Notes under the pieces: generated by a model | The model's database searches: none | What the model was told of the DNA's origin: nothing | What the model saw: only the letters and a program-made list of their open reading frames with translations | Shown: positions 1 to 64,000 of the stretch, piece by piece | How the letters are laid out: every line of letters begins with the position of its first letter | Position numbering within the stretch: position 1 is the first letter of the stretch | DNA from: Chytriomyces cf. hyalinus JEL632 | Taxonomy: Eukaryota; Chytridiomycota; Chytridiomycetes; Chytridiales; Chytriomycetaceae | Assembly (NCBI GenBank): GCA_025435555.1 | Contig: JAIWWG010000071.1 | Span: 1 to 64,000 of the forward strand | Direction: 5' to 3' | Length of the DNA stretch: 64,000 nucleotides | Made by a program: the position numbers and the translations under genes

Positions 1-1
1 A

Positions 2-1720
<1,719 letters not shown>

Positions 1721-1961
1721 GAGCGCATCGTGACTTGTTTTTTTGTTTTCCTCCTTCTTCCATTCACGGCTTGAAATAAACTTGCGATGGCATTTAAATT
1801 CCAACAAGTGTGCGTTGATCAAATATAATAACGGCACGACAGCGTCTGGCCGCAAAGTGGCTGCTTTGCTAATATTTAGGCAAGCAGTCGCTCTTAACGA
1901 AATGAACAGATTCTACACAAAAGAAGACCAACTGTTTATTGTTTGAGGCGGGTTGCGTTTT

Positions 1962-4140
1962 TTAAGACTGATTCGAGTTGATGGCCGCCTTCATAAAAGC
2001 CAAAAAGCGCTCCGCGTACTCTGCTGGTTGCACTGCAGATATTTTGTGCTAACCAAAAGGCCATTTCAATTTTTAGTTTTGCAGGGGAGCTATTCCTCAA
2101 ACAAAAACAAAATCACACTTTACCCTGTCATTGATGATTGCCTTAAAGAAATGCTCCGTCTTCTTGGCAGCATTATACTCTGTAAAAATGTCAATAATCC
2201 CCACATAATAAAGATCACGCAACGGTTCATTCAACTCATTCGTTGACACAAATCCACCTCCAAACTCTTTATAAAACGTGCAGAACCGGCGTTCAGGGGG
2301 AATCTCTTCAGGCAACTTTGCGCTACCGGGTCCATGTTTAATGGAATCCACGTCAATAGCAATAATTCGTTTCGAGACTTGTAGTGAGGATTTCATTGTA
2401 GAGCGGCGAAGTACGTTTGTGTTTTGGTGTTTGGATAAATCTTGGGGGCTTGGTTCGATTACGGAGAGGACAGAGTCTCGCAGGTTGTCTGAGTTTCCTT
2501 TTACGAGGTCGTGGATTCCAATCAATAGTGAGTAGTCCATAATGTTCATGCGGGCAAGAAACTGGTTATCATCATCAAAAATACATGATGAGTTTCGGGT
2601 GTGGGGGCACTCATTCAAAGCTCAAAACAAAACCTCACCGCAACATCCTTTTCCATCTGAGAAACAAGAGCTTCACGTTTAATTGGGCCCAAGAATAATT
2701 TGCGTTCACGGTTGACCCAGTTCAAATCTTTAAGCACCGTTCCTGCACTCTTTTTAACCTTTTCTTCTGGCGTGAGTCTGCCTACTGTGGAGCCTTTCAG
2801 ATCGTAGGTTTCATGAATATCCTTGTTTGGAGGGAACACATTTCCCATCACGACAAAATGAATTTTTTTGTTTCCGGGCAATTTGACTCGGTGGAGGCCA
2901 AAGATTCGGGATAGGAGAGTGTCGGGGTTTGATTTCACGTGCTGCAAATAAAATAAAAGGGAATGTTAATATACATTTGTTGAGGATGAACCTGCTGTCC
3001 GTAAAACTTACTTCGTAGTAATCTTTCAAAACGCGTCGGATAAACTTGTGCTCAGAAAAGTGTATCGTCTTGATGATGAAGCGGAAATCTTGGCTAAAGT
3101 AAAAAAAGCTTCCTGATTTTCCTGGACTGCCAAGCTCGCTGAGCACGTATTTACCGGTCAGCGATATCTGGTTATTTTCGAATCAGAAACAATATTCCGT
3201 GAGGACAACAATAGTTCCATCGAACCAGGTATTCGGAAGGATCCACTTTGAAGCAACCGCGGATTAGGCGGAAAATCCAGGGTGCGTAATCTTTAAACTG
3301 CAGGAAGAAGTTAGCTTTTTGGTAGGAACTTGATCATTGCGGCAAAAAAAGTTCACCTTGAAGTCATACCGCGAAGTTGGTGCCATCTCATTCCCAGTTC
3401 TGCGTTGAAAAATTCCAAAATGGTCAGGAAACGCTCTCAAATCCCCCCCACACAAAAATTCGACGTTATTTTACACGTCAAAGGCAATCTTGTGTGCAGC
3501 TTCAAAGTCTTCTGGCATAATATCTCGCATTGGTTTCGCGTTGCAGCGACTAACAGACACGCGGATACCCGTGAGCATATCGTACATGAGCTTTTTAATA
3601 TTGAAGTAGGGTGGGATTTTACTTAAGGGGTTAGATTTGAGAAGGTGTTTGAGGTTGGGCCATACTGACCATGTAATTAACGTGCCCTTCTTTGACTGGC
3701 GTTCCTCGAAGCACTTCTTTTGCGCTGCGTTTCAGTGTCTTTACGAGCGCAGACCCCTCAGTTGAAGGAGTTGTTCTTTTGACGGGCGATTCCACAGTGG
3801 AGATGGTCGATCGTTCGCAGAAGGAGTCTTTGTGTGGGAGTGGAGTACCAGACTGAACGGTATAGCCGAAAGCTTTCGCGCTGCTGACTGAAGAGATTGA
3901 CGAGACATCTGATTTCTTTTTCGTAATGATGGGGGCCGGGCGTACTTGATTTTTTGAGTTTGGTCGCGGTAGGGACTCGGAACGCGGTGTGGGGCTGGAC
4001 GGTAGTTTCACGAGATTCGGGGAGGGCGCAGGGGACTCTTGCGCGGCATCGACGGACACGCGGGAGCTTAGAACCTCCGACTTGACTTCGTGGTCTGAAG
4101 AACCTGAGATGGACTTGTCTTGCGGAGTTGTGATGGCCAT
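1962..4140 (-). CDS. MSS4: Phosphatidylinositol-4-phosphate 5-kinase (MSS4-like)
   Basis: Makes PI(4,5)P2 from PI4P at the plasma membrane. The N-terminal ~160 residues are Ser/Pro-rich and low complexity. The kinase core starts at [25 protein letters not shown] across an intron near 3590-3670. It continues through [58 protein letters not shown] and the catalytic [11 protein letters not shown], all PIPK hallmarks. The C-terminal open segment appears to stop at 2097 after [15 protein letters not shown] further exon (about 1962-2036) restores the usual ending, [17 protein letters not shown], so the protein is complete. An upstream in-frame ATG exists at 4266 but would overlap the CFAP54 stop (4230). 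The ATG at 4140 is preferred. The gene lies tandem to CFAP54 (89 bp gap) and converges on GLR1. Confidence 0.92.
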
Positions 4141-4229
4141 CGCAGTTGTTTGACTAATCAGATTCTCTTTCAAAAGAAAAGAAGGGCAATCTTTTTTGAA
4201 CAAAAGTGCTCGAACAGAATTTTGTTTTT

Positions 4230-7200
4230 TTATTCCGGCGTTATTGACACGAGTTGTTGCAGCCACGCGAATAAAAAAAAGTCCTCCTTCGTGCGAGCGG
4301 CGTATCCCTGCGTCAACGAGAAAATATTCGCGATGCTTTCGAGCGTTTCAACCGACAAAGACAGCTTCGAAATAAAGCTCTGAGAAAGTTTGTCGTTGGG
4401 TAAATGGCATGCGGTGCGTTCAAACAAACAATATCTTACCGCACTGTTTGAGGTCTCTTGCCGCAAAATTGCTTTCACAATCGATTCCAAGCACAATCTG
4501 AAGTCGCTCTCTGCAACCTTCAAATATGCGTCATCCCGCGAGACTGAGTACTTTCGAAGCGCTACCATTGCTCTTTGCGCTTCATCCACCGCCTTCTCAA
4601 CTAAACTTGTCGCGACTTTGGTTGTATACAGTGGGCTGCGACGCGTACCCGACGAACTCGGATCAGTATCGGCATTCCCTACAGAGAGTATAAACGCAGC
4701 AGAACCCCGCCTTGCAGCACTCATGGGCCTCCCCGCACCACTTCCACCCGCACTGAAAGACTCTCTCTGCTTCCCCGCTGAGTTGACGGAAACAATCGAG
4801 GATCTGCGACTTGCTTTGGATGGAGACCCAACTCTGCTGGCGTTACCGCTTGTTAAAGCTGTTCCCATCCGTGAAGTGGAGTCGCTGTTTTCGCGCGAAG
4901 GTAGGGCAAAACAAATGACAACGTTCCATAACCGGTCATTGACAGATTCTTCATCGGCGTCCGTGACACGAACTGGAAGATTCAGCCACTGAATGCATGG
5001 TTTCTGAAGTAGTTCAGAAAGCTTTGACTTTGGAGGTATGAATGGTGACTTTTGGTTTTCAGCGAGAACAGACACGTCCAGATTCGACAGGTCTCGGATG
5101 GTCACAAACAAAATGTTTGAAAATGAAGCATCTTGGCCGACTGTCAGTTTCAAGTCACTGGTAGTAATAATGCTATGCAAAATGTGCGATCTGGCTTTCA
5201 AGGACGCGTGGTATGCATCTGTAGTGTAGACTGTTGCCGGAGTGATGGCATCAACGACGTCTTGGAATGCGTCCAAAAACTGACCTAAAGAAACTTTCGA
5301 GTTTGAGCTTTGGACTTCCTGGCTGCAATATTGCGCAAATGGAACCGCGGACAGATCCGATGACAGCAAACCGCGCACCCAAGAATTCCCTCCAAAATCC
5401 ACCTCCGCAGTCTCGCGAGACCCTCCACATCTCCTGAGGGATCGATAGTTCTCAACCTCAGATATTTTACTTAAACTCAGTGCAACGCGCCGAGCAAGGT
5501 CCTCACTGCCTTCTTCCACAGAAATCGCCAGCAACCCTTCAAACGCACTTCTCAAAAGTTTGCAGTCACATCCGCCGGTTGCAATTTCAGAGACAATTGC
5601 GTTTGCAAAATGTCTTTTAACGTAGTCGTAATGTTGCAAACGAGAAATAGTTCTGTCTGGTTGATGCTGGGCTGAAGCACGGCCCGCGGAGAGTGTCAAC
5701 AGCGACCAAAGAGAGGGAGAAAGAACAAAGGTTATCTTTCTGGCGATGCGCATTGCTTCGCTGATGAGGTTGTGTGATTCGACAAAATTGCATGCGTTTT
5801 GGTATTGAAGCGCTCGTTTCAGTTTGATCTCGACCAGCTTTGCAAAGAACGTTGAGTGGCAGGTGAGTGGAATGGCGTTGTTACTTGACTTGGGATGCAG
5901 GAAGCGTTTCAAGTATTCTTCCGATTGATCATACGCCATTTCTATAGCTTCATGCCTGCCGGGTGCTTTAATCGACAGCAAATCTCCTACACCGCACCAG
6001 GTTTCAGAAAGATTGTAATAGCTGGACCCAGCTTTCTTTTCTCTCACTAGGTTGTTCTGAAGCTGAAGTAAGGAAGCTTCCCAGTCAGCATTGCGCGAAT
6101 GATGCATGGCTAGAGAGAACGTCAGCAATTTCCGAAACCGGAGATCAAATGTCCACGAGCCGTTTTCGTGGGACTCTTTGACCCCAATTTCTGACAATTC
6201 TTTCGCGTGATGGAATAATCCTGCTGCAAATGAATATTCGGCCATTTGAAAGCGGACCTGCAGCCACACCAGCGCGTCAATGGCCGTGTCATTCTTCTTC
6301 GAAGCATTCAAAGCTGTCAACTGTGCCCTGAATAGGCTGATATTCCGTGATTGTTAAACATCCTTGAATTTAAGCAGGCATTAAAAACTACTGAAAGACC
6401 AACCTTTTCACTGCCATATCGTACTGACATTTCAAAATAAAAGTTTTGGCCAATGTTTCTGCAGCTTTCAGAAGGGTTGAAATCGTGTTTTGCGTTCCTT
6501 GAACTTCAAAGACTTTTTCCTGAACAGCAAGTTCTGATTCTAGTTCTTCGATAAAACTAGTCATGCTAAGCTGCATTTTCGACAGAATGGAAGCCATCGA
6601 TTTATCCCATGAAAAAGAGTTGCCACCACTGCTATTTTCCTTTAACGGATCTAACGACGAGCTCAAGATTTCCGTATGAGAAGTTCGAACGACGGTCGCA
6701 GCGGGACCCACACAAATGTCATTCACGCTTTGATCAACATATGTTATATCTCCTTGCAGGATTCTCCGGCTCTTGATCGGACTCATTTGTTCCAGGACCG
6801 CATGAACGTCGGGTGCGACGTCGGGCTTGAAAAGATTCCAAATCACCGCATTGGTGCTTGCTGGGTCATTTGCATTCGTTTTGATCAAAAGATCCAGTAA
6901 GAGATCGCAGCGATACATTTCAAGCGTTTTTACAAAGTCAGCGTTATAGATTCGTTTCGATAATGAATCCAGGTCGGCTTCTGCAATCCTCCGTATTGCG
7001 TCCCAGTTCGAATCTGAAAATACTGGTTCGAGCGGGTTGAATGCCGGTTCTAATATCTCGCGATGTTTCTGGTTTTGCAGGAGAGCGGTTCCGCTGAAAA
7101 CAGAGTTCAGGTTCTGCAGCGAAAGCTGGACAAATCCTAAATTCATCAACGCTTTCGCCCGTGACAGTATCGCCAGCGAGTTCAGTGAATTGTCCATTAA

Positions 7201-10200
7201 TATTTCACCCCCGACGTACGATAGTAAAGACGATATTATCAATGATTCGATGGGCAGCTGAAATGAAAGCAGCTCGCAGGACAACGTGTACAAGTATTCT
7301 GCAAGAAGCTCTGGGCCAATCATGAATTGGTCTAAAAACAATTCGAAGCAGGGAATGATTTGAGCAGGAGTGTACTTTGCATAAAAAAGCGGGTCCGAAG
7401 GATGCGGGGCACTGTGGCTCAAGATGGATGAGAATGCCTGAGCGCTGAATTTTAACAGATTTTGCCGCCGATCTACACCACAGTTGTGCCCGTTTTGTCC
7501 CAGTTTGAACGCGATCACACCCGCCAATAGACCAATTCTAGCGCCTTTTAATTTTTGAATTTCGACCTGGCGCGGTTCATTCCAAGCGTTGAAAGAAGCG
7601 TCAGGCCCCAAAATCACTTCCAAACCTTTCGACCAGAAATAGGTCGCCTGAGAGAGGTCGTTGTTTGCATGCCACAAATCACCAAACTCATTGCAGACAA
7701 TCGATTCTTGTAACGGATCTGACGCAGTCTTGGCCAGGTTCATTGCGTTTCCGTAAGCTTCAAAAGCCTCCGCGAACATGTGCAGCCGAGAAAGCGCGCT
7801 TTCAGGGTTCTCGTTCTGGCTCACCGATTTCGAAGATTCAAAAGAGAGCATGTTGAACAAGGATCGCGCATACATCAAATGCACTTGGAAATCTTGCGAT
7901 GCTGAAAATGAATACTGCGGCAGTTTCGCGTCGTATCGTCCTTCGAGTTTCTGAGCGAGTGGTTCTGACCACGGTGCAAAAACCCCTTTAAAAATACGAT
8001 TGAATCTTTGCAATACCGGGATCGCCCGTTTTAACAGTCTCGCGTTGATCATGTTTTCGACACCGTGCGCTAAATATTTGGCACACCAAAGCAAGTCTAT
8101 CTTCATTGTCTCCTTTTCTGCACCAATATTGACCCAGCTGCAGGTAAAATCCTTGTCTACCAAATCCTGATGCGTTCGAAACTCCTTCGGCTCGGAATCG
8201 TGGATCTTGTCGTTGACTCGTCGCCCAGAAAGCTCCGCGTGCAAAGTTTCATACTCGACTTGAATGACGGTAGACTCCAACAGTTCCATCAAAGTTTCTC
8301 CAACGATAAAATGCGGCTTCCAGAGCAAGTCGCGTTGAAAATCAGCGGTTACCAATCCAGATTGGATGAGTGCCAGAGAAATATTCCATAACTGTTTAGA
8401 CGTGTTCAAAACGGATCTCCAATCTTTTGCACGTCCAGAAAGCACTACGGACTGAACAAACGATTGAAATATATCCCCTACTGCCTTGTTCAGGTCAATT
8501 TCAGCCTTTCTTGCAACCGCAAGGTCAGCATGGGGATTCTTCCAGGCAAGGTCGTGCGGCAGTACACACGATTTCGCCATGGGAGATTGGTCAAAAAGAA
8601 CGCAAAGCGGTTTTCTCCCAAATGGTTTGCTCGGCACACGAGTGTTGGTGGTATCAAACAGTGGAAACACATCCTTGCCGCAATATTCAGTTCCCAGCTT
8701 TTTCAGGAGGAGAGCACCATGAATTCTGGCGATTGCAGCTCTACATGATGCTTCAGCAATGGTTACAGTTCTAAGTCTCCGCAGAGCTCGCTTCCGTTTC
8801 CACATTTTTCCAAGAACACCATCCAAGCAATGCACAGCTTTCTCAAGCCTGTCCTTTTCACTTTGCTGCAATCCAGCCAAGATCATTGTCTTTTGAGCAA
8901 GCCGTTTGCGCTTTCGCCCAATGCCCCTCATTGTGGCATGTCCCTCTTTTGATTCCCGCTCTTTACTTTTTTCGGCGCTTGGACTCCTCGACTTTGATTT
9001 ATCCCTGTCTTTGCTGGTTGGGCGACTGGTGGATGGATCACTCATTCTGCTTGGTGTCGGAGAGACGGACTCTACTTCACTGCGGTATACTAAAGTGCGG
9101 TCTTTTTGGCGTGCGATTCCGCCATCGACCAAAGAGTTGATGTGCCGATTCTCCACTCGAGTTCTGGACCTATTGAACGAAAATGAATGATGAGAAACCA
9201 CCATCGTTCTCAAACTTCAACGGGAGGAGTTGTTTAACCTCGATTTTCGCTCGCTTTTAGTTCGCACATCATACGCTGCTCGCTTGTCGGGATAAAGAGT
9301 GCGCCTAACTCTCACCAGTAGCGCCTCTTTCGCCGGGTTGTCACCTTCCTCCATTACGTCCGTCGCAGTCGCAAGAAAGCGAGTTCGGAGAGTGAGCCAA
9401 TCGAATGTATCGTTGCAAATCTTTAACGTCTGGTCAATGAAGCCCCTTTTGAGACTCCAATGCACGCATTTCGATATGATTTCCAGGTATCTCGGATTCT
9501 TTTTGAACTTGGCCAGCTCTTGGAACAAGACTTCCGGGCCACACGAGATGAAGACGTGGTAAATCTCCTTCAAGCTCGTCTGCTGATCCAAGTATCTCTT
9601 TTCGTACGGCGTGGGTGGTTTCAAGGAGAAAGAGCAGTGGCACACGATGAAATCCAACTGCTCGCGCAATACTTCGATGCGTTTACGACTTGCCGCGTAC
9701 CCGATTTTGGGGTTTGCTGAAGTCGCGACAATGAGTTGGTAGACATTGTCTGCTTGGATGTTGAGGATGATGTTTTTCTTTTGGTTGGTTGCGTATCGCT
9801 TTGTTCTGGGCATTAAACCGGTCCATTGGTGCTCTATGGCGGCTGAGTTGTGTACGGGAGATTCGTGGATGGCTCCTCTCATGCTCAAGTACTTGAGACT
9901 GTCGTTAGCAATCCGAATGACAGCCGAGTACTCCTTCCACTGCAGCAGCCTCGACACCAAATGAAGAACAAACCCCCTGTACATAGACGTGACCAAGTTT
10001 GGATCGAGCGAAGCTTTCTCTTGCTCACAAAGGATGATACACTCGTGCGCAACAATCATCGAATGCACCGCGAACGGAGTTTCCACACTGAATTCAAAGA
10101 ACGGTAAAAGACACGCAACCATCTTAACTGACGTGGAAAGCAGCAGGTTCCAATCACGAATCTTTTTGGACACGTGCGCTGCGACAAGCAAGTCTCTCAC

Positions 10201-13200
10201 TGAACCAAGCCGTATTTGCTGACTTTTGAGTGTGTCTCGGACACCTTTTGCGTTCGAGTGTATGGATGAATCGATTGCAGCGAATGCTCGGTCAACCTTT
10301 TTGTGCACGCATTGAACAAAAACGGAGGACAGCTCAATCGAAGCGCACCCGACGGTGCTGCTCCATAGTTCGAATACCGGTGCATGATTCACGCCTGTGC
10401 TACCCAAGCCAGCGACTTCGTTCAACATTGAAACGGGCGTGGATGATTTGACAAAGTGGTTCCAAGTCATCAGGTAGCCCTCATCAGCGATATCGTCGCA
10501 GAATAACTCATGCGCTATCAAAGAGATATTGCTCCAACATAATACCAGAGGTAATGAATACATGGCCGTGATTCCCTTTGTGCTTTCTCCTATCCCTCTT
10601 CCAAGAACTTGGCCGGATTCATCAAAGGCTGCAATTGCAAAAATGTAACGCTTGCCGGGTTCCAGCCCATAGACTGTGATTTCTGTGTGGTCAGACGCTT
10701 TGATTTGCTCGCCAGTTCCCGGAAAATGAGTGTCGTTCAGCGCGACTTTTCCACCTGCTTGAAACTCTTTGCAATATCCTTGATACGTTGCCGGAACAAG
10801 CGCATAGCCCGTATCTGAGACCATATGGTTTGCCAATAGAGTGATCGATGTCGGTGATCGCCGTACAACAGTTGGGGGAGGACACTTCATGGACGGGCAT
10901 TTGGATTTGACCCGCAACTTCTTGTCGGCGTCGTCAATGTGGTATTTTTCAATCACTTTCTGTTTTCTCAAGCAAGCTGCTGACGACTTCAGAAGCGCGT
11001 GTTTCTCAGGAATCTCCAAGTTGAATCCATTCGAGGCATAGACCAGAAAAAGAACGGACCGCAGAACCAGATTACCTAATCATTTACGTCAGTTTTCGAC
11101 AAAAAAAGTGATGCTTATTTGACAGCATATTTACCACCAGTCATGGCGGCTGTGTATTTTTCGGAAGGGTACGTTTTCATGCGACGCACGGGCGCCCGTT
11201 TGTTCGTGAGTCGTTCGTATTCCTCGTCTTTCCTCTGCTGCGCCAAAAAAACGGTCTCTTGCTGCCGTTTTAAATCACAACGGAATATTGATCGCGCTAC
11301 TTCAATTTCAAACACGGGAAGGATAAGCTGCAGCTGATCTGGTGTTTGGCAAGCTACACAAGGGTCAGGCTGAATTCCAGAGTGGTTTGCCAGCATCCAA
11401 ATATTGCCCGACCCGTCCCCGACGTCTCCTCTGCATTCGGTTATTCGAGTCAAAGTCTCTTTTAGAACCTTTTGGGCTTCTTCAAATTGGTGCGTGTTTT
11501 CCAAGATGTACGCAAGCTTCAGACTAGTTCGAACGGCAAACTCGACATCATGGCTCAAAAACTGGTACGTGACCACATGAATTGCCTTGTGAACTCGTAA
11601 CACTGTGTCATCCTTTTCAATCTCGTTTTGAAGTTCCCGACTGCTCAAGTCCAAATAGTCCTCAACGTGTTGCTCAATAAACGACCACAACAGCTTGACA
11701 GAGTCAAGAAAAAGTCTGGGCGAAGATTCAACGAGAGTCGCAGATTCTAAGCAGTCTGAGAGGGAGTTGAGTAGAGACATGGCCGCATCATGCACGCTTG
11801 TTGGGATTCCGAATCGCTTTCCTCGTAAGTCGCAAGAAGTTCCCGAAAACGAGCTACTTGCATCAACATTGAACAAGACTTTTCTTTCGGCATGCCAAAT
11901 GTTGTGAAAGTTTATAAATGCCGCTCGAAGAGTCAATTCTCTTATTGAATTGACGGAACCAGACAGGCCATCGTTGGATTCGCTCGGATATTCCGTTAAA
12001 AGATAGTCTAGAATTTGAGCAGTCACAATGTACCGTTCCCATTGAAGTGCGCGGAAAAGGAGTCGGCAAAAGTTCATCACATCGCAGCTGTAAAACCTTC
12101 CAAACGCATGATTCTGAATCAGCTTTGTGATTTCTTTTAAATTTGGCAGCTTCCCAACGTCTAGATCGCGATTTGCAGGTTGAGATGTACCACCAGTAGC
12201 TTCAACTTCTCCAATAAGGGTTGATAAAGACCCGCCTTTTTTAACAAGTGAATCGGCGTCACCAATCAGAAGTTCAAAGCCGATATCGAGAAGCATGCGA
12301 TAAAGTTGATTTTGCGGTGACAACTCAGACGACTTTTCTGATGTCAATGTCCCATTCTTTTCTGAAAGTGCATTTAAGCCCTCGTTTAGTACATGCAATC
12401 TTTCTGCGTCCGTATTGAATATCCGAAGCATCATAATAATATCAGCCAAGAGCAGCCGCCGCTGTTTATGCTCCTCAGTTTCTGGGACCACTGCCAACCC
12501 TTTTGGCTTTTTACTCTTTAAGGCAAGCTGGCGTTTAGACCTGATCGTTGTATCCGCGACCGACGCAGGAATAGACATGTATGCTGGCTCTGTGTTTTCT
12601 TCAGTGAGATCCACAAAATTGGATGTTTGACGAATTGCGGACTGGTTCTTGTCGTTGTAGAGATCAGGAAATTGAAGTTTCAAGCGCGGTAGATGAATGA
12701 CGCGAGGTGTTGCTGACAAGTGGCGAAGTATCGAGGCTGTGTGGATAAAGCTTTTCTCGTCATTTGCGCTTTCAGATGTGTCCAATTTCTGCTTCAGTTT
12801 TCCCATCATTGAAAACGATTGCCGCCGGTTTTGGCGACAGACTGAGTTATTCTGGCGAGGCTCTGAATCGGCTTGTATCGAGTTGAATTTGACAGCTTTT
12901 TCCAAGGGCGCGGAAGCAACGTTGAAGAAGCGTAACAGTTCATCTGCCGAATTGTCGGGCTGAGTGTAAGCTACAGGCTGTCCAGAGCAAAGCTCCTTTA
13001 CAGACAGTGAAAACAAGAGCTCGTTGAATTTCAGAAAGACCGGATGCCCGTCTTCGCTCGCTGTTGCCAAGTTTCCAAGGAATTTTGGAATGGCTGAATA
13101 AAATTTTGACAGAATGTCCTTGGCGGACGCAATGTTGCCGCAAGCGATAAAATTCTGGAACATTTTGGTGTACAATTTCGATATCCAGGAAACGTGTTCG

Positions 13201-14262
13201 GATTTTTGCAGGTTTCGTGAGCCTTGTTCGATGCACTGAATCGAGTTTTCAACAAACTGTAGTATCTGTGATGATTACAGATAGTTAGCCCAAGTTAGGA
13301 GAGCAAAGCAGCAACATACTTCGACCCAGTCAAGACCAGAATCCCACAAATGCTCCGCGATCGTCATTGTATGTTTCGAGCCTTCCAACACCAGCCATTC
13401 GTTGCCGACGTTGCTGCACTCCGCTGTGACTTGCGCAATTGCCTGGAGGCATTTCAATATCCTCGAACGCGAGGTTGGAGTTTTCAAGGTTGGATCTTCT
13501 GTGACGATGGCCAAAAAACCACAGAGCGTGTTTCCGAATTGACTTCGCCTCCACAACTCGACATCTTGGAACAAAATCTCAGAGACAAAAGCATTCTAGA
13601 AGTAACATATTAAAAGTGCATACTGTGCGCGTCCGTGTTTTGTGCGCTGTTGAGGGTGGCAATCCCAGGAACATCCGAGGCTCGCGACACTCCATGGAAC
13701 CGATGGACGTCCAATCTAGAAGCTGCCGTCTGAATAATGGCTTCGAAGCAATACAAACTGGCTATGTCGTGAAATCCTTGCAAATGCAGAAGCGCTTCGC
13801 CGGTTTCTACGAGGCGGACATTGGTGTAATCTTTCGGGAGATGAACACCGTACTGATCCCAGCACTTTCGGAACTGGGATAGAATGAGTTGGCGCCGCGA
13901 GTTCCAGTTCGGTGCTGCGTAATCCAGTTTCGAAAATGCGTCCATGGCTTTGAGGCAGTATTTCAACTCGCTTTCAAAGATGTCAGTGAGCGCCGCTGTG
14001 GTCATACGGCCTGCGAGAAAGAGAAGATGCAGTGTTTGGGTGAGAGTGGTTCCCAAAGGTTAATCTAAAGAAAGGGCTGACCTAGAAGCGGATCGAGCAG
14101 CTCGCCCTTCGGAACGGGTAAATCGGACAACGGAATGGAGGCAATCTCGCGGGCCATTTGCCGCACTTTTGACTTAAAAGCCTTTTCGGACTTGCTGTGC
14201 TCTGAGTGTCCAGTCTGCACTTTCTCGACAAGGGCCATGGACGCAGGAGCCACGCGCGACAT
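4230..14262 (-). CDS. CFAP54: CFAP54, cilia- and flagella-associated protein 54
   Basis: Giant (~3200-residue) axonemal protein; in the known family it builds the C1d projection of the flagellar central pair. At least eight open segments in sequence (14262-14085, 14040-13610, 13574-13290, 13230-11130, 11085-9239, 9169-6400, 6340-4230) join with GT-AG introns. The first half is alpha-helical, TPR-like repeats. A fibronectin-III-like domain lies around 10.5-10.9 kb (PPTVVRRSPTSITLLANHM ... VYGLEPGKRYIFAIAAFDE), followed by helical repeats to the C-terminus. That layout and the length match CFAP54 (DUF4486 family). An apparent in-frame TGA at 9217-9219 is inside a 69-nt intron (9170-9238, phase 2). 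The second ATG of the first segment, at 14262, is taken as start. CFAP46 was considered, but the central FN3-like block argues for CFAP54. Confidence 0.82.
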
Positions 14263-14318
14263 GTGATGAAGTGACAATTTCTTTTTTAAAACACAACAGC
14301 CGCACCACTAATAACACA
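14263..14318. promoter_or_regulatory. 56-bp divergent promoter between CFAP54 and the CatSper-like gene
   Basis: The two start codons (14262 on minus, 14319 on plus) are 56 nt apart. The spacer must therefore hold both 5' leaders and any shared promoter. It contains a T6/A4 run (TTTTTTAAAA, about 14282-14291). No recognisable RFX X-box was seen. Confidence 0.6.
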
Positions 14319-16605
14319 ATGGACGCACCGCCAAAAACAAGAATGAACGACGGAATCACACGCGCTGAGAGGCGGATTCTTGCGAGAGCAGGCATCGATG
14401 TTCTGTTGACGAACTCTGCGTTCAAGCAGGTGTGTTTTGCTCATGAACAATGCATGGAACTCATAAGACTCCAACTGGCAGCCGGACATCGTCGACAAGG
14501 CACCCATCTCTTCAGGCATTATGCAGCGGAAGGTCCATTTTGCCGATGATGCCATTCACCGGCATGATGCGCAGATTCCGCCCCTGCAGGAATTGACCCA
14601 GTCCGTGGAAACGATGCGGCGCATGGGCGGGAACAACCTCGAGCCTGGATTCATCCGCGATGAACTGACTCAGAATGACGATGACAACACGTAACTTGAT
14701 CCGATGCTTGTTCGTAACCACAGCAACCTCAAACTCGCAATTTTCTAACAGCGACAGTTACGACAAAGTCCGAAAAATCATTTTCGACCAGGCCATCCAG
14801 TACAACATTACTAAGCTGGAGCAGAAGAACGTCAACTTCACCGACATTGTCGACGTCAACGACCACCACGCGCTCGAGAACAGAGTGTCCGAAGACATTG
14901 CCGCGAGATTCGGAGAGGGAGACGCGTTCCGGCTGTTTATGCTGCTCGTTATTGTCGCAAACTCAGTCATGATTGGCCTTCAGACAAATTACACATGGGT
15001 ACGCAGTGCTGGCTGTGTTCTGGCTGCTTCTAAAGGCGTGTTTCCACAACTCATCAGGATGCGCAATACGGAGATGTGTTTTACATCCTGGACTTTTCGT
15101 TTCTGGCGATATACATCATGGAGATACTGTTTAAATGGTTTTACGGTAATTTTTTCCAAGAACTCTTTGACTTGTGCTTAACCACGCGTTTGTCAGGATT
15201 TACGCAATTTTGGAAATCTGGATGGAATTGGTTCGACTTGTTGATCGTCGCGCTTTCGCTCATTGGATCTTGTGGGATTCCTTTGCCTCGCAGTCACAAT
15301 GCCGCATCCTAACTTAGTGCGCAGATATTCCCATCTTTTCAAATGCCGGTATTCTTCGTCTTCTCCGCGTTCTGCGCGCATTTCGGACTCTGCGAAGTAT
15401 CACCATCTTGAATGGGCTTCAGGTGGTGGTTCAGACAATCCTGGACTCCATTCCGGGTGCGGAGCGCAGGGCGTTTGATGAACTGAAATTACTCACCTCA
15501 TCCACCCATCAAATTCATGTAAATGCCAGATATGCTCAACGTTACTTTGCTACTGTTGGTGATCATGTTTATATGGGCCGTGGTGGGAGTCACGCTCTTT
15601 AGTTCCGTTCTGCCAGACTACTTTGGGGATCTCGGTTCAAGTAAGACTCTTATCTGTGCTGTAATTCTCGAACAAGCATGAGGCTGATGCAAGAGTTTGC
15701 GACCGATGTTCCTTTTAAGCCATGTTTACGTTATTTGTGATGGCTACTCAGATCGGATGGCTGCACAGTTTCGACTATCTTGAGGTACGTTCAGGATACC
15801 AGCTGCTGGCATCTGAAACCTGACTCGCAACGCAACAGGAAAAGGGGCAATTCACGGCAGCGGCCATTTATTACACAAGCTTCATGATCGTTGGCGTCTT
15901 TATTTTTCTCAAGATTATCGTGGCTGTTGTCGTTTCAAACCTGGTATAACCTTCAATCTTGTTCGTTGCTTTGTCTGAATATTCAGCGTCTCACACTTTA
16001 CTCACTATCAAGGAAGATTCGTATGCAAATCGATCTCGAGAACAACTCAAAAGCAAGCGAGCTTTGAAATCTGCAAAAAACCTGACACAGGGTGACAACA
16101 TTCAGCTTTTATCTGTCCCAACCTTCTCTTAATCCAACATGCATATTCGAAGGCAAAAAAAAGTATCGACGATCCATACGGAACATGCCTCCCTCATTTG
16201 ATGCAGTTTGGAAAAGCCAGATTCCGTACGAAATTCCGGTAAACATTTTCGATGAAGTTCCAGTCCTTGCCAAAGTTTCTAAACGCGAACCACTCTAGGA
16301 CTTTGACAAGATATCAAAGACAAAGGTGGAGAACTACTTCCTGCTGCTGACAATCATTGAGGAAAATCTGCGCGAGTTCAATACGTTAAGATCAAAACTC
16401 CGTGATGTAAGTGATTCATCAGTATCACTTCTGATGCGCGAAGTTAATAAGTGAATGGATACAGATCCAGTTTGAGGTGCGGATGGCAAATAGTCGGCCG
16501 TCAGGAGAGTCCGAAGAAGACATTGTGGAGGATGAGGATGCGGCCAGGGAGAAGGAGGATGAAGGAGATGCTCTTTCGAGATGGATCAAGACGAAGGGCG
16601 AGTAA
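14319..16605 (+). CDS. CatSper-type voltage-gated cation channel alpha subunit (CatSper4/3-like)
   Basis: Single-domain six-helix channel, built from about eleven exons. The N-terminal ~140 residues are soluble. S1 is FRLFMLLVIVANSVMIGLQT; S2 is FYILDFSFLAIYIMEILFKW; S3 is WNWFDLLIVALSLIGS. S4 reads ILRLLRVLRAFRTLR with five regularly spaced arginines. S5 is NVTLLLLLVIMFIWAVVGVT; the pore loop is TLFVMATQIGW; S6 is FMIVGVFIFLKIIVAVVVSN. After S6 come VWKSQIPYEIP and DFDKISKTKVENYFLLL plus an acidic tail ending RWIKTKGE, a CatSper-like C-terminus. CatSper channels carry flagellar Ca2+ currents in sperm and some flagellated protists and fungi. The usual pore Asp of TxDxW is Ile here (codon 15752-15754). 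The gene is divergent from CFAP54. CatSper assignment is by overall similarity to CatSper3/4; an unrelated single-domain Cav/Nav-like channel is less likely. Confidence 0.8.
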
Positions 16606-16838
16606 CGCTCGAGGTGAGGATCCGAAGTATGCAAATAAACAACTGGGAAGTCTTTTCTGTCATTCAAGTGAAAAAAAACGAAGAAATTGTGAGTGTGAGC
16701 GCACCATACCAAGAGTCAGTCCATCGATACGGCAAGAAGCCGATACTTCGAATGCATCCTCGAATGCAGCTGCGAACCTGTCTTCCCGTACAATTCCTGT
16801 GAGCGTTGCTAACCTGAGCGTACTCACTCTATCAGACA

Positions 16839-18565
16839 ATGTCCTACGACGATCAGGTCTTTGCAAAGCGTCTGCCGCCCCGCCCCAACAAGGAGAGACA
16901 CCATGAGGTAAGCTTCCGGGAGTAGTCTGGGTGCTGTGGATGGACAGGGATGCTCACTCTCGAATACTCGTTTCGAAACAACTTGCCAATGACAAAAAGG
17001 AACTTGACGAAATCAAGGCAAACATTGATATCCTTCAAAAGAAGATGGTGAGTTTCTGTTGTCTCTTGGGTCGCTGCTGTTGGCAATTTTTTGATGACGC
17101 TCCCCCAATTTATACATTTTCAGGCCTCCCTCCAGCAATCCATCAACGGCACCGAAAACATCAAGGGAAACTACGATGGCAAAATCAAGGAGCTGCGGGC
17201 TCAGTTGGACACCCTCTCCGCAGAACGCAAGGAGGTGAACGAAGCTCGTAACAAAAAGATGGAGCTCATCAAATCCCTGTCTGCTGGAATCAAGAAGAAG
17301 GTTTCATCTTTGATGCCTACTTACTGATGTTGTTCTTTCTTTTTTATCCTTCATTCTTTTTATGCAGAGCGACGATGCCAAGAGCGCCAAAGACAGTGCT
17401 AAAACCGCCGGTGACATTGAATCCAAGATTATGTGAGCAACGCACTGTTAATGCCCGACACAAGTCATCGTTATTGAACAGCAACCTTCTTTATTTCTAA
17501 AGTAACAACGAACGTCAAATCGCTTCTGGAACTCTGTCCATGCAGGAAGAGAAGCGTTTAGTCGCCGAAATCTCAACCCTCAAGAAGCAGCGCAAAACCA
17601 TCGAATCTGCTCAGCCAGGCACCAGCGCCTCAACCGTTGAAGCCGACAAAGCCCAAATTGACGCTTTGAAAGCTGAACTCGATGTCCTCAAGCCACGCAA
17701 AGATGAAATCAATCTCAAGTTTGATGCTGTCAAGGCCGAACTTACAACTGTGGATGGTGGAAAGAAAAAAGACTTGGACTCATTCTCTGCGCTCTTGAAC
17801 CAGAAAAAGACCTTGAAGGCAGAAATCGATGCCCTGTACAAATCTCAGCAAGCCTTGCGCGATGACTTCAGGAAGCGTAACGATGACTGGTTCGCTGCAA
17901 CTCGTGCTGAGCGTGAACGTCGGGACCAGGAGTTCAAAGACCAGAAAAAGCGGGAGCAGTCTGAGCGATTGCAAAAGGCAGCTCAGCAAAAGTTGGAAGA
18001 GGCCGATGTGCCTGCATTCACGGAGGAGATTGCCAACTGCAACACTTTGATCTCGTTCCTTTCCCAGTTTTCGGCAACTGGAAAGGGTGTTGCTGTTGCG
18101 GCAACTGCTGGCGCGGCGGTCACTTCTGCTTTCGCTGCTACCAACATTCGTAAAGTTGAGGACGCTTTGCCTCAAGGAGCTGTTGCTCTGAAAAAGAAGG
18201 ACGATCGTGAGGAAGAATTCTTCATGGGAGGTGGAAAGAAAGGAAAGGGAGCCAAGAAGGGAGCAGCAGCAGCTTCATCTTCGGCCGCCGCCCCATCTGT
18301 CAAGCAGTTCAAGGTTGACCTGGAATCATTGGCCTTGTTTGGTAAATTGAAGCTTGATATTCCAACTTCCGCCAGTGTGGATGCGTCCATCGACGCCCTT
18401 GAGGCCAAAAAGGAGCATTTCCTGGCTGAACAGGCTGCCCAGACTCTTAAGAACAAGGCAGCTGCTCAGGCAGAGGTTGAGCGTCTTCAAAAGCTGGCGG
18501 AGGAGAGTGGTGACTTTGAGGCCGCTGCTGCTGAATTAGAAGGCGAAGTTGTCGCTGAGGAATGA
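16839..18565 (+). CDS. BFR1: BFR1-like coiled-coil mRNP/nuclear segregation protein
   Basis: Homologue of yeast Bfr1, a polysome- and ER-associated mRNP protein. The start is the ATG at 16839 (MSYDDQVFAKRLPPRP). Short exons follow at 17015-17046, 17125-17300, 17367-17432 and 17503-18565; the join IM/NNERQIASGTLSMQEEKR links the last two. The protein is almost entirely charged coiled coil (KKQRKTIESAQ, AELDVLKPRKDEIN, KSQQALRDDFRKRNDDWF). In the family this is followed by a conserved segment around EIANCNTLISFLSQF, also seen here. A Lys/Gly/Ala-rich stretch (GGGKKGKGAKKGAAAA) precedes the C-terminal region. It lies 233 bp downstream of the CatSper-like gene, on the same strand. Five introns in the first third contrast with one long final exon. 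Confidence 0.85.
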
Positions 18566-19168
18566 ATCGATTTTCAGGGACACTGAATTTACGTTATTTT
18601 TTGCTCTGCCAACCACACAAATTTCGGTGTACTGTTTTTCCTTGACTGGGGATTTTCTGGGGAGTGGGAAGGGGCGTATGGCTTTATTTGAAGTCAGTGA
18701 AATAAGATGAATCTGATTGATCAAGATTGAATGTGTGTTGTCGAACCAGCATCAGTAGCCCCATCCAGGTCGTTCATGTGGGTCCAACAGTCTGACTCTT
18801 GGACGGATACCTTCACTCATCCCAACGTCTTTCAACGAGAGTACCAGCTTTATTACTGCATTTTACAACAATCAAAAACGCAACGCCACAGATGTAGAAG
18901 TCATTAAACATGGGGAAAATGAGGTGGTAGCCAAGATGGCGCCAGCGATGCCGACGCGAAGTGAAACCAAAATGGGGAAACGAGACAGAGTAGGGAAACG
19001 ATAAAAGAAAAAAAAGGACGTGAAAAACGGGCGTTGGTTGGTTTTGAACGAAAAAAAAAAATATTGACGGAAAAACTTTGGAACACAAAACAAAGTGCAT
19101 ACATAAACTTTGAACAGTCATTCTCTCATCGAAAATCGGGTTTCTTTTTTTCGTGCATCTGCTGCGTC
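18566..19168. other. Convergent intergenic region BFR1/PUF
   Basis: About 600 bp between the BFR1 stop and the PUF C-terminus. It holds 3' untranslated sequence of both genes and an A-rich/T-rich stretch around 18990-19070. No gene, RNA or repeat was recognised; the short open frames here are low-complexity Phe/Ser runs. Confidence 0.6.
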
Positions 19169-22100
19169 TCACAGCCAGTCTTCTTGATACATATGTTGAT
19201 GATTTCCAGTGTACATGTTGTTGCCGTCTACGCCCATTCCATAACCCAGCCCGGCTGATTGCCCACTCATTTGAAGCATTCTTTCAACCTCTGAAGTTTT
19301 GTTTTCGATATTTTTCATTGTTAGTGCTGATGAGATGGAGTGAATAACATCAAAACTCAACTGGTGATCAAGTGCTTTCCATAAGTGTACTTCTTCAACG
19401 ACTGCAGGTGCGGCTTAATCTTCATGATAAGAATCTCCTTTTGATCGCCATCCACCACATCCAGCATCTTTTGTACAACATACTGATAGGCGGATACGCC
19501 ACTTAGAATAAAACGCAGTGGCAACGAAATATCAGAAAGCTCACATTAGCAAACTGATCTTTCATCATCGCAACAAGCGCAGAGGTGCCATCCTGCCGGA
19601 CGGCAATGACTTCCTCAATAAGCATCTGCCGGTCCAGCTTGCTGCCAAATGCGACACACTTTTCTACAACATTGGAGGCAAACTTGTGTTTACTCATTTG
19701 CAGTACTTGGCCGCGCACTTTGCTCGTAATGAGTGCCTTGTCGCCTGGTTTTCCACGCTCTAATACGTGCTGAATTACACTGTAAAGAGATAGATGTGTG
19801 AGTTGATGATCAGTTAAGCTCATGAACCAGGAATCCAAAATAAATGGACGCACTAGTTTCCATACTGATCCTGAATCAAGTTAATAGTGTATCGATGAAG
19901 TTCCTCAATAAGGGGCTGGACCGAGAAGGCAATTTAGCAAAACAGAAATCCGCAGAAAGAAAAAAGGAACTCACAGCGTAAGCAGTCAATTGAGGCCCAC
20001 TCTCGTCGCCACAATGCTCAAAAATCCTTTGGATCACCCTGCACCCATACGGATGCGTAGCAAGCGCGTACACCTGCCCGTGAAATGCCTCGATAATAAA
20101 CTGGATATGCTCGCCTTGAATTCGTTCAAGAGCTTTTTGAATCACGTGGTTTCCATTCTGGTCTTTGACGCACTTGAGTACGTTGCCGTCCAGTTCGAGA
20201 ATAAGGGATGCCTGCTGGTTTGGGAGGACATGCTCGAGTGCCTGGGAGAGGGTAAAACAAATAAGTTGATGCAGAATAAAAAGAAGTGACAACCAACCTT
20301 TTGCACCACACGGCATCCATACATTTGCAGACTAAGTGCAAGAACATGGCCTTCCATTTGCGAGGCAAGGAGTTGTTTTTGCGCCTGATTCCCATATTCA
20401 AAAAACTTTTGAATGACATAGTTTCCAAAAACATCCGTCATGAGTTGCAATGCACACGGCAGAATCTCGTCAAAGACAAGTTGCTTTTCATCAGCCGAAC
20501 AGGTTTCCAGCTTTTGCTGAATAAAACGAGATCCATGTTGATCACCGCTGAATTCCACAATGTGGTTCACAATATCCTGATTGAGCCCGAATGAATATGC
20601 AACACGTCAGCTAAGAAGCAGGATTGGATCGATAGGACGTACCCGAAGTTCAAACTTGCGATTCTTGTTGTTTCTAAACTCCTCCAGCAGAGGGCTGCGA
20701 ATGGGTTGTCCAGCATCACTTCCGTAGTCTGCAGGTGACCGCTTGCCACTTTGCCCATGCATCCCTATTCCGCCTCCCATACCAGGACCCAGCATCTCTC
20801 TCCGCATTGCTTGATCGCGCAAAAGCATTTGATGCTGCTGCGCCGAGGAAATCAGAGGCTGCTGATGTTGATTTTGCCCCAAAAACATTTTCTTGGCGTG
20901 TTGGATATGCTGCGGCTCCCTCTGCATATACTCTTGTTGCTGTCGGTTATCCAGCATTCGGCGTTGTCCACCGCCAAGAGCACTCCCACCGTACTGCGTG
21001 TTGCGCTTCACCATTTCAGCTTGCTGAGCGAAATGTTCAAGATTGTATCCAGCAGAGTGAGGCCGGAGTGGGGCATTAATTCCGCTATCCCACAAGTCTT
21101 GAATGTCAACATTGAAATGGTTAGCAGCTACAGGGTTGCTGAAATTGATTTTATAACAAACCTTTTTGCTGGAAAGCATATTCATCCATTCCCGGTTTCA
21201 CTGGCTTCGGCGAGAAGTTCCCACCGACGCCACCATATCGTGCACCGGTCGCAGAAAATCCTGAACTCCCACGCTCATAGTTTGGCTGTTGGGCATGAAC
21301 ACGATCCCCACTTTGCCCAGATCCAGGACTTCGCATCCCGACAGAGCTATGTGGCCTTACTCCAAATCCGCCATATTCATCCTCTGTCAGACTCATTCCA
21401 CGCATTTGCATCATCAAATCGTGAGACGCATGTCCACCCGTACTAGCACGTAACCCAGAATTCGAACCGCCGTAATTATCGTTCAACCCTTGTATAGTCT
21501 GCTGATAATGCGCGTAGCTCAATTGGACAGGAGGCGTGCTGGCACTGCGTGCCGGTAAACTATTTCCAGCCATACTACGATGGCCATCACCTCTGTAGTT
21601 TCCCTGAACACCCATTTCATCTCGTGCGTCATTTAAAATGGCAGCAACTCGCGAAACGTGCACATCATTTGGCAACGGCTCGTCTTCAAACAAGAGCTTT
21701 CCTCCGCGTTGCTGCTGCTGATTGGTCATGTGCTGCTGCTGCTGTTGCTGTTGCTGATGTTGGGCAAGAAGTCTTTCTTCAAGCGACGATTGAGGGGAAT
21801 TTCCATTGTTCTGATTTCGCAAGGCAAAGCCAGGTGACGGAGTCCTTGTAATAAAGTCTTCATGGCCGGGCATTTGTTGCGCTCTTCGTCGAGCGTCAAG
21901 AGCATCAATCACTGAACTAGGACGAGCTGAGGAGTTTGGACCTCCCCAAGTGGATCCGCTGTGCGTTCTACCTTCTGAAAGGTTGAGGGCACCAAGTTGA
22001 TTGCTCATGTGCATAGGTTCACTGAATAGGTCATTGGTTGGGCCGGAACTGTGGCGGTGATTGTGAACCGCCGTCTGATCATAGCGCCGGGAGGGCTCGT

Positions 22101-22908
22101 AGTGAGAAGGTCCGACGCCGTCGTAGACACTTCCTCCACCAGATCGATTGTTACTCTGGAATAAGAGTGCATGGGTTTAGCATTACATTCACTTGGGCAG
22201 TCAAGGTTTGAAATACACAAAAAATAAGATCGCCAATTTCAATGTGTCTGCAAAAGTTGCCAAGAAGAGAAAAACTGCACCTCATAATCGCCATAATCTT
22301 CAACGTTTGAAGAAGCTGCCCCGAAACTATTGAATTTTTCCAGAGGCGCTGGCATCATATTGTGTTGATTCTTCGACGAGGAGCCAGGCGGAGACCACAG
22401 CCACGACTGGCCCGGGGAGTAGACAGGGGGTGGGATACGAGGATCGAGACGCGATTGGGAATAGTAGTAGGCAGCGTACTCTGCGTCCGTCCATTGGTCG
22501 CCGTCTTGGTCAAAGTTCTGGTGTGAGAAATGAAGTCAGCTTACTGAAAGAGATGATGGCCTAAAAACTATCTTCAAATACCTCTGCGATATTACTGCCT
22601 CCGGACTGGGCCATGTTCATCATCTGAGTCGGTGGTGCGCTGGTTGAACGCGCAATAGAACCTGGACCAGCAACGTCCGACGGATCCCATTCAAGACGCG
22701 AGCGAAGAAAAGCGGCGAGCTAAGATAGTTGAGTGTTTGGGTGAGTTAAGGAGAGTCAGTGATGTTGACAGTGCTGATGTGGTAAGGCACTGACCTGGCC
22801 CTGGGGTACCGGTGCCTGGCCAGTTGCACGTGGCTGCTGCATGGGCGGCTTGTGGTGTGGTTGTGTATGTGTTTGCGGGTATACGGTGCTGTCAGTGACG
22901 TGGTCCAT
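19169..22908 (-). CDS. Pumilio/Puf3-family RNA-binding protein with eight PUF repeats
   Basis: Post-transcriptional repressor that binds 3'UTR elements. The N-terminal exons (22908-22793, about 22720-22580, 22520-22280, 22220-21150) encode [24 protein letters not shown] and [19 protein letters not shown], motifs of fungal Puf3-type N-termini. Then comes a Gln/His-rich linker with a Q7 run (about 21740). The PUF domain spans 20690-19363. Repeat core motifs in order are SRFIQ, NYVIQ, CRVVQ, NHVIQ, CRVIQ, NYVIQ, SNVVE and NYVVQ. These are the same base-contact residues as human PUM1 repeats 1-8, so the established code predicts UGUANAUA. A final 71-nt intron (19291-19361) adds KVERMLQ and a tail to ...YGKHLIT. 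The start could be 22908 or the downstream ATG at 22842. Confidence 0.9.
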
Positions 22909-23283
22909 CGTAAGGTGGGAACCTTTGTGTCTCGTTCTTTGTCTGACGTGCAGAAGGAGAAAAATTGTCTAATTGGACGCTCGCAACTTATTGAGCGAAT
23001 CAGCGACACCAGCGACACCGTCGCCAGAGTAAGACCCGGCGCCAGCGCAGCGGAAGGGAATGTTGTTGCGCGGTGGTTGATTTAGTCTTGCGTTTGATTC
23101 GGGCGAACTCAGCCTGGTGTTCGTTCCCTCGTCGTATGCGCCAGATGAGCGAGGTCACTGCGCTACTTCCCACCTTTTTAATTTGTTTCACCGGCCCCAT
23201 TCGATTTTATCCGTTGTGCATCTGATGACCTGTTGTTCATTTTACTGAGATCGTCCGAAAATGACACGGTGACAAGTTTCATT
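22909..23283. other. Intergenic region upstream of the PUF gene
   Basis: 375 bp between the PUF start and the stop of the SOG2-like gene, which transcribes in the same direction toward it. It should hold the PUF promoter and the SOG2 3' end. No conserved element was recognised. Confidence 0.5.
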
Positions 23284-25288
23284 TCACTTCTCCGATGATT
23301 GCAAAAGCAGCATTGCCATGTTCCGAGATGCCATACCGGCATCTTTCAAAGATTTTTTCAGTCCATTCATGTCCGGCAATGGCTTGACTGCAACCACTGC
23401 ATCGGCAATGACCTTTTGAAGAAAACTGATCAGCTTCTTCAGACGCAGCAAAAAATCTAACATGGTCACCTGAACATAATGCACAGCATCCTCTCCAAAC
23501 GCCTGAAACAAAGCAAAGTCAGAGCTACTGGCTCCAGATATTCGATTCCGATGTTTTGAAAAAGCAACATGCGATTTTTCAAGTTTGGCCAAATGGCCAT
23601 TCAGAGAAGGCATAGTCTCCACAGCATGCTTAAATGCATTCAGTGCCAGCATCCCTGTTTCAACTACAAGATCTGCCAGCCTGATCGCTTCTTTTCTGTT
23701 TTTGAAACGCCAGTCCCCATTCACGCTGTTCCCATTCATTCCAGCGTATCCATCCAAATCTTCCCCTTTACTCACACCTGTAACGCTACTTTCCCCAATT
23801 TTTTCAACTGCGTCAAAGATTTCCATCTGCGCCGTGTACAGCTCTCCAACAACGCTTCTTGCAACCCTCACATCCATGGGTTTACTTGTCTCTTCACCGT
23901 GATTCCGCCCGACCAACCCAGAACAAGCTTCCATAGCACTTCGAGCCGCATCCACAATGTCTAAAACAGCTTGGCGTCGCCGGACATGGACTAAGCTTGA
24001 CTCCACATTTCCACTACTCTGTGAGGCAGCGTTTTCAAACATGGTCACGCCGCGTATCATTTGTATAGCCAGAAATTCAATGCGCTGCGACAGTAGAAGA
24101 TGTTCGTTGGTTTCATTAAATTGCTCATTGGCGATTAATGCTCGATGAATACGTGTTGCTGAATTGTACAATGTGAGGCATGCTTGAAGAACTGATTTTA
24201 AAGAAGATGGCGTTTCGGTCGCGACTGAATTTCGAGTGTTGTTTGAGATGTTGGACGAGTGAGAGTCCAAGTGCCTTTCGACAATTTCGACGCACCGAAG
24301 AGGATCAGGTGTTGATGTACCACCGTTGACACCGAACACCAACGGATCCTGAGGAGATGAGGGAACGAATGAACTTTTGTTGATTTTCGTTGAGCTTTCA
24401 TTTCTTGGTCCTGGGCACGTTTTTTTTTTTTGGTTTACCTGGGCAAATCCGTAGTCTTCAAAAATTGCTTCAAATCCTGTAAGTTAGAATCCACTGCGGC
24501 TGCCATGATTTCCGCGGGCGGCCATTGAAGTGGGTTCCCATCTAAACTTGACAGTTCAACATAATGTCTTTGAGGGGAAAAAAAGATTAGACAAAACGCA
24601 CCAAATTTGAACACTTCCAGTTGAACAAAATCTCCAAAGTACGGCGGTATATAAGTGATTCGGTTTTTTGCGATGGAAAATACTTTGAGCGTTGCGCACA
24701 GGTTTCCCAGTGAATTGTAAGGAAGCGCTTTTCTGCGACGGTTTAAAAAGGTCGATAAGAACGCGGAGTGTTTGGCGAATACATTGAGCAAAGGTCGCTC
24801 GAATCGAAAACAAACGCGACACATACATCTTGTTTCTTGACAAGTCTGGTACAGTTACAAAAGAGAAAGTCTTCATATGTCAGTGAAGCTAGAATGTGGA
24901 ATCGTTTCAAGTGTGTGTACCCAGAATTTCGAGTGTCTTGAATGCGCAAAGAACAGATGGAAACTCTTTAAACTGGTTCGCCTTTAAATTCAGATATCTG
25001 CGACAGTGAGGCCGAGGACATCATTTTCGCATGCGTGCGTTATTGGGACGTTCGTCATGGCACTGACCTGAGGAGCGTCAGGCTGGGTGCCAGGGAGGCG
25101 GGAAGGGACGCCAGTTTGTTTTCGGCGAGAGATAAAGTCACAACACAGTCCCATCGAATTGAATTGGACAGCTGAGATGCTCGCAGAGAAAGGGCCGTCA
25201 ATTGACGTGACGACAAGTCGACCTGCGAGTTTGTGTTGGTGACTGGCTTCATAAATATATTTTTTACGCCTTGAGTCATGCGTTGCAT
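23284..25288 (-). CDS. SOG2: Leucine-rich repeat protein, SOG2-like (RAM/MOR network)
   Basis: Probable LRR scaffold of the fungal RAM kinase pathway (morphogenesis, cell separation). The N-terminal exons encode LRRs: VVTLSLAENKLASLPASLA, YLNLKANQFKEFPSVL, LSRNKM, LKVFSIAKNRITYIPPYFG and DGNPLQWPPAEIM. The last matches the capping unit seen in LRR proteins of this class. The long last exon (24342-23284) is a ~350-residue helical region without LRRs. Its position and length fit the Sog2 C-terminal domain, but I recognise that domain only by context. Start ATG 25288 lies 9 nt after the HFI1 stop codon; 25279 is an alternative. An unrelated LRR protein with a helical C-terminus cannot be excluded. 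Confidence 0.6.
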
Positions 25289-25297
25289 TTGTTTTTA

Positions 25298-26767
25298 TTA
25301 CACCACCGACTGAAGCATCTCGAGAATATCCACTGCTCCTGGACACCGCTTTATCAATATTGGCGTGATCTCCGTGCTCAGCATTAAATCATCTGAAACT
25401 AAAACACCACTGCTGCATGAAACACCAGGCATGCGGCCAGCTGACCCGTTTGAGTCCAAGAACCCTTCCACCCCATTCGGAATTGACACGCAGCCATTTC
25501 CTCCATGCTCTGCTCCTGCAGTCGTTTTGGGCGTGTTGCAGGCGGCAGGAGTATTTGGAGCCGTGGGAGTTGCAAACCCAGATGCATACCGTGCGTTCGG
25601 TTCTTGATTGGCCGTTGTACGCACCCGCTCATGCACGGATGAAAGAATGTCCTTCAGGTACGTCTGGAAATGAAAAGCCTTGAGCTTTCGCGACATGAAC
25701 ACCTTTTTTTCTTCAATGAAGATGCTCACCGCCAGCGCTTGTTCCATGTAAATCACCGACTCTATATCAATGTCGATTCCGTTCAAAGCTCCAATCACTT
25801 GCATACGCGACCGCAGTGCATCTAGAGATGGAAGCGATGCAGATTGGCGACATGTCTGCAACGTTAGCAGCCGAGCTTGAATTTCTGTGTTTGCGAAAGC
25901 CACATGTTGAGGAAATGGACGCAGGAAAAAACAACAGTCGGGATAGCGCAAACCTGGAGTCAGTGTTTCTGGTATCTCGAGCATTTCATCGTGCATGAAT
26001 CGCCGCGGTGGTTGCACTTCGGGTTTTTTTGAACGATCCTGCTTGACAGTCCGTAGTTAGAAAAAGGAACTAATCCAGATTAAACATTCGCCGATATTAA
26101 CCTTGACAGCTAGAATAGTTGAGCGAGTCATGTCGTCCAATGCCTGTGCGGTAAGCAAACGGGAAGGTTTTTTGTAAGGGGCAGGACGAGGTTTTTTCGC
26201 ATCTGCTGAGGGAGTGGTGGTGGATGTATTGGCATTCGCAGATTGATGTACTGCTGAGGAAGAGGAGTTGGCTCGGTATGCAGAGTTTTGGTCGTGTTGA
26301 GAGTTTGCGTTCGGAGAGAAAGAAGCAAGTGAGATGGGGACACTGGGAGCAAAGGCACGTGGGACGCTTGCTGGCGGAGTATAAGTGCCTGACGGTGTGA
26401 AGCCAGCATGTACAGTGCGGGAGGGTGATGATGGGTGCGGGTTTGTCGATGCTTTGAGGATGGCGAGAATGAGCTGGTTATGCAGAGCTAGAGAAGGCAG
26501 TTAGATCAACACGGCGCAAAAACAACGACAGCGAAGAATGAGACGAGAAGAAAGAAAGAAGAGAATAAAGAAGTTAAATAGCGCACTCTGCTCGTGTTTT
26601 GTCACCAGAATCGTGCGAGTCTCTTGAGCAAACAAAGCAGCACCGACTTTCCCAGTGACCACGCCCTGCAGCAGTCGCCAGTATCGCGGCGCACGCTCAG
26701 CGCCGAGTGCATCCGCAAGCTGGGTCTTGAGTGTGAGTGTCGCGCTTTGCGTTGTCGTTGTTTGCAT
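25298..26767 (-). CDS. HFI1: SAGA subunit Hfi1/Ada1 (TADA1)
   Basis: Core structural subunit of the SAGA histone-acetyltransferase coactivator (SAGA-Tad1 family). Exon 1 (ATG 26767) gives LKTQLADALGAERAPRYW and LLQGVVTGKVG, the conserved N-terminal block of the family. Exon 2 begins with LHNQLILAILKAS and continues with a Ser/Thr/Pro-rich linker. After an intron near 26046-26108, exon 3 carries KPEVQPPRRFMHDEM. It then reads LPSLDALRSRMQVIG, the position of the H2A-like histone-fold region that pairs with Taf12, and ends ILEMLQSVV. The gene is immediately upstream of, and codirectional with, the SOG2-like gene. Identification rests on motif order and length. Confidence 0.8.
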
Positions 26768-26924
26768 TCTGATCACGTGACTTGCTTTATTTACGCTGAT
26801 CTTCCTTATTTATCACGAATTTGATAGGTCTTTTATTTGGCTGGATGGTCGATTACTGGTTTGTTTGTTTTCTCTGCTGGGTATACAGAGTCCCTTCTGC
26901 TGCGTTCTACTTGAGGCATGGGCC

Positions 26925-28287
26925 TCACTCACGGGTGGTCAGGAATTCGCCCTCATTCGCGGCCCTCAGTCCACTCTCGTACTGAGCCACTGGCTCATGC
27001 TTAGGGCGCCTTTTCTTGGCCTGTACTACACAGATGAATATCAGACCTCCTATAACGCCTAACCCGGCAAGTCCACCCAATACAACAGCTAAAATCAAGC
27101 CAGTGTCGACTTCGCTGCCTGGTCCTTTGAATGCATTACCCGCAACATTGGAAGGGTTGCTGGTTACTCGGCTCGCGCTCATGATATTTGTCGTTGTTGA
27201 TGCTTTCGAGGTTGAAGTTTTCGCGGATTCACTGGATGTCATGGAAGTCGTCCCAACTGATGAAGATGACCCTGACGAGAAAGTCATCGTTTCTCCCGAA
27301 GCAGAACTTGTTGCGCGAGTGGACGACGTTCTTGTTTGACGCGTGGCCGTACTTGACTGCCTGCCACCGACAGCTGAGCTTGACGGTTCGTCCATCAAAA
27401 GTCCTGGATCGTTTGGATCAATTGTTGCCGGAGGAATCAGGCCCTGTTCAGATCTAGAAGAGGCGGAATCAGCCTGATTTGGGGGACTTTGACGCGTTGA
27501 AATAACGGGTGACAGTTGAGCTTGTCTTGTCGAAGTAGTCCTTGCTTCAACTGAGGGAGCGGCCGGAGGCGCGTTAGTTGGTTGCACTGGAGCTGGAGCT
27601 TGAACAGGGACCGCCGATGAAGCTGGTGCTGGGCTTACAGGTGGTGGTGCTGGTACCGATGGAGCGGGGGCAAACGCTTGAGCCGCCGCACCTGGTTGTT
27701 CACTCGCCACGTCAGTCAGCTTGAGCCTTTGGGTAAACGACCCTCTTTCCGAATGAACGCCGAAGCTCGACTGCGCATTGCCAGGGCTCGCGGGCGGCTG
27801 GTCACTCGCTGCAAAGATGTAGTTCTGGCTTTAAAATGATTAGTAATCCATTTTGAACAGGAAGCGCAACAAACGCAGCTTACTTGACGTCAGCCACCAA
27901 CCCCGCATCCACAGCCACCGAAAACGCAATAACTGCGCCTTCAAGAGCCTGTGCGCTTGCAGGGGCCTCCACGAGAACGGCAGCTGCGCCAAACACGGGC
28001 ATTGCATCCGACGGAAGGTTTCGCAGCGAGACGACAGGTTTGCCCGCATTCATCCAGCCAACAATGATCGGGTTCTTTGTTGCAGGGTTCGTGTCTCCCA
28101 TGCGAGAAACGCCCAGTCCAACTGCGCACCAGCCACGCGAGGAACATTGGACTGTGATGATGGCCGTTGATCCGTCCACTTGTACATCCATGCACACGGA
28201 GGAGCGGCAGATGCGGTCCGCTTGCTGCGCCAGCACGATCGCGTGGAGGCAGTAGAGAAGCAGGACGCCGAGTCCTTTTGGTATCAT
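26925..28287 (-). CDS. Secreted DOMON-domain protein with C-terminal membrane anchor
   Basis: Exon 1 (28287-27882) starts MIPKGLGVLLLYCLHAIVLA, a signal peptide. A DOMON-type beta domain follows (CMDVQVDGSTAIITVQCSS, WCAVGLGVSRMG, PIIVGWMNAGKPVVS). After an intron (about 27837-27881) the domain ends in YIFAASDQPPASP and FGVHSERGSF, the closing motif shared by all DOMON genes in this window. A long Pro/Ala/Ser/Thr-rich linker leads to one transmembrane helix (LILAVVLGGLAGLGVIGGLIF) and a basic cytoplasmic tail. DOMON domains bind heme or sugars; which applies here is not visible. Unlike its relatives at 50-64 kb it has one DOMON and no cytochrome b561 domain. Confidence 0.8.
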
Positions 28288-28482
28288 CGAGGGCAAGAAT
28301 TTGCGAATGCGGACAAAAACAATTCAGCTCGTGTCCATACAGCCAATCATACCTGCAGAGTATTTATTATCCCGCACCCGCGGCAGCATGCACAATAAAC
28401 GAATTCAGCTCGCAGACTGCGGGCCATGACATCAAATTTAAAAAAGGTGAAACCCCAATACACTGAACTTAGGATAGAGTTT
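28288..28482. other. Intergenic spacer
   Basis: 195 bp upstream of the DOMON gene and downstream of the ArAE_2 gene. Nothing recognisable beyond a likely promoter/3' end. Confidence 0.4.
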
Positions 28483-31400
28483 TTAGGCCGTCGTTAACCA
28501 CGCTGAACCTCGTTCCGCATCTTCCAGATTAGGTTTCCGCTCGACGACATCCGGAAATTCCCCAAAGATGTCTTTCATCAAAACACCAAATCGATCCAGT
28601 TCGTTTGATACTGTTAATGCAGACATGAAGGGGTGAAATCATCAGCAAACCCTTCCACAACTCGTGATCAAAGATTTGTAAACATTACCTTCACGTGCGG
28701 AGGCCGAAAAACTCAGCAGCCTCAGCCATTTCTCCGTATTCAAAGTCGCAAGGACCCCTTCTTTGTCAAATGGCATGTCAGCAAGTGGGTCCGTCTCCGG
28801 AGGATACACGTGATGCACATGATTCATGATAATTAAAACGAATGCTTGCAGGAGCTTGTCGCGGGCCTTTGAAGCATTGGGCAGGGACGGCGGAAGGCGT
28901 TGTTTTGTGAGCATGACGGATGCATAAATGTAACCCAAGATTCTGCACACGAGAAACTTAGTACAGAAAAACAACTGGGAAATTGCATCAAACAGCGTAC
29001 CTTATCGTCTGCTGCATTTCAATCCTTGTCTCTCCCAATACACCAAAATTCAGGAATTTGCGCACATTCGCGTCGAACGGTGCATCTCCACCACTGACAC
29101 GCAGCGCTTCAACACGGTCAACAAACGTATACATGTTGGTGATAACAGCTCGGTACTTTGCAACCGGAAACTTTCCGGCGAGTCTCGGTTCCACCGCGGC
29201 AAACGCCATCAACGGCTCCAACGAGGCCAGCTTCAATAAAATATTGTCGCGCGTATCTTTGATGTCATTGTCTTCAGGGTGGATGGTAATGATTGCATTC
29301 GAGTCTTCGGGAACGTTGACAGTGGAAACAATGATTTTGCGGTAGTAAATGCTGAAATCACGGAAAATTTCAAACATGCGGTGTCGCAGAACATGGCGTG
29401 AGAGCGTTGGGTAAAGTACAAGCGTGAAAATGAGTGAGAATGCTAACGCAGATGAGGTCACTGCTACTCCTCTGTATAGAGAGACGTCTGGAGACGGGAA
29501 GCGCGGGTTGTTTCGGTTTGCAAAAGATATGATGACGTAATTTGAGAAGGATAGGAGGGTGAGAAGACTCAGAATGAAGAATGTGAAATTATTCAGCATC
29601 AAATAGAAGAACGGCACGCCTAATATGGCGGCGAACCCAGTGAGCCCATATGCTCCGTCGCGGCCAAAGGCAGAAACACCTGCGTAGGCAATGGAGGCTC
29701 CAAGAGTGGTGGCAACGATTTGAACAGGAAGACTCATGTATGTTTGCCCCAACGATGGCGAAATTGCAACCAGGATCGTCATAAATGCACCGCCAAAGGA
29801 CCATTGCTGGAAAACAGACCTGCCAAAAGCAATATGAAAATTAGAATCATTTTCATCGCTCAATATTGAGTTTCACTCACTGCTGGCTGTACAGAATCAT
29901 GACAAAACAGACTGTTGCAGTCGCAAGCTTCAGCCCGAAAATGGATGGCGGAGACAGAAACAAATTTTTGAGGGTGACGAGCATTGTGACTTTCATTTCG
30001 GGGGCGACGACATGCTTTGGTGTTGGGGCTTTCGGCGAGAACAAGTAGAGGACAAATCCAGGCACGTAGTGTTTCAAATGCAAACGAATGTGCAAATTGT
30101 TTCCGGTGCTGCAATATACAGCTGAATGGAGTTGATTTAAGCTGTTGACCAACTGTATCGTTGTTATTTAATAAACCGAGGGATCAATGACCGGGAGAGA
30201 AAGTGGACTGTACCTCTTTTGTAGCAAGAGTGTGAAACGTCACGAGAATCAGTTTATCCCAGCTTTCTTTTTGCTCCTCTGTGAGGCCTGTAAATTCTGC
30301 TGATTCCGAGAAGATGTTCAAAAACTCATTGGGCCGGTGTCGCTCAAACAGCCTCATCGCTTCTGTCGCATTACGCGAGGCATCCATCACTTTCTCCAGC
30401 AATGCTGCTTCGGCATCCATGTTGGATGATATTTTAGCTTTTGACTTGGCACTTTCCAGCTTGGCTTCAATTTCCTCCAAAACTTGTTTGCAGCAAGATT
30501 CCAAATTCAGCCAGCTGTCTTTCGTGGATGGTGCAATCTGATCAATGAATTCGCGGCTAGACAACAATCTCTGCGAAGATTCCGACTTTAAGCTCGTGTG
30601 AAGCGAACACATGATGGCAACAACTCCTTTGCAAGCTTTAAGCAACCGTGTGTAGTCCTTGATGGAATAGTGAGAGTAGCTGACTTCCGCCGACGCCTGA
30701 TTAATTGTAGCGTCAATGATTCCAAAATTGCGCTGAATCGTTGCGACGAGCCCGTTTCTGTGGGTGACACCGGAGTCGTACAACTCCTTTGTGCTTTCGG
30801 ACCCGCTCAATGCGCCAATGATTGAAATCAACAAACTCGATATGCTTTTGACGGTGGAAATGAACAGAACGTTTAAATGCGTCGCAGCAAAGTCCGGAAA
30901 CACGAGCACGTTGATTGTGAGGCAGATCCTGCACAAAAAAAAACACAGCCGATCAGCTTTTCGAGAGTTGAAAAACAAACGACAAACTTACGCAATTCCA
31001 ATGAGATACGAGTTGATGGTGCTGATTAGGAAGTTGGAGTCAAACAGCTGTTTGTTCGTGGTGTTGGGTCCATTCACTCCAACCACCGAAGATATGGCGG
31101 TGAACGTAAACAGTGGGGCGACCAGCGATGCAACTGCGAGCGATTCCAAAGTGTTAGAACGTTATCGTAGCGGGAGACAAATGCGTCGGAAGGGCATACC
31201 GAAGAATCGGGCCGGATTGATCGCGCGCAGTGTCGAGAAGACGTAAACGACAACAAACAGAATCACGGCCATTCCCGTATAAGACTCTCCCGCAACCGCC
31301 TGCGTAAATGCCCAAATCGCCGCCGAGAAGAGAACACAGGCAACGAGCAAAAAGGATGTGTCCAGAAAGTTTCCAATCGTTTTCCCACCGCTTTGTACAT

Positions 31401-31661
31401 CAACACAAGGGTCAGCCACTGTCACGATCAATATCGATGGGATTCGATGCACTCACGGGGAGAGAACAATCGTTACGAGAATCACGTTCGGGAGGGTTCG
31501 CGCCTGGACCCAGGTGCCCCAGGTGCTGAACATGAAGGAAAAGGCCAGAATGTACTGTCAAGAGACAGCGGTCAGCGTTGCTTCATCGCCCGTTGCCAGT
31601 CACTCACAGCTAACAATGCCTTGAAGAGGTCTTGCCCTTGGCGCACGGTTGGCATCGCCAT
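28483..31661 (-). CDS. BRE4-like / ArAE_2 (DUF2421) multi-pass membrane protein
   Basis: Fungal integral membrane protein of the family that includes yeast Bre4 (brefeldin A sensitivity) and is related to aromatic-acid exporter/FUSC proteins. ATG 31661 (MAMPTVRQGQDLFKALL) is followed by TM segments in short exons: ILAFSFMFSTWGTWVQA, SFLLVACVLFSAAIWAF and GMAVILFVVVYVFSTLRA. The junction LSP/GGKTIGNFLD is restored by splicing. A long helical cytosolic region (30940-30230) follows. The second membrane half (29860-29400) includes GGAFMTILVAISPSLGQTYM and VQIVATTLGASIAYAG. The C-terminal exons end in ERGSAWLTTA at 28483. The two-half architecture (N-terminal TM block, helical domain, second TM block, C-terminal domain) fits ArAE_2_N plus ArAE_2. 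The substrate is unknown. Confidence 0.75.
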
Positions 31662-32082
31662 TCTTTGGTTTCTGGAAGCTGAAATTGAAAAAAATTGAAA
31701 TCACATCGCTTAATTGGCCGTCACGATCACACTGCGCTGCACCACCGGTACCCCAACTGATGCCTTAACATCGAGAGACCCATTGCAACGGTAGAGGTGC
31801 CGAAATGATCCCACCTATCGCCCAGAAATGCCCGTTCTGTAAAAATATCAGCGGGCAGGTGTATAACGCTGACTGCGGGTTGTTTCGATGCGTTTTATTT
31901 GAAAAAGGAACGAGAAAAGGAGCAGGAACGAAATTTGCGTGGCCTGCACTATCACGCGTGATGCATGGCTGGACAGCGGGAAAGGGCACAGGAATTAAAG
32001 GCCAGCTGCTGCACCCAACTTGCCCACGGCAAAAAAAAGAAAAAAGTGAAAAAGAAAAAGAAAATAAAATGTCACATGCAAA
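31662..32082. repeat. Intergenic region with 3' flank shared with copy B
   Basis: Segments here (about 31850-31960 and 32025-32082) resemble the flank downstream of copy B (about 37905-38297), including the A/G-rich stretch and GGTTGTTTC...ATTTGAAAAAGGAAC. The duplication that made copies A and B therefore included 3' flanking DNA. Copy B's flank carries extra sequence relative to A. No gene seen. Confidence 0.6.
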
Positions 32083-35000
32083 TTATTTTGAAGCATGGGA
32101 GAAAGGGTAGTCGCTTCCTCTTGTACAATTGGGGTAAAACTTGCAAACCTGGGTGCAATCGCACCTTGTCAGCTGCTGTACAAACAAAATACCCAACTAT
32201 AAACTTACCCGTCTCTCGTTACCATCATCAAATGCTCCTGATACGGTGGGATGAAAAATAAGAGCGAAGGGATTCAATCCCTTCAAACGCTGGCCATTGT
32301 CATATGATGATGAGACGTCCGACGGCACCCACTCCGCGGCATGAGGGCTTAAACGCATACCGTACGAACGATTGGACCAAGAGCTGGTAAGTGGGCTTGC
32401 GTATGGGTTAAACGCTTCAGCAGGGTCACCCCCCAAAAACACAGGGCTTTACGCTCCGGCAGAAAGGTGAGGTGAATCAGGGATAAACGCTGCAGAAAAT
32501 AAAAGGAGAGTTAGGTTCAGTTGGAAAAAGCACACTAGTCGCGTTTTTGACTGCCGCCTTATCTTTACCAGTTGACTGCGGGTGGAACTTGGGAGTAAAA
32601 GGATTTAATCCCTTCAACCTTGTGCCGTTGTCATTTTTTGATGAGAAGCTTGAAGGCTTCCACTCCGCGGCGTACGGGTTCAAGCGCGTCACCTTTGGTT
32701 CGGCGGCCACAAAAAACTCGCAAGCCAGTGGGTTGAGGCCCGTCCTTGGCGGGCACGACTCGCGAATGGCTTCAGCAGCTAAAGACGTTTCTTCGCGAGA
32801 ATGACTGGCACTATGAACCGATTCCGCGACCATACTCTCTGTATGACTTTGAGTTTGAGAAGCCATCGCGCAAGCTTTTTCTGCGGATTTCATAAGTTGC
32901 GCCAATTTCACTGAATGCAGAGACGCTTACCTAATTTTGTTGCCGCCGTCTTGGAAGCCACAACATTATCGTTCGATGACAAGGGCTGTTCCACAATGGC
33001 ATCTGACTTCACTGGCACTGAAGTCGTTTGAGCGACTGGCTTCGTTTCTGCCTTTTCGATTTTGGCAACGCATTTCTGCTCCTTCTTCTCCTCCTTCTTC
33101 TCCTCCTTCTTCTCCTCCTTCTTCTCCTCCTTCTTCTCCTCTCTCTTCGCCTCTCTCTTCGCCTCTCTCTTCGCCTCTCTCTTCGCCTCTCTCTTCGCCT
33201 CTCTCTTCGCCTCTCTCTTCGCCTCTCTCTTCGCCTCTCTCTTCGCCTCTCTCTTCGCCTCAATCTTCACCTCAATCTTCGGCTCTATCTTCGCCTCTTT
33301 TTTCTCGTCTTTTTTCTTGTCTTTCTCCTTTTCAGCTGTCTTTTCAACTGGGTTCGAATGGCAAGCAGCAACGGGTACTTGGATCGCGCTTTTTGAAGTA
33401 ACGGACTCGGAAGCTAAAAAGCGTGCGCATCATAACAATCAGACAAACGCAACCAATGCATATTGCCAATCAAATAAAATTACCGAATGATATCTGACGA
33501 ATACGCAGTGGCCCGGTCGCTAACATATCAGTAATGTAAATCTGGTTGATTTCAAAATCTGAACTGCTCAGTGCAAACAGGGGTGCATCCGTTGATTTCA
33601 CGGGAACGATAGAAGAAATTGGTTCAGACGTTATGGCTGGTACGGCAGCAGGAGATGAGGGAGCTGGAGAAATGAAGTACAATTTAAGTTCCTTGAGCGC
33701 CTTAGAAAAAGAAATTACTCACTGTTTTCTGGCAGCACATTGTCATGCTGTAAAGCGGCGCAATCTTCCAAACATTCTGCAGCTCATGTTCATCCAAAGA
33801 GAATAACGTGGAAGAAACACCGGCCGCTTGATGGGGAACAGCAGCTGGTACCACGTCTTCTTTCACTCCGGTGCCAACGGTTTCAGGATGTAGCTTTGAC
33901 GACTCCGTAGAACTCAGAACATACTTCCAGGCATTCTGGGTATCGTTCCAATCCAAGGAGTACAGTGGCTCAGCTCCCGATTCCGACTGATGCGTAGCAC
34001 TGGTGTCAAGTGTCGAGGGAACAGACACGGGTTTGGCCATTTTTGTTTCAGGTGCCACGATAGACTTCTCTGTCACCACTTGTCACAAGAAAAGACTTTA
34101 GAGGCACAGCTTAATTTGAACGCTGATCAAAACAAACACACCGAAAGGAATCTGGCGAATTCCAAAAGGGCCAGAAATGATTGGCCGAGTTGTTTCGCTT
34201 TCGTGGCGACTGAGAGTAAACCATTCCTCCTGCGGCGCAGATTTTGGTGCGGCGGCTTTGATCACCACTACTTCTGTCGACACGGCCTTTTGCTGGACGT
34301 CCACGAACGCTGCATAAAAGAAATCTGAGAACAAATTCTCATCGGTTGTATGTGCTGCTACAGAGTCCATACCATACGCGATTTGACGAATTTGGTTTGG
34401 ACCAGACGCGCAAACTTCGTGTTTGTCCAGGGAGTAGGAAACTCCTTGCGGTTGCACGGTTTCAAGGTTTTGATGGACTTGAATAACTTTCTTTATGGTG
34501 ATTTCTTTCATTGCTGCTTTGGAAGTTGTGCTACGCAGGGGAGTTGGAGTGATGAATGAGGCAGCTGATATGCAAGATTTGAGTCAGAAACAACATGATG
34601 ATTTCATAGAGCACACGAAATGACTATGTACCATATGGGATTTGTCGGATTTGAGACGGGCCGGAAGTTGTGCGAAGGGTGTGAATCTTCAAAAATTCAG
34701 CCACGTCATGCTGATCCAGTGAATAAAGACCGTCCACGGAGCCATTACAAGATTGAGTGGCCGAAACTTCAGATAAGTTATCCTGGTGCGCTGTATTGTT
34801 TTGGTATGGGTGATTGTTAGTGATTTGACAATTCGCGGGTAGCAAACACTCACGTTGCTGCATCAGGCCAGAAGTGCGAGGGTTTATGTAGCACTCACAT
34901 TTTTGCTCAGCGTTGGTTGGTGGGAGGGAGTACCGTTGGGTGTGTTGGAATGTCGGTTGTGGAACGTAGATGGGGACTTCCGAAATTAGGGTCTTCTTGA

Positions 35001-35247
35001 GGCAGTTGACAGAATCATTGCAGAGAAATACAGGAAGTGGTAGGTAAACGGCCTCGGCGTCTTTTAACCATCGCAGCACTTGCGATTCTTGGCGCTTGTT
35101 GTCGGCAGAAGGCCTTCTCTTCGAGTTTCCTCGGGCAGCCTTCTTTGGGGTCTTTGTGGGGGACACAAAACGCACCGCAGCTGTAGCCACGAGGGCGACG
35201 GCGGACAGAGCGACTACAAGGACGAGTGCATTTTGGAGCTTGTACAT
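32083..35247 (-). pseudogene. Copy A: membrane-anchored PAM2/CCCH protein, apparently decaying
   Basis: Paralogue of copy B (38298-41485), collinear exon by exon. ATG 35247 gives a membrane anchor (ALVLVVALSAVALVATAAV) and a basic stretch. Exons with the repeat core follow: SGPSQIRQIPYG, SGPNQIRQIAYG, SGPFGIRQIPFG and TGPLRIRQISFG. Next come the Lys/Glu/Arg/Ala minisatellite and an exon with PAM2-like motifs LNPLACEFFV (32737-32708), LNPYAAEWKP (32683-32654) and LNPFTPKFHP (32608-32579). Lesions relative to B: a 1-nt deletion near 33737 just before a splice donor; an in-frame TAA at 32449-32451 where B reads TCT; and Cys to Tyr (codon 32107-32109) in the zinc finger. PAM2-like motifs also remain beyond the stop (LSPHAAEWVP 32352-32323, LNPFALIFHP 32277-32248). 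It could still make a truncated protein with three PAM2 motifs. Function unknown. Confidence 0.65.
33078..33265. repeat. 12-bp minisatellite (KREA / KKEE coding) in copy A
   Basis: About ten copies of the 12-mer TCTCTCTTCGCC follow several copies of TTCTCCTCC-type units on the plus strand. On the minus strand they are in frame and encode (KREA)n followed by (KKEE)n. The matching tract of copy B has only three TCTTCGC units. Confidence 0.9.
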
Positions 35248-37080
35248 GGCAAGTTTGTTTTGAAGTTCTATTTTTTTACAAAACTGCCAGCAGTCCTTGT
35301 CAGTGTAAAACCAAATAACAAGCAAACAAAATCCTCACCTCCTTTGATGACGTCTCCGTCATTGCCCTGAGATTGCGCATATTCGCTGTTCGAGGACGGT
35401 CTCTCGCTGCATTGATGTAGGGTGGGGTCTTTGACCTGTCATGGACCTGCCGGACCAAACAGTACCGATTCACACCCACGCGTAACAGGATCTCTTATAT
35501 CCATCGGCATCGTAAGGTTGCCTTTGAAGGTTACATGGTCGATACTCACTCGCCTGATTCAGACTGCAGTGTCTGAGATTTGCGAATATTGCCCACGCGC
35601 GACGAATCCCGAACTGCAAACCGCACCAACCCCCTACCAGGGCAGGACTAGTTCTCGAGAGTATTGTCATCCCGGTCTCGGCTTCGAATTCGAACGGGTG
35701 TTTCAGTATGAAAGTGCTGTGACTGGACTAGAACCGCCGAAAACGGATTTCCATACATCTCAAGGTATGCAAACATTATAATAGAGCAAGAGTTCTTGTT
35801 TGTGGTGAGAGGATGAGTTGCGTGAGAAACTGTGTGTTTTCTTTGAAGGGGGTGTCGCAAAACAGTGGGTAAGTGCACACCATATTGACGATATAGGCAC
35901 CATAAATAATCTCACTTATTGCTAATGTCTTGTATGTGCTTGCAGCTGCTGTCCTTTTGACACTTTGGTTTTGTGGATTGTCAAGTTGAGGCCAGCAAGT
36001 TCCTCATACATTCACCAGAGTTCCGTCCAGTTCACACCGCCGTGTGGTTCGCCCCTTTATTATCTCACAGTGAGAACACGCGAGCAATTGGATTGCCGTC
36101 AGATCTTGAAAGATACACTCGTTGACTGCACATTCTGCAAAATCCTGATCTGACACCGCGTCATCCCAGACGCTTCAAACTCATCGTGCCGTACTGGGAC
36201 ATCCAACCGCTCTCGCGTGTATATAGCAGTAGCGTGTGCGGAGGGGGGCCGGGTTGGTGACAAAGGACAAGTGGGGAAGGTTTTTGGCATTGTGCAAAAC
36301 AATTTTTAATCTCTCACCCGTTTGCACGTCAGGCGCGAAAACTGTACAATGGGATGCTTTAAAGGACTTTCCATCTTTGACAATGCTGTGCAGTGCTTGA
36401 ATTACCAAGGAATTTGCCTTCGTTGAGTGCGAAAATACGAAAACAAGCAGGATAGTTGGACCTGCCCGAATCAAGAACCTGAACGCGTTTTGATTGCTGA
36501 TTTCACTCTGAGATGGCAGCTGTTTCCACATATACATCCGAGGTATGATGCATCAATTACGTTGACGCATCTGTGAAGTCTATTCTTTTTAACTCTTATT
36601 ATTTCGCTCACCATGTCCAGACCGACTAGAACACTACACAAGTCCATTAGCAGCGTGCTCGCGGAGTTTTTCGAAACTGCGCAGTGTGCATCTAACCTAG
36701 GCAATAAGCCGTGGGGTTGCCCTGGGTCATGCATGTAATACTATGCTAGCCCTGCAGAATTTTCTCCCATGCTTGGCTCGCACCAGATGATAGAGTAGAG
36801 TATTGAAAGCTGACCCGGGACTTGCATTGAACCTCTGAAGCATAAGGCGAAAACTACCTATTGTACGTGATGTAAATGACGTTTATCTGATAGCTTAGGC
36901 TGAAGGCTGGTGGCTGCTGTGGGATGTTTGACTGTGTGATGTGGTGGGTGGGCACATAGCGGGTTCCGTATCAGACAAATGAAGGGAAAGCGCGAGCCCA
37001 AATATCAGAAAGATGGTAGTGTTTATTGCATGTGAGATGAAGAAGGAAGAAAATGAGAACGTGAGAAGAAACGACTAAAA
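35248..37080. other. 1.8-kb stretch without a supported gene
   Basis: Open frames exist on both strands (the longest are about 119 codons on plus at 35422-35781 and 118 codons on minus at 36181-36537). They lack recognisable domains, conserved-looking composition or splice-consistent extensions. The first ~150 bp should carry the promoter of copy A. The rest looks like non-coding or decayed sequence. Confidence 0.5.
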
Positions 37081-37099
37081 AGGAAACGCTGAAGGAAAA

Positions 37100-37762
37100 C
37101 GAACAACGGGAAAAACCCCCGTGCAAATGGGTTGAGTCCTTTAGGCGACGACGTCGGCACGAACTCCGGCGCCAGAGGGTTCAACCTCGACGTGAACCCT
37201 TGCGGTTGCCGAACGGGCCGGCTTTGTACTGCATCCTCGACCGCTCGGGTTCTTGGTCAGCGTGTTGGTAATTGGCAGTTTGCCTGAAGAAAAAGACGGG
37301 TCAGTCAGGCGGGATTTGCATCAATGGGCACGGACAGAACTGAAACCACACTTACCCTCTTGTTTGAGAACTGCTTCTCTCGCGTGCCAGATCAGCGTAC
37401 TTGCAACGAGGGCCAGCTCGATAAAGCGTCGCTTCGCAATGAGCTGGTGAAAATGTTCATGGAAACCATTTGAACTATTCGAGATTCAAAGAGGCAGCAG
37501 TGAGTACAAAGCACCATCACAGCGCGGCAATAGAAGAACGTATGTACCTTCTATTCGAGGGAAGGTGTTTGTGCTGCACGAAAAGAGCCGTGACAACCAG
37601 GGACAACTCAGTGAGGCATGAGCTGCCAGTGAGCTGCTGAAACCTTACATGCATACCATAACTGAGCTGTGTAAGATTTAAAGACGTTGGAGTGAGTACG
37701 ATGCACAACATATACCGCGTGCCGTAGAAGACGGTAGATACCTTTTGTTGTTATGTTTTTGT
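37100..37762 (-). pseudogene. Small PAM2-containing locus with two repeat-type exons (fragmentary)
   Basis: Two exon-like units on the minus strand encode FQQLTGSSCLTELSLVVTAL (about 37665-37550) and FHQLIAKRRFIELALVAST (about 37455-37370). Both are flanked by similar intron-like sequences (GTACATACGTTCTTCT... and a CTTTGTACTCACTGCTGCCTC core). Downstream, an open frame carries two PAM2 motifs: LNPLAPEFVP (37184-37155), a near-perfect consensus, and LNPFARGFFP (37136-37107). I could not join the PAM2 frame to the upstream units without a stop. The locus is therefore either a gene with an exon I have missed or a relic. The first unit is repeated in inverted orientation near 48 kb. Confidence 0.4.
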
Positions 37763-38297
37763 GACTACTTCTTTTGTTTTGTTTTTGTCCTTGACAGGAA
37801 CGCATGAGAAAATATATTCGTGAGACGTATTCTGTTGGAAAGTGTGGGAGATTGGTGGAATAGAATCCTTCCATGCACTGGCTCTTGTGAACATCAGCGA
37901 GCAGATTCATGACGCTGATTTCGGGTTGTTTCTCGACACAACGCATATTATTTGAAAAAGGAACAAGAGAAGAAGCGAGAAAGAAAATATCATCGGGGAT
38001 GTAGATTCCCATCACTATACAGATTACGTGGCCTGCATCGTCAAGGGCGATCCATGATTGAATGGGGGGATGGTTACAGGTAAGCAATATGTAAATAGAG
38101 CTGCGCATCTCTTCCAAAATAGCGAACGTTGATTGCAGTAAGGCGTAAGATGATAACAATGCAGGGAGCACAGAAATAAAAGGCCAGCTGACCCTGAGCT
38201 GCAGCACCGGTATCGCGCAACTTGCCCACGGCAAAAAAAAGTAAAAAAAGTGAAAAAGAAAAAGAAAAGAAAAAAAATATAAACTGTCACATGCGCA
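37763..38297. other. Region between copy B and the 37-kb PAM2 locus
   Basis: Holds the 3' flank of copy B, partly shared with the flank of copy A (see 31662-32082), including a run of A/G-rich sequence at 38230-38280. A 208-codon open frame on the minus strand covers this area and the repeat exon. It has no recognisable domain and is treated as fortuitous. Confidence 0.5.
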
Positions 38298-41200
38298 TCA
38301 TTGTGAAACATGGGAGTAAGGGCATTCACTTCCTCTTGTACAATTGGGGTAAAACTTGCAAACCTGGGTGTATTAAAGTGACAGAAACCCCAATTGTCAG
38401 CTGCCATACAAAAAAAATGCATCCAACACTAAACATACCCGTGAACTTTTCTCGGCAGATAAAACGGTAGGAGAACTGCCTCTCTTCTTTGGCACGATGG
38501 CGTCCACTGTAGGGATTGCAACCTTCTCGATCACAGAAACAGACCCTTTCTTTTTATCGACTTTGAAATAGTCCGCCAGCGTGGGTCCAGTGGGTACGGC
38601 AGCCAAATCTTTACTATTCCGCTTCCCTTTTCCCTTGGCCTTGTTGTTTTTCGTTCCATTGTTCCCAGTGCGACCACCAGCCTGGCTCATATCACCGTTC
38701 CCTCCTCCCGATGTGGTTCGCGCGACATTTGGATACTGCGGCAGGTCGTTTACGCTTCCGTAGCCATCGTCAAACGCGCCAAGTTGGAAAGTGGGGGCGA
38801 AAGGATTTAATCCCTTCATACTCATGCCATTTTCGTTTCCGGACGCGAAGCTTGAAGGCTCCCACACAGCGGCATTCGGGTTTAAACGCGACTCAGGCGG
38901 TGAGTGCATGCCGTGCGAACGATTGGAACGAGAATTGGTGAGTGGGTTTGCGTATGGGTTAAACACTTCAGCAGGATCACCCCCCAAAAACACAGGGCTA
39001 GACGATCCGGCAGAAAGGTCAGGTGAAACAGGGATAAACACTGCAGGAAAAAAAAGAGAGTTAGGTTCAGCTGGAAAAAGTACGCAAGTCGCGTTTTTCA
39101 GCCGCGTCCTCAATACCATTGGACGAATGACTGGCACTATGAACCGGCTCCGGCACCAGACGCTCTGCATGACTTTGAGTTTGAGAAGCCATCGCGCAAG
39201 CTTTTTCTGCGGATTTCATAAGTTGCGCCAATTTCACTGAATGCAGAGAGGCTTACCTAATTTTGTTGCCGCCGTCTTGGAAGCCACAACATTATCGGTC
39301 GATGACAAGGGCTGTTCCACAATGGCATCTGACTTCACTGGCACTGAAGTCGTTTGAGCGACTGGCTTCGTTTCTGCCTTTTCGATTTTGGCAACGCATT
39401 TCTGCTCCTTCTTCTCCTCCTTCTTCTCCTCTCTCTTCGCCTCTCTCTTCGCCTCTCTCTTCGCCTCAATCTTCACCTCAATCTTCGGCTCTTTTTTCTC
39501 GTCTTTCTTCTTTTCAGCCGTCTTTTCAACTGAGTTCGGATTGCAAGCAGCAACGGGTACTTGGATCGCGCTTTTTGAAGTAACTGGCTCGGAAGCTAAA
39601 ATGCGTGCGCATCATAACAATCAGACAAACGCAACCAATGCATATTGCCAATCAAATAAAATTACCGAATGATATCTGACGAATACCCAGTGGCCCGGTC
39701 GCTAACATATCAGTAATGTAAATCTGGCTGATTTCAAAATCTGATCTGCTCAGTGCAAATAAGGATGCATCCGTTGATTTCACGGGAACGATGGATGAAA
39801 CTGGTTGAGACTTTATGGCTGGCACGGCAGCAGGAGATGCGAGAGCTGGAGAAATGAAGTGCCCTTTAAGTTCCTTGAACGCCTTCGAAAAGGATATTAC
39901 TCACTGTTTTCTGGCAGCAAAATTGCCATGCTGTACAGTGGTGCAATCTTCCAAACATTCTGCACCTCATGTTCATCCAAAGAGAATAACGTGGAAGAAA
40001 CACCGGCCGCTTGATGGGGCACAGCAGCTGGGACCACGGCTTCTTTCACTCCGGTGCCAACGGTTTCAGGATGTTGCTTTGACGACTCCGTAGAACTCAG
40101 AACATACTTCCAGGCATTCTGGGTCTCGTTCCAATCCAAGGAGTACAGTGGCTCAGCTCCCGATTCCGACTGATGCGTAGCACTGGTGTCAAGGGGAACA
40201 GACACGGGTTTGGCCATTTTTGTTTCAGGTGCCAGGATAGAGTTCTCTGCCACTATTTGTAACAAGAAAAGACTTTAGAGGCACAGCTTAATTTGAACAC
40301 TGATCAAAACAAACACACCGAAAGGAATCTGGCGAATTCCAAAAGGGCCAGAAATGATTGGCCGAGTTGTTTCGCTTTCGTGGCGACTGAGAGTAAACCG
40401 TTCCTCCTGCGGCGCAGATTTTGGTGCGGCGGCTTTGATCACCACTGCTTCTGTCGACACGGCCTTTTGCTGGACGTCCACGAACGCTGCATAAAAGAAA
40501 TCTGAGAACAAATTCTCATCGGTTGTATGTGCTGCTACAGAGTCCATACCATACGCGATTTGGCGAACTTGGTTGGGACCGGACGCGAAACGAATATCCG
40601 TGAACTTCGAAATCTCGCAAACTTCGTGTTTGTCCAGGGAGTAGGAAACTCCTTGCGGTTGCACGGTTTCAAGTTTCTGATTGACTTGGATATCGTTTTT
40701 TGGGGTGATTGTTCTGATTGCTGCTGTTTTTGCCGTGGTGTTATGCAAGGGAGTTGGAGTGGTGACTGCGGCAGCTATGCAAGGTTTGAGTCAGAAGCAG
40801 CATGAGGGTCTCAGAGAGCAAACGAAAGAACATGTACCGTAAGGGATTTCCCGGACTTGAGACGGGCCGAAAGTTGTGTGAAGGGTGTGAATCTTTGAAA
40901 ATTCAGCCACGTCATGTCGATCCAGTGAATACAGAATATTCACTGATTCCCTACTAGATTGGATGGCCGGCAATTCAGATAAGGTTCCGTGGTATGCTGT
41001 GTTCCGGTAAGAAAATAGTTGTGAGGGATTGTCAGTGATCAGGACAATTCAAGGGGGGCGAAAGATTTACGTTGTTGCTTCGCTCCCGCCACGGATCCAG
41101 AAATAAGAGCGTTTGTAATGGAAGTTGCTGTTTCATCGGCACCGGTTTGAGGAAGGGCGAACCCTTGGGTATGTTGAAAGATAGGCACCGGAATGTAGAT

Positions 41201-41485
41201 GGGAATTTCTGAGATGGGGTTTTTCTTGAAGGACGTGATTGGATCACTACGTATAAACACAGGGCGTGGTAAATATATGATCTCTGTGGCCTCTGCAGGT
41301 GGTAACGCTTGCGATTCTTGCGGAAGAGCTCGCGTTTTTCTGTTTGAAGACCTTCTCTTCGAGTTTCTTCTATCACCCTTCTTTGGGGCTTTCGCGGGAG
41401 AAGTGAAATGGGCTGCAGCAGTGGCCACGATTGCAGCAGCTGAAAGCGCAACAGCAAACACAAGGGCTGATTGGAACTTGGACAT
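38298..41485 (-). CDS. Copy B: membrane-anchored protein with exon repeats, PAM2 motifs and a CCCH zinc finger
   Basis: Not a family I recognise. Ten exons give ~863 residues: 41485-41071, 40996-40838, 40774-40550, 40486-40319, 40252-39905, 39845-39666, 39595-39257, 39206-39117, 39040-38439, 38363-38298. Features in order: an uncleaved-looking N-terminal TM helix (ALVFAVALSAAAIVATAAA) followed by KAPKKGDRRNSKRR, so the rest probably faces the cytosol; repeats with YSLD/FALS...GPxxIRQIxxG (FGPSQVREIPYG, SGPNQVRQIAYG, SGPFGIRQIPFG, TGPLGIRQISFG); a Lys/Glu-rich minisatellite tract; PAM2-like LNPNAAVWEP (38885-38856) and LNPFAPTFQL (38810-38781) plus a weak FNPYANPLTN; a basic KNNKAKGKGKRNSK stretch; and a C-terminal CKFYPNCTRGSECPYSH finger (CX5CX5CX3H). 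PAM2 binds the MLLE domain of PABP. The finger spacing is that of Nab2/ZC3H14 poly(A)-binding fingers. Role as a membrane tether for poly(A) mRNPs is inference. Confidence 0.75.
39405..39476. repeat. Short version of the KREA/KKEE minisatellite in copy B
   Basis: Three TCTTCGC-type 12-bp units plus two or three TTCTCC units, in frame on the minus strand (KREAKREAKREE-KKEE). The same position in copy A is expanded to about ten units. Confidence 0.85.
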
Positions 41486-41766
41486 GACACGACGGGGATT
41501 CCTTCAACAGATTCTCTCGCTGATGTAACGGTCAAATAAATTTGCCGGTTGCTGTTCGTTTACAAGTTGCTGTGTTGTGTGTGGTAGCGGGTGGCAGCGG
41601 GTGGTGGCTGTCGAGGGCGTTGGGAGAGGTGAAGCTGGTGTCGATTGCTTTTGCTTTTTCTCTTTGTTTTTTTGCTTCCGATTCAGCACAAGGGACCACG
41701 ATATTTTACGGAGAGTTTGTCTTTACACGACAGGCCGTAAAAGTAAAAAGTTAAATTTACAAGAAA
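41486..41766. promoter_or_regulatory. Divergent promoter region, copy B / NDUFB3
   Basis: 281 bp separates the start codons of copy B (minus) and the NDUFB3 gene (plus). It contains GTGGCAGCGGGTGG-like G-rich repeats and a T-rich stretch. No specific operator recognised. Confidence 0.45.
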
Positions 41767-42480
41767 ATGGCGCCCAACACAGGTGCCTGCCATCTCAACC
41801 GATCTTCCAACTCACCCGCACGCTAACACCCCTTCTCACTTCCGTCCAGAGTTCCGTTAGTACTTGTCGCTCTCGCTATTCGATACACATCACACCCTGA
41901 CGCACACCCTTCACCCCATTACAAAAAACGCAAAACGCAACCATACTCACCCCCTCCAGCGCTGTTCCCATTCTCCAAATTTCGTCCCTATGTTCCATTC
42001 CTCGAAAACAAAACTGTCACTCGAAGAGACCCATGGGCGAGACGTGATGCCTGGCGTAACGACGGCTTCTTCAGTATCGCTCGTAGAAGAGCAGGCTTGT
42101 TCCCAGGCCTCGGACTAGGTACTGCAGCTTTTGCAGTGTACCTCGCTTATGACACTTGGTGAGTGCGCATCTCGTTGTTTTGTTGAATGGCAGAGATGTG
42201 TGGGTCCCATTTTGGGGAGGTTGCGATTTGGGATGGTGGTATGGAGATGCGATTTTAGAGTTGCGATTTGGAGTTAAACGATGGATACGGGAGAGATGTT
42301 GTGAATCGTTCTATTTCTTATTCAACAACTTTTTTTCCTTTCGGGACATCCTCTAACTGCCTTCTTTGATCGAAAAGGTACTGGAATCAAGGCCCAGGAA
42401 AGGCTGAGAACGAAAAGTGGGCGCAGTGGAAGAAGGAAAGAGACGAAAGGCTCGCCAGCGAACATGGCCACCACCACTGA
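41767..42480 (+). CDS. NDUFB3: NADH:ubiquinone oxidoreductase subunit NDUFB3 (B12)
   Basis: Small accessory subunit of mitochondrial complex I, membrane arm. Exon 1 is very short (41767-41782, MAPNT). A ~180-nt intron leads to exon 2 (about 41960-42160) with RRDPWARRDAWRNDGFFS, RRRAGLFPGLGLGTAAF and AVYLAYDTW. The DPWARR/DAWR and FPGLGxG...FAVYLAYD blocks are diagnostic, and the second is the single TM segment. A third exon (42379-42480) gives YWNQGPGKAENEKWAQWKKE and a His-rich end (EHGHHH). The exon-1 join is inferred; initiation inside exon 2 has no suitable ATG. Presence of NDUFB3 shows the organism keeps complex I. Confidence 0.85.
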
Positions 42481-42646
42481 TTTGCTTTGTTTGTCCTTGT
42501 CCCAGCGACGACAGGCAGCATCAATTCTGAATACTTGGTTTCTGGGCGGAAAATAAACTGTCTGTGCACTGAGTGTTCTTGGTTTATATCTTGCGGCTCA
42601 AGATGGCAATCGACAGTGAAGAAGACAGCAGTTGGACAAACAATAT

Positions 42647-44432
42647 TCACATCCTCATCAGGCCTGAAGCCAATTGAGGAGCATGGGCAACCGCGTCAAT
42701 GGGAATTTGTTCCTGTGAGGCAGTGGGGACCTCTGAACTGGAAAGCGCGATTCTAGACACTTGGTCCTTGTGGTGTGATGGAGTTCGCTGTACCGACGCT
42801 ATGGCTGGATTGACCAGAAATTCGCGAAGCGGTAGGCCAGCTCCATATTCGTCTGCCGCACCTTGAACAGTATCAGCGCCCTCTCTTTCCCCCACCACAA
42901 CACCAGCATCGCCGTGTTTTCGCCGCCATGAATAGAAATACTTCTCCTCTCCATTCATAGAGACCGCCCCTCCCAACCGATATTCTCCCACAAACAGGAA
43001 TCCGACCCCAAAAATCAGCGCTATCCAGCACCAAAACAGCGCTATAAGGCCAGAACTAGCGTCAAACTGCAAAAGCCCCAACTGTATCTGCACTAGTGCA
43101 AGAACCATTGCGCATCGACCCAATATCCGGTGAATCACGCTGATTGATGCTGCAATAGCGAGCCTTGCTGACGAGGAAAACGGTAGCAGAGTATGATTTG
43201 ATGCATCTGGACTTCATCTATCCTTGTATTCGATTCGACTTGATCCATTCCCTCAACATCAATTCTCGAATCGATGGCTTGATTTTGTTGAATGGGAAGT
43301 TTATCTACCCCTGCTTCCTGCGACCAATTCCCATCTCCAACGGATCTTAACCATTTCGCAATTACACCAGCCAGGCACTGTACCGGAAATACGCCAAACG
43401 CCAGAACTGTGCCGACAATACCGTGTGTACTTGACACGAGCCGCAAACGCGGTGAACCCGGCGTCCAGACATGTAACTCAATGCAAACTAAACCGGCAAT
43501 CATAAATCGACCCGTACCAAACAACAGTATCCGCGAATGTCCTAGGAACCAGTTATGTACGGTTTTGTCTTTAGGTATCGGGCAATCAAGATGGCGAGCG
43601 GGGGTAAGATGGCCCAGGTAGCGCTTATGCAGACTGCATGAAGGAGAACGAGGTCGATGGAGTATTGGCCAGTGGTTGCAGTTTCGACACTCCGAACCGA
43701 CTGATGTCGAGAGAGAAACCACCGTAATTCCAGTCATGCTGCCGAATCGGTGATGAGGGGTCAGACGGATTTGAAGGAGGAGTGGAACTGATTGAATAGA
43801 TAACCGTCGATGAGGCTGCGGTGCTGATAAAAGAAACATTGAGTGGTACTCCGAATGCAAATGCTATTGTTTGCTTGACCGCAGCCAGGGGTGAGTACTG
43901 CAAAGGAAATAAGGCGTAGAGATCAAGCATTTGGTTGATGGATACTTGGAATGCAAAAGGCGCTTGATGTGCTTGTAACGGCAGGGGCATGAGGTGGTTC
44001 CGTCCCATGCGGAGAGAAAACAAGTTTTCCCGGTACATGCTGGCAGTACGGTTCTCGGACGAAACGGAAGCGGATCCGCCGTTATCAGATAAGTTCGCAA
44101 ATGCAATCAACATCTGGCTGTCTGCCATGGCCGAGCCGGACCCCACTCCAACCCCATCCTGTGGATGACGAGGTCACTGCAAACAGGGCGCGCGAATCGG
44201 CCGCGTCTCGGGTAGAAAACACGCAAAGAGAGAAGAATGAGTCGACGCAGAAAGTACTGGCTGCATACTGTGCCAATGCTTGAGTTGACAGCAGCGATGA
44301 CGTTGTTGGAACTATTGGCGGCAGTGCCACTGGCGGTGAATCGGAAGCAGTAGGTATCACAGATGCCAGTGCGGATGAGGAGGACAGGGCCGCTGATGCG
44401 AGTGTTGTGGCAGTATGTGCGATTGTCGTCAT
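42647..44432 (-). pseudogene. Decayed DOMON-cytochrome b561 gene
   Basis: Relative of the DOMON-b561 genes at 50-64 kb. It retains a second-DOMON signature (STFCVDSFFSLCVFSTRD, then STGW). One extra G in a GGGG run near 44152-44155 shifts the frame away from GVGSGSAMADSQMLIAF. The DOMON end (DPSSPIRQHDWNYGGFSLDI) is followed by another frame change before the b561 helices (LLHAVCISATWAILPPLA; FMIAGLVCIELHV; THGIVGTVLAFGVFPVQ; MIHRILGRCAMVLALVQIQL; LIALFWCWIALIFGVGFLFV). A TAG at about 43552 interrupts the helix-1/helix-2 stretch. The first DOMON and the signal peptide are missing, with MORN3 directly upstream. Multiple breaks favour a pseudogene over a single sequencing error, though unrecognised introns could explain one of them. 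Confidence 0.65.
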
Positions 44433-44577
44433 TTGCGGCCAAGTCGCACAAAAACGCTTTATTTTTGTTTTTACTAATCTCTATCAAACGTGCTTCATGT
44501 AAACTCACTGGCTCGCCTCCTGGCAGTGACAAACGCATCTTGTCAGTCGCAGTTGAGGGCAGTTGGGAATGTCTTAC

Positions 44578-45694
44578 CATCAACCGCACCATCCTTGTCT
44601 CGCGGAGTTCCTCTGTCTGCTGCTCAAGCACTGCTGACGCATCCAGCAGTTGGATCTGGAAGGAGTCACAACAGTTAATCATGAACCATGACAGCGAGCG
44701 TTATTACCTCAGGTATCGGATATTTCTTGGGCATTTGGCCAGGCAGCGGCGGCAAATCCACAAGGGTCCCACATTTGGGCAGCCCTCCAGACCACTCGCC
44801 TTGATACATTTGTCGCTTGGTTTTGTATATAAACTTTCCTGGGCCCTCTTTCTGATCGCCGTACCACATGCCTTCGTATCGATCGCCGTTTGCTAAATCG
44901 TCAGTTTTTGTTCAGCTTCCCTTGTTGCCAGTGATCAAGGAAAACACGCTCACGTGACAGCAAGATCCCCTGCCCATGGCGCATCTCATGGTGCCATTCC
45001 CCGTCATACACGGCACCGTCAATGTAGTTCATGCGCCCCCAGCCCTCCTTCTGGTCGTTGGCCCAGAGTCCGTCGTACCAGCTGCCGTCCTCGTAAAAGT
45101 AGGTGCCCTTGCCTTCGCGCTTGTCGCGACGCCACTCACCTGCGTACACCTTGCGAAGGAGAAGCGCGTCGTCGCGTGCGTTGTGGTGCAGCGGCTTCGC
45201 TTTGTTGGCGAGTTCCTTGTCCTGCGCGCTTGTGACAATGTCCGCGACGAGGTTGCTTGTTCGAGAAGGAGATTCCTTGTGGGAGTCGCTGGGCTTGGAT
45301 CCATTGGACATAATCGGCGTGGCAAATGTGCCAAACCCGTCGCGCATGTCGTTGGCCCACTCTCCTTCGTAGATGGATCCTGTGCCGTTGTAGAAGTAGG
45401 TGCCGTTTCCTGCGAGCGAGATCGAAAGAGAGAGAGAGAGAGAGTTGTACGAGAGAGCGAGCCACGGTGTCAGTCATGAACGCCAGCGAGAGAAGGAGTG
45501 AAAGCTTGAACCAACGACATCAGCCCACCTTGCTTCTTGTTGCCTGCCCACTCGCCCAGATATCTGTCGCCGTTGGTCATGTAAACAGTGGCGTGTGGAC
45601 CGTTCTTGCGGCTCAGCGCATCGCGTTGCTGCCACAAGGGCGTCTTGGTCACGTACGCATGCCGGGCAATGGTTGTGATTGCGTTGTGTGACAT
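44578..45694 (-). CDS. MORN3: MORN repeat protein, MORN3-like
   Basis: MORN3 is a sperm/flagellum-associated protein in animals and is kept in flagellated protists. ATG 45694 gives TKTPLWQQRDALSRKNG, matching the MORN3 N-terminal block. MORN repeats follow: VYMTNGDRYLGEWAGNKKQG, YEGEWANDMRDGFGTF, YAGEWRRDKREGKGTYFY, YDGLWANDQKEGWGRM, YDGEWHHEMRHGQGI, YEGMWYGDQKEGPGKF and YQGEWSGGLPKCGTL. The end has PKKYPIPE/IQLLDASAVLEQQTEEL, like the ...FPIPEIKLLDP... tail of MORN3. Introns lie near 45412-45530, 44895-44960 and 44665-44710. The true C-terminus is uncertain: an in-frame open stretch continues past a GTAAGA donor at 44577 toward the DOMON pseudogene. A (GA)n tract in the first intron (about 45425-45445) is notable. 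Confidence 0.8.
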
Positions 45695-46104
45695 TTTCCT
45701 CCTTTGAACAATACTCACACAGGCTTGATGTCAATACAATGACAATCCCGCTTCCAATTCTTGAAGCCTCCCACAGCAAACCTTACAGTTGTATTGCTGG
45801 ATCAAGTGACTGCAGCATGGCTGGAGGAAAGTGGATGTCACCGTTGCTGGACTGGAATGCAGACTGGCACATGGGACCAGCAGTTGTTGGTGCCTGCGAT
45901 GCCGTGTGGAAGCTCGCGCAGAAAGCATGCGCCAGTCGCCGTGCGAGCCGCTCTGCATCGGTGTTGCGGGAGTGCATGTCGTAACATTGCAAATTAAACG
46001 TAAACACTTGTGGGGATCATTTTTGCTTTTGGGGGTGCCGACCAGAATGATGTCACCGCCAGAAAAAAGAAACGTCAAACAAAGAACCCAACCAAACAAC
46101 AAAC
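45695..46104. other. Divergent intergenic region MORN3 / PGDH-like gene
   Basis: 410 bp between the start codons of MORN3 (minus) and the PGDH-like gene (plus), expected to hold both promoters. Several overlapping open frames of 60-120 codons cross it on both strands without domain signals. Confidence 0.5.
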
Positions 46105-47645
46105 ATGCTCAACGCTCCAAGCAAAGAAATCAAGATGCTGCTGCTCGACCGCCTGCCAGCCAGCGCAACTGAAATCTTCAAGAACTCGGGCTTCATTGTG
46201 AGTACTGGCCATGGCGTTGACCCGCGCTGATACCACACCCCCCATTCAGATTGACGAATGCTTTCAAGAGCAAACCGAGGCACAGCTCGTCAAGCGCATC
46301 TCCGAGTACAACATTGTCTGTCTCAGGTGCGTTCGTCTCTTTCTATGCAGCCGTTTCGTTGCTGATTCTCCCACAGAGACGACAGAGACGAGCAGTATCT
46401 GACGGATGAGGTTATCCGCTCTGGTCACCGGCTGCTCGCCATCGGTGTCTTTGGCAAGAATGCAAACTGCGTCGACTTGGAGATTGCTCAGTCCATGGGG
46501 GTGAGTGTTTGGTTTCTCGATGCGTTATCTTTCAGTTATCTACTCCCTTTTTTTTCTTGATCTCACATGGCATTTTGAACAACAGATTCCAGTCTTCACA
46601 TCCCCCTTCCAGCACCAAGGATCTGTTGCCGAGATCACCATCTCGTTCATTGTTCTGCTGGCCCGTCAAATCGGAGACCGCTCCCGTGAAATCCATGCCG
46701 GCGAATGGAATAAGATTAGCAGCGGCTGCACTGAAGTCCGTGGCAAGACTCTCGGGATTGTTGGATATGGACAGGTTGGATCCCAGCTGGGTGTCATGGC
46801 CGAGGCTCTTTCTCTGGAGGTGCAGTTTTACGATACGAACAGCGTCATGCCCATGGGTCGTGCCAAGGCAAGAAAAACTCTTGATGAAGTGCTGGCAGAG
46901 AGCGACTATGTAGCCATCAATGTTTCAAATGCACCGGAGAATGTAAAGATCATTGGCAAAAGGGAACTGGGTCTCATGAAGAAAACTGCATACTTGATCA
47001 ACGCGAGTTATGGCGAAGCTGTAAGCAATTTGCATAAGTGCGATCATCCACCAGCTGACGTTCGCTTTATCTGCAGGTTGACATTGACGCCCTTGCCGAA
47101 GCTCTGAAGAGTGGCCAAATTCGCGGAGCTGCTCTGGACTCGTTCCCCGACCAACCACACGGAAACAAAACTGAATTCAAGACGCCCTTGATGGGACTCA
47201 AGAATGTCCTCATGACCCCAAACATTGGTATTGCATTCTTCTTCAGACATTTTAAATGATTTGCAATCCTTATCGAAAATTTTCATCACGCAATCCAGGT
47301 GATATCACCACTGAAGGAGACATGCGTGTCGGCACTGAAGTGGCGAACGCAGTCGTAAACAACATCAAACTTGGTTCCACTGTCGGAACAGCAAACTTCC
47401 CATCCATCTCCGCCTGGCCATTGAAGCAAGGAACAAGACGTATCGTCAACGTGCACAGAAACGTGCGCGGAGTTCTTCAAGAAATCGATTACATCTTGTC
47501 GTCGTACAATGTTGGCAAGCAAATTCTGGATACCAAGGACAATTTGGGATACATTATTGCAGATATCGCGACGGAAGAAGTCACAACAGAAATTGTGAGC
47601 CAGCTGGCTCTGTTAGCACATACTGTGAAGACGCGGATTCTGTAA
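46105..47645 (+). CDS. D-3-phosphoglycerate dehydrogenase-like protein with altered active site
   Basis: Homologue of SerA/Ser3/Ser33, which oxidises 3-phosphoglycerate in the first step of serine synthesis. ATG 46105 (MLNAPSKEIKMLLLDRLP); about six exons with introns at 46200-46250, 46326-46379, 46501-46585, 47022-47075 and 47237-47298. The NAD-binding part is intact: RGKTLGIVGYGQVGSQLG (GxGxxG), then FYDTN. The family catalytic triad Arg/Glu/His is lost. NASRG is NASYG (Tyr codon 47009-47011). The VEP/xEP glutamate position reads DQP (Gln 47152-47154). PHIGG is PNIGG (Asn 47221-47223). The substrate-binding RSxT segment reads LRDDRDEQ. A C-terminal ACT domain is present (RRIVNVHRNVRGVLQEIDYI). 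I infer an NAD-binding, probably catalytically inactive paralogue; a regulatory or moonlighting role is possible. Another active PGDH would be expected elsewhere in the genome. Confidence 0.85.
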
Positions 47646-47929
47646 ATGGGATCCCAGACGCTTGTTCTTTTTTTGCTTCCGATTGTATTTTGTTGTGGTG
47701 TGTGGTGTGTGGGGGGGTCGCCCATTTTTCAATGAATTTCTGGAATTTCTCGTTACGTCTTGACATGAAAAGGAATCTGCTCACGATGCGTGAGCATTCT
47801 CCAACAGAAGTGTGATGTCCAACACCAGCAGTTCCCCGATTTTGCGAGTATTCCACTCTCAGCTGCCACGAGCAGGCTTTCTCACGAATAAATTTTCTCA
47901 CGCGTCAACGTCAAGGACAAAAAAAGAAC
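47646..47929. other. Intergenic region downstream of the PGDH-like gene
   Basis: Contains a GT-rich run (TGTTGTGGTGTGTGGTGTGTGG, about 47690-47711) and 3'UTR. No gene. Confidence 0.5.
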
Positions 47930-48977
47930 AAAACAAAAGGTATCTACCGTCTTCTACGGCACGCGGTATATGTTGTGCATCGTACTCACTCCAACCTCTT
48001 TAAATCTTACACAGCTCAGTCTCGGTATGCATGAAAGGTTTCAGCAGCTCACTGGCAGCTCATGCCTCACTGAGTTCTCCCTGGTTGTCACGGCTCTTAT
48101 CGTGCAGCACAAACACCTCTTATCGACAAGAAATGTACATACCGTTCTTCTCTTGCCACGCTGTGATGGTGCTTCGTACTCACTGCAACCTTTTTGAATC
48201 TTGAGTAGCACAACCATGGTCTCCATGAAACTTTTCGAACAACTGGCAGCCAGTCGCCGCCTTCTTGAAATTGCCAGATTCGGGGCCGACAGAACAAAGG
48301 AAAAACAAGTCTCGAAACACAAAACCTCAAAGCGAACAAAAGGTTCATACCGTTCTTAGATTGCCACGCTGTGATGGTGCTTTGTACTCACTGCTGCCTC
48401 TTTGAATATTGAGTTGCTCAACTATGGTCTCTTTGAAATTATTTCAGCAACTGGCAGCAGGCAGCCGTCTTGTCGAGGAGTCCATGCGAGCAAGACAAAA
48501 GCTTCTAGTTAAGCAGGGTAAGTGTGGCTTAAGTTCTGTGCGGGCCTATGATTGGAAATCCCTCTTCTTACCTGAACACGTCTTCTTCCACAGGGAAGCC
48601 GACTGGCACCAAACCAAGGAGGAAGGAGACCTACCCCATCGAACAGGCTGTCCAAGCCCAGGTGCTTCGGCAGCTGCCATCTTGTCGCATTGGGATTTGC
48701 AACCGTCGGAGTGCTGTCCATCTTTGCAGGAGCAGCAATCACACGCTTCTTTATCCGACCCAATTTCAACTTAACTGCTCTAGTGCACGGTATTTTGCAT
48801 CTTTTTTTTCCATCTCTTGCCTTCCCACCGGGGCTTTCACTCAACTTTGACTATCGCGACATGAAGTCGTACTCAACTATCAAGCGCGTTGGCCTTCCTA
48901 TTCAATTGACGGCGAACTGCTACTGTTGCGTGCATCTGAGGGCGAATGCCTTATTCCCTCGAGGGCTTGCATTTTGA
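47930..48977 (+). repeat. Tandem exon-like repeat units (inverted relative to 37.4-37.76 kb), partly coding-like
   Basis: Three successive units of about 170 nt. Each has an intron-like lead (CTACGGCACGCGG... or TTGCCACGCTGTGATGGTGC, then GTACTCACT) and a coding-like stretch: FQQLTGSSCLTEFSLVVTAL (48030-48115), MVSMKLFEQLAASRRLLEIA (48213-48272) and MVSLKLFQQLAAGSRLVEES (48423-48482). Unit 1 is nearly identical, inverted, to the unit at 37560-37745. Downstream, an open stretch encodes a hydrophobic segment (LGFATVGVLSIFAGAAITRF, about 48690). Frames of successive units do not join cleanly, so this is either a small multi-exon gene with different splice sites or a decayed one. Confidence 0.45.
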
Positions 48978-49301
48978 AAGACCTCGGATGCATCTCGAGT
49001 GGTAGAACGCGAGTCTACAGAAAGTAATGTCTATTTTCTTCTCGCTTTATTCTTGCTGCTAGGCCTCTGTGAACTGTTTTATTGTTTCTTGTCGTGTTGG
49101 TCTCGCAAAAAACTCCTTTCATTATTACAGTAATAAAGACACTAAAATCAGTACTAACAGTCACTGTGGAACATGTTGTATTTTCTTTTTTCAAAAGCGT
49201 TCAGATGGGGATAAAAAAAAAGGGGGGGATTGCCTGTAAATCACAACGCGACTATTTTCCATCAATTTTTTATAAATTACGCTCCGCGGAACACTCGCTC
49301 A
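48978..49301. other. Intergenic region
   Basis: About 320 bp, AT-rich, with homopolymer runs (A9/G7 at about 49212-49226). It should hold the promoter of the small gene that starts at 49302. A tRNA A-box-like stretch near 49000 has no matching 3' half. Confidence 0.4.
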
Positions 49302-49986
49302 ATGTCTTACTTCCTTGAAGAGCGCCCATCGAGTCCGCAAGCAAGAGCCCATGGTTGCTATCCTGTTCCACAAACGCCGTTGCTCGTTTTTTGCTCACCT
49401 CTTCCCCCCGACTTTATAGAACACCTCGGAAAAAAGAAGGTTGCAGGAAAAGGACATCATGAAAGCGAGGGAATGTGAGTCCCTTTCCCCATTTCCTTTT
49501 AATAAGGAATTGCGATCACTCAAAATGGGGGCTTCTATTGATTTCAAAAAACAGCTGGGATTACGGATACTCGAAACTGTTCACGTCCACAAACCATGCG
49601 GATTTTAAGCCCAAGAAAGTAGACCCACGCGTCAAACCGCAACGACCCATCAAGAGCGGCGTGTTTGGCGCTGGCATTGATCACATTAGTTTCCGTTGAG
49701 TAGTTGCCCCCCTGTCGTAATTTTTAACCTCTTCAGAACATTAAATCCTTTCTGTTTCAAATCAGTCGAATTCGAAGACGCGGAAATTATATTTCGTAGA
49801 CGCTTAGGCCACGCAGTCAAGGAAAAACCAAGTGAAAAGGATTCCGAAAAGGTTCGATTGACTTCAACGAATCAACAAGATTTCACCGCGAGTGGGTTTG
49901 TTGTGGACGATCATGCGCATTTCGGAAAGGCTGCTGGGAGACCGACTCGTGGGTCGGCTGAGAATAGTCAGATTTTTCCCGAGTGA
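49302..49986 (+). CDS. Small unknown protein with two TSTNxxDF repeats
   Basis: Not recognised. Three exons: 49302-49470 (MSYFLEERPSSPQARAHG ... HHESEG), about 49548-49695 (WDYGYSKLFTSTNHADFKPK ... FGAGIDHISF) and 49767-49986 (FEDAEIIFRRRLGHAVKE ... RLTSTNQQDFTASG ... NSQIFPE). Introns are GTGAGT...AACAG and GTTGAG...ATCAG, both in frame. The protein is ~178 residues, basic, without TM or signal peptide. TSTNxxDF occurs twice, about 60 residues apart. Short Thr/Asn/Asp-Phe repeats of this sort resemble those in small axonemal microtubule-lining proteins, and the window has other flagellar genes, but this is a weak analogy. Confidence 0.55.
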
Positions 49987-50220
49987 GTGACAAAACTGAA
50001 ATATTTAGGCGGAAGAGTGGGTGTGGGTCGGTCCTCAATAAAAAACACAATTTGCTCCACACCTTATCATGAAAAGTTTTAGGGCAGCAGTTTTTTGTAG
50101 CATAAATGACAATGAGTTTTATTAGGGGCATGATCATCATTTAACTGCCCCACTCCGCGTTCTTTCGCTATTAACAACCCTAAAATACCGACGATTTTAC
50201 AAAAAAAGAGACCTTTGGAA
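49987..50220. other. Convergent spacer
   Basis: 234 bp between the stop codons of the small gene (plus) and the DOMON-b561 gene (minus): 3'UTRs only. Confidence 0.5.
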
Positions 50221-51927
50221 TCACACCTTGAAAGAATCCGCAGATGCTGCTTCCTCAACAACATGCTGCGATGCACCCAGCACACGCTCACCAAAATACC
50301 CAAACCCAACCACAAGCACAACAACAATCCACACCCAGAATCCAACAACAATCCCAACAGAAGAACCATACAAACTCAACCCCAATTGCATTACAACCAG
50401 TGCCAACAATCCACTCAGTCGTCCCAACCACGCATGCAAGTGATCCCACCAAGGCACAGACACCCTTTCGACATCGAATAACGCGTTAATCACGAACCCA
50501 AGAATTACTTGCGCAGGGTAAACACCCAGTGCAAGAACTGCACCCGTAACAGCGTGGCTCGACTTTGTAAACCGCGCGACACCGTCCCCCAAATTCACCT
50601 CAACAGCAACCAACCCGGCGACCGTGAGCGCGCCAGTTCCAAACAGCATCAAACACCAGTGAATGGCGTACCAGGATTTCTCCCAACGCTGCTTCATGTA
50701 CCGAGCAACAAAGATACCAGCAAAGGGTAGCACGCCCCACGCGATAAACATGACGAGTGAGTGGGCAAAGATGAGTGTTGACTGTGTAATGGCTTGCACG
50801 TCGCCGGTGGTTTCCAGACCGAGTTGTAACACGTCCAGGGTAAAGGCGCCGAAGGAAGAATGTTGTGGGAATGGGGATGATGGGTTGGATGGAGATGTTG
50901 GTGCGCTGTCTGAGACGCCGTACATGAATTGGGACGGTCCCGTAGTAGATACGAGTTTTGCAGAGATGGGAACTGTGAACGTGAACGATACGGCTGTATT
51001 TGCCGGAAGTGAAAGAGATTTTGGAGTTTCAATGAGCGTAAAGACTGATGCAGAGTCAGTAGTGGGCATCACGTGACCAGAAGAACTGCGTTGAGATACT
51101 ACTGGAGCATTGCCGGCGACATTGTTCCAGCCAACAAACATGGTGCTACCTGCCATCAAGCTACCGGTCCCAATCCCAACCCACCCTTTTAGTGAACTGT
51201 ACACTGTGAAGGTTATCAATTCGGAAGACCTTGACGCGGAGACGCAGAAAGAGCCTTTCGAGTCGGCGCAATATTTGCTGGAGGCTTGTTGAGCACTGGC
51301 AGCGACAGTTGCGGTAGCTAAAGCAGTGGCAGTGCCCGTGGCCGTGCCAGTGGCTCTGGTTGATGTTCGGATCGCTGAAGCGGAGCTAGCAGATGATGCA
51401 GTAGGTGCCTCGGCGTCCGCAGCGCGTGAGGAAGATGGTTCAGAGGAGGGTAGACTTGGAGCCGCAAGGACAGGCGCTTGAGCAACTTGCAGAAACCCAG
51501 TTCCGCGCTCGTTATGGAATCCGAAATCGCCACTTGCGGAGCCAGCTGGTCTGGAAGCACCGACGGCCCAAATATATCCGAAACCGGAACCAAGACCATC
51601 GACCTGTATGGTGCATTCCAATCCGCCACGAGATACGGATGCAGGTGTGGAGACGGTGGAAACGGCGGAGTTAAAGACGGGCATATAATGTCCGCCTACG
51701 GAACGTTGTGAGCATGCACAGCCACCGAAGCAGACAAACAGATTCCCGGCGTCACGCATGCTTGAACCGCCGATGCCGATAGCGACGTATCCATCCATAC
51801 CCGACTGCATAGTCAGGAGGGACGATGATCCGCTTTGTGTGACTGAGACGCAGAAACTACCTGAGCAGGAGGTTGATTGTGCACTGACGCTCGCGATGAG
51901 CATAGTGACTAACAGGAGGACGAGCAT
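50221..51927 (-). CDS. Double-DOMON cytochrome b561 protein (CYBDOM type), intronless
   Basis: 568 residues in one exon, the only intronless member here. Signal peptide (MLVLLLVTMLIASVSAQS). First DOMON is about residues 18-155 (GSFCVSVTQSG, GYVAIGIGGSSMRDAG, FGFHNERGTGF). An Ala/Thr/Ser linker follows, with (TGTA)-type repeats. Second DOMON is about 215-370 (GSFCVSASRSSELITFTVYS, GWVGIGTGSLMAGSTMFVGW, FPQHSSFGAFTLDV). The C-terminal cytochrome b561 domain has histidines on successive helices (FAHSLVMF, WYAIHWCLM, SSHAVTGAV, WWDHLHAWLGR). The known CYBDOM class passes electrons across the plasma membrane to DOMON-bound heme and extracellular acceptors such as Fe(III). The acceptor here is unknown. 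Confidence 0.9.
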   Translation of the reverse strand: MLVLLLVTMLIASVSAQSTSCSGSFCVSVTQSGSSSLLTMQSGMDGYVAIGIGGSSMRDAGNLFVCFGGCACSQRSVGGHYMPVFNSAVSTVSTPASVSRGGLECTIQVDGLGSGFGYIWAVGASRPAGSASGDFGFHNERGTGFLQVAQAPVLAAPSLPSSEPSSSRAADAEAPTASSASSASAIRTSTRATGTATGTATALATATVAASAQQASSKYCADSKGSFCVSASRSSELITFTVYSSLKGWVGIGTGSLMAGSTMFVGWNNVAGNAPVVSQRSSSGHVMPTTDSASVFTLIETPKSLSLPANTAVSFTFTVPISAKLVSTTGPSQFMYGVSDSAPTSPSNPSSPFPQHSSFGAFTLDVLQLGLETTGDVQAITQSTLIFAHSLVMFIAWGVLPFAGIFVARYMKQRWEKSWYAIHWCLMLFGTGALTVAGLVAVEVNLGDGVARFTKSSHAVTGAVLALGVYPAQVILGFVINALFDVERVSVPWWDHLHAWLGRLSGLLALVVMQLGLSLYGSSVGIVVGFWVWIVVVLVVGFGYFGERVLGASQHVVEEAASADSFKV

Positions 51928-52680
51928 TCTCTGTACTCTCGGGGATGGGTTTACTTGTTTGCGTTGGAAATAGACGAGAGTCTCTGGACACTACGAGACA
52001 GATGGGGCTCAAGAACAGATGGCTCAGGCGGCAGTTTACGAATCTCTTTCTCTCTTTTTGTAGGGTGCCGATCCAAGGGGTTTGAAATCCAACTAGTGAG
52101 ATTAAACGTGATTTAGAGTACACTCACTTGAACCAGTAGCACTAGCAGCAGCATCCAGCGAGCGAGTGCGTGTCTGAAGAGAGCACGCTACGAAACAGGC
52201 TAATTGCACACTGGGCGTGTGCAGCTGCAGCAGCATCGCATCGCATCGCATCAGAGCATGGCATGCGGTGTTTGACAGCAGAGATTATAAATCTTTTTTT
52301 AAAAATATTTATTTGTGTGATAAGCACAAAAAATTGTCACTTGCTGGGTCCAGTGCCATCCATTGTTTGGAATGACTTTTTTGCGAATCAAACAGCGGCC
52401 GCTCCCAGTCAGTCAGTCTCGCTGTCTCCGCACTCACACTCACTCACTCTCGCACGCACGCATCCAATCACGTGTCCCATCCATCCATCATTTCATTCGC
52501 ACTCTGCCCATCCCATCCCCCCCCTAAATATCACTGCAATCAGCCGCTTTCTTATTGTGATGAGCGATATATTAATATTTATCGATTCTATTTATCGGTT
52601 TTATTTATTTATTTATCGGTTTTATTTATCGACGTTATTTATCGGTTTATTTAAATACATCCACGCTCCGCTCGCTGATA
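51928..52680. other. Intergenic region with simple repeats
   Basis: 753 bp between divergent starts (DOMON-b561, minus; KDM3-like, plus). It contains a CATCG pentamer run (about 52222-52250), CA/CT-rich CACTCACTC repeats (about 52430-52455) and several TTTATTTATCGG-like units (about 52575-52645) directly upstream of the KDM3-like gene. No gene supported. Confidence 0.6.
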
Positions 52681-55409
52681 ATGCCAGAAGTCGTCGCATT
52701 CGAGTCAGACTCAGACTTGGGCACGTTCTTGGGCACAACTACCAAGAGGTGACTATGCATGCGATTTTATCCCCGAGCTATTGCCAACGGCATCCATCCT
52801 CTTTCTCACACAACGCGCTGGCCTCAGATGCAATATTATCTACACCACCAAGAACGAACAAATCAACCACTTCTCGTCGAATGCAGCCGGAACAAGATGG
52901 CAACAGTCTGGAATAATACGCTCGCAGGTCTCGGATTCGATACCTGCTCGAGCCTATTCAAACAAAAGGGAGTCTCAAACGGAGCCACTTGACGAGTGGG
53001 AAGGGAATGCACCGAGAAATGAAAGAGGGAGCACAGAAAGAGAGAATGATCTCGACGCAAAGCGATTCAAGACCAGTTTGACTCATCCTGACGCATTGCC
53101 ATACGTGCTTGAGCGGGGCGAGTCCGTCCACCTTCAAGGAAACACGTGTCAGCACAAGATTTATAACAAGTTTAACAAGTGCAAGGCATGGTATGCCATT
53201 GCTTCATATGTACTCACTCAGGATCCATTTACGAAATATATGCAATCATGACAGCATTCGCAAAAGTGGGCGGGGTGACCTCTGCCGCTTCAGAGGCATT
53301 CGTGTTTTCAAACAAGATGGGGAACATCTGTCCTATGGCCCGTATTTTTACCCAGCTCCAATTGACGACCCGCACATGGACCCCACAGACGACACTATTT
53401 TCGATATTGACAAGGAGCCTGATTCCGACGTGCTGATCAAGGTGCCCAACAGGCACAGAATCCACTCAGACTCGAATCTCGAAAAGTACATTCTACGCTC
53501 AACCGCACCTGTTCTGAAGGAGATTCTTGAAAGCGAATTCGCTTGTCTGAATTACGATCCTATCGGTCGAAAGTTTCTTTCAAAGCCCCGAATTGCGCCA
53601 TTCTTGAGGCCTACAGAAGACAAGTGCGCGCGTCATCTCTGTGACGAATGCCTTACCTCCCTCTTCAACGTCCACTATTCATGCTCAGTCTGCGCCAAAG
53701 AAGTCTGCCGTGCATGCTTTGAAGGAATTCCAGATTTGATTGATCTCAACAATGAAGAATTCCTATCACACATCAACTCATCCAGAAGAGACTCTCTGGA
53801 GCGATGTCTCGTGCGTGGGAAGGCTCACTGCAAATCCAGTTTTCTCACAATCTCGAAATATTCGTTACACGCGTTGAACCACATGTACGCGCAGGTTTTG
53901 AGCGTTCTCGAGAAGGGTGTTGTTGAGATGCCGCCGCCATCTACGATTCCTAGCATTGATCCAACGCGATACACTGATTTTTCGCAAGATTCGCAAAACT
54001 ATACTCGTATTACGCCTGCATCAATGAATCCAGATGATCTTTTTGAAGCCGCCTGGAAGCGTGGAGAAACGGCAGTGTATGAAGGTGGAGCAGGGAGGAC
54101 GGGCGGGCGTTGGTCTGCTGAATACTTTATTGAACATTTTGGTCATGAGATTGCCCATGTTGTTGATTGTGAGACCAAGTCCGGTGTGAACATGCCTGTT
54201 TCTGATTTTTTTCGCCATTGGATTGAACCATCGTGGACACGGACGGCCATCTTGAAGCTGCCGGTATTTTTTTTTTTTTTTGGCTGATTCTTAACTGACA
54301 CAATTAATTCAAATCAAATCCACACGTAACAACAGGACTGGCCCTCACATTCCGACTTCAAACACAAGTTCCCTGAACACTTTGCGGATTTCAAAAATGC
54401 TGTACCATTTCCTGTATATTCCAGTTTCACTGGTGCTCTCAATCTGGTTGCCCGATTACCCGCAAACCACCTTCCACCCGATCTTGGACCAAAAATGTAC
54501 AATGCATTCGGAAGTTCAGATGAGGGTAAAAAATGCTGTTTATCCTCCCGCTATGTGTTACCCCCTCTGAAGTGTTTCATTTTTTCCCCCTAGGCAAACA
54601 CGGGTACGGAACGACTCCAATCCACTTGGACATGGCGGACGCCGTCAACGTCATGATGTTTGCAAGCACTCTCCCAAACGCCTGCAGCCCCCCGAATCGC
54701 CCCGCCGCCGTATGGGATATTTACCCACGTAAAGATTTGAAAACGCTACGCGACTTTTTGCGCGCCGAGTTTGACGTCGATGCGTCGCAGGACCCAGTGC
54801 ATGATCAGTTTTACTACCTTGACGAAGCGAGGCGAGAAAAATTGTATCGCGTACACGGTGTGCTTGGGTGGCGTATATTCCAGAATGTTGGGGATGCTGT
54901 GTTTGTGCCGGCGGGGTGTGCTCATCAGGTTTGTAATTATATGGATTGCGTCAAGGTGAGAGGGTGTTTTTATTTTTTATTTTTCTTCTTGATGCATGCA
55001 CCTTTGTTTGGCCCTCTTGATGTTTTCTAAAATACTGCGAACTCAATCTCCTCCTCCTCCTCCTCCTTTTTTTTTTTTTTTCAAGGCGGCGTGTGACTTT
55101 GTGTCACCCGAGAATCTGTCTGCATGTGTACAATTGACAAGCGAGTTTCGAGCGCTGAGCAAAACGCATCGCAGACGGGAAGATCTCTTGTCGCTGCGAG
55201 CAATATTATGGAACGTTTGGGAGTCAAGTCCCCTTTTTGCAACAAGTGCGGATGAAGACGAGAGGGACGGGGAGGACTACGAAGACGAGGACAACTACAA
55301 AGAACAGATCATGTCCGCGAAATCGAATGCGCGACAGGAGATGGAGACGGATCAGGATGAGGATGAAGTGCTTGAAGAAGGGATTGTGATGGTGGGGTTG
55401 TCCACATGA
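52681..55409 (+). CDS. KDM3/JMJD1-type JmjC histone demethylase
   Basis: Likely H3K9 demethylase of the KDM3 class (Fe(II)/2-oxoglutarate dioxygenase). ATG 52681 (MPEVVAFESDSDLGTFLG), an intron 52751-52829, then a Ser/Glu-rich stretch. A Cys-rich zinc region follows: GNTCQHKIYNKFNKC and, across intron 53191-53260, KACIRKSGRGDLCRFRGIR, then CARHLCDECLTSLF, CSVCAKEVCRACFEG. The JmjC domain comes after: SDFFRHWIEPSW; DWPSHSDFKHKFPEHFADF and YSSFTGALNLVARLP after an intron near 54265-54335; then YGTTPIHLDMADAVNVM with the HxD iron ligands; and VPAGCAHQVCNYMDCVK with the distal His. This is the KDM3 order. A poly-T tract sits at the acceptor of the last intron (55067-55082). The C-terminal tail is very acidic. 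Confidence 0.9.
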
Positions 55410-55532
55410 AGGATCTCGTGGGGAACTTGTGGAGGTGTTACTGGCGAATTTTTTGGGGGGCTTTACTTCATGGCTTCTATTTGTATGGTTATCTTGTATG
55501 TATTCAGTAGTAAAGTACAACTTTTTTGATTC

Positions 55533-57581
55533 TCAGACTCTTTGCTCGCCACTCGGCAGATCTGATCCTGAATGACCTGGGTGAGATGCAGTTCCTTGTT
55601 CGTCACCCTCCACATGATCATCCAAGAGCCTGTTATGAACCGCAGGCCCAGACTCATTCAGAATTCCCGTCTTTACATGATGTACCGCACCATTCAACCA
55701 ATACTCGCCCACAAACCCACCCACACCACCAACAACCAACACAATAAACACCCAAAACAACGCAACAACCAAACTACTCGCCTCAAACAACGTCAGCCCC
55801 AACTGCACATTCACAACCGCAAGCAAAACCGCCACACGACCCGTCCACCAATGCATTCGGTCCCACCACGGCACACATTCGCGGTCAGAATTAAAAAGCC
55901 CGTTTGAAATGAACCCAAACGCTACTTGCATGGGATAAATTGCAAAACAGAGTGTGGCACCCAAAATACCGTGTGGGGTTGTGATGAAGCGCGGTTTTCC
56001 AGGTGTTAGATTGACTTCCACGCATACGAGGGCTGTGGCGATGCAGGCTGAGACTCCAAATAACATGATACCGGTGTGGGTGAGGTACCAAGCGTGACCG
56101 AGACGAAATTTGAGGTATCGGGCACTGAGGGGAGGAAAAGGTCTTTCAGGTTTTAGGGACCCTTTGCATGTTCAAAAACTGCAACTCACACAAAGATTGC
56201 TATCGGTGGCAAAACACACCACCCCAAAAACATGAAAATCCCATGGAGCAGCAACAAGTCGACCGCCGGAGTGGATCCTGCACCTTCTCCAGAGCTTTGT
56301 CCCAATTTGCTCACGTCAACACTAAATTGGCCTCTAAACTCATGTTTTCGAAACGACGATGATGGAACTGATGGATTCCCTGGGGCACTGTTCGAGCCGG
56401 CAAACATAAATTCGGTGGGAGAAGTTGTGCTCGCGATTCCAGACGATATTGGAACGGTAAAGGCAAACGATATTTCAATGGAGGATGGTAGATTGATTCC
56501 GGCTGGAAGCGGGACCGCTGTGAAAATCGTAGCGTTGACGGGTGTTGGAAGATTGTACTCGGAGGTAGTTCTCTGTGAAATCACTGCTTGCTCGCCGTTG
56601 ATCCAGCCGATAAACATACGCGACCCAGCCATCACTTGACCTTTTTTTTTTTTTTTTTGGTGAAGTCAGTCAACAATTGACAAATCGGGGCCGACAGAGG
56701 ATGAGGACAACACTTACCGGTTCCAAAGCCAACCCACCCAGTCAACGAAGAGTAGGCGACAAAGGTAACAGTAGATGCTACTTCATTGCGAATCGAAACC
56801 AGGCAAAAGGAGTTGGAAGCGTCTCTGCAGAAGGTACTGATGGACGTTGAACTGGTAGCAGGAATGTTGACGACTTTTTCTCCAGCCGGATTGTCTCCAG
56901 GACTTCCCTTCAAGTCCAATTTAAAATAACCCTTCTGCTGGTGGTATCCAAATGACGAATTTGGGTTTTCCAGATCGGATGGTGGTGCATCAGATGATGC
57001 GTAGATAAAGTCAGACATTATGTATGGTGCTGATGCAGGGATGGTGAATGCGTAGGCCGTGCGTGTATTCGGTAGGAGTTTGAATGATGCTGGAATAGAT
57101 GTGTTCGTGAACGTGGGCTCCATCGGGCGTGGCAGCGAATAGGAAGACGCGTTGCGCTGCGAAATGACTGAAAAGGAGCGACAAGTCCATCCAACGAACA
57201 TTGTTGAAGACAGCATTGAAGGGCCTGTTTTGGATTTAATTTTGAAGACGAGAGAATTTAACGAGATGCCCACTAAAAGATACAACAGTGCTTGTCACCC
57301 ATCGCAACAGAGACCCAACCCTGTGCTGTTGACGTCACAACGAACGTGAGATTTCTTGAACCAGAGTCCGGATACACCGACACGCAGAAGTCACCGGTGG
57401 GTGCACAGAAGGATGCGGTGGGTGCTGCCGCAGACAGCAGATGAGAGTTGAGGCTTGAGAGAGGGGCTTGGGAATGCCAGGCCTGTGGCATGGCCAGACC
57501 GTATGTGTCCTCGTTGGAGCCGTAGTTTGCGGAAAACACGGCGGAGGCCGAGAGTGCAAGGAAGGTCGTCGATGCTTTCAT
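55533..57581 (-). CDS. Double-DOMON cytochrome b561 protein, multi-exon
   Basis: ATG 57581: signal peptide MKASTTFLALSASAVFSA. First DOMON: GDFCVSVYPDSGSRNLTF and WVSVAMG across an intron (about 57215-57290) to SSTMFVGWTCRSFSVIS and FGYHQQKGYFKLDL. Second DOMON: STFCRDASNSFCLVSIRNE and GWVGFGTG. A ~80-nt intron (56642-56718) contains an 18-T/A homopolymer next to the acceptor; the exon continues with QVMAGSRMFIGWINGEQ and RKHEFRGQFSVDVSKLG. After an intron near 56125-56190 the b561 helices follow: LLLLHGIFMFLGWCVLPP, AWYLTHTGIMLFGVSAC, TPHGILGATLCFAIYPMQ and MHWWTGRVAVLLAVVN, each with its conserved His. It shares a 390-bp divergent promoter region with the gene at 57972. The first DOMON is shorter than in its relatives, so its first-exon join is less certain. 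Confidence 0.85.
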
Positions 57582-57971
57582 CCCCTTCAAGTGTTTGTGG
57601 GAATCTTTTTGGATCGGATTTTTGGAAGGGCTTGTTGCTTTACAACCGTGATACAACATTGGCGCAATCAGGAAGTGGGACGGATGTGGAGGCAGTTAAG
57701 CAAGCGTGATCCGTGTGCGTGATGGCGGTCTGTCGCCGTGACGCCGTCGTTGAGCAGTTTGGGGTCGTCAGCTTTCCTTCGGTCCGCCTGTATGACAACA
57801 TGTCCGAATATCGTATTGACAGTGCCCTTGATCGTGGCGTGTCCGAAAGCGGACATAGCTCACAAAAAGTGAATACAAATCAAGGCTGGAGTGTGAGAAA
57901 GGGAGAATGCACTGATTACCAATAAGCAAAAAATCTGTGAACACGGCTGAAATCCACCCAAACAAAAACAA
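57582..57971. promoter_or_regulatory. Divergent promoter region of two DOMON-b561 genes
   Basis: 390 bp between the start codons of two head-to-head DOMON-b561 genes. No discrete element recognised; co-regulation is plausible from the arrangement only. Confidence 0.4.
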
Positions 57972-59878
57972 ATGCGGACGATGCTTCTTCTGTCTGTGCT
58001 CTTTGCCATGCTCGGAATGGCGACCTGCCAGCGCACTGGGCGGGTGTGCAATCGTGCCTCAAACATGTGTATGCAGGTTGATGTGGAGGCTGGCAGCAAC
58101 ACTGCCATCGTCAGTGTGTGGGCCTCTGCCTCGGGCTGGGCTGGAGTGGGTTTCGGCGTTTCTGGCATGACTGGAAACGCACCAGCCGTAGTTGGATGGA
58201 AGAACGGCGCGGATGTCGTCCTGTCTAGCCGCCTTTTGAACGGGGAGGTGATGCCACTGCCGGCCAAGGACAGTGCCGTGGCCGTGCCACTTCCTGCATC
58301 AGCGGCGGCGAGTGCTGGAGCCTCTGCGCTTGCTTTTGCATTCGAAATGCCCGCCAGCACATTTTCTGGGACTAGGTGACAGAGTGCCTGAACCTGTTCA
58401 ACAAAGCTTGGACTTTTAACCAACATGAACTTGTTCACAATCAGTCTGCGGTGCGCGTGGGCCTATTCTCCGTCGGCGCCCACGAATCCTTCATCCCAAA
58501 CTTCGGCGTTCGCTCAGCATTCCTCGCAAGGCTCTTTCATCGTGCCCTTGACTCTGCGTGACGCAGCCGCTGCAATTTCTCCAACATCTTCATCTTTCGT
58601 ATCTCCAACTCCTTTAAGCTCAATCGCCATCAATTCCACCCAGGCCGTCTCTCAGTTTTGCGTGGATTCATCGCTCACTTTTTGTGCAATCGCGTTGAGA
58701 GACTCTATCAAACAAACAACGAGCTTTACACTATACTCATCTTACACTGGCTGGTTTGCCATCGGAACCGGAACCCAAATGGCTGGAAGTACCATGTTTG
58801 TCGCCTGGCAAAATTCGCAAAACAAAATGGTGGTTTCTCAACGAACTGCTTCTGGACATACGGAACCTCGCCCCGCGTCTTCGTCCCAAAGCTTTACCCT
58901 TGAGAGTGCACCTCCTGCGGCCTTGTCGATTCCATCATCCGCCAAAATGGTTGTCACATTTGTGGTCCCGTCCTCCAGCAACATTATCAGTGCAGCTGGT
59001 GCCAGCAACTTCATTTATGGCGTTTCGAATCAAAAACCAACCGACCCAGACTCTGCAACTTCCTCCTTTTCACAGCACACAGAAGAGGGCTCGTTTGTAC
59101 TGGACGTGTCAAAATTAGGTGCCGTTTCATCTGGTGCGGCTGCGGCCAGCAACAAGGACGGACTGCGTCTTGGCCATGGGATCACAATGTTCCTCGCATG
59201 GGGTGTACTGCCGTTTGGCTTGATTTTCATTGCGCGATACATGAAATCGAAAATGGGCCATGCGTGGTATTTGACGCACATGGGCGGCTTCATTGTTGGA
59301 GTTGGTGGCTTGACTATTGTGGGACTGATTCTGATTGAATTGCAAGTGGCAGACGGAGTCGACCGATTTTTAACAAGCACGCATGGCAAGATTGGAGTGG
59401 CCATGTGTTTTGCACTGATGCCTGTTCAGTGGGTGCTGGGTTTCGTGAGCAATGCTTTGTTTCGATTGGATCGTCCTACGGTGCCTTGGTGGGATCAGAT
59501 GCACTGGTGGACTGGAAGAGCGCTCGTTATTTTGTGAGTCTCCTTTTTTTTATGTGATTTCTTCAACGTGTCCTAACACTCGCTACTTTCTCGCGCAGAG
59601 CGATTGCGCAGATTCATTTAGGCTTGGAGGAATATGACTCGAGCACCGGAGTGTTTGTCGCCTACTGGATCTGGATCGGTGTTGTGTTGTTGGGACTCTT
59701 TGGGTTTTTCGGCGAGTTCAAACTTGGAGGTGTTGTACACCACATTAAGGGGGACGATGGCCAAAACCAAAATGCTCCAGTGAATGAGGCTGGGGATGTA
59801 ACCATCACAGACCAGTACCTTTCAGCGACTTCTGGAAGCAACAATCATGAACTCAGAGAGCGCCGCGCTGCAAAGTGA
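57972..59878 (+). CDS. Double-DOMON cytochrome b561 protein
   Basis: Exon 1 (57972-58374): signal peptide MRTMLLLSVLFAMLGMATCQ and first DOMON (NMCMQVDVEAGSNTAIVSV, AGVGFGVSGMTGNAPAVVGW). A 62-nt intron leads to exon 2 (58437-59534): AWAYSPSAPTNPSS, FAQHSSQGSFIVPL (first DOMON end), then the second DOMON (SQFCVDSSLTFCAIALRDS, GWFAIGTGTQMAGSTMFVAW, FSQHTEEGSFVLDVSKLG). b561 helices: LRLGHGITMFLAWGVLPFGL, AWYLTHMGGFIVGVGG, TSTHGKIGVAMCFALMPVQ and MHWWTGRALVIL. Exon 3 (59600-59878) adds the last helices (IAQIHLGLEEYDSSTGVFVA, WIGVVLLGLFGFFGEF) and a cytosolic tail. It is the best-preserved member and lacks the long linker seen at 50.2 and 61.7 kb. Confidence 0.9.
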
Positions 59879-60051
59879 TTTGGGAAAAAGCAGTTGCGAG
59901 CAAGAATTTTTTTACATAAATATACGCGTATATCTGTTGACTGGTTCCCGCGACTGTCTGTCACATCACCTTATGATTTCGTGTCATCAGATTTTCGTTG
60001 GCGCAACGCGATTCTCCTTGAAGAGAAAAAAAAAGATTCCGGAATAAAAAA

Positions 60052-60409
60052 AATGCTCAAGTCAGTATCGCTTGGAAAGGCTGCATTTTCGTTTAATGCC
60101 TCCGGCGGAGTGGGAATGCCTGACTTAGTTGTTCACAACTCCATGAACCGCAGAGTGACCAACACTCGGGAATTTGCCTATACACATTCCCAAGCGCTTA
60201 ATGCCGTTGGCGCAAAGCAGACCTGGGCCGTGCTGTTCAGGAATGATCCAGTTACCTCAGGGCCATCAACTTCTCTGATACAAGCCGACTCATCATTCAG
60301 CAGCAAACGAAAGAATCCGAAAGGAGGAGTCGTTCTTTCCTTGGTTCAAGCATGGATTCTAATTCTGGTTGCACTATCTTTTTGGATGCGCTGCGAGTGG
60401 GGCTGTTAG
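60052..60409 (+). CDS. Small hypothetical protein with C-terminal hydrophobic segment
   Basis: Open frame from the ATG at 60052 (MLKSVSLGKAAFSFNAS) to TAG at 60409, ~118 residues. The frame is open upstream to 59894. The C-terminus has a possible tail anchor (VVLSLVQAWILILVALSFW) followed by RCEWGC. No family recognised; it lies in the spacer after a DOMON-b561 gene and may be spurious. Confidence 0.3.
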
Positions 60410-60694
60410 CGTAAGATGGCCTTCATTTCAGATAGAAAACTTGTAGAGATGCTCAATAAAGCTGCTGAGAGAATCCCCTTCCCCCACAAAGCAATCCTGG
60501 AGAATACCCGCGATGCATCGTTGAAAAGTCGCACCTTTAAATCACTAACGGCAGCTGAACTTTAACTTGAATATTTTTTTATTTTTCCACCAGCTCCGAC
60601 AACCGCAGCTCCCTTCAATTCCCGTGTATAGCAACGTAATCACCAAAGCAGAAACTATGCCTCTGTGAAAAAAAATGATGCGCGTTTTAAATCT
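60410..60694. other. Convergent spacer
   Basis: 285 bp of apparent 3' sequence between the hypothetical gene (plus) and the short DOMON gene (minus). Nothing recognised. Confidence 0.4.
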
Positions 60695-61251
60695 TCAGAA
60701 CTGAAGGGTAATTGAGCCGCGGTGTTGATGGAACGGGAACGCAGAGCTTGGCGAGGCAGGTTCTTGCGGTAGTACGGCCGATGCTCCCCATATGCACTTG
60801 ACGCTACTACGTTTAAAGATGCATTTACTACCAAAACCCCAAACCTCCTTCATTTTTTGAACACAAACCTGCCAGAAAAGAGACTCGACGGCGCCAGAAA
60901 CGCAAACGAAACACCCGAAGACGCGGCATTTGGAATACTCACGGACTCAATGGCAGATTCAAACGGCGGCATCCGCTTCCCCTTCAATTGACGCTTGCTG
61001 ATAACAATATCCTCGCCGTTGTGCCAACCAATGTAGACTGGCGCGTTGGTACTGGACATGTGCGTTGCGCCAATTGCAATTCCTGCCCATCCAGTTGTTG
61101 GCGACTGCACCGTGACGAGGGACTGTCCTGGCGTCTGGGACGGTTCAACGCGTACACAGACTGACTGATCATCGGAGCAGGTTTGTGCGGATTGGGCGCA
61201 CGCCGATGAGAGAAGGCAAAAGATGAGCAGCGTTGGAGTCCAGGAACGCAT
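60695..61251 (-). CDS. Short secreted single-DOMON protein
   Basis: Exon 1 (61251-60882): signal peptide MRSWTPTLLIFCLLSSACAQ and DOMON (SVCVRVEPSQTPGQSLVTVQ, GWAGIAIGATHMSSTNAPVY, IGWHNGEDIVISKRQLKG). A GT-AG intron (about 60881-60815, ending ACGTAG) leads to exon 2 with IWGASAVLPQEPASPSSAF and FHQHRGSITLQF, then a stop. The second exon restores the standard DOMON-closing motif (PxSPSS...HxxRGSxxL). The protein is ~140 residues, with no second DOMON, b561 domain or membrane anchor. It may be a soluble secreted partner of its relatives or a truncated gene. Confidence 0.7.
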
Positions 61252-61728
61252 TCTTTGTTGTTAATAATGTTGAAGGAGAAGAATGGGGTTCTCATTGTTT
61301 TATATGTTCATGCGTGCCAGGCCAACTCTATCCACACAAAGGAGCTTTCATTATTAAGAATGCATTTGTTTGTGAATGGAGACCAATAATACGTTGGGAT
61401 GGGATTCGCTTGCCGAAGACGCGGAGAATTTTTCACACCAACTGACAACCGCATATGTACAATGGAGAAATCAATTAGGAAAGCATTTGCGCAGTTTACT
61501 GCATCCTTGCAATTGATAAGACTCTGATGAAACAAGTTTTTCATTCGGCAGAATAACTGACAATGTGACGATGAAGATTGAGGGCATAACCCCTCGATAT
61601 GCAGACAAAGATCGTCATGATTTCAAGAATTTCACACAATTATATTACCGAAAAGAATAACGAGCAAAAGGGAAATGTCCTGTCTCCCGGAAGCAATGAT
61701 AGTAATAGCAGTGTAACACGCAAGCAAA
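61252..61728. other. Intergenic region between two DOMON genes
   Basis: 477 bp between the start of the short DOMON gene and the stop of the next DOMON-b561 gene, both on minus. AT-rich; expected to hold a promoter and a 3' end. No gene. Confidence 0.45.
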
Positions 61729-63919
61729 TCATCTTCTCATACGCGGCCACGTCTGAGAACGATCCAGAAGCGAGTAAGAGCCGGATACATCCGTAATCTC
61801 ATCGCTGTGCTCAGATACAAAGTTGCTGTTGCGCAACTCGTTCAGCTTGGCAGTCTCAGCAGCAGATGCATCCACTTTCACTCCCTCTTCGATAACCCAA
61901 CCGTCTTCCTCCGCCGCTAGTCCAGTGTAGGTTACCATCTGAGTAGAGTCATACTGCTTCTCAGTTGCAATGTGATGTGAAGGGCCGCCCAGGTACCATT
62001 CTCCCACCACACCAAATAGAACAACAGACACTAGAAATGTCCATGCCCAAAATGCCACAATAACCCATAGCGCCGCATCATGCGCAGTCAAACCAAGCTG
62101 AATTTGCGCAAACCCACTGCGAAAGTACAGTTAAGTTGTCTGTCGTTCACCAACAGCAAAAAAAAAAAGGTATCGAAAGGTCTTACAGCATCACTAAAAT
62201 TCGTCCAGTCCACCAATGAACCTTGTCCCACCAGGGAATCGTCTTGCGCTCGGTTTTGAAGAACGCATTACTCAGGAAACCCAGTAGACACTGCAATGGC
62301 AGCAACACAAAACAAATGGCAATGCCTAAAAAACCATGCACCCCCGCCTCAATGAACCGATTCATCCCTGATTCGACCGTCAACTCAATGAAAACAAGTC
62401 CAGCCACAGTCAGCCCGCAAACTCCATACAACATGCCAGCCAAATGGATCCAGTACCACTTTCGTCCGAGTCGGTGTTTGAGATACCGCGCAACAAATAT
62501 GAAAATGAATGGAAAGACGCCCCACGCAAAGAACATGGCCAATCCATGAGCTAATTTCAAAGTTTTTGAACTTTCGCTATCCACGCCGCTCGCACCACCC
62601 GAATTTACAGTATTCAGTTTTGACACATCAAGTTTGAATACAGCAAAGGCATTGTGCTGCACAATTGTGGCGTTGGGAAAATTCGGGTTTACAGGCGGCG
62701 TACTTGACACCCCGAAAATCAAAGGGGTTGACGCCAGTGTCGAAAAAATGCCACTTTTTGCTGTCACGCTGAAGGTCACTTGCATTTGCGCGTCCTTTGG
62801 AACAATTACGGATGTTGGAGGGCTGCTTTCGACTGTAAACAATGGAGTGCTTGACTCGAAGAGTGTTGGGGTATTGTGGCCTGAAGCAGTGCGTTGCGAC
62901 ATAATCATTCCCCCAGAATTCGATTGCCAGGCGATAAACATGTTGCTGCCGGACATGATCGAACCTGTTCCAATGCCCATCCAGCCAGAGAAAGAAGTCC
63001 ACATTGTGATTGCGACCATTCCTACGCGGTCATCTCGCAGAAGCGTTACGCAAAATGTGTTGGATTGATCTTGACAGAAAGTACTTTTAGCTTGGGAAGA
63101 GGCTGGCCCTTGTCCAATACCACTGTTGGGCAGACTGGAAGAAGTGCTCGCGCTAGTCTTAGAGGCGGATGTAGTCGTGATTTTGGATGCTGAGGACGTC
63201 GCTGACGATGCGGCAAGCGTTGTACTCCCCAGTGACGCAGCAAGAGTCCCTGTTGCGTTATTTACAGTATTTCCCCCCGCGGCTGAAGTGGCTGATGCGC
63301 GTGACGATGATAATGAGGCCACTCGTGAAGCTGATGTCGAAAATCGCAGTGTGAATGAACCCTTGTCATCATGTACACCAAATGCAGCTGAAGGTGAGTC
63401 TAGTATTTGAGGTGGAGTATTTGAAGTCGCATACACGCACGGTATGCTGCGAATATTTGTGGGAGATTGGATGAGGAACAACGAAAAGCGGAAAAAGAGC
63501 CAATTGTATTTCATGATATATTCTCACCTTGAGGCATCAAAGAGCGAGGACGGAACGCGCACCGAGTACGATGTAAGAGCGCCGCTTAGCTCTAGCACGG
63601 TCGCAGATCTCGGTTGTGGATTGGCATCCAGACCAAACTCAGGCATCACGTGGGTACCGAGCGTCCGGAATGAGGCGACTGAGCCGTTTTCGGGCCCGGT
63701 CCATCCAACAATGCACGGAACGTTGCCGCCCATGACAAGAGTTCCGAATGCAATGGCGGCCCAGCCGCCCTCGGTTGATTGGACAGTCACAACGGCATCG
63801 GCCGAGTCGGCGACGATCTCGACATTGACGCAGAAGTTGCGCGAGCTGGTGCAGAAGGACGTGCTGCGGCCTTGTGCATGCACGATGGTTGCCAGCAACA
63901 GAGACAATGCAAGGATCAT
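61729..63919 (-). CDS. Double-DOMON cytochrome b561 protein with long Ser/Thr/Ala linker
   Basis: Exon 1 (63919-63530): signal peptide MILALSLLLATIVHAQ and first DOMON (RNFCVNVEIVADSADAVVTV, WAAIAFGTLVMGGNVPCIV). Exon 2 (about 63470-62188): YATSNTPPQILDSPSAAFG, VHDDKGSFTLRF, then a ~75-residue Ser/Thr/Ala-rich linker probably O-glycosylated. The second DOMON follows (STFCQDQSNTFCVTLLRDD, WMGIGTGSIMSGSNMFIAW, VQHNAFAVFKLDVSKL). b561 helices: LKLAHGLAMFFAWGVFPFIF, KWYWIHLAGMLYGVCG, AGVHGFLGIAICFVLLPLQ and VHWWTGRILVML. Exon 3 (62120-61729) gives the final helices (FAQIQLGLTAHDAALWVIVA, WTFLVSVVLFGVVGEWYLGG) and tail. Exon structure matches the gene at 57972. Confidence 0.88.
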
Positions 63920-64000
63920 GATTTTGAACAGGATTTCGGGGTCAATTTTACGTAACCCCTATTTAAAAATACAGGTACACTAAGCACCACCTGAATGTCC

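Follow-up and report, generated by a model that had tools for sequence, protein, structure and literature searches.

Introduction

Of the ways in which PABP-bound mRNA is attached to a membrane in fungi, the Upa1/Rrm4 endosome system is the best described, and Rrm4-type endosomal machinery is reported to extend to Chytridiomycota (PMC12852828). In Ustilago maydis, Upa1 and Upa2 are adaptors that connect PABP-bound mRNA to the membrane through PAM2 motifs, four of which are found in Upa2; mRNA transport continued when all four were mutated, a caution for any role assigned to such motifs in gene A, the locus described here (PMC9249222; PMC12852828). A PAM2-based link of the same kind is predicted for gene A, whereas its route to the membrane would differ: Upa1 is described as reaching endosomes by a FYVE finger and Upa2 by a GWW motif, and gene A has a hydrophobic N-terminus together with a CCCH finger. 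The ER mRNA receptor p180/RRBP1, compared here by its description, shares with the predicted gene A protein a very short N-terminus, one anchor, a basic region and a long cytosolic tail, but its RNA contact is made by a Lys-rich region and it terminates in a coiled coil, and neither PAM2 nor a finger is mentioned in the passages compared (PMC3362647). By analogy, gene A would resemble Upa1/Upa2 and p180 in function, and Unkempt, Makorin-1 and LARP4 in motif make-up.

LARP4 and LARP4B carry a La-type RNA-binding module and, like Unkempt and Makorin-1, are not known to have a membrane anchor. LARP4/LARP4B share with gene A a PAM2 motif with Trp in place of Phe, theirs being bound by MLLE (PMC7356810). 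Unkempt (PMC11009413) and Makorin-1 (PMC6805484; PMC7001992) share the combination of CCCH and PAM2, which in those proteins contacts PABP, but differ in having finger clusters and, in Makorin, a RING domain. A protein uniting anchor, PAM2 and CCCH finger, of which the original prediction knew no described example, is not named in the titles and abstract openings among the matches listed from the open-licence literature.

Gene model and organization of gene A

Gene A lies on the minus strand of the 64,000-nucleotide stretch of DNA analysed here (the window), with its ATG at 41485 and the last base of its stop codon at 38298 (Table 1). The ten-exon model of the original prediction was recovered with exactly the same ends, and the features it had placed in one predicted protein, namely an anchor, a basic stretch, PAM2-like motifs and a CX5CX5CX3H finger, are all found in this model. 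Its introns are 43-75 nt long with GT-AG borders in 9/9 cases; introns 1-8 are in phase 1 and intron 9 in phase 0, so that exons 2 to 8 can be duplicated or lost with the frame intact. The splicing is predicted, the exon joins being those of the model. An in-frame stop lies 18 nt upstream of the ATG, and DNA similarity to gene A starts 4 nt (copy B) and 8 nt (copy C) before the ATG in two paralogs described below; this onset just ahead of the ATG supports the assigned start. A block further upstream is common to B and C and absent in A.

A Pfam scan of five ORFs with exons 1, 3-6 and 9 gave no match over cut-off, FYVE included, and the sub-threshold matches belonged to two unrelated families. 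AlphaFold2 modelling of exon 3 with four more repeat rows was of low confidence (mean pLDDT 49.3, pTM 0.11). The tail is best read as long and largely disordered. Among the neighbours in the window are a cluster of genes matching a cellobiose-dehydrogenase-type cytochrome (CDH-cyt) and/or cytochrome b561, at 50224-51990 (-), 55536-56171 (-), 56635-57294 (-), 58392-59534 (+) and 62186-63523 (-), and a MORN-repeat frame at 44904-45473 (-).

Table 1. Features of gene A and of neighbouring family members in the window.
Feature	Position	Strand	Basis or remarks
Gene A, ten exons, 874 aa (predicted)	38298..41485	-	Nine GT-AG introns; start backed by the point where B and C become similar
Hydrophobic segment, aa 7-25, candidate signal anchor	41411..41467	-	Mean Kyte-Doolittle 2.32 (19 residues); segment shared with B, C and C182 remnant
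Basic stretch behind anchor, aa 32-52	41330..41392	-	Conserved between A and C
Exons 2-6, repeats of about 35 aa, core YSLDxHEV...GPxxxRQIPYG	39666..40996	-	Translation and comparison; each exon bounded by phase 1 on either side
Exon 7, Lys/Glu-rich charged region	39257..39595	-	Translation
Degenerate PAM2-like FNPYANPL, aa 679	38940..38963	-	Aromatic residue missing; FNPYASPL in copy B
PAM2, tryptophan type, LNPNAAVWEP, aa 705	38856..38885	-	LNPYAAEWEP in C
PAM2 LNPFAPTFQL, aa 730	38781..38810	-	LNPFAPTFQP in C
CCCH finger, CX5CX5CX3H, aa 855, CKFYPNCTRGSECPYSH	38310..38360	-	zf-CCCH_2 28.1 bits, cut-off 25.8
Copy B, decaying paralog	32083..35247	-	Phase lost at exon 5 end; in-frame stop in exon 9; third finger Cys to Tyr; PAM2-like motifs multiplied
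Copy E, short PAM2 family, helix exon and LNPLAPEFVP...LNPFARGFFP	37101..37460	-	Possibly a remnant

N-terminal anchor and topology

The net charge of the flanks is +2 before the hydrophobic run and +4 to +5 behind it in 4/4 readable N-termini (A, B, C and the remnant on C182). By the charge-difference rule, this pattern favours a cytosolic tail for gene A. The mean Wimley-White octanol value of the segment is 0.09-0.38, and the flank of 15 residues contains 2-5 basic ones. These values would be compatible with a signal-anchor rule for the mitochondrial outer membrane, given as hydrophobicity below 0.4 with three or more basic residues behind (PMC4010795), with the qualification that one signal-peptide-like control (n=1, chosen by eye within the window) overlaps in hydrophobicity, at 0.29-0.42 on the same scale with no basic flank residues, so that anchor and signal peptide are separated by the basic flank alone. 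With its modest hydrophobicity and basic flank, the anchor might sit either in the ER or in the outer membrane of mitochondria.

The main rival reading, which we consider rather unlikely, is that the segment is a cleaved signal peptide, the gene A protein being lumenal or secreted and its PAM2 motifs active elsewhere or functionless. The hydrophobic core is Ala-rich and ends in Ala-x-Ala, followed by His or Arg, and could on that account be cleaved; the gene also belongs to a multi-copy family with some decaying copies, and in host-associated fungi expanded, repeat-rich families of this sort are frequent among the proteins that are secreted. Against secretion, the 19-residue hydrophobic run is followed by a basic flank in 4/4 copies, whereas the flank of the single control is neutral (n=1), and a PABP ligand joined to a CCCH finger would make sense in the cytosol.

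PAM2 motifs and the PABP partner

Two good PAM2 motifs and a degenerate third are located in exon 9 of gene A. The two agree with the published pattern LNxxAxx[F/W] (PMC7356810), and in copy C there are five PAM2-like motifs, of which one has Val in the place of Ala. The same MLLE pocket is reported to accept Trp as well as Phe (PMC7356810; PMC9249222), the Phe being let in by an MLLE Gly (PMC9249222). In 20,000 shuffles of the gene A protein, LNPxAxx[FW] occurred at a mean of 0.00055 per protein and never twice in one shuffle; the motifs of gene A exceed chance. A search of the PDB sequences with its PAM2 pair gave 0 matches.

A PABP with an MLLE domain is present in the same organism, the domain scoring 99.4 bits at each of two genomic places (cut-off 27). 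The MLLE at locus L005 forms the end of a Gln/Pro/Met/Gly-rich PABP-like frame, and within the PDB set it comes nearest to PABP1 chains (E 2.1e-22 for 3kur). It retains both MLGE, whose Gly we take to be the one that admits Phe, and the KVTGMLLE helix (KxTGMLLE). The two loci, L005 and L006, have a DNA identity of 87.7% across 1993 nt and represent gene duplicates or diverged haplotypes.

A strict DNA pattern for LNPxAxx[FW]xP matched the genome 27 times, against 5 for the reversed control. By position, 17/27 fall in the gene A type family or in a separate short family described below, and these comprise 12 distinct sequences (a single sequence is common to C27, C61, C89 and C113, and one occurs three times on C163). 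Two loci were read among the other ten, LNPFARSFVP in a Ser-rich frame on C199 and LNPLAREWTP on C1. Near-identical PAM2-bearing stretches are also seen on separate small contigs (L059 5409-5954 and L060 2726-3271; L057 4127-4420 and L058 3879-4178), being recent duplicates or separate haplotypes.

Since A has two motifs, C has five of PAM2-like form and the short family has pairs, the protein might be conceived as a PABP competitor whose PAM2 arrays fill MLLE and damp translation or alter deadenylation, the membrane setting only the place. Paip2 acts on PABP in this manner, and chytrid zoospores are described as translationally inactive (PMC8887899). We regard this as improbable; it leaves the finger unexplained.

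CCCH finger

The spacing CX5CX4-6CX3H that characterizes Nab2/ZC3H14 fingers is present in gene A, and the finger pattern appeared at a mean of 0.00005 when the protein was shuffled 20,000 times; the zf-CCCH_2 family has four matching places in the genome. Among PDB sequences (E up to 10) the finger gave 19 matches, led by KIAA1064 and followed by Nab2 and RBM22, with CPSF4 chains included. This order points to a finger of the RNA-binding kind in gene A and does not, at the level of sequence, indicate poly(A) specificity. Nab2 and ZC3H14 carry several such fingers in tandem, and two stretches were aligned in 3zj1, whereas A and C have a single finger each. The two routes to poly(A)/PABP envisaged by the original prediction are both plausible as candidates, but the finger is RNA-type, not specifically poly(A), and solitary.

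A multi-copy family and a separate short family

Going beyond the original prediction, we find that gene A is a member of a multi-copy family with decaying copies, and that a separate short PAM2 family exists beside it. The gene A family is small and fast-changing. Searches of the genome with its exons gave copy B in the window, copy C on contig C163, the remnant D on C58 and an N-terminal remnant on C182. Copy C, in a model built by similarity, has 649 aa in seven exons and is apparently intact, with an anchor (MSRLHSALVFVIALSAVAIVATAAARF), a basic stretch, the five PAM2-like motifs and a finger (CKFYPNCTRGRECPYSH); its last exon junction and finger are the same as in A. Copy B retains the anchor, and its lost finger cysteine and lost frame count against the reading of gene A that we favour, a membrane-tethered PABP adaptor. 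The identity between A and B is uneven by block (92.5% over 386 nt, 82.5% over 2115 nt and 77% in three others), which suggests gene conversion between the two; conversion may also have reached the 3' end of A and C.

In the short family, a different helix exon (MVSMKxFxQLxAxRxLIE...) is joined to PAM2 pairs, e.g. LNPFAAEFVP; 13 matches with E up to 0.1 were found on C182, C27, C61, C212, C89, C113, C156, C162 and C176 (E 0.0996 for C176). The remnant D on C58 combines a short-type helix exon with PAM2 motifs and a partial finger. In three copies of the short family the helix has a Kyte-Doolittle value of 1.19-1.67, weaker than in gene A, and its flank charges are reversed relative to gene A, so that this family lends no support to a common topology. 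Two places in the window, 48216-48272 and 48424-48477 (+), resemble its N-terminal exon (MVSMKLFEQLAASRRLLEI and MVSLKLFQQLAAGSRLVE).

Weak matches of exon 1 to C237 (E 0.039) and C208 (E 0.0475) were dropped, a local search giving E 0.18 for C237 and none at E up to 1 for C208. Among viral contigs, exon 1 gave 9 pattern stretches with 0 confirmed, and among prokaryotic genome contigs exon 3 gave 106 with 0 confirmed, sets that say little on fungi.

Selection between A and C

Over the 459 alignable codons (unalignable parts excluded), A and C differ with pN 0.213, pS 0.475 and dN/dS 0.33. By part, dN/dS is 0.30 in exon 1 (0.14 for aa 1-60, 59 codons), 0.31 in the repeats, 0.31 in exon 5/6, 0.28 in the PAM2 pair and 0.07 in the finger alone (19 codons). 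Differences at codon positions 1/2/3 number 102/94/184, a third-position excess with a chi-square p of 3.1e-9. The two PAM2 motifs of A and the last two of the five in C are identical at 10/10 key residues (L, N, P, A, W or F) and differ at 15/35 other positions. The C-terminal segment has a dN/dS of 0.78, which counts against the favoured reading, and its differences (11/6/11) are no more frequent at the third position than at the first. Introns 1-4 are 71-82% identical between A and C and exons 1-4 68-80% (window 40253-41070 versus L021 4866-5670); that introns are as alike as exons is odd under ordinary coding constraint and also tells against the favoured reading. Duplication and decay together argue against a core housekeeping role. 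That this is a fast-changing family lacking any conserved role in the cell, maintained through duplication and gene conversion and with PAM2-like letters spread along with the repeat unit, would fit copies B, D and the C182 remnant, the A/B blocks of unequal identity and the A-C introns, but is very unlikely in view of the A-C dN/dS of 0.33 with its third-position excess and the consensus PAM2 letters retained in two families.

Proposed role of gene A and its relatives

It is proposed, with a probability of about one half, that gene A encodes a PABP adaptor which is tethered to a membrane, faces the cytosol and docks poly(A) mRNPs. The product would cross the membrane once and have a very short N-terminus, a single uncleaved N-terminal anchor, a basic collar and a long cytosolic tail whose PAM2 motifs would bind the MLLE of the fungus's own PABP. 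Several PAM2 motifs could hold more than one PABP per poly(A) tail, the C-terminal CCCH finger may touch RNA, and polyadenylated mRNPs would in this way be docked on the membrane. Support for the adaptor reading comes from the open gene model, the motifs themselves, their retention in the diverged paralog C and the fitting MLLE in the genome.

The genome has matches to IFT46 and chitin synthase 1 (18 exon-wise for the latter), which indicate a zoosporic fungus and bear out the zoosporic setting of the original prediction. Zoospores of the chytrid Rhizoclosmatium are described as containing dormant ribosomes with maternal mRNA, in a distinct ribosome cluster that takes up about a fifth of the cell body (PMC8887899). 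A wider interpretation, which we offer tentatively and regard as doubtful, is that these proteins are lineage-specific integral-membrane mRNP receptors, combining multivalent PAM2-MLLE contacts with an RNA-type finger, that have expanded in a zoosporic fungus and perhaps hold maternal mRNA or ribosomes at a membrane within the zoospore; mRNA storage in zoospores by gene A is speculation. If the proposal is true, a built-in anchor with PAM2 arrays would be a simpler design than the Upa1/Rrm4 system. The intact members of the family are, from their predicted sequences, candidate membrane docks for mRNAs, and as we know of no named organiser of the zoospore cluster of ribosomes and maternal mRNA, the gene A family would provide direct candidates for it.
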